From: Saccoglossus kowalevskii
Taxonomy: Eukaryota > Hemichordata > Enteropneusta > Harrimaniidae
DNA: 21,879 nucleotides
Assembly (NCBI RefSeq): GCF_000003605.2
Contig: NW_003133378.1
Span: 110,645-132,523 of the forward strand
Direction of reading: 5' to 3'
The position numbers and the translations under genes are program-made. Below the pieces are notes generated by a model. That model was given only the letters and a program-made list of their open reading frames with translations, was not told the origin of the DNA and searched no databases. The stretch's first letter is position 1, and each line of letters starts with the position of its first letter. Shown here piece by piece: positions 1 to 21,879 of this stretch.

Positions 1-103
1 GTGAGAACTTCTGCATGTCCACTTTGAAACCACCGACATTTGTCAAACTGTATTGTTCGACCTGAGGTATAGAGATGATCATTTGTTTTTCCATATCACT
101 AAC
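1..103 (-). CDS. Second coding exon (partial) of an unrecognised - strand gene
   Basis: Read on the - strand, a CAG acceptor at 106-104 opens an exon beginning GTT AGT GAT at 103 and staying open to the window edge, for 34 codons plus one base. It continues in phase 0 from the exon at 183-388 across a 79-bp intron (104-182) bounded by GTAAGT and CAG. The peptide starts VSDMEKQMIISIPQVEQY and contains a TNVGGFKVDM stretch. A slightly later AG (100-99) would give an immediate TGA in this phase, which supports the chosen acceptor. I do not recognise the family. The evidence that it is real is the clean junction and the open frame on both sides. Confidence 0.6.
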
Positions 104-182
104 CTGGTTACAGAAGGCAACACCATCAGATGTACTAACAATATAAAAATCCAAGCCATGTGCATTTTGAATGAAAACTTAC

Positions 183-388
183 CATTTTATAAATAAATGC
201 GATATCACCAGGATTGGTAACTAACACACAGTTATCAACCAAGTTCCCTGTATAGTAATACCAATGGTCATCGCTAGCTGGCTTACCATCAATTGATTCT
301 ATAGGGACAGGAAATGGACTGGATTCTGGTTGGTGTATTCGTTTTTTTCTCCTCGGTTTTGTTAACTTATTTAATGCTGCCATTCCAG
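183..388 (-). CDS. First coding exon of an unrecognised - strand gene, probable start ATG at 383
   Basis: This - strand exon has a pyrimidine-rich acceptor (CTTTTCTGTTACAG, AG at 390-389) and a consensus donor ATG|GTAAGT (exon end 183). The likely start is ATG at 383-381, with G at -3 and +4; the bases 388-384 would be 5' UTR. From there 67 codons run in phase 0 into the next exon. The protein begins MAALNKLTKPRRKKRIHQPE, a basic, nuclear-localisation-like N-terminus, then has a serine/proline-rich linker and an aromatic run DHWYYYTGNLVDN. I do not recognise the product and assign no function. It lies head to head with SF1, so the two may share a promoter. An open extension upstream of the acceptor (to 428) is intronic. 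Confidence 0.6.
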
Positions 389-514
389 CTGTAACAGAAA
401 AGGCAAGTGGAAAAAGTATGCAATGCATTAATTACATCATGTATATATCAGTATGACAGAAGGACACGTCACCCATATACACAGATTGGCTGTGATGCAA
501 CTCGTTGTGCTATA

Positions 515-555
515 AGCATAGACCTTAGAAACCTTAGTTCTCTAAGGTTTATGCT
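515..555. repeat. Imperfect inverted repeat, possible hairpin
   Basis: The arms are AGCATAGACCTTAGA (515-529) and TCTAAGGTTTATGCT (541-555). They pair over 15 bp with one mismatch around an 11-base loop that itself repeats ACCTTAG. It may be a remnant of a small inverted-repeat transposon or chance in AT-rich DNA. Confidence 0.5.
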
Positions 556-702
556 ATAAGTTATCTGGCGCGACATTGACACAACAAGAAATCAAACATT
601 GCTATTATGATCTTGAATAACATTGTACTTTAGATATGGAATTTGTAATTTGGTAAAATAAAATTAATATTTTATAAACCACACTGTTATATTTTTATAT
701 CA

Positions 703-724
703 ATATATATATATATATATATAT

Positions 725-788
<64 letters not shown>
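703..788. repeat. (AT)n microsatellite
   Basis: About 86 bp of nearly pure AT dinucleotide repeat with one interruption (TCA near 725). It is likely to be length-polymorphic and prone to assembly error. Confidence 0.95.
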
Positions 789-790
<2 letters not shown>

Positions 791-1364
791 ATGAATGTAT
801 TTGATGAAGTTATAATTGTCAATAGCACATATTTAAAAAATATGAGTGGTGTTCTCGCCAAGTATCATTTATACAGTGATTTTCGCAAGTTTTACTGTGT
901 AAAATATTTTTCATCAAAACAACTTTTCCACAAATTGTCTATAAAACAATGATTTCTGTAGTTGCTCAAGCACAAAACCATTTTACATATGGCAAAAATA
1001 AAATGACCCAGCCAGAGTACAGCATTGTTTGTTGCCATCCTTCTTTACAAGATTAAACTTGTGCAACTGGTCAGGTTTATGGAGGCTAGTTATTCACAGG
1101 ACTTTGCTCAGAGTTCAGAACTGTTTATGGGGATTCCATCTTTTTGCACTTCGCACTCATACCAGGGGCACATGTTGTTAGATATAGTTTGTTTTTATTT
1201 GATGAATAAATACTTTTTTCATAACTGTAGCTTAGTTACGTTGTAATCTATTTTAAGATATATATTGTTTCATTTTCGCTAAAATAAATAGTTAAAAATA
1301 GTTATTTTTATTTTTTTGTCAAATAAAAAACAGCATTCTCCAACCACCTACGCACTGTGTGTAT

Positions 1365-1529
1365 ATGGCTACGCATTGGGAAACCTCGAACAGTCCTGAA
1401 CACGTTGTCATTGTGATCAAAGATGCCAAATTAACAATTGATGGACTTCAACTTGAAACATCACACGTATCATACTGGGCAGCACTAAACAGCATCGTAA
1501 TATACACTGAAAACCCATTCGCGCCTTGA
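1365..1529 (+). other. Short ORF (54 codons), unknown status
   Basis: An ATG-to-TGA frame starts MATHWETSNSPEHVVIVIKD and is richer in ordinary codons and less AT-biased than its surroundings. It is too short and unsupported to call a gene. It could be a fragment of a mobile element, a small ORF or an unannotated exon. I recognise no family. Confidence 0.2.
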
Positions 1530-1576
1530 CCACCATATCATGAGGCAATGACCACATCAACACGTTTGGAACTTAC

Positions 1577-1700
1577 CATTTACAAAGTACCCTTGTAGTT
1601 ACAAAATAGAGCATGCGCATTGCCTAGCATGGTGACCCCCTATGTTCGGTTATATTCGTTCACGCAATTTCATTTCCGATTTCAGTTCAGAAAATACGAA
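1577..1700 (-). other. Probable 5' UTR exon of the - strand gene (5' end uncertain)
   Basis: On the - strand a strong donor, AAATG|GTAAGT, lies at 1577/1576. Reading upstream there is no open frame that could join the 183-388 exon in phase. The only ATG frame (1630 to 1580, 16 codons then TAA) closes just before the donor, so this exon would be non-coding with a short upstream ORF. Splicing it to 388 would leave the MAALNK start in exon 2. The outer boundary near 1700 is a guess, since I see no clear initiator. Transcript 5' ends would settle it. Confidence 0.35.
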
Positions 1701-1963
1701 TATATATTTTACATACTTTACCTATTTGGTCACATCAAAGAATTTAAATATCGCTAGAAAACTAGTATTTTTGGGGTATATTTTTCAAGAATACACAATA
1801 CAGCCATACTAATCAAAACTAAACTAAACAAAGATAAAGGTGCTTTGACGTTTGAGGACGTCTTTCCTCCATATTGGATTGATTTGCGATTTGTACACGT
1901 AGAAAAAGTTACCTTTATAGAGCGAAATTCACATCATATACTAGAGACTGGTCGCATGTATTA
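1578..1963. promoter_or_regulatory. Likely bidirectional promoter between the - strand gene and SF1
   Basis: This roughly 380-bp interval separates the donor of the presumed - strand 5' exon from the SF1 start codon, so both transcripts must begin in or near it. Visible elements include GCATGCGCA (about 1612-1620), resembling part of an NRF1 site, and a reverse CCAAT (ATTGG) near 1874. There is no convincing TATA box at a fixed distance. The layout is the evidence; the motif matches are weak on their own. Confidence 0.5.
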
Positions 1964-1964
1964 A
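1956..1964 (+). promoter_or_regulatory. Minimal upstream ORF (ATG-TAT-TAA) overlapping the first SF1 ATG
   Basis: ATG at 1956 is followed by one codon and TAA, and the last A of the stop is the first base of the ATG at 1964 (TAATG). If the transcript starts upstream, this could reduce or redirect initiation. The ATG at 1964 has T at -3, whereas the in-frame ATG at 1979 has A at -3. True initiation may therefore be at 1979, or at 1988, which matches the usual SF1 N-terminus. Confidence 0.4.
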
Positions 1965-2177
1965 TGAATTTTGGCAATATGCCGTCGATGTCAGCAACTG
2001 GGGCCAATAGCGTGCCGCTTGGGAAACCAAATCCTGCAATTTCCTCCGGCGGAAGAATGTCGAACGAGTCCATGCTGAATGCAGCCAGGGAAGCGGCTAT
2101 GAGAATAGCTGAAAAACGACGAGGTTTCTCTGCCTCGACCTCTGCTGCCGACCACCCACTTGTAGGGGGAGCAGGAC
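1964..2177 (+). CDS. SF1: SF1 exon 1 (N-terminus)
   Basis: This exon encodes residues 1-71 and ends GGAGCAGGAC|GTAAGT in phase 1. ATGs at 1964, 1979 and 1988 are all in frame. The segment [13 protein letters not shown] matches the start of long SF1 isoforms (MATGANATPLGK). Downstream, where vertebrates have a long proline-rich stretch, this protein has [20 protein letters not shown], a likely amphipathic helix with basic residues. Function of that helix is unknown. Confidence 0.85.
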
Positions 2178-5100
2178 GTAAGTTTGCATAAATTAATTGC
2201 CCCTCTTATTCAGGGTATGATTAGTGAATTTAAAATCGCTATAAATGTGTTGTGATCTTAGTTCAATAAATTGAAGTCACGTTGCGAGGACAAAAGCAGC
2301 TTGGGGCTTTTTCTGTGAATCTAGTCAGTCTTGTACGTGCACACGGACGTGAAGTGAATTGAAAAGTGAATATTTCTATCAGAATTAAAGAAACGTAATA
2401 GAATATATAAAATAAAAAAAAACGTAAGAGAACGTAAATCGTCAATTGTGACTACATTATAACTTAATTTCAAATTGTTTATTAGATTTTCATGACTGTA
2501 AAATGTCTCATCTCAGTTCTGTGCACAGTAATTCTTGTGCACAAATTTTTAGATTTTATTTTGCTGTTTTTTTTTTAACCCAACGATTTAATATTTTGTA
2601 GTGCTAAAAATAATCTCACAAATTATATCCGGTCATCATGTTATTATTTATTTATTCAAAATGTTTTCATGATTTTTTCCCCCAACAAGCAAAAAAAAAC
2701 AAAAAATTATGAAATTGATGTTAAATGTTTTTTGTGCTTTTGATGTCTGACTTAATGAAAATCTTAATGAAATATGAAGAAACTTAATGCAGTTGGTGTT
2801 TGAAGCATGAATCTAGTCTTTGCACACTTTCATGTGGTTTTAACATGATTCTGCAGTTCTGTGTTTTCAGGCTATTACATTAACTGCTCAAATTTCTCAA
2901 TTCTGTAAATAAAGTAAAATAATACATTTCAGTTTCCTAGTACTCCCATGATTGAGCTTTTAATAAATTACTGCGTTCATAAATGCTGTTCAATCCATAA
3001 GCGGAAGCCCCAAAACTAAAGTTGAATGGGAGAGAAGAATTCTTGAGATTATAGAAAAAAAAAACATTTTTAAAGTATGCATTGAGGCAAACTAATATAT
3101 TTTATCACACATAAAAAATGGAATACTTTTGTGCTTGACAGGTACTTTATTACAGTATAGGTTTCTTTAATAGTTTTAGCCCTTCAGGAAATTTAACTTA
3201 GCCGCTTAGTTTCTAGACAAGTATAAAATGAATGCAAAGCAATATATCACCGCTATGGTCTGCTACCATTGATCTGTCCTTGACCAATTACTTATTCTAC
3301 TATTACTATTATTATCAATTTGACAGGGCTGATTGTTTGGCAGTTGTGAATTTAATTAATTTAGCCCAATGTTAAAATGCATGGAATGCTTGGTTATTGT
3401 TTAGCTCCTTGGTTAAATCATGGAGGTTAAAATAGATTTTAGCTCCATGGTTAAATCATGGAATCACTAACCATAGAAAAAACAATGACTTTGTTAACAT
3501 CAAAGTATGATAATTGTCATGGCTGCAAATGTTTATTTTGACTGTTTATATAGTCACATTAAAAATAAGCTAATTAATGCAATATAAGATAGTTCAAAGC
3601 CATTAAACATGACAAAGTTTGATCATAGTAAATCATTCAAAAATTGTTGTGCAATTATTCACATAGATGCATGCCATTCATATTTAAAATTTTGACGGAG
3701 CAAGAATGCGTTTCCAAGAAAACGTGTGCAAATTAATCTAAAAAGCGATCATTTTGGAAAATTTTCCATGGTTAACTAATCTTCAAAATTCTCCCCATTT
3801 TTCTCGACAGTCATATTTGGCCCTAATAACACCACGCATCATTTTTTAGCACACATTGTAGCTCACGGAACAAAATTTTTAGATATAATGGAATGTTTCT
3901 GCCATATAAACCTAATTGTAAGCTATTCTAATAATGCTTTTTAGATTTTTTTTTAGGTCATTTTGTGGAAAACTCAGTTGACAGAATAATATCATGTGCA
4001 CAGTTAGTGTATTTGCTGTGCATTGTAGTATTACCCTCAATTCATTGCCCAATGCCTGACACTATCTTTTATTACCTAATGTTATCTTTTCCCTGTTCGC
4101 ATCTTAGTAATTGGGCAAGAAAAACATTGTTGTATTACCCATCAATGCTTTAACTGTAATCAATGCTTAAAAATGTAGATTTATTAAAATTACTTAAAGT
4201 AAATCCTGTTATCTTTCTCAGCCACGAAAAAGAAGAAAAGGAGTCGATGGGAACCACAGGTCTCTGCAGAAACAACACCAGTTGCAAGTGTTTCTATTGT
4301 TCTGCCACCAAATTTAACTGCAGATCAAGAAAAACAGTTTCTTTGTAAGTATTTCTTCACAGTAATGTTCATTTTGTCAATACTTTGAACATGTTGGGTT
4401 AACAAGAAAACAGTTGCCTAAGAATTGAAAATTGATGCATGTATTCTTATAAAGCAATCTGAAATATGTCTTCTTTTTTCAGAAGTTTCATCTAAAATTA
4501 TCATTGATTTCAAATTATTCATGTTTATTGCCAAATAAATTTGACTCCCGTTGTGTTAATTGTGTTTTTATAAATATGTGCTAGATGATAATAGATAGTC
4601 CTCTCCCATACCGTGGGATTACAGGTGGATACCAGAATCATATACACATGTCGCATAGCTATGAATAACATGTATATAACCACGAGTTTATAATATTTGC
4701 TTTTCCAAAATATTTGTGTTGTATACTCTTTACTTGCGTATAATAACATGTGATATAGCGTTGCAATTTAGGTTTTTCAAGTTCATTTAAATAAAAAAAA
4801 CATTGATTTGCAGCGTTTAATTGTGGGAAATAGTGCTTTATAGCATTGTTTGAGTGAATACACTAACTTAAAAACACTGTTCATCATTAGCAGAGAACTG
4901 AGGAATAAGAAAACTAATAATGTTGAATATTCTGATTTCCTTATCACTCTCAGTGGTTGGTGCTTGAATTATAGGACAAAATTTATTTTATAGTTCATTG
5001 ATGTCAAGCATTTGGATGAATGTATATTTTGTATTTGTCAAATTAAAAAGTTAATTTTGGAATCTTTTTGCCAGTTCTCCTTTAAATTAAAAGATTTTTT

Positions 5101-8100
5101 ATAATCGTACAATCATCATGCACTTTATTTTTAGTTTTTATCTGGCTAAAAAATTAGGAATAGTTCAGATGATATATTATGTAAATTAGCTGTTAGTTAC
5201 AAATTTATTTTTGTTGAATCTTATTGTACAGCTAACGTTTATTTCATGAAAATGTTAAATAAAAAAATATTGTTTGCATTTAGCTTTTGTTTCCTTGAGA
5301 ATTCCATATTTATTCATGAAAATAATTATAACTGTTTAATTATTATAAATTGCTGTGATTATATTATTCATATCATATTGTTGACACTTGTTTTCTCCTC
5401 ATTCTTAACCCATTCTGTTACAGTGCACTTGCAAATAGACGAGCAAAGTCGCCGACTGCGGACAGGTGATCTGGGTATTCCACCTAATCCAGAGGATAGG
5501 TTTGTCTAACCAAACTGTATTGTTTTTTTCTCTCTTTATATATTTATTTTGCTAACTGTGATAATTATGGGATATCTAGGTTGAAACCTAGGTAACTGAC
5601 ACACATAAACTTTCAACCGGTCATCAACCGTAACCCATCTTTGTTCTTAGCATTACTACTATGACGGGTATCCCGAATCATGCCCTCACGTTCTCTGTCG
5701 AGGAGAATCTATTTTAATTGGTTAGTCGATTCGGGCTTCTATAAGAGCTTTGAAGTTAACGATTGCATTTGACGCAAAATTATTAACCAGTTTCTCTCCA
5801 AGGCCTTAATTGACTTTCATTATTTCAGACCAGATTTGTAACCATATCTTGGTTTTCAGATGGTGCGTATTCATTGCTGCCTGATAATAACCTTATTTTT
5901 ATTTTACTACCTAACCATTTCTGTTTTGACAGCATAAATTGTTGCTTTCATACATAGTACCAGTGACCCTAAATTCAAAAAATTCAGTTTTGATCTGCCT
6001 TCTGCCTAAAATTGTGTATCAGCAGGGGGCTATTCCAAATTTTTCAAATCAAATATTTTCATGATTCAAGAAAATATACTTTTTTTAAAAAAAACTTAAC
6101 AAGCGTTGGAATCTGATCCTTTTTATTATTATTAGCTGGCTTGGTTTGTGCATGCGTTAATGAACAGGTTTTATCAGATTTAACAACCAGATGTTTTCAT
6201 TTGATTCTAGCTGGCTGTGATTAGTACCCTTCCCATGACTTTTATTTTGAACATCCTCTATATTTTAAATACACCGTTAAACCAAAAATTTAGCACATCC
6301 TTTCCATTTGAAATGTTCATTTAATTCACCTGATACATATGATGGAAATTACTTGCGTGTGATAGGAACTTTTTAGCATTGTAGCAATTATTGGGGGGGG
6401 AAAATGTAAAATCTGATGAAATCTTTTCTCTGGTTGAGCAAGTTGTCTTTGTTTGTCCTACCTAGTCTATGAATATCACTGCATTTTATATTTTTAATCT
6501 CATTTTTTGCAACGTTTGTCATAGTAGCTTTTTGAATACTATACAAGACTTGTTGTTCCAGATATGCAACCTTTAAATATTTAAAGTTTCTTTCCATCTA
6601 GCTTTGTTTGTCATGTGTGATCTCAAGCACTCATCCAAGACTTGAATTTAGCAGGAAGCCAAATTGGTTATTCTCATGAGGCTATTAGGGGGCACTAATA
6701 TGCAAATTACTTTGTTGGAAACAATGTAAATCAATTGAATTGCAAAATATTTGTGAATTTTAATTGTTCCTTTAGGAAATTTTGTCTGTAAAAAGGACTT
6801 AAATGTGTTTTTTTTTCTAGTTTATAATGTATTTAATAGTAGGTATTTTATTTGCATATTAGTTTCCCTAAGTTGACAGAATTTAATCAATCCTGCTGAT
6901 CCCAAGCCAATCTCATTACCATTTAACACCGCAAGATGTGTCTTTTCTATTGTTTTCCCAAATCGTTCTTTGCAACCCAAATACTGCATATTTCACTGTG
7001 CCTGACTTCTAATGGTCTACTATTCATCAGAAAATCCCTTTTGATGCAATACAATAGGCACAGTTGTGTCACACGTTAGTCCATCAGATGAAAAAAAAGA
7101 TTTGTTTCCATTCAGGGAGAGATTAAAAAAAATTGTACCTACAATACCCCGGTATTTTATTTTAATTTTATTTTTTTAGAAACTTTCAGATCCCTGTACT
7201 CTTGGCTTTACTAGATAAGACCACAAGAGTTATGTTTAGTCCTATTTGTAGAAATGTGCAAATTACCTCACATGGCCATCATATAATACCACAAGTTATG
7301 ACTGAATGATGTAAAATGTTGTAATGATGCCATTAATTTGATTCATTACTGATGTGAAACAAATCTTTCTTTCTTTTTTATGTCCTTTGTGCAAAATTCT
7401 TTTTCTGGCCAACATCACTTGTACCATATCTTTTATTTGAAATGCATGTATAGAGATGTAGGGACATGTGCACTTGGAAATCAGTTTTATAGTCTTTCTG
7501 TTAAATTCTAGAACTGAAATAAATAAAGCAGTCAAAAGCTGCTTGAGATTCATTGGGTAGACACATCTGATGGTTACAACCCCACTTTCCTTGTTATAAT
7601 TCAAGACCAACTACATGTACGGTAGTTTTGTTTTTATTTGGCACTGTCTGATTGGATGATGAATCTTTTTGTCGTAGAATGACATTAACATTTGTAATTA
7701 ATCAGATGTAGCTACATGTAGTAATGCAATAGCTCAAATATTTCTGGAGGTCATTTGCTTTGAGTTTCATCATTGAAACTGGGTGCTTTCAAACTTGGTG
7801 AGGAGACTTAATTCTTCTATTGATGCAGCAGATTTGAATTTACTGCAACACATTTCCGGTTCAAAATCTTCAAATTAACGATATGGTGACCACCTTCTTT
7901 AATTCCAACACTTATTTTCTGCTTTTGTCCTGCATGTAATGTTTGTCTCGTCATCCTCTGATTGTTATCACTGTACTTATTATTATTATTATTATTGTAA
8001 ATAACCTAACATTAGACATTCTTTGGTGAGTTTCTTTTAGTGGTGACAGTAGTTTTAATATATTTAACTGTTCCTTACCACTTCATGTTGATAATATTGC

Positions 8101-11100
8101 CACACTAATTCTTTCTCAGTTAATGCAATCGTCGTGTTATTAAAAAAGTTTCTTCCTACTTCCAAATTGACACCCACCCCCCTGTTCACAATGACAGTTG
8201 TCAACTATATGTGTGTGAAAGTAGAAATATTCGCTGTTGAATTTTCATTCTATGCTTAACTTTGCATATTACTTGAGTTTTAATTCAGCTCTTTGATAAA
8301 CAAAAATAAAACTGAGATAATTATTTAGCTTGATACAGTAATCTTAAATGTATTAAATTTGATACAAGAGCCAGCAATTGTCCTGGTCATTTAGATTCAC
8401 CGATCTTGCCTGAACATTTTGATGACAGAAGCATAAATTTTAAAATATTCATGCTAATTTTAGTCTGCAGCTAGAACGTTGTCATCTTTATTATTTTACT
8501 GATATGATAGGTTAAATATGCTGCATTAGTTGCAGGTGTTGCATGTATGTAGTGTATTCCCATGCCTATTAAGCATGTTTTTATCAATCTCTTCTGTGTT
8601 TCCCCTAAGCTGATTTGGTGTGAGATCTCAAATATGCCTTGTATTTGAACACTAAAATTAAAAGAAATGTTTCTTTGCTGAGAAATTTGGACTAAGGCTT
8701 CGGAGGAACGATATTTGGCCAGTAAAATGCTGGAACAATAGAGGTTCTTTAAAATGTTCTTTCAGCAAAATGAATATGAAGATTAGATATTAATATACTG
8801 GGATTACTTGTGTTAAATTAATTGCATCTGTTTGAAGCCCACCAATGACATTTTTCAAAATATTTAACTTACCCCCGATATGCTCAATGTATGTACTTGT
8901 ACCACATTTCGATGAAACTGTAGAACTCGTCCCTGCCATTTCTTTTTTGTTGTGAGAAAACTCGATCTGTTAAAATCTGTTTAATATGGTTATATGTTCT
9001 CATCTAATTCTTTGTATATATTTATATTTTATGTTATATTAGCCTGAACATAAAATCTCATCTTCGACCCCCATCTTTCCTCCCAACAACAACCAATGAT
9101 TTAGGCATAAAAAACTATGACCCCTCCTCTTCAACCCCCAGCAAACAATATTATCGATGCCATGATTTCATAATTTACATTAAAGGGCTGTTGATTTTAT
9201 TTTTATACAGTGTGATCAAAACCTTAGCAATTACACTGCTTTGATTTCAGAGACATTGTATTCCAATATGATTACAAATAAAACTCTGCCTTGTTTGTAT
9301 GTCTCGGTCTGTCAAAAGATATTTCTGTCTTTGAGTGTGCCAAGAATCAGTAATAAAGACCCTAAATAGGTTGGTATAGACATAGTTAACTTGATTAATA
9401 ACGTAATCTGTGCATTTCTATTTTATTAACAGATCCCCTTCTCCAGAACCTATTTATAACAGCGAAGGTAAGCGGTTGAATACCAGAGAGTATCGTACAC
9501 GTAAAAAGATTGAAGAAGAGCGTCATAAACTGATCCAAGAGGCGCTTGTGTTAAACCCAGAATACAAGCCACCTGCTGATTATAAGTAAGTTGGTTATGT
9601 GACAGATATTGATAGCAAATCATTTAATTTACAATTGCAAAATAGTTTAACGCAGAAGATAGCTAAAATATGTTTATATGAATGAATTTGTATGTTATTT
9701 TAACAGACCTCCTGTTCAGAGGGTTAGTGACAGGGTAACAATACCTCAAGATAAGCATCCAGACATTAATTTTGTCGGCCTTCTAATAGGCCCTAGGTAA
9801 GTCTTGTGTGAGTGATAAATCTAATGCCTTTCTGCAAACTTTCCTTGAAGCAATGAATCCGTAGATTGTTATTCAAATGATTGTAGGAAATTTCAAGATC
9901 AATACTGTTAAACTTCAGTATTCTTACTAGTAGACCACCAAATTTCAATCCTAAAAGTTTGACAAATGTGGCTATGAGTAAATTTTTGTTCTTGAAAATA
10001 TCAAAAAAAGGACGACTGTCAAAAAATTAATCTACTAGTCTACTAAATATCTCTGAAATCAATTTTTGACTCGCATAATTCTGTGCACTATTTGTTAAAA
10101 TGACTAACTTTGTATTTTAAACAGAGGAAACACTTTAAAAAAAATGGAAAAAGAAACAGGGGCCAAAATCATGATTCGTGGAAAAGGTTCTGTGAAGGAA
10201 GGCAAGATTGGACGCAAGGATGGACAACCATTGCCCGGAGAGGATGAACCATTACATGCCTTAGTGACTGCGAATAATGCTGAAAGTGTCAAGAAGGCAG
10301 TCGATCAGGTAAAGCGTCTGTCTGACAGTACAACGTATTAGGACCCAAACCCCACCCCATGTTATTCAATTTGGTCGGTCAGCTTTGGATAATCAAGTTT
10401 ATTAAAATTGACAATTTTGCATCAACTGCACCAAATTTTATAATTCAATATGCTTTAAATCTGACTGAAAATTCAAATTGACGGTCATTACCTACAATTT
10501 AAATTTGATCTGGCTTCAGAGAGTTCTGATGCTATGAAGAAAAATTATCTTTTTTCTAAAACTGACAGGATGTTATCAACCACAAATGTTTTATATTATT
10601 GTTATATTATTATTGCATTCGTCGTGTTTGCTAACATTTTGTCATCTTACATATTACCCTATTTGGTTCTGTGGTTGCTATGGTGTTTTTTTGAATGTAC
10701 TTTATTTTACCAAATGCACTGTCATGTTTGCTTATGATGTTTCCTATTTTCTTTTAGTTGTTGGTGATATTGTGAATGCTGTTAAAATTTGCATCCCCTT
10801 GCTCTGTTTAATCCCCTTTTACTGAAAGATTGGCTCAGAAAAAAGTTCTTTTCAATTGCTCGTTTTGTTAATGTGAAAGGGAGAAAACATTGTTTTGGAA
10901 TACTGCAACAGTCATTACATTTCCTTCATTAGATTCGCACATAGCGTATTAATAAAAAGATTAATTGACGATTGATCATCCTCTTGTTAGTTGACGAAAA
11001 CAATTTCCTACATTCACACTACGTTTTTGAGTGGAATGACAAGAATAATCGTCTGAGCCAATATATATATTCTAGTTTATTTGTACCAAATGTTCATGCT

Positions 11101-13713
11101 ATTATCTTTTCCCACAGTATTAGATGTATTGACTGCAAACCTTTTGTTTTGTGTTTAATAATGCTTGCAAGACTTTTGCCAATTGCTATTTTTATGCATA
11201 AAGTTACCTATATGTTAAATGCATTGCAATCCATCTGTGTCATTGATGAAACTATTGAAACATGCGTTACTAAAACCAGGTTTGCTTACAGAGTGCGAAA
11301 ATGCGTATAGCTTAAACCATCCATCTTTTTGTTGTCTCGGGCAAAATAAAACCATGTACTAATCTGTATAATACTCTCACTAAAGGCAGTTACAAAGTAC
11401 ATGTACTAATTTCACTTTTCTACCTCAATGTACTTATACAAATATTTCAGTTTTAGCATCTATCTAGATATCTTATTCACATCATGCAGTTAATGACATA
11501 TACCTCAAGTTAAAACAGGTGTCTCCCTGCATGACTGTAGGCTGTTTAGTTTCCACATGTCCCCCAAAAATATATTATGGCTGTGTTCAGTGAAATTAAT
11601 TATAATTTTTCTAGCAATGAGAAAATCTCCCTTTTTGTTTGACAGTCATGAACGTTTAGTTATATATCCTTACTATAATAGTACAAAATATTGGTTGCAG
11701 AATCTTTGTGTAGTCTTCATCCTAAAGTTGTCCTTTGCTTTAAATGGTTTGGGGGGGGGGGGGGATGTNNNNNNNNNNNNNNNNNNNNNNNNNNNNNNNN
11801 NNNNNNNNNNNNNNNNNNTATTCACTTCAAATCAAACCCACACTCAGGTTTCAAAATATGCACTTCAAATCAAACCCACACTCAGGTTCCAAAATATGCA
11901 CTTCAAATCAAACCCACACTCAGGTTCCAAAATATGCACTTCAAATCAAACCCACACTCAGGTTCCAAAATATGCACTTCAAATCAAACCCACACTCAGG
12001 TTCCAAAATGTGCACTTCAAATCAAACCCACACTCAGGTTCCAAAATATTCACTTCAAATCAAACCCACACTCATATTCACTTCAAATCAAACCCACACT
12101 CAGGTTTCAAAATATGCACTTCAAATCAAACCCACACTCAGGTTCCAAAATATGCACTTCAAATCAAACCCACACTCAGGTTCCAAAATATGCACTTCAA
12201 ATCAAACCCACACTCAGGTTCCAAAATATGCACTTCAAATCAAACCCACACTCAAGTTCCAAAATATGCACTTCAAATCAAACCCACACTCAGGTTCCAA
12301 AATATGCACTTCAAATCAAACCCACACTCAGGTTCCAAAATATTTGTGCCTTGCATCTATCCTACAGTTTACTCTAGCTACAAATAGTAGGAAAAGTAAC
12401 TCTAATACTAATTATTGTGCAGTAAACTAAGGAGCTGTGACTAGACCCTTTAGCTTGTTGGTCTTTTGTAAATTGCCCACTTAGCTTATTTATTGTAAAA
12501 GAATCTGCTTAGTTAACATGAAGAGGTTACACGATTTGAACATTTCAAAACAACATTTTTTTTAGTTTAAAATAGTGTTCATCAGTCATCATTTTTGTAC
12601 TAATTTTATTTTCGTCTTTTCCAGCTAGCTAAATGTACTCACTGTATTTTTATTTTTATCTAGCTGTATATGTTTCTAGATCCACAATTTGCTTTTCTGT
12701 TGGCCTTAGTTACCACCATCATCTACCTTCTTCCTGGAATGCAGACTTCTCTCACAACTAGTAAAACATCTTTGATTCATTTGTGGGGTGAGATCAAGTC
12801 AAATCATTCAGTCTCTTTCTATCCTCTATCTGGTCTCAAGATGGGACAGGGTTCAAAAATATACTGGTTTGACTGCTGATGTCAGAGTATACTATCAATC
12901 TCAAACAGATTCTCACCAGACCTTTACTAGATTTATGGCTGTAATATCTGTCAAAACTGAGGCCAATACATCCAAGTAAACTTCAATATTACATACTTGC
13001 TGGGTTAGCTGTGTTTAGCTTGCACCTGGAGCAAAATTCCAACAGCAATGCATGACTGGATTTGTCAGTGAAGAGAATAAATAACTTCAGTCAGTAAACA
13101 GTAAAATGTATATCTTCATTCAATCAGAAAAACTTGCAAAGGTCATAAATTTCAGATTGTTTTTTGGGGGGCTCAATATTGAAATGACTTTCAACTCATT
13201 TTGCCTGAAAATACAATTTAAAATACTCAGATGTTGACTGTAAATAACAAAAATAACACGGCCACTTACAGTGTCAGGGCACTATCAGGTCACTCCAATC
13301 CCTGATCTACTGGTTCAATCCAGACCTACTGGAGCTTAATTATCACTCCTTGTCAGACCATTTTGAATATATTTTATCAGCACATGTCTTCTAATTACTT
13401 CAATTATTGTGCCTTTATCAAAAGAAAATTCAAGACCTGCTGTGTTATCACCATTAGGCCTACACTTTGGGTCTAATTAACCACATTACAGAAGTTTAGT
13501 TAATATTGATAGTATTTCTCTGCAACAAATTATTTTTGAACCCTGGACAAGCATTTTCAATCAACTGGGATTTGATTTTCAAAGACTGCATGTTTTTCAG
13601 CATAAATTTATACCTAAAATGCATGATTTAGCGAAAGCATGTCTGTGAAACAGAATATCCAACACAGCAGCAGCAGCTACATTTAGATTGATATTTGCGA
13701 CAGTTGTGAACCC

Positions 13714-13780
<67 letters not shown>

Positions 13781-16700
13781 GTAGACAGACATAGACAGAC
13801 ATAGACAGACATAGACAGACATAGACAGACATAGACACGCATAGACACGCATAGACACAGACATAGACAGACAGACATAGACACAGACAGAGACAGACAG
13901 ACAGAGACAGACAGACATAGACAGACAGACAGACAGACATACAGACAGACATAGACAGACAGAATTGAATGAATGAATGAACAAACAGACGAAGGAGAGG
14001 GTACCTTTCCAAAAATTTAATTTGAAATTGTTTGGAAAAAAAATTCCTTCTCACTAAGCTCATTAGTGACAAAATAGTTCAGTGTTGTTGACTGCATTTC
14101 AATCGTAATGGTGACCAACATCACCTTTGACAAAGTTGGTCGTCTTAAAGAATTTGACAAACAAAATGCAAGTGCTTTGATACATCTAAGTAAGACCATT
14201 ATTCAAATTAGAACGTCCTCTAAGACCTAACTGACACAATGTTCACTTCATTTTATGGCAACTGCTGTTACGACAGAAGAGAAGACAGTTTTAATTTCCT
14301 TGGCATGCGCAAGACACGTTTTAAAATTCTTTCTCTGCGCTATCTCTTGGATATTCTGAATTTTACAGTTTGGGAAATTTAAGGTGAGAACTAAGAACCA
14401 CCTGTTTAGAATCCCAGTTGACTTATGCATACACCAACACACCCTTGTACTCACCACATGTGAAGGTCACATATCCATGTTTCTCTTAGATCAATGAGAT
14501 CATTCGGCAAGGGATTGATACACCCGAGGGACAGAACGACTTGAAGCGTATGCAGCTGCGCGAACTTGCTGCCCTGAACGGCACTTTACGTGATGCGGAA
14601 GCAGTAAGGTATTTCTGGACGTACTTATATTTTCTTTTTCTCCTCCCGTTTCTCCCCTTGTGTCGTCTGTGTATGTGTTTGTAGATCAATGAAATTATCA
14701 AACAGGGAATAGAGACGCCTGAAGGCCAGAATGATCTGCGCCGCATGCAACTACGGGAACTTGCCAAACTGAACGGCACTCTGCGAGAGGACGACATGAT
14801 AAGGTTCATTTGGTTTTTATTTCTTTGGTGTGCACTTTTTAGTCAGCAGTTGAATATTTATAATTTTGTTATTATCCTAACAGTGCTATAACATGAACTT
14901 GCTGTGCATGAAATGCATGCTGCAGTCTTTAGAGCAGTAGAAACCAAATTGTGTGAATATGTTTGCTGTATACAAGATTTATCTGAAAGTATCCTCTTTC
15001 CATGCCCCATTATGATTTAATTTTTTAAAGCAAGTTTAAGAGATTTATACTTGGGTCAACATATCCCTTTAATAACAGGTGGTCATATACTTGAGGATCA
15101 CCCCCTTAAAAAATGTCTAAATGATTCACCATGTGCTAGATGAGAGATAATACTGTAGCTCATAATGGAAATAAAATCGCGAAATGAGTTGCATTATTGA
15201 TTTCCACATCACTTTTAAACAAAAATGTTTACAGTATTATTTACATACCATCTATATACAATTTAAAAAAACATTCTCTTTCCCAGAGACTATGGGTCTT
15301 TTATCACTAAGCTAGGTAGTCACTAGGAAACTCCCTCGCTAGTGGCTCTCTGTGGCTTCCTAGGTCAGTTCATAAGCTTGAAGACTCTGCAAGGGAGTGT
15401 TTAAAAACTTGTGATTCTGAATTTAGTCATGTTGAAGCATGGTTCACCCTTTCACATCCAGGAAAAGAAAAATGTCCAACACTCTTTCACTCTTTTTACA
15501 ATTTCAATAAACTTTATTTTTAAGATTAAAGCCATTGTCTCTGTCCTGATAAAACATATTTGGTGTAAAAATATCTAAAATTAAGGGGTGGTCTTGTTCC
15601 CAGGGAAGTACTAGTTTATTTAACCCAATAACAACAATATGAATATAAAATGTGGCACCCACTTTTCCTTCAAAAATAGTCTTGGCAGAGGATATTTTCT
15701 GATGCATCTGATTGATCAGTTCAATGTAGGCAAAGGTTCTTATTGGCTTGTTTGAAACATACTGTTCTTTCTGATTGGATAAACTGAATGCTAATTTCTA
15801 ATTTGTTAACTTATACTAATAACATATGGCACTGTTAGGAGGAAGATATTTTACAACATCGATGTTTGTGTGGTTGTAATTCAGTTCATAATTTGAACTA
15901 TTGCATGCCATCCTTCCATCCCTAACTCCATCTTAGTTTTAAATAATTGTTTTTGCATGGCCTATCTACCATTATTTACCAGTATTTCTAGTAGAATAGT
16001 CTTTGGCATGAAATCAATTCAAAGGCATGCTTTGCAGTGTTCAAAAATTGCCAGAGAATCACGGTTTGGACTGTTAAATATTTTGAAAAGTGCATGCAAG
16101 TGCAAAAAAATCACTGGAAAATTATATCAGGTATTTAGATACTGAGATATTGAGGATTTATTTTTTTAACGACACTCGTACGAATATGGTTTCAGTTTAA
16201 AATGCTTGATGTAGGTCATTGCAAGAAGACGGACTAAATCCATATTAGGTTTGTTAAAACTAAAAAGGTAAGTTCAGTTATTGGATGTGTTGGGAAGTGG
16301 GCATTTCATTTGGAAACGTTTGTTGCATTGTTACTTTTCTGTCATCTTTGTAGAGTTATTAAATTAAAATTACTCGAAATTGTTTGTTCTTGAGACACAT
16401 GGTGATGTTATACATCTATCTTGACCTTTCATTGACATATTTACGTAATGCTGCAACATTTGACTTTTTGGTAGTGAATGTTGAATTTGTAAGGTTCACC
16501 TTTCTTGATCCAAAATGTCATCTTTTCATGAGCCTAAAACTATTTTCTTTTGCTGATCAAAATTGTTTTCTGTTATAATTTGAAATGCATTGTTGAAATG
16601 ACAGAAAAGTAGGAATGTTTTGTATCTATAAAGGACTTATTAGTAACTACTTATTTGCATATTGTTCATGCGTATTAGGTGCACCAATTGTGGAGCAAGT

Positions 16701-19459
16701 AGTCATCGTACATGGCAATGTCCTGAAAGACAAAATATTACCAATACTGTTGTGTGTACGCAGTGTGGAGGAACTGGTCATATTGCAGCTGATTGTCGAC
16801 AGAAACGAGAAGGTGGAGGTGGTTTTGGGCCACAGAGTACTGTAGACAAAGCTAAAATGGACAGCGAGGTAATTAATCATATAACTGACAATTTGTTTGT
16901 CTGAATTAAATGACTCGTGGTTAATTACCTTATGTCATGTCATTCAAAAGCAATTTGAATTGGCAGACTCGTTGCTATCTTTTCCTGCAAAAACAATTTG
17001 AAGGCATTTGTCAGTTTTTAGTTCCAGTTCAGGCCACACCAACTATGGTTGATAAGTATAAATAGATCATTGCTTTCTCTGCAACTGCATGAAATTGTTC
17101 CTTTCATAATCAATCTTTTCCAACATTTTTGTTGTCATTGATTCAACAAGACCATGTAAAAGCGTTAAATGATATTTTTTTGTTCGAGTCTGTTTTTCTG
17201 AGATGACTGGGTAAATTTAAAGTTGGTATAATGATCATACATATTGGGTTACAGGTGGACATCTTTTTTGTAATTTAACCAAATATGGTCAATTAGTGCA
17301 CATGCCAGTTTCTTTTGAATGCAATGTTTATGAATTCTGAATTTATTCTGTTCTATAACTATAGTATATGTCGCTGATGGCTGAGTTGGGTGAAGGACCA
17401 CCACCTCCCGCTACATCATCTGCACCTCCACCTCAACCAGCATCTGGACCCAGACCACTCTTATCAACACCAGTCAATCCACCACCACCATTGGTAAGGA
17501 ATCGTTCATTCACCGTGAGTTAATTCCTGCTGCTACAATTTATGTGTTGTCATGGTGATTATTTGGGTTTATTGGCTTTTGAAGCGAATGCTTACTAGTT
17601 TAACCTGAAAATACAAAAAAAAATATCATTTATTTACTTTCAACTTTGACTGAAAGCTTCAAACCACATTGCATTGCAAATCTACATCAAAGTTCTCTTT
17701 CCCATAATGCAATATTACCCATGATGCCTATCTACATTTCTCTTGATTTGTTCAATTTGTGATTTTTTTCTAACCATGACAAAGAAGGGGGTTATCATTG
17801 TCCCACATTGTACTTTATGTGGATGATGTTCATTATAAATAAATTTATTTGAATATTTGCTGTTTTTTTCGTGAATGTTTATCTATAAAAAAAAAAAAAA
17901 TCTTGCACTATCTATGTCAATACAGCAGGCACCAAAATCAATCTCTTGCAACATTTTAATGTTCCTGGGAACATTGCCAGTGGTGTTTGTTGTATAACAG
18001 TAACATTGTCAGTGTGTTAGTACCTTTATGGCTTTCAATTTCAGTGCTCACTCATACATGCCATGAGGACTCTCTTAGCCAGCTTGTCAGATTCTTGTCT
18101 GTTCAGTATGGATCTAAACAAATGTACATGGGTCAAATAGTGTTGTCTTGGTTACTGTACTGCAACAGTGTCTTTGTCTTTTGTATTCCTGACTGCATAT
18201 TAGCTTACATTATCCATCAGACTTCTTAGTTATTGACAATATGAACAGACAAATTGATGAGCTCACTGGATTGGGATGTTATAAAATAACATGTTTTTTG
18301 AATCTTTACAGATGGGTCAGAATGCTCATACACCACCGTGGGCAAACAAAGAGAAACACCAACATCATCACCAGCACCAGCACCATGGGAGGATGGATAA
18401 CAAACCACCCAGCTTGCTTGGATCTTCACCAAACCAACAACATCCTCCAAGTCTAATGTCACAGCAAGTCCAGCCCCTCTCGTCTTTACCTCCACCACCT
18501 CCACCAGCTAGTAGTGGCAACCAGCAGTGGAATCAGCTTCCGCCAGCACCGCCAGGCTCTCAAGGTAATAATACTGGCATAGTAAGTCCCCAGAAAAACA
18601 TTGTAAACAGTCAAATTTTCACTGCTATTTTCGTGGTGGAGCAAGTGAGAATTAAATCATATGAACATCGCTACGACATTATGCAAATTTGGTCTCCTGG
18701 AATTAAAGGAGTTATTTGTGATATGTAATTTGCCGATGTTTGAGGTAACTAAATTTTATGAAATTCACTAAAGCTTCCGGTGCCTAAAAATTCATTGCTT
18801 AAACATCTTGCAATGTTAATAAAATAATAAAAACGTTTATATCATGTGGCATTCAATATTTTCAACTGTATATATTTTTCTAGCTCCTCCATTACCACCT
18901 CCATCTTTGCTGTTTGCGCCGCCCCCACCACCCCCAACAAGTGAACCACCGCCACCACCACAATCGTCAAGTTCACAGTGGCAATCCCAACCAAGTAAGT
19001 ATAGAATTGAAAATGGAATATCACATCCATATTAGTTTGGGCCAGAGTAATTCAAGTTCAGTTTGTGTACCATCAAAATTTAGAACAGAATTATTGAAAT
19101 CATTTCAAATATTTATAATAAAAAAAAAAAAAAAAAAAAAAACGGTTTACACATTATCTGTATTAAAACCATACCTCTAGTAAACCCAGTTTAATTCAGG
19201 AAAATAACTGTATTTTGTTTTCATATAATAAATTTTTGGCGAATACGAGTGCACACAAAATCTTGATTTACTTTGGCTTACAGAGAAGAGTACATTTGGT
19301 TCATGACATGTCTGTGGCGGTGCATAATAGCTAATATGTAATTTTTCCTGTTATACAGGCAGTGCTCCTATGTTGGTTACAACACATTCTGGAGCACCGC
19401 CATGGCATCAACATCAAATACAAGGTACACCGCATGTTATAGTCACAACACACAAGTGA
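1964..19459 (+). CDS. SF1: Splicing factor 1 / branch-point-binding protein, whole gene (13 coding exons)
   Basis: SF1 binds the intron branch-point sequence and, with U2AF, marks the 3' splice site during early spliceosome assembly in the nucleus. Thirteen exons join in phase to give about 580 residues (vertebrate SF1 is about 640). Numbered from the ATG at 1964: SF1-type N-terminus [13 protein letters not shown] (from residue 9), U2AF-ligand motif KKKKRSRW with its key Trp (74-81), helix-hairpin (about 95-137), SPSP (139-142), KH domain (about 195-280, GPRG loop at 217-220), QUA2 (281-320, from exon 7 or exon 8), CCHC knuckles (321-334 and 346-359), and a Pro/Gln/His-rich tail with PPW motifs. 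The vertebrate protein has one clear knuckle; two are known from yeast and fly homologues. The C-terminal end is less certain than the rest. The family assignment is very secure. Confidence 0.97.
2178..4221 (+). other. SF1: SF1 intron 1
   Basis: A 2044-bp AT-rich intron from GTAAGT to TTTCTCAG. It contains one 24-bp direct repeat (3401-3462) and several homopolymer runs. Short open frames (for example 3965-4153) show no homology or splice support, and I see no other gene. Confidence 0.85.
3401..3462. repeat. 24-bp direct repeat, two copies
   Basis: Copies at 3401-3424 and 3439-3462 (starting TTAGCTCC and ending AAATCATGGA) differ at one base and start 38 bp apart. A local duplication, of no known function. 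Confidence 0.8.
4222..4344 (+). CDS. SF1: SF1 exon 2 (U2AF-ligand motif and start of helix-hairpin)
   Basis: A 123-bp exon, phase 1 to phase 1, from CTTTCTCAG to TTTCTTT|GTAAGT. It completes P72 and encodes [12 protein letters not shown], the UHM-ligand motif whose tryptophan inserts into the U2AF65 UHM pocket in known SF1 complexes. It then encodes [13 protein letters not shown], matching the vertebrate IPPGLTREQERAY stretch that opens the helix-hairpin. Confidence 0.95.
4345..5423 (+). other. SF1: SF1 intron 2
   Basis: A 1079-bp intron, GTAAGT to TTCTGTTACAG. It is strongly AT-rich. I found no RNA gene, repeat array or supported exon in it. Confidence 0.9.
5424..5499 (+). CDS. SF1: SF1 exon 3 (helix-hairpin, [15 protein letters not shown])
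   Basis: A 76-bp exon, phase 1 to phase 2. It encodes [18 protein letters not shown] then IPPNPED, nearly identical to the vertebrate motif. The donor is AG|GTTTGT, weaker than the other donors. The split codon AG|A gives Arg138 with exon 4. The long open frame running in from 5246 is intronic. Confidence 0.96.
5500..9432 (+). other. SF1: SF1 intron 3
   Basis: A 3933-bp intron from GTTTGT to TTATTAACAG. It holds two small inverted repeats: CTAGGTT-GA-AACCTAG at about 5577-5592, and CCCGAATC/GATTCGGG arms near 5671 and 5723. There is also a short ATT trinucleotide run near 7978-7995. Frames at 6388-6597 and 7296-7610 on the - strand are AT-rich, lack homology and look like chance. No other feature seen. 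Confidence 0.85.
9433..9585 (+). CDS. SF1: SF1 exon 4 (SPSP motif to KH start)
   Basis: A 153-bp exon, phase 2 to phase 2. It encodes (R)[19 protein letters not shown], then [19 protein letters not shown] and ending KPPADY. The SPSP serines are the known KIS/UHMK1 phosphorylation sites in vertebrate SF1, so regulation of U2AF binding may be conserved. Acceptor TTAACAG and donor GTAAGT are clear. Confidence 0.97.
9586..9706 (+). other. SF1: SF1 intron 4 (121 bp)
   Basis: A short intron from GTAAGT to TTTTAACAG. It is useful as an example of a short but ordinary intron in this gene. Confidence 0.95.
9707..9796 (+). CDS. SF1: SF1 exon 5 (KH domain, first half)
   Basis: A 90-bp exon, phase 2 to phase 2. 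It encodes [20 protein letters not shown] then NFVGLLIGP, matching the vertebrate KH start up to the GPRG RNA-gripping loop, whose Arg codon is split across the AG|GTAAGT donor. Confidence 0.97.
9797..10124 (+). other. SF1: SF1 intron 5
   Basis: A 328-bp AT-rich intron, GTAAGT to TTTTAAACAG. Nothing else is visible in it. Confidence 0.92.
10125..10308 (+). CDS. SF1: SF1 exon 6 (KH domain, GPRG loop onward)
   Basis: A 184-bp exon, phase 2 to phase 0. It encodes [20 protein letters not shown], then [20 protein letters not shown] and PLHALVTAN, ending KKAVDQ|GTAAAG. This is the best-conserved part of SF1 and forms the KH fold that holds the branch-point RNA. Reading on into the intron gives ten codons then TAG (10339-10341), so retention would truncate the protein before QUA2. 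Confidence 0.97.
10309..11750 (+). other. SF1: SF1 intron 6, first part
   Basis: Intron sequence with low-complexity AT-rich open frames (10534-10825, 10972-11310) that show no homology. I find no exon, RNA gene or array before the poly-G run. Confidence 0.85.
11751..11764 (+). repeat. Poly-G run beside the assembly gap
   Basis: Fourteen consecutive G bases (11751-11764), followed by ATGT and then the Ns. It probably contributed to the sequencing break. Confidence 0.95.
11769..11818. other. Assembly gap of 50 N
   Basis: Exactly 50 unknown bases, a likely fixed-size placeholder. It sits between a poly-G run and a tandem array, so the true missing length is unknown. Confidence 0.98.
11819..12344. 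repeat. 38-bp minisatellite, 14 copies, within SF1 intron 6
   Basis: Units begin CACTTCAAATCAAACCC and end CAAAATATG. Copies start at 11823, 11861, 11899, 11937, 11975, 12013, 12051, 12079, 12117, 12155, 12193, 12231, 12269 and 12307. Thirteen are 38 bp; the one at 12051 is cut to 28 bp. Because 38 is not a multiple of three and the unit lacks stops, all three + frames stay open, giving three overlapping false ORFs. Copies 1 and 8 share a TATT prefix and a GGTTTC variant, which points to a duplicated seven-unit block. Confidence 0.97.
12345..13713 (+). other. SF1: SF1 intron 6, middle part
   Basis: Unremarkable intron sequence. Frames at 12670-12879 and 12788-12979 are open but have no recognisable motif and no matching splice sites. 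A GGTTCAATCC at about 13312-13321 resembles a Pol III B box, but no A box or tRNA fold accompanies it. Confidence 0.75.
13714..13980. repeat. Compound (ACAG)n / (ACAT AGAC)n microsatellite ending in (GAAT)n
   Basis: Pure GACA/ACAG repeats (13714-13781) pass into interspersed ATAGACAGAC and ATAGACACGC units up to about 13963, then four GAAT units. On the - strand it reads as Ser-Val-Cys-Leu repeats in several frames, which produces spurious long ORFs. It is intronic. Confidence 0.96.
13981..14489 (+). other. SF1: SF1 intron 6, last part, leading to exon 7
   Basis: Intron sequence ending CCATGTTTCTCTTAG. Overlapping - strand frames (14017-14199, 14248-14457) show no homology. The - strand frame at 14486-14809 is the antisense shadow of the two QUA2 exons. 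Confidence 0.85.
14490..14608 (+). CDS. SF1: SF1 exon 7, QUA2 variant A (likely mutually exclusive with exon 8)
   Basis: A 119-bp exon, phase 0 to phase 2, from TTTCTCTTAG to GTAAG|GTATTT. It encodes [20 protein letters not shown], then [19 protein letters not shown] plus a split Arg. It aligns along its full length with exon 8 and with vertebrate QUA2 ([20 protein letters not shown]). It departs from both exon 8 and the vertebrate sequence at ELAALNG (K or R in the others) and RDAEAV (REDD in the others), so it is the more diverged copy. A second possible donor, GCA|GTAAGG, lies five bases upstream but would break the frame. QUA2 contacts the 5' part of the branch-point sequence in the known SF1-RNA structure. 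Confidence 0.93.
14609..14684 (+). promoter_or_regulatory. SF1: 76-bp intron between the QUA2 exons with branch point crowded to the 5' splice site
   Basis: The intron runs GTATTT to TTTGTAG. After A14629 the only adenines are A14673 and the one in the terminal AG. The only good yUnAy match, CTTAT with A14627, is 18 nt from the donor and is followed by a 55-nt pyrimidine-rich tract with no AG. That spacing should stop exon 7 splicing directly to exon 8 while leaving exon 8 usable from exon 6. The layout resembles vertebrate alpha-tropomyosin exons 2/3. Confidence 0.8.
14685..14803 (+). CDS. SF1: SF1 exon 8, QUA2 variant B (canonical-like)
   Basis: A 119-bp exon, phase 0 to phase 2, from GTGTTTGTAG to ATAAG|GTTCAT. 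It encodes [20 protein letters not shown], then [19 protein letters not shown] plus a split Arg. It is the copy closer to vertebrate SF1 (REDDNR). It shares 30 of 39 complete codons' amino acids with exon 7, but many shared residues use different codons, so the duplication is old and both copies look constrained. The donor GTTCAT is weak, which may leave exon choice open to regulation. Confidence 0.95.
14804..16678 (+). other. SF1: SF1 intron 8
   Basis: An 1875-bp intron, GTTCAT to CGTATTAG. I searched it for a third QUA2-like exon (RELA-LNGT) and saw none. The small frames at 15504-15707 (-), 15957-16145 and 16384-16578 have no support. Confidence 0.85.
16679..16868 (+). CDS. SF1: SF1 exon 9 (two CCHC zinc knuckles)
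   Basis: A 190-bp exon, phase 2 to phase 0, from TATTAG to AGCGAG|GTAATT. It encodes [14 protein letters not shown] (C321, C324, H329, C334) and [14 protein letters not shown] (C346, C349, H354, C359), both complete CX2CX4HX4C knuckles, then a Gly-rich link and DKAKMDSE. Vertebrate SF1 keeps the second knuckle and, where the first would be, has a non-knuckle stretch. Zinc knuckles add nonspecific RNA affinity. Confidence 0.97.
16869..17364 (+). other. SF1: SF1 intron 9
   Basis: A 496-bp intron, GTAATT to ATAACTATAG. Nothing else is visible in it. Confidence 0.9.
17365..17493 (+). CDS. SF1: SF1 exon 10 (YMSLMAELG and start of proline-rich tail)
   Basis: A 129-bp exon, phase 0 to phase 0. It encodes [20 protein letters not shown] and ends [16 protein letters not shown]. 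The [10 protein letters not shown] motif is diagnostic for SF1. A second in-frame donor, ACC|GTGAGT, lies 21 nt downstream (exon end 17514) and would add VRNRSFT, so two donors 21 nt apart are plausible alternatives. Confidence 0.95.
17494..18311 (+). other. SF1: SF1 intron 10
   Basis: An 818-bp intron, GTAAGG (or GTGAGT at 17515) to TCTTTACAG. It contains a poly-A run (about 17887-17900). The frame at 17987-18229 has no support. Confidence 0.9.
18312..18564 (+). CDS. SF1: SF1 exon 11 (His/Gln- and Pro-rich tail)
   Basis: A 253-bp exon, phase 0 to phase 1, from CTTTACAG to TCTCAAG|GTAATA. It encodes [15 protein letters not shown], a histidine/glutamine run ([10 protein letters not shown]), [20 protein letters not shown] and a polyproline run. 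Its PPW recalls vertebrate SF1 tail motifs. Another donor-like GTAAGT at 18582 would extend it by 17 bases and end in phase 0, which does not fit exon 12. Confidence 0.92.
18565..18883 (+). other. SF1: SF1 intron 11
   Basis: A 319-bp intron, GTAATA to TATTTTTCTAG. The open frame running in from exon 11 continues to TAA at 18726-18728 and is a readthrough artefact unless the intron is retained. Confidence 0.88.
18884..18994 (+). CDS. SF1: SF1 exon 12 (polyproline)
   Basis: A 111-bp exon, phase 1 to phase 1, from TTTCTAG to CCAA|GTAAGT. It encodes [20 protein letters not shown], then EPPPPP and [10 protein letters not shown]. It is symmetric, so skipping it keeps the frame, giving a natural cassette for varying the SH3/WW-type binding tail. 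Confidence 0.9.
18995..19358 (+). other. SF1: SF1 intron 12, with poly-A run
   Basis: A 364-bp intron, GTAAGT to TTATACAG. A run of 23 A (19120-19142) could be slippage or the tail of a small retroelement, but no element body is recognisable upstream. Confidence 0.88.
19359..19459 (+). CDS. SF1: SF1 exon 13 (predicted last coding exon)
   Basis: The exon enters in phase 1 from TTATACAG and encodes [20 protein letters not shown], then [12 protein letters not shown] and TGA at 19457-19459. [11 protein letters not shown] resembles the vertebrate IPPWQQQQ...MQG region. A donor-like CAAG|GTACAC at 19424/19425 could instead splice to a further exon, but no phase-1 proline-rich exon is visible before 21879. 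Readthrough to TGA is my preferred model; the last ten residues are uncertain. Confidence 0.7.
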
Positions 19460-20130
19460 AATTCATTTCCGCAACTTCTCTATAATATTGTCAACTCACT
19501 TGCTTACCATGTTCATGGTGTACAAGAGACATTTTTGGTTGTGGTTTGTTCATGATCATCTGGCGAAACCTGCTTGTTTTATCAGTGTGTTTGCTTTCAG
19601 TTGCATACTGGAGTTTTAGTTTTTGTCTAGCAATTTAGATAAATTGTTTCTACCGTAATACCTTGTCATGCAACTCTCCAATAGTATTTAAAAATGGTAG
19701 ATCCAAAAGAAAATGCTGCTTTGCTTTTCTAATTCCTTCTTTCAAAACTTTGGATAGTCTATAAATGGTATCTATAGTGGAATTACAATTTCGAGAACAT
19801 GTTGTTGAGATCTTGTTGAGAACGAGACAGCCACGTAACTTTTAATTCCAAATAGTCCATAGACCATTCTCTACCGCCATCACAACCAACAACAATACAA
19901 TGTACAACAAGAGCTGCAAATTTTGCAATTGGCCACCAACAATGAATTTAGTTTCCAAATGGCCACTACAAAAGAAATTTAACTTTGAGGGCTGCTATGT
20001 GTTAGATGTAGCATAACACTGTACCATACATATTTCAAAATACCTCATCTGTCAGTGTCATAAGAATGATGTAAATTTACTCTTTTCAACTATTTCACAC
20101 AGACTTTTAATAAATAAGTACGGTTATGCT
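19460..20130 (+). other. SF1: Probable SF1 3' UTR
   Basis: AT-rich noncoding sequence following the TGA, with stops in all frames. AATAAA signals occur at 20109-20114 and 20192-20197. If exon 13 is spliced on at 19424, this stretch would be intron instead. Confidence 0.45.
20109..20114 (+). terminator. Candidate polyadenylation signal AATAAA
   Basis: AATAAA about 650 bp past the SF1 stop codon. A second one sits at 20192-20197. In AT-rich DNA this hexamer is common, so only its position supports it. Confidence 0.35.
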
Positions 20131-20214
20131 CTGCCATGCCTCCGGGGGAGCTTTCACTGAAGCTCATACTTAGAGTGATGCTCCAGTCAAGAATAAATAG
20201 TTTTTACTACAAAA

Positions 20215-20580
20215 GACGCGTGTCATTTGCAATAGTTGATTTTCCGTACAATCGCGAGATCTCGCGAGATGCATGAAAGATGCGCGTCGAACGTCTGCCG
20301 CAAAAATCGAACGATTTGATTTTGAACTCGAATTTCTTTATTTCGTAGCTCACATTGACCGGCCGATCTTCGACAGAGGAATATTGCTTCCAAATACCCT
20401 TACTAATCGAAATTGCCTATCATCAAATGTGAACAGCACATTATTAAGCATGGAAATGTCCCCGAAATACTTTCGCGTTTGTCAAATCCCACGCGATGTT
20501 TGACGCGACTACGACGCTGTGACCTTTGTTTGTCCTGTTTTTACGTTCGATTTCACGCATAACGCGTGATTCTCACAGTG
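20215..20580. promoter_or_regulatory. CpG-rich patch with a TCTCGCGAGA element, possible promoter
   Basis: CpG dinucleotides are rare elsewhere in the window but dense here. At 20252-20267 there is a perfect 16-bp palindrome, TCGCGAGATCTCGCGA, and at 20260-20269 the full TCTCGCGAGA motif known as the CGCG element bound by BANP at housekeeping promoters. A 76-codon ORF (20273-20503) starts just after but has a poor start context and no recognisable family. The patch may be the promoter or first exon of a neighbouring gene. Confidence 0.4.
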
Positions 20581-21418
20581 AACGGAAAATGGTCTATTGT
20601 GCCCTATTGAGGTTAGAATGACTTGAGTCATTAGTGGTTAGACACTGAATAACTTGTAAATGTAACTATAGCTATTAGATGGTATTTCATGTTCTCGGGT
20701 TGTAAGGCAAGGTGTAGGATTGTTATTGTACTAGTTTTATTTTTTAAATCTTAAACCCCCAAGAGTGAAATATGAAAAATATAATGAGTTATGTGCTATC
20801 TTGGCGTTCATGTAGTTCCAGGGAAGAAGTATGTAATAAACTAAGACGAGTTGAGTTGTCTTTCCTTTCCATCGAGAATTTATATTAGTGCCCACTCATA
20901 TAGCAGCCAGAGACTCAAAACTGGTCTATTTATGTGTCATACTACTTGTGCTGATCCTATAGTGCCTTTATAGATACTTGCATGCACAGTTTGGGAGAAT
21001 TAGCTGAAAAAATGCTTGGCTATAGATACAAATGACAAATTAATTGGTTTAGAAAGTGTGCATTCTCTGAAGGACGGTAGTGTATGCACTCTCTCAACTA
21101 TTTTCACGTACCACACTCTGACATATCCATCTCACTCAATGTGGAGGGAATTATTTTATGTAAAGACAGAGAAACATAATAATTCTGTTAGACTTTTACG
21201 ACAGTCGAGGTTCCATTGAGAAATCTATGTTGTGCATTTCAGTTTGGATTTCACTCGTAATATATCATCAAAGGAAATGGGTAGATTTGAAGTCCTATCT
21301 TCATTGTGGAACTTCTCTATCTTATAGCACAATTCGCATATATGCTAAGAAAGATAAAAATGTTTGCTCTAATAGCATACATTAGAATGCGGCTTAGGGA
21401 AGAGTAGGAAATCAAACT
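20581..21418. other. Intergenic or intronic stretch, no gene seen
   Basis: AT-rich sequence without convincing exons, RNA genes or repeats. The open frame at 21016-21219 lacks an ATG start and has no recognisable motif. Confidence 0.5.
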
Positions 21419-21514
21419 CGCGGTTTACCGCGGTGGTGGTGGGTGCTCGCCGGTCGACCGCATTTTATGCAAATTTATGCATAGATTCCATGACCCCGGT
21501 TTACCGCGGTCATG
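21419..21514. promoter_or_regulatory. Cluster of CGGTNNACCG palindromes
   Basis: CGGTTTACCG at 21421-21430 and 21497-21506, and CGGTCGACCG at 21451-21460. Two of the three continue into ACCGCGGT (21427-21434 and 21503-21510). The last sits inside a 26-bp near-perfect palindrome (21489-21514, one mismatch, TT centre). A POU octamer ATGCAAAT lies between (21467-21474). It looks like a binding-site cluster or the end of a mobile element. Confidence 0.4.
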
Positions 21515-21879
21515 TGCGGTAGGCTCGCATGGCAATTTACACCCTATTGTTAAGACTATGAATGGACACAATAGACTGGGAAACTAAAGGTTACTTGCCG
21601 CCAAGTTCAAATAATAAAATCGAGTGGTACCAGAAAATTGGAAAAATCGTCTATATTAGTTCGCAGAAGAACACTATTTTATTTTCATGAGTCTTGGTAT
21701 AACATCGCAAAGCAACCCAGAATAATGTAGACCCCACATAATGTAAAATATTATCACATTATTTTGAATTTACATCATGTATAGTCTCAGGATTTATTTT
21801 AAAAGATTAATGTTTCGCATATACCGCCGTACCAATATAATCGGGCGAAGTACAAATTCCGAGTGTAAAACACTCGATG
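21515..21879. other. Window end, nothing recognised
   Basis: AT-rich sequence without a supported ORF, splice-site pair, RNA gene or repeat. Confidence 0.5.

Follow-up and report, generated by a model that had tools for sequence, protein, structure and literature searches.

Why would the gene of a general splicing factor carry, side by side, two copies of the exon that encodes its RNA-reading QUA2 helix, and are both copies used, one at a time? The question is raised by a window of 21,879 nucleotides (the whole stretch of DNA analysed, whose positions are used throughout) from the hemichordate Saccoglossus kowalevskii, lying within contig C2533 (159 kb) of a genome assembly of 572 Mb in 4830 contigs. 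The plus strand of the window carries a gene for SF1, the branch-point-binding protein (BBP), as given by a KH domain of the KHDC4/BBP type that is followed by QUA2 and then by a CCHC zinc knuckle. Its mapped parts are the following:

Positions 4222-4344, plus strand: exon reading ...KKKRSRWEP..., putative U2AF-ligand motif region
Positions 5424-5499, plus strand: SF1 exon
Positions 9433-9585, plus strand: SF1 exon, upstream (presumed)
Positions 9707-9796, plus strand: SF1 exon, start of the KH domain (presumed)
Positions 10125-10308, plus strand: SF1 exon, most of the KH domain (Pfam PF22675 KH-I_KHDC4-BBP, E 4.2e-15)
Positions 14490-14608, plus strand: QUA2 exon A (phmmer to human SF1 1k1g, open frame, splice sites)
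Positions 14609-14684, plus strand: intervening intron, 76 nt
Positions 14685-14803, plus strand: QUA2 exon B (phmmer to human SF1 1k1g)
Positions 16679-16868, plus strand: zinc-knuckle exon (Pfam zf-CCHC, E 1.6e-6; donor at 16869)

The exon at 4222-4344 is taken by us to be the N-terminal U2AF-ligand motif region of SF1, and the Pfam SF1-HH model reaches it at E 0.03, below the cut-off; the exons at 9433-9585 and 9707-9796 are likewise assigned to SF1 on our own presumption. The KH exon at 10125-10308 ends in the donor cag/GTAAAG (the slash marks the exon boundary) and has one full match genome-wide, the next match being at E 0.155. The zinc-knuckle exon, in which two CCHC motifs are recognizable by eye and one by Pfam, has one full genome match and nine weak ones (31-41% identity), and is followed on its 3' side by proline-rich exons. 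When the exon B protein was searched against the 572-Mb genome (E <= 10), at least two places were returned, exons A and B; this count is a lower bound, since two candidates were scored and other STAR genes were not returned. Neither a second SF1 gene nor a further QUA2 copy appeared in the genome searches with exon B and the KH exon, both read as lower bounds.

Some other properties of the locus and of the assembly can be mentioned here. The 4.2-kb intron upstream of exon A contains a run of 50 N (11769-11818) and, directly after it, a minisatellite with fourteen copies of a 38-bp unit (11819-12343), and a degenerate ACAG microsatellite of 250 bp (13714-13963) lies about 530 bp upstream of exon A. 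Near the window start there is a TA repeat (688-788), and the minus strand holds at 135-431 an open frame of 98 residues (AALNKLTKPRRKKRIHQPESSPFPVPIESIDGKPASDDHWYYYTGN...), which could belong to a divergent neighbouring gene as one of its exons and for which Pfam gave no match at E <= 1. The mitochondrial contig, C4830 (17,037 bases), carries COX1 inverted between ND1-like and COX2-like frames, which we take to be ND1 and COX2; in this COX1, AGA and AGG are absent, ATA is frequent at positions that we presume to be isoleucine in other animals, and AAA occurs once, at a presumed lysine. ATA read as Ile is a trait described for echinoderms and hemichordates, and AAA as Lys, the absence of AGG and the COX1 inversion have been described for the mitochondria of S. 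kowalevskii (PMC2697986, PMC3121625), so that a Saccoglossus is the most likely source by these traits as well.

The layout of the exon pair proposed by an earlier sequence-only reading was reproduced exactly, coordinates included: both exons measure 119 nt, both run from phase 0 to phase 2, both are flanked by AG and GT, and 30 of their 39 residues are identical. At the nucleotide level 80 of 119 bases agree and 39 differ, the differences being distributed over the three codon positions as 7, 5 and 27. Of the 39 codon pairs, 10 are the same in both exons, another 20 show synonymous differences and the remaining 9 encode a replacement, so two thirds of the shared residues (20/30) use different codons, in line with the many synonymous differences that had been noticed. 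Shared fourfold sites are near saturation (9 of 13 differ), and dS is saturated as well (undefined by NG86, 20 by maximum likelihood), with a dN of 0.18 (NG86) or 0.15 (maximum likelihood); these are pairwise values for A against B from one genome, which pool the selection acting on both branches. When 39 random nucleotide changes were placed on exon B in a neutral simulation (20,000 runs), a mean of 15.5 and a maximum of 24 of the 39 residues stayed identical, against the 30 observed, and a stop appeared in 67% of the runs, against none in the observed frame. Because synonymous sites are saturated while dN is low, and because the neutral expectation is exceeded, the sequences indicate that the pair is an old tandem duplication of the QUA2 exon held by purifying selection. 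Two further searches returned nothing: Pfam found no family in the bare 39-residue exons A and B, which are presumably too short, and tblastn of viral and prokaryotic contig collections found no relatives there, as expected.

This divergence also bears on the most trivial explanation, i.e., that one of the copies is a misassembled duplicate, one of the outcomes that the sequence-only reading had set as its own refutation. An assembly of 4830 contigs, with the N run mentioned above in the upstream intron, might make such an error conceivable, but there are 39 differences in 119 bases between the copies, most of them at third codon positions, and their upstream flanks are unrelated (155 of 200 shuffles score as well). 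An assembly artefact is thus already refuted by the divergence between the copies, and we leave it next to no probability.

How would the two exons be used? The four junctions 10308-14490, 10308-14685, 14608-16679 and 14803-16679 all give open frames, and the zinc-knuckle exon joins exon A or exon B in frame, so that either exon singly yields an open KH-QUA2-zinc-knuckle frame, as had been claimed. When both exons are included, the first stop comes 144 nt past the KH exon (327 nt from the first full codon of that exon), and when both are skipped it comes after 21 nt (204 nt from the same codon). The pair consists, in other words, of adjacent, homologous exons of equal phase of which exactly one leaves the frame open. 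Together with the signs of purifying selection and the branch motif described below, of which the earlier reading made no mention, this makes mutually exclusive splicing of A and B a prediction that is well supported by the sequence.

A likely physical basis for that exclusivity is suggested by the short intron between the exons, whose signals, together with the putative branch site of exon A, are:

Positions 14448-14454, plus strand: putative branch site of exon A, TACTCAC, found by scanning the final 100 nt of its upstream intron for the motif
Positions 14622-14628, plus strand: TACTTAT (CTTAT), the sole YTNAY of the intervening intron
Positions 14629-14682, plus strand: long polypyrimidine tract, 80% pyrimidine, with a UG-rich 3' end

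At 76 nt, this intron falls below all 8 of the SF1 introns mapped besides it (at least 121 nt), the mapping reaching up to exon 17365-17493. It is also shorter than all 36 gap estimates from myosin and TCP1 genes (at least 108 nt, median about 780); these are rough profile gaps based on 73 of 73 myosin and 9 of 11 TCP1 matches (two contigs with a single TCP1 match each being left out), and three of the four smallest (108, 123 and 177) lie within one open frame and may not be introns. Adenines occur in the intron only at +3, +11, +15, +19, +21, +65 and +75, counted from the exon A donor. The one in the branch motif, at 14627, is that at +19, 57 nt from the exon B acceptor, and past it there are, the acceptor AG aside, only those at +21 and +65. 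No AG is present between the donor and the acceptor AG, and the sequence after +21 is 78% pyrimidine. The AG-free zone and the long pyrimidine tract that are characteristic of exon pairs with a distant branch point are therefore both present, and the branch adenine predicted by the motif, at +19, would, if used, lie within the approximately 50 nt from the upstream donor that define such pairs. In principle, a poor branch point could also be provided by the adenine at +65, which is 11 nt from the 3' splice site, and a non-A branch point is possible. A branch motif of the UACU type is in itself unexceptional, being present near other SF1 acceptors too.

In human OGDH, mapped branch points lie 25-41 nt from the donor, and a steric threshold of about 50 nt has been proposed (PMC7969005). 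Because 19 nt is less than this limit, the donor of exon A and the predicted branch site of exon B should not be usable together. We consider it likely that these tandem QUA2 duplicates of SF1 are spliced in a mutually exclusive manner, and mainly because of branch-point geometry. With the predicted branch site of the exon B acceptor only 19 nt from the exon A donor, U1 snRNP on that donor and SF1, U2AF and U2 on that branch site would exclude each other sterically, the 76-nt intron could not be removed, and splicing of A to B would be prevented. The transcript would then run from the KH exon through either A or B to the zinc-knuckle exon, and products with both exons or neither, which meet early stops, would presumably be degraded by nonsense-mediated decay (NMD) as a second safeguard. 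The winner would be set by a contest between the donor of A, on the one hand, and the distant branch site and long pyrimidine tract of B, on the other, probably with the participation of trans-acting factors. The outcome would be two mRNAs and two SF1 proteins, differing in QUA2 and in the stretch that connects it with the zinc knuckles.

The same frames allow a different cause of exclusivity, in which incompatible frames and mRNA decay, or competing RNA structures, and not the proximity of the branch point, would keep the exons apart. Double inclusion and double skipping do both yield early stops, U2AF1 products with both or neither of the comparable exons are NMD targets (PMC5224494), and only about 9% of human pairs have been estimated to be constrained by a short distance between donor and branch point (PMC7969005). 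On the other hand, the branch-site geometry leaves so little room that splicing of A to B is not expected. As for RNA structure, a check for docking and selector sequences of the Dscam type found no inverted or direct repeats of at least 12 bases within 14390-14900, and the RNA of 14440-14860 folds no better than shuffled sequences, 97 of 100 being equal to or better than it (z +1.56). Local structure as the cause is thus unsupported in these two intervals. Taken as a whole, this explanation seems to us unlikely.

A second possible donor, gca/GTAAGG, is found at 14604-14609, five bases inside the end of exon A, and maintains the frame only in combination with exon B. Might both exons then be included, giving a protein with two QUA2 helices? 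The shortened exon A (114 nt) followed by B keeps the frame, and the alternative donor scores 4.9 against the 5.4 of the regular one (position matrix from general knowledge), but this would place the branch site only 24 nt away from the donor, which the steric limit should likewise not allow, and exon A cut at 14604 is out of frame with the zinc-knuckle exon. Such double inclusion is accordingly given a very low probability, and exclusive use governed by the branch-point geometry remains the preferred reading.

If the exons do compete, their signals are unequal. By the same kind of position matrix (from general knowledge), the donor of exon A reaches 5.4 bits and that of exon B (aag/GTTCAT) is weak, with 1.3 bits. 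The putative branch A of exon A, at 14453, lies 36 nt from the 3' splice site, in a motif matching UACUAAC at 6 of 7 positions, and an AG at 14464, between this site and the acceptor and 11 nt past the branch A, reduces the AG-free zone before the acceptor to only 24 nt. The splicing machinery tends to use new AGs that lie more than about 8-12 nt beyond a branch point (PMC7969005), and because of the AG 11 nt downstream the branch site predicted for exon A is doubtful and its acceptor less certain. This inequality might resemble what is expected from a regulated contest.

At the protein level, the replacements from A to B are R6K, D10E, K19R, A28K, D35E, A36D, E37D, A38M and V39I; five of the nine fall at 35-39, the tail connecting QUA2 with the zinc knuckles. 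Over 36 positions, B is identical to human SF1 at 30 and A at 24, and at the 7 differing positions comparable with human SF1 the human residue is found in B at 6 and in A at none. The phmmer match to human SF1 1k1g is also stronger for B (E 3e-15) than for A (E 9.9e-12), although the structures matched by both follow the same order, i.e., human SF1, yeast BBP, and then QKI and GLD-1. By these comparisons, exon B is the canonical copy and exon A the more derived, faster-changing one.

This asymmetry invites the suspicion that one of the two, A being the likelier candidate, has remained from the duplication without a function or with little use and that B alone is used, with which the lower human identity of A, the AG 11 nt downstream of its predicted branch site and the marginal similarity between the downstream flanks of the two exons (reached by 13 of 200 shuffles) would agree. 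However, a leftover is hard to reconcile with a saturated dS at a dN of 0.15-0.18, when the neutral runs never kept more than 24 of the 39 residues and mostly acquired a stop. Moreover, exon A has kept its open frame, its AG and GT sites and the correct phase, and six of the nine replacements are K/R, D/E or I/V exchanges, all of which makes this possibility quite improbable in our judgement.

What would the difference mean for RNA recognition? In SF1, QKI and GLD-1, QUA2 reads the 5' (U/C)AC part of the motif (PMC4735526), and in QKI the residues K190 and Q193 contact RNA, their double alanine mutant showing a 2-fold lower affinity in vitro and a 5-fold lower PAR-CLIP signal (PMC5626755). Human SF1, yeast BBP and QKI agree at 12 invariant QUA2 columns, and at each of these A and B have the same residue as well. 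Position 19 aligns with human R240 (numbered along the full-length SF1 chain, its role being inferred by alignment) and, by spacing, with QKI K190, which is placed through its three-residue distance to Q193. Here A has K, as QKI and yeast BBP do, and B has R, as human SF1 does; at the two QKI contact positions, exon A thus presents K and Q, and exon B R and Q. Since the invariant columns are kept and K occupies the contact position, the exon A product should bind RNA. The main QUA2 contrasts between the two proteins, which might translate into a functional difference, would be R/K at the position of human R240 and K/A at that of human R249, and a shift in RNA preference between A and B is possible. 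The earlier claim of "different RNA-reading helices" therefore finds some footing in the R to K change at a known contact, the K to A change and the new tail, but it is too strong and weakly supported as worded, given that all 12 invariant columns are kept, and it is safer to think of a tuned specificity than of a new one.

A search of the literature on SF1 or branch-point protein combined with mutually exclusive or duplicated exons returned no SF1 case among the matches listed, most of them judged by title and the start of the abstract, which within that range agrees with the earlier reading, to which no mutually exclusive QUA2 exons of SF1 were known. The main text of a survey of human tandem exons names neither SF1 nor U2AF1, so its silence says little (PMC9741552). 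The kind of arrangement is known, i.e., tandem duplicated exons that are spliced singly and have a close branch point; the surprise is the gene. SF1 acts as a general splicing factor, and the branch-site-reading domain of the human protein falls within the region, up to residue 370, that is described as shared by all isoforms (PMC4666396). If an animal indeed made two forms of the helix responsible for the 5' half of the branch site, the recognition of branch points might itself be subject to regulation. It is tempting to go further and imagine a self-referential switch, in which the ratio of the A and B isoforms would set branch-site choice throughout the transcriptome, including that of the SF1 exons themselves (UACUCAC for A and UACUUAU for B), and thereby autoregulate, with A tuned toward a recognition of the Quaking type; this idea we regard as speculative and rather unlikely.

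The comparison with known systems places these features in context. Human SF1 belongs to the same gene family, and its QUA2 is identical to B at 30 and to A at 24 of 36 positions, but every isoform is described as sharing its residues 1-370, which include QUA2 (PMC4666396). Yeast BBP agrees with A at one of the differing positions (19) and with B at two (35 and 36). QKI shares its residue with A and not with B at 3 of the 9 differing positions (19, 35 and 36) and the reverse is true at one (6); of the two exons, A also has the higher score against QKI (27.2 bits, B 22.7 bits) and GLD-1 (23.8 bits, B 21.8 bits). Nevertheless, exon A is still clearly SF1-type, with 46.5 bits to human SF1, and the STAR proteins QKI and GLD-1 are unlike it in being encoded by separate genes and having a QUA1 dimerisation domain. 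In terms of mechanism, exons 4a/4b of OGDH and the alpha-tropomyosin exons, the latter cited as an earlier case of a close branch point, resemble what is predicted for the SF1 pair in having a downstream exon whose branch site lies near the upstream donor and is followed by a long AG-free pyrimidine tract (PMC7969005). The OGDH intron, however, measures 118-131 nt in birds and mammals, as opposed to 76 nt here (PMC7969005), and the present pair differs furthermore in its shorter donor-branch distance of 19 nt, in that the branch point is predicted, and in that the gene encodes the branch-point-binding protein itself. By gene function, the closest known case is that of exons Ab and 3 of U2AF1 (U2AF35), another early 3'-splice-site factor, which are also in tandem and of equal length (67 nt), differ by only seven amino acids and are described as mutually exclusive (PMC5224494, PMC6821156), and for which double inclusion or double skipping introduces stops and makes the products targets of NMD (PMC5224494). 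U2AF1 is nonetheless another gene, of vertebrates, whose product is not the branch-point binder, whereas in the present pair it is the QUA2 helix of SF1 that is duplicated. If both SF1 forms are made, the two cases taken together would point to tandem exon duplication as a means by which more than one early factor of the 3' splice site was tuned.
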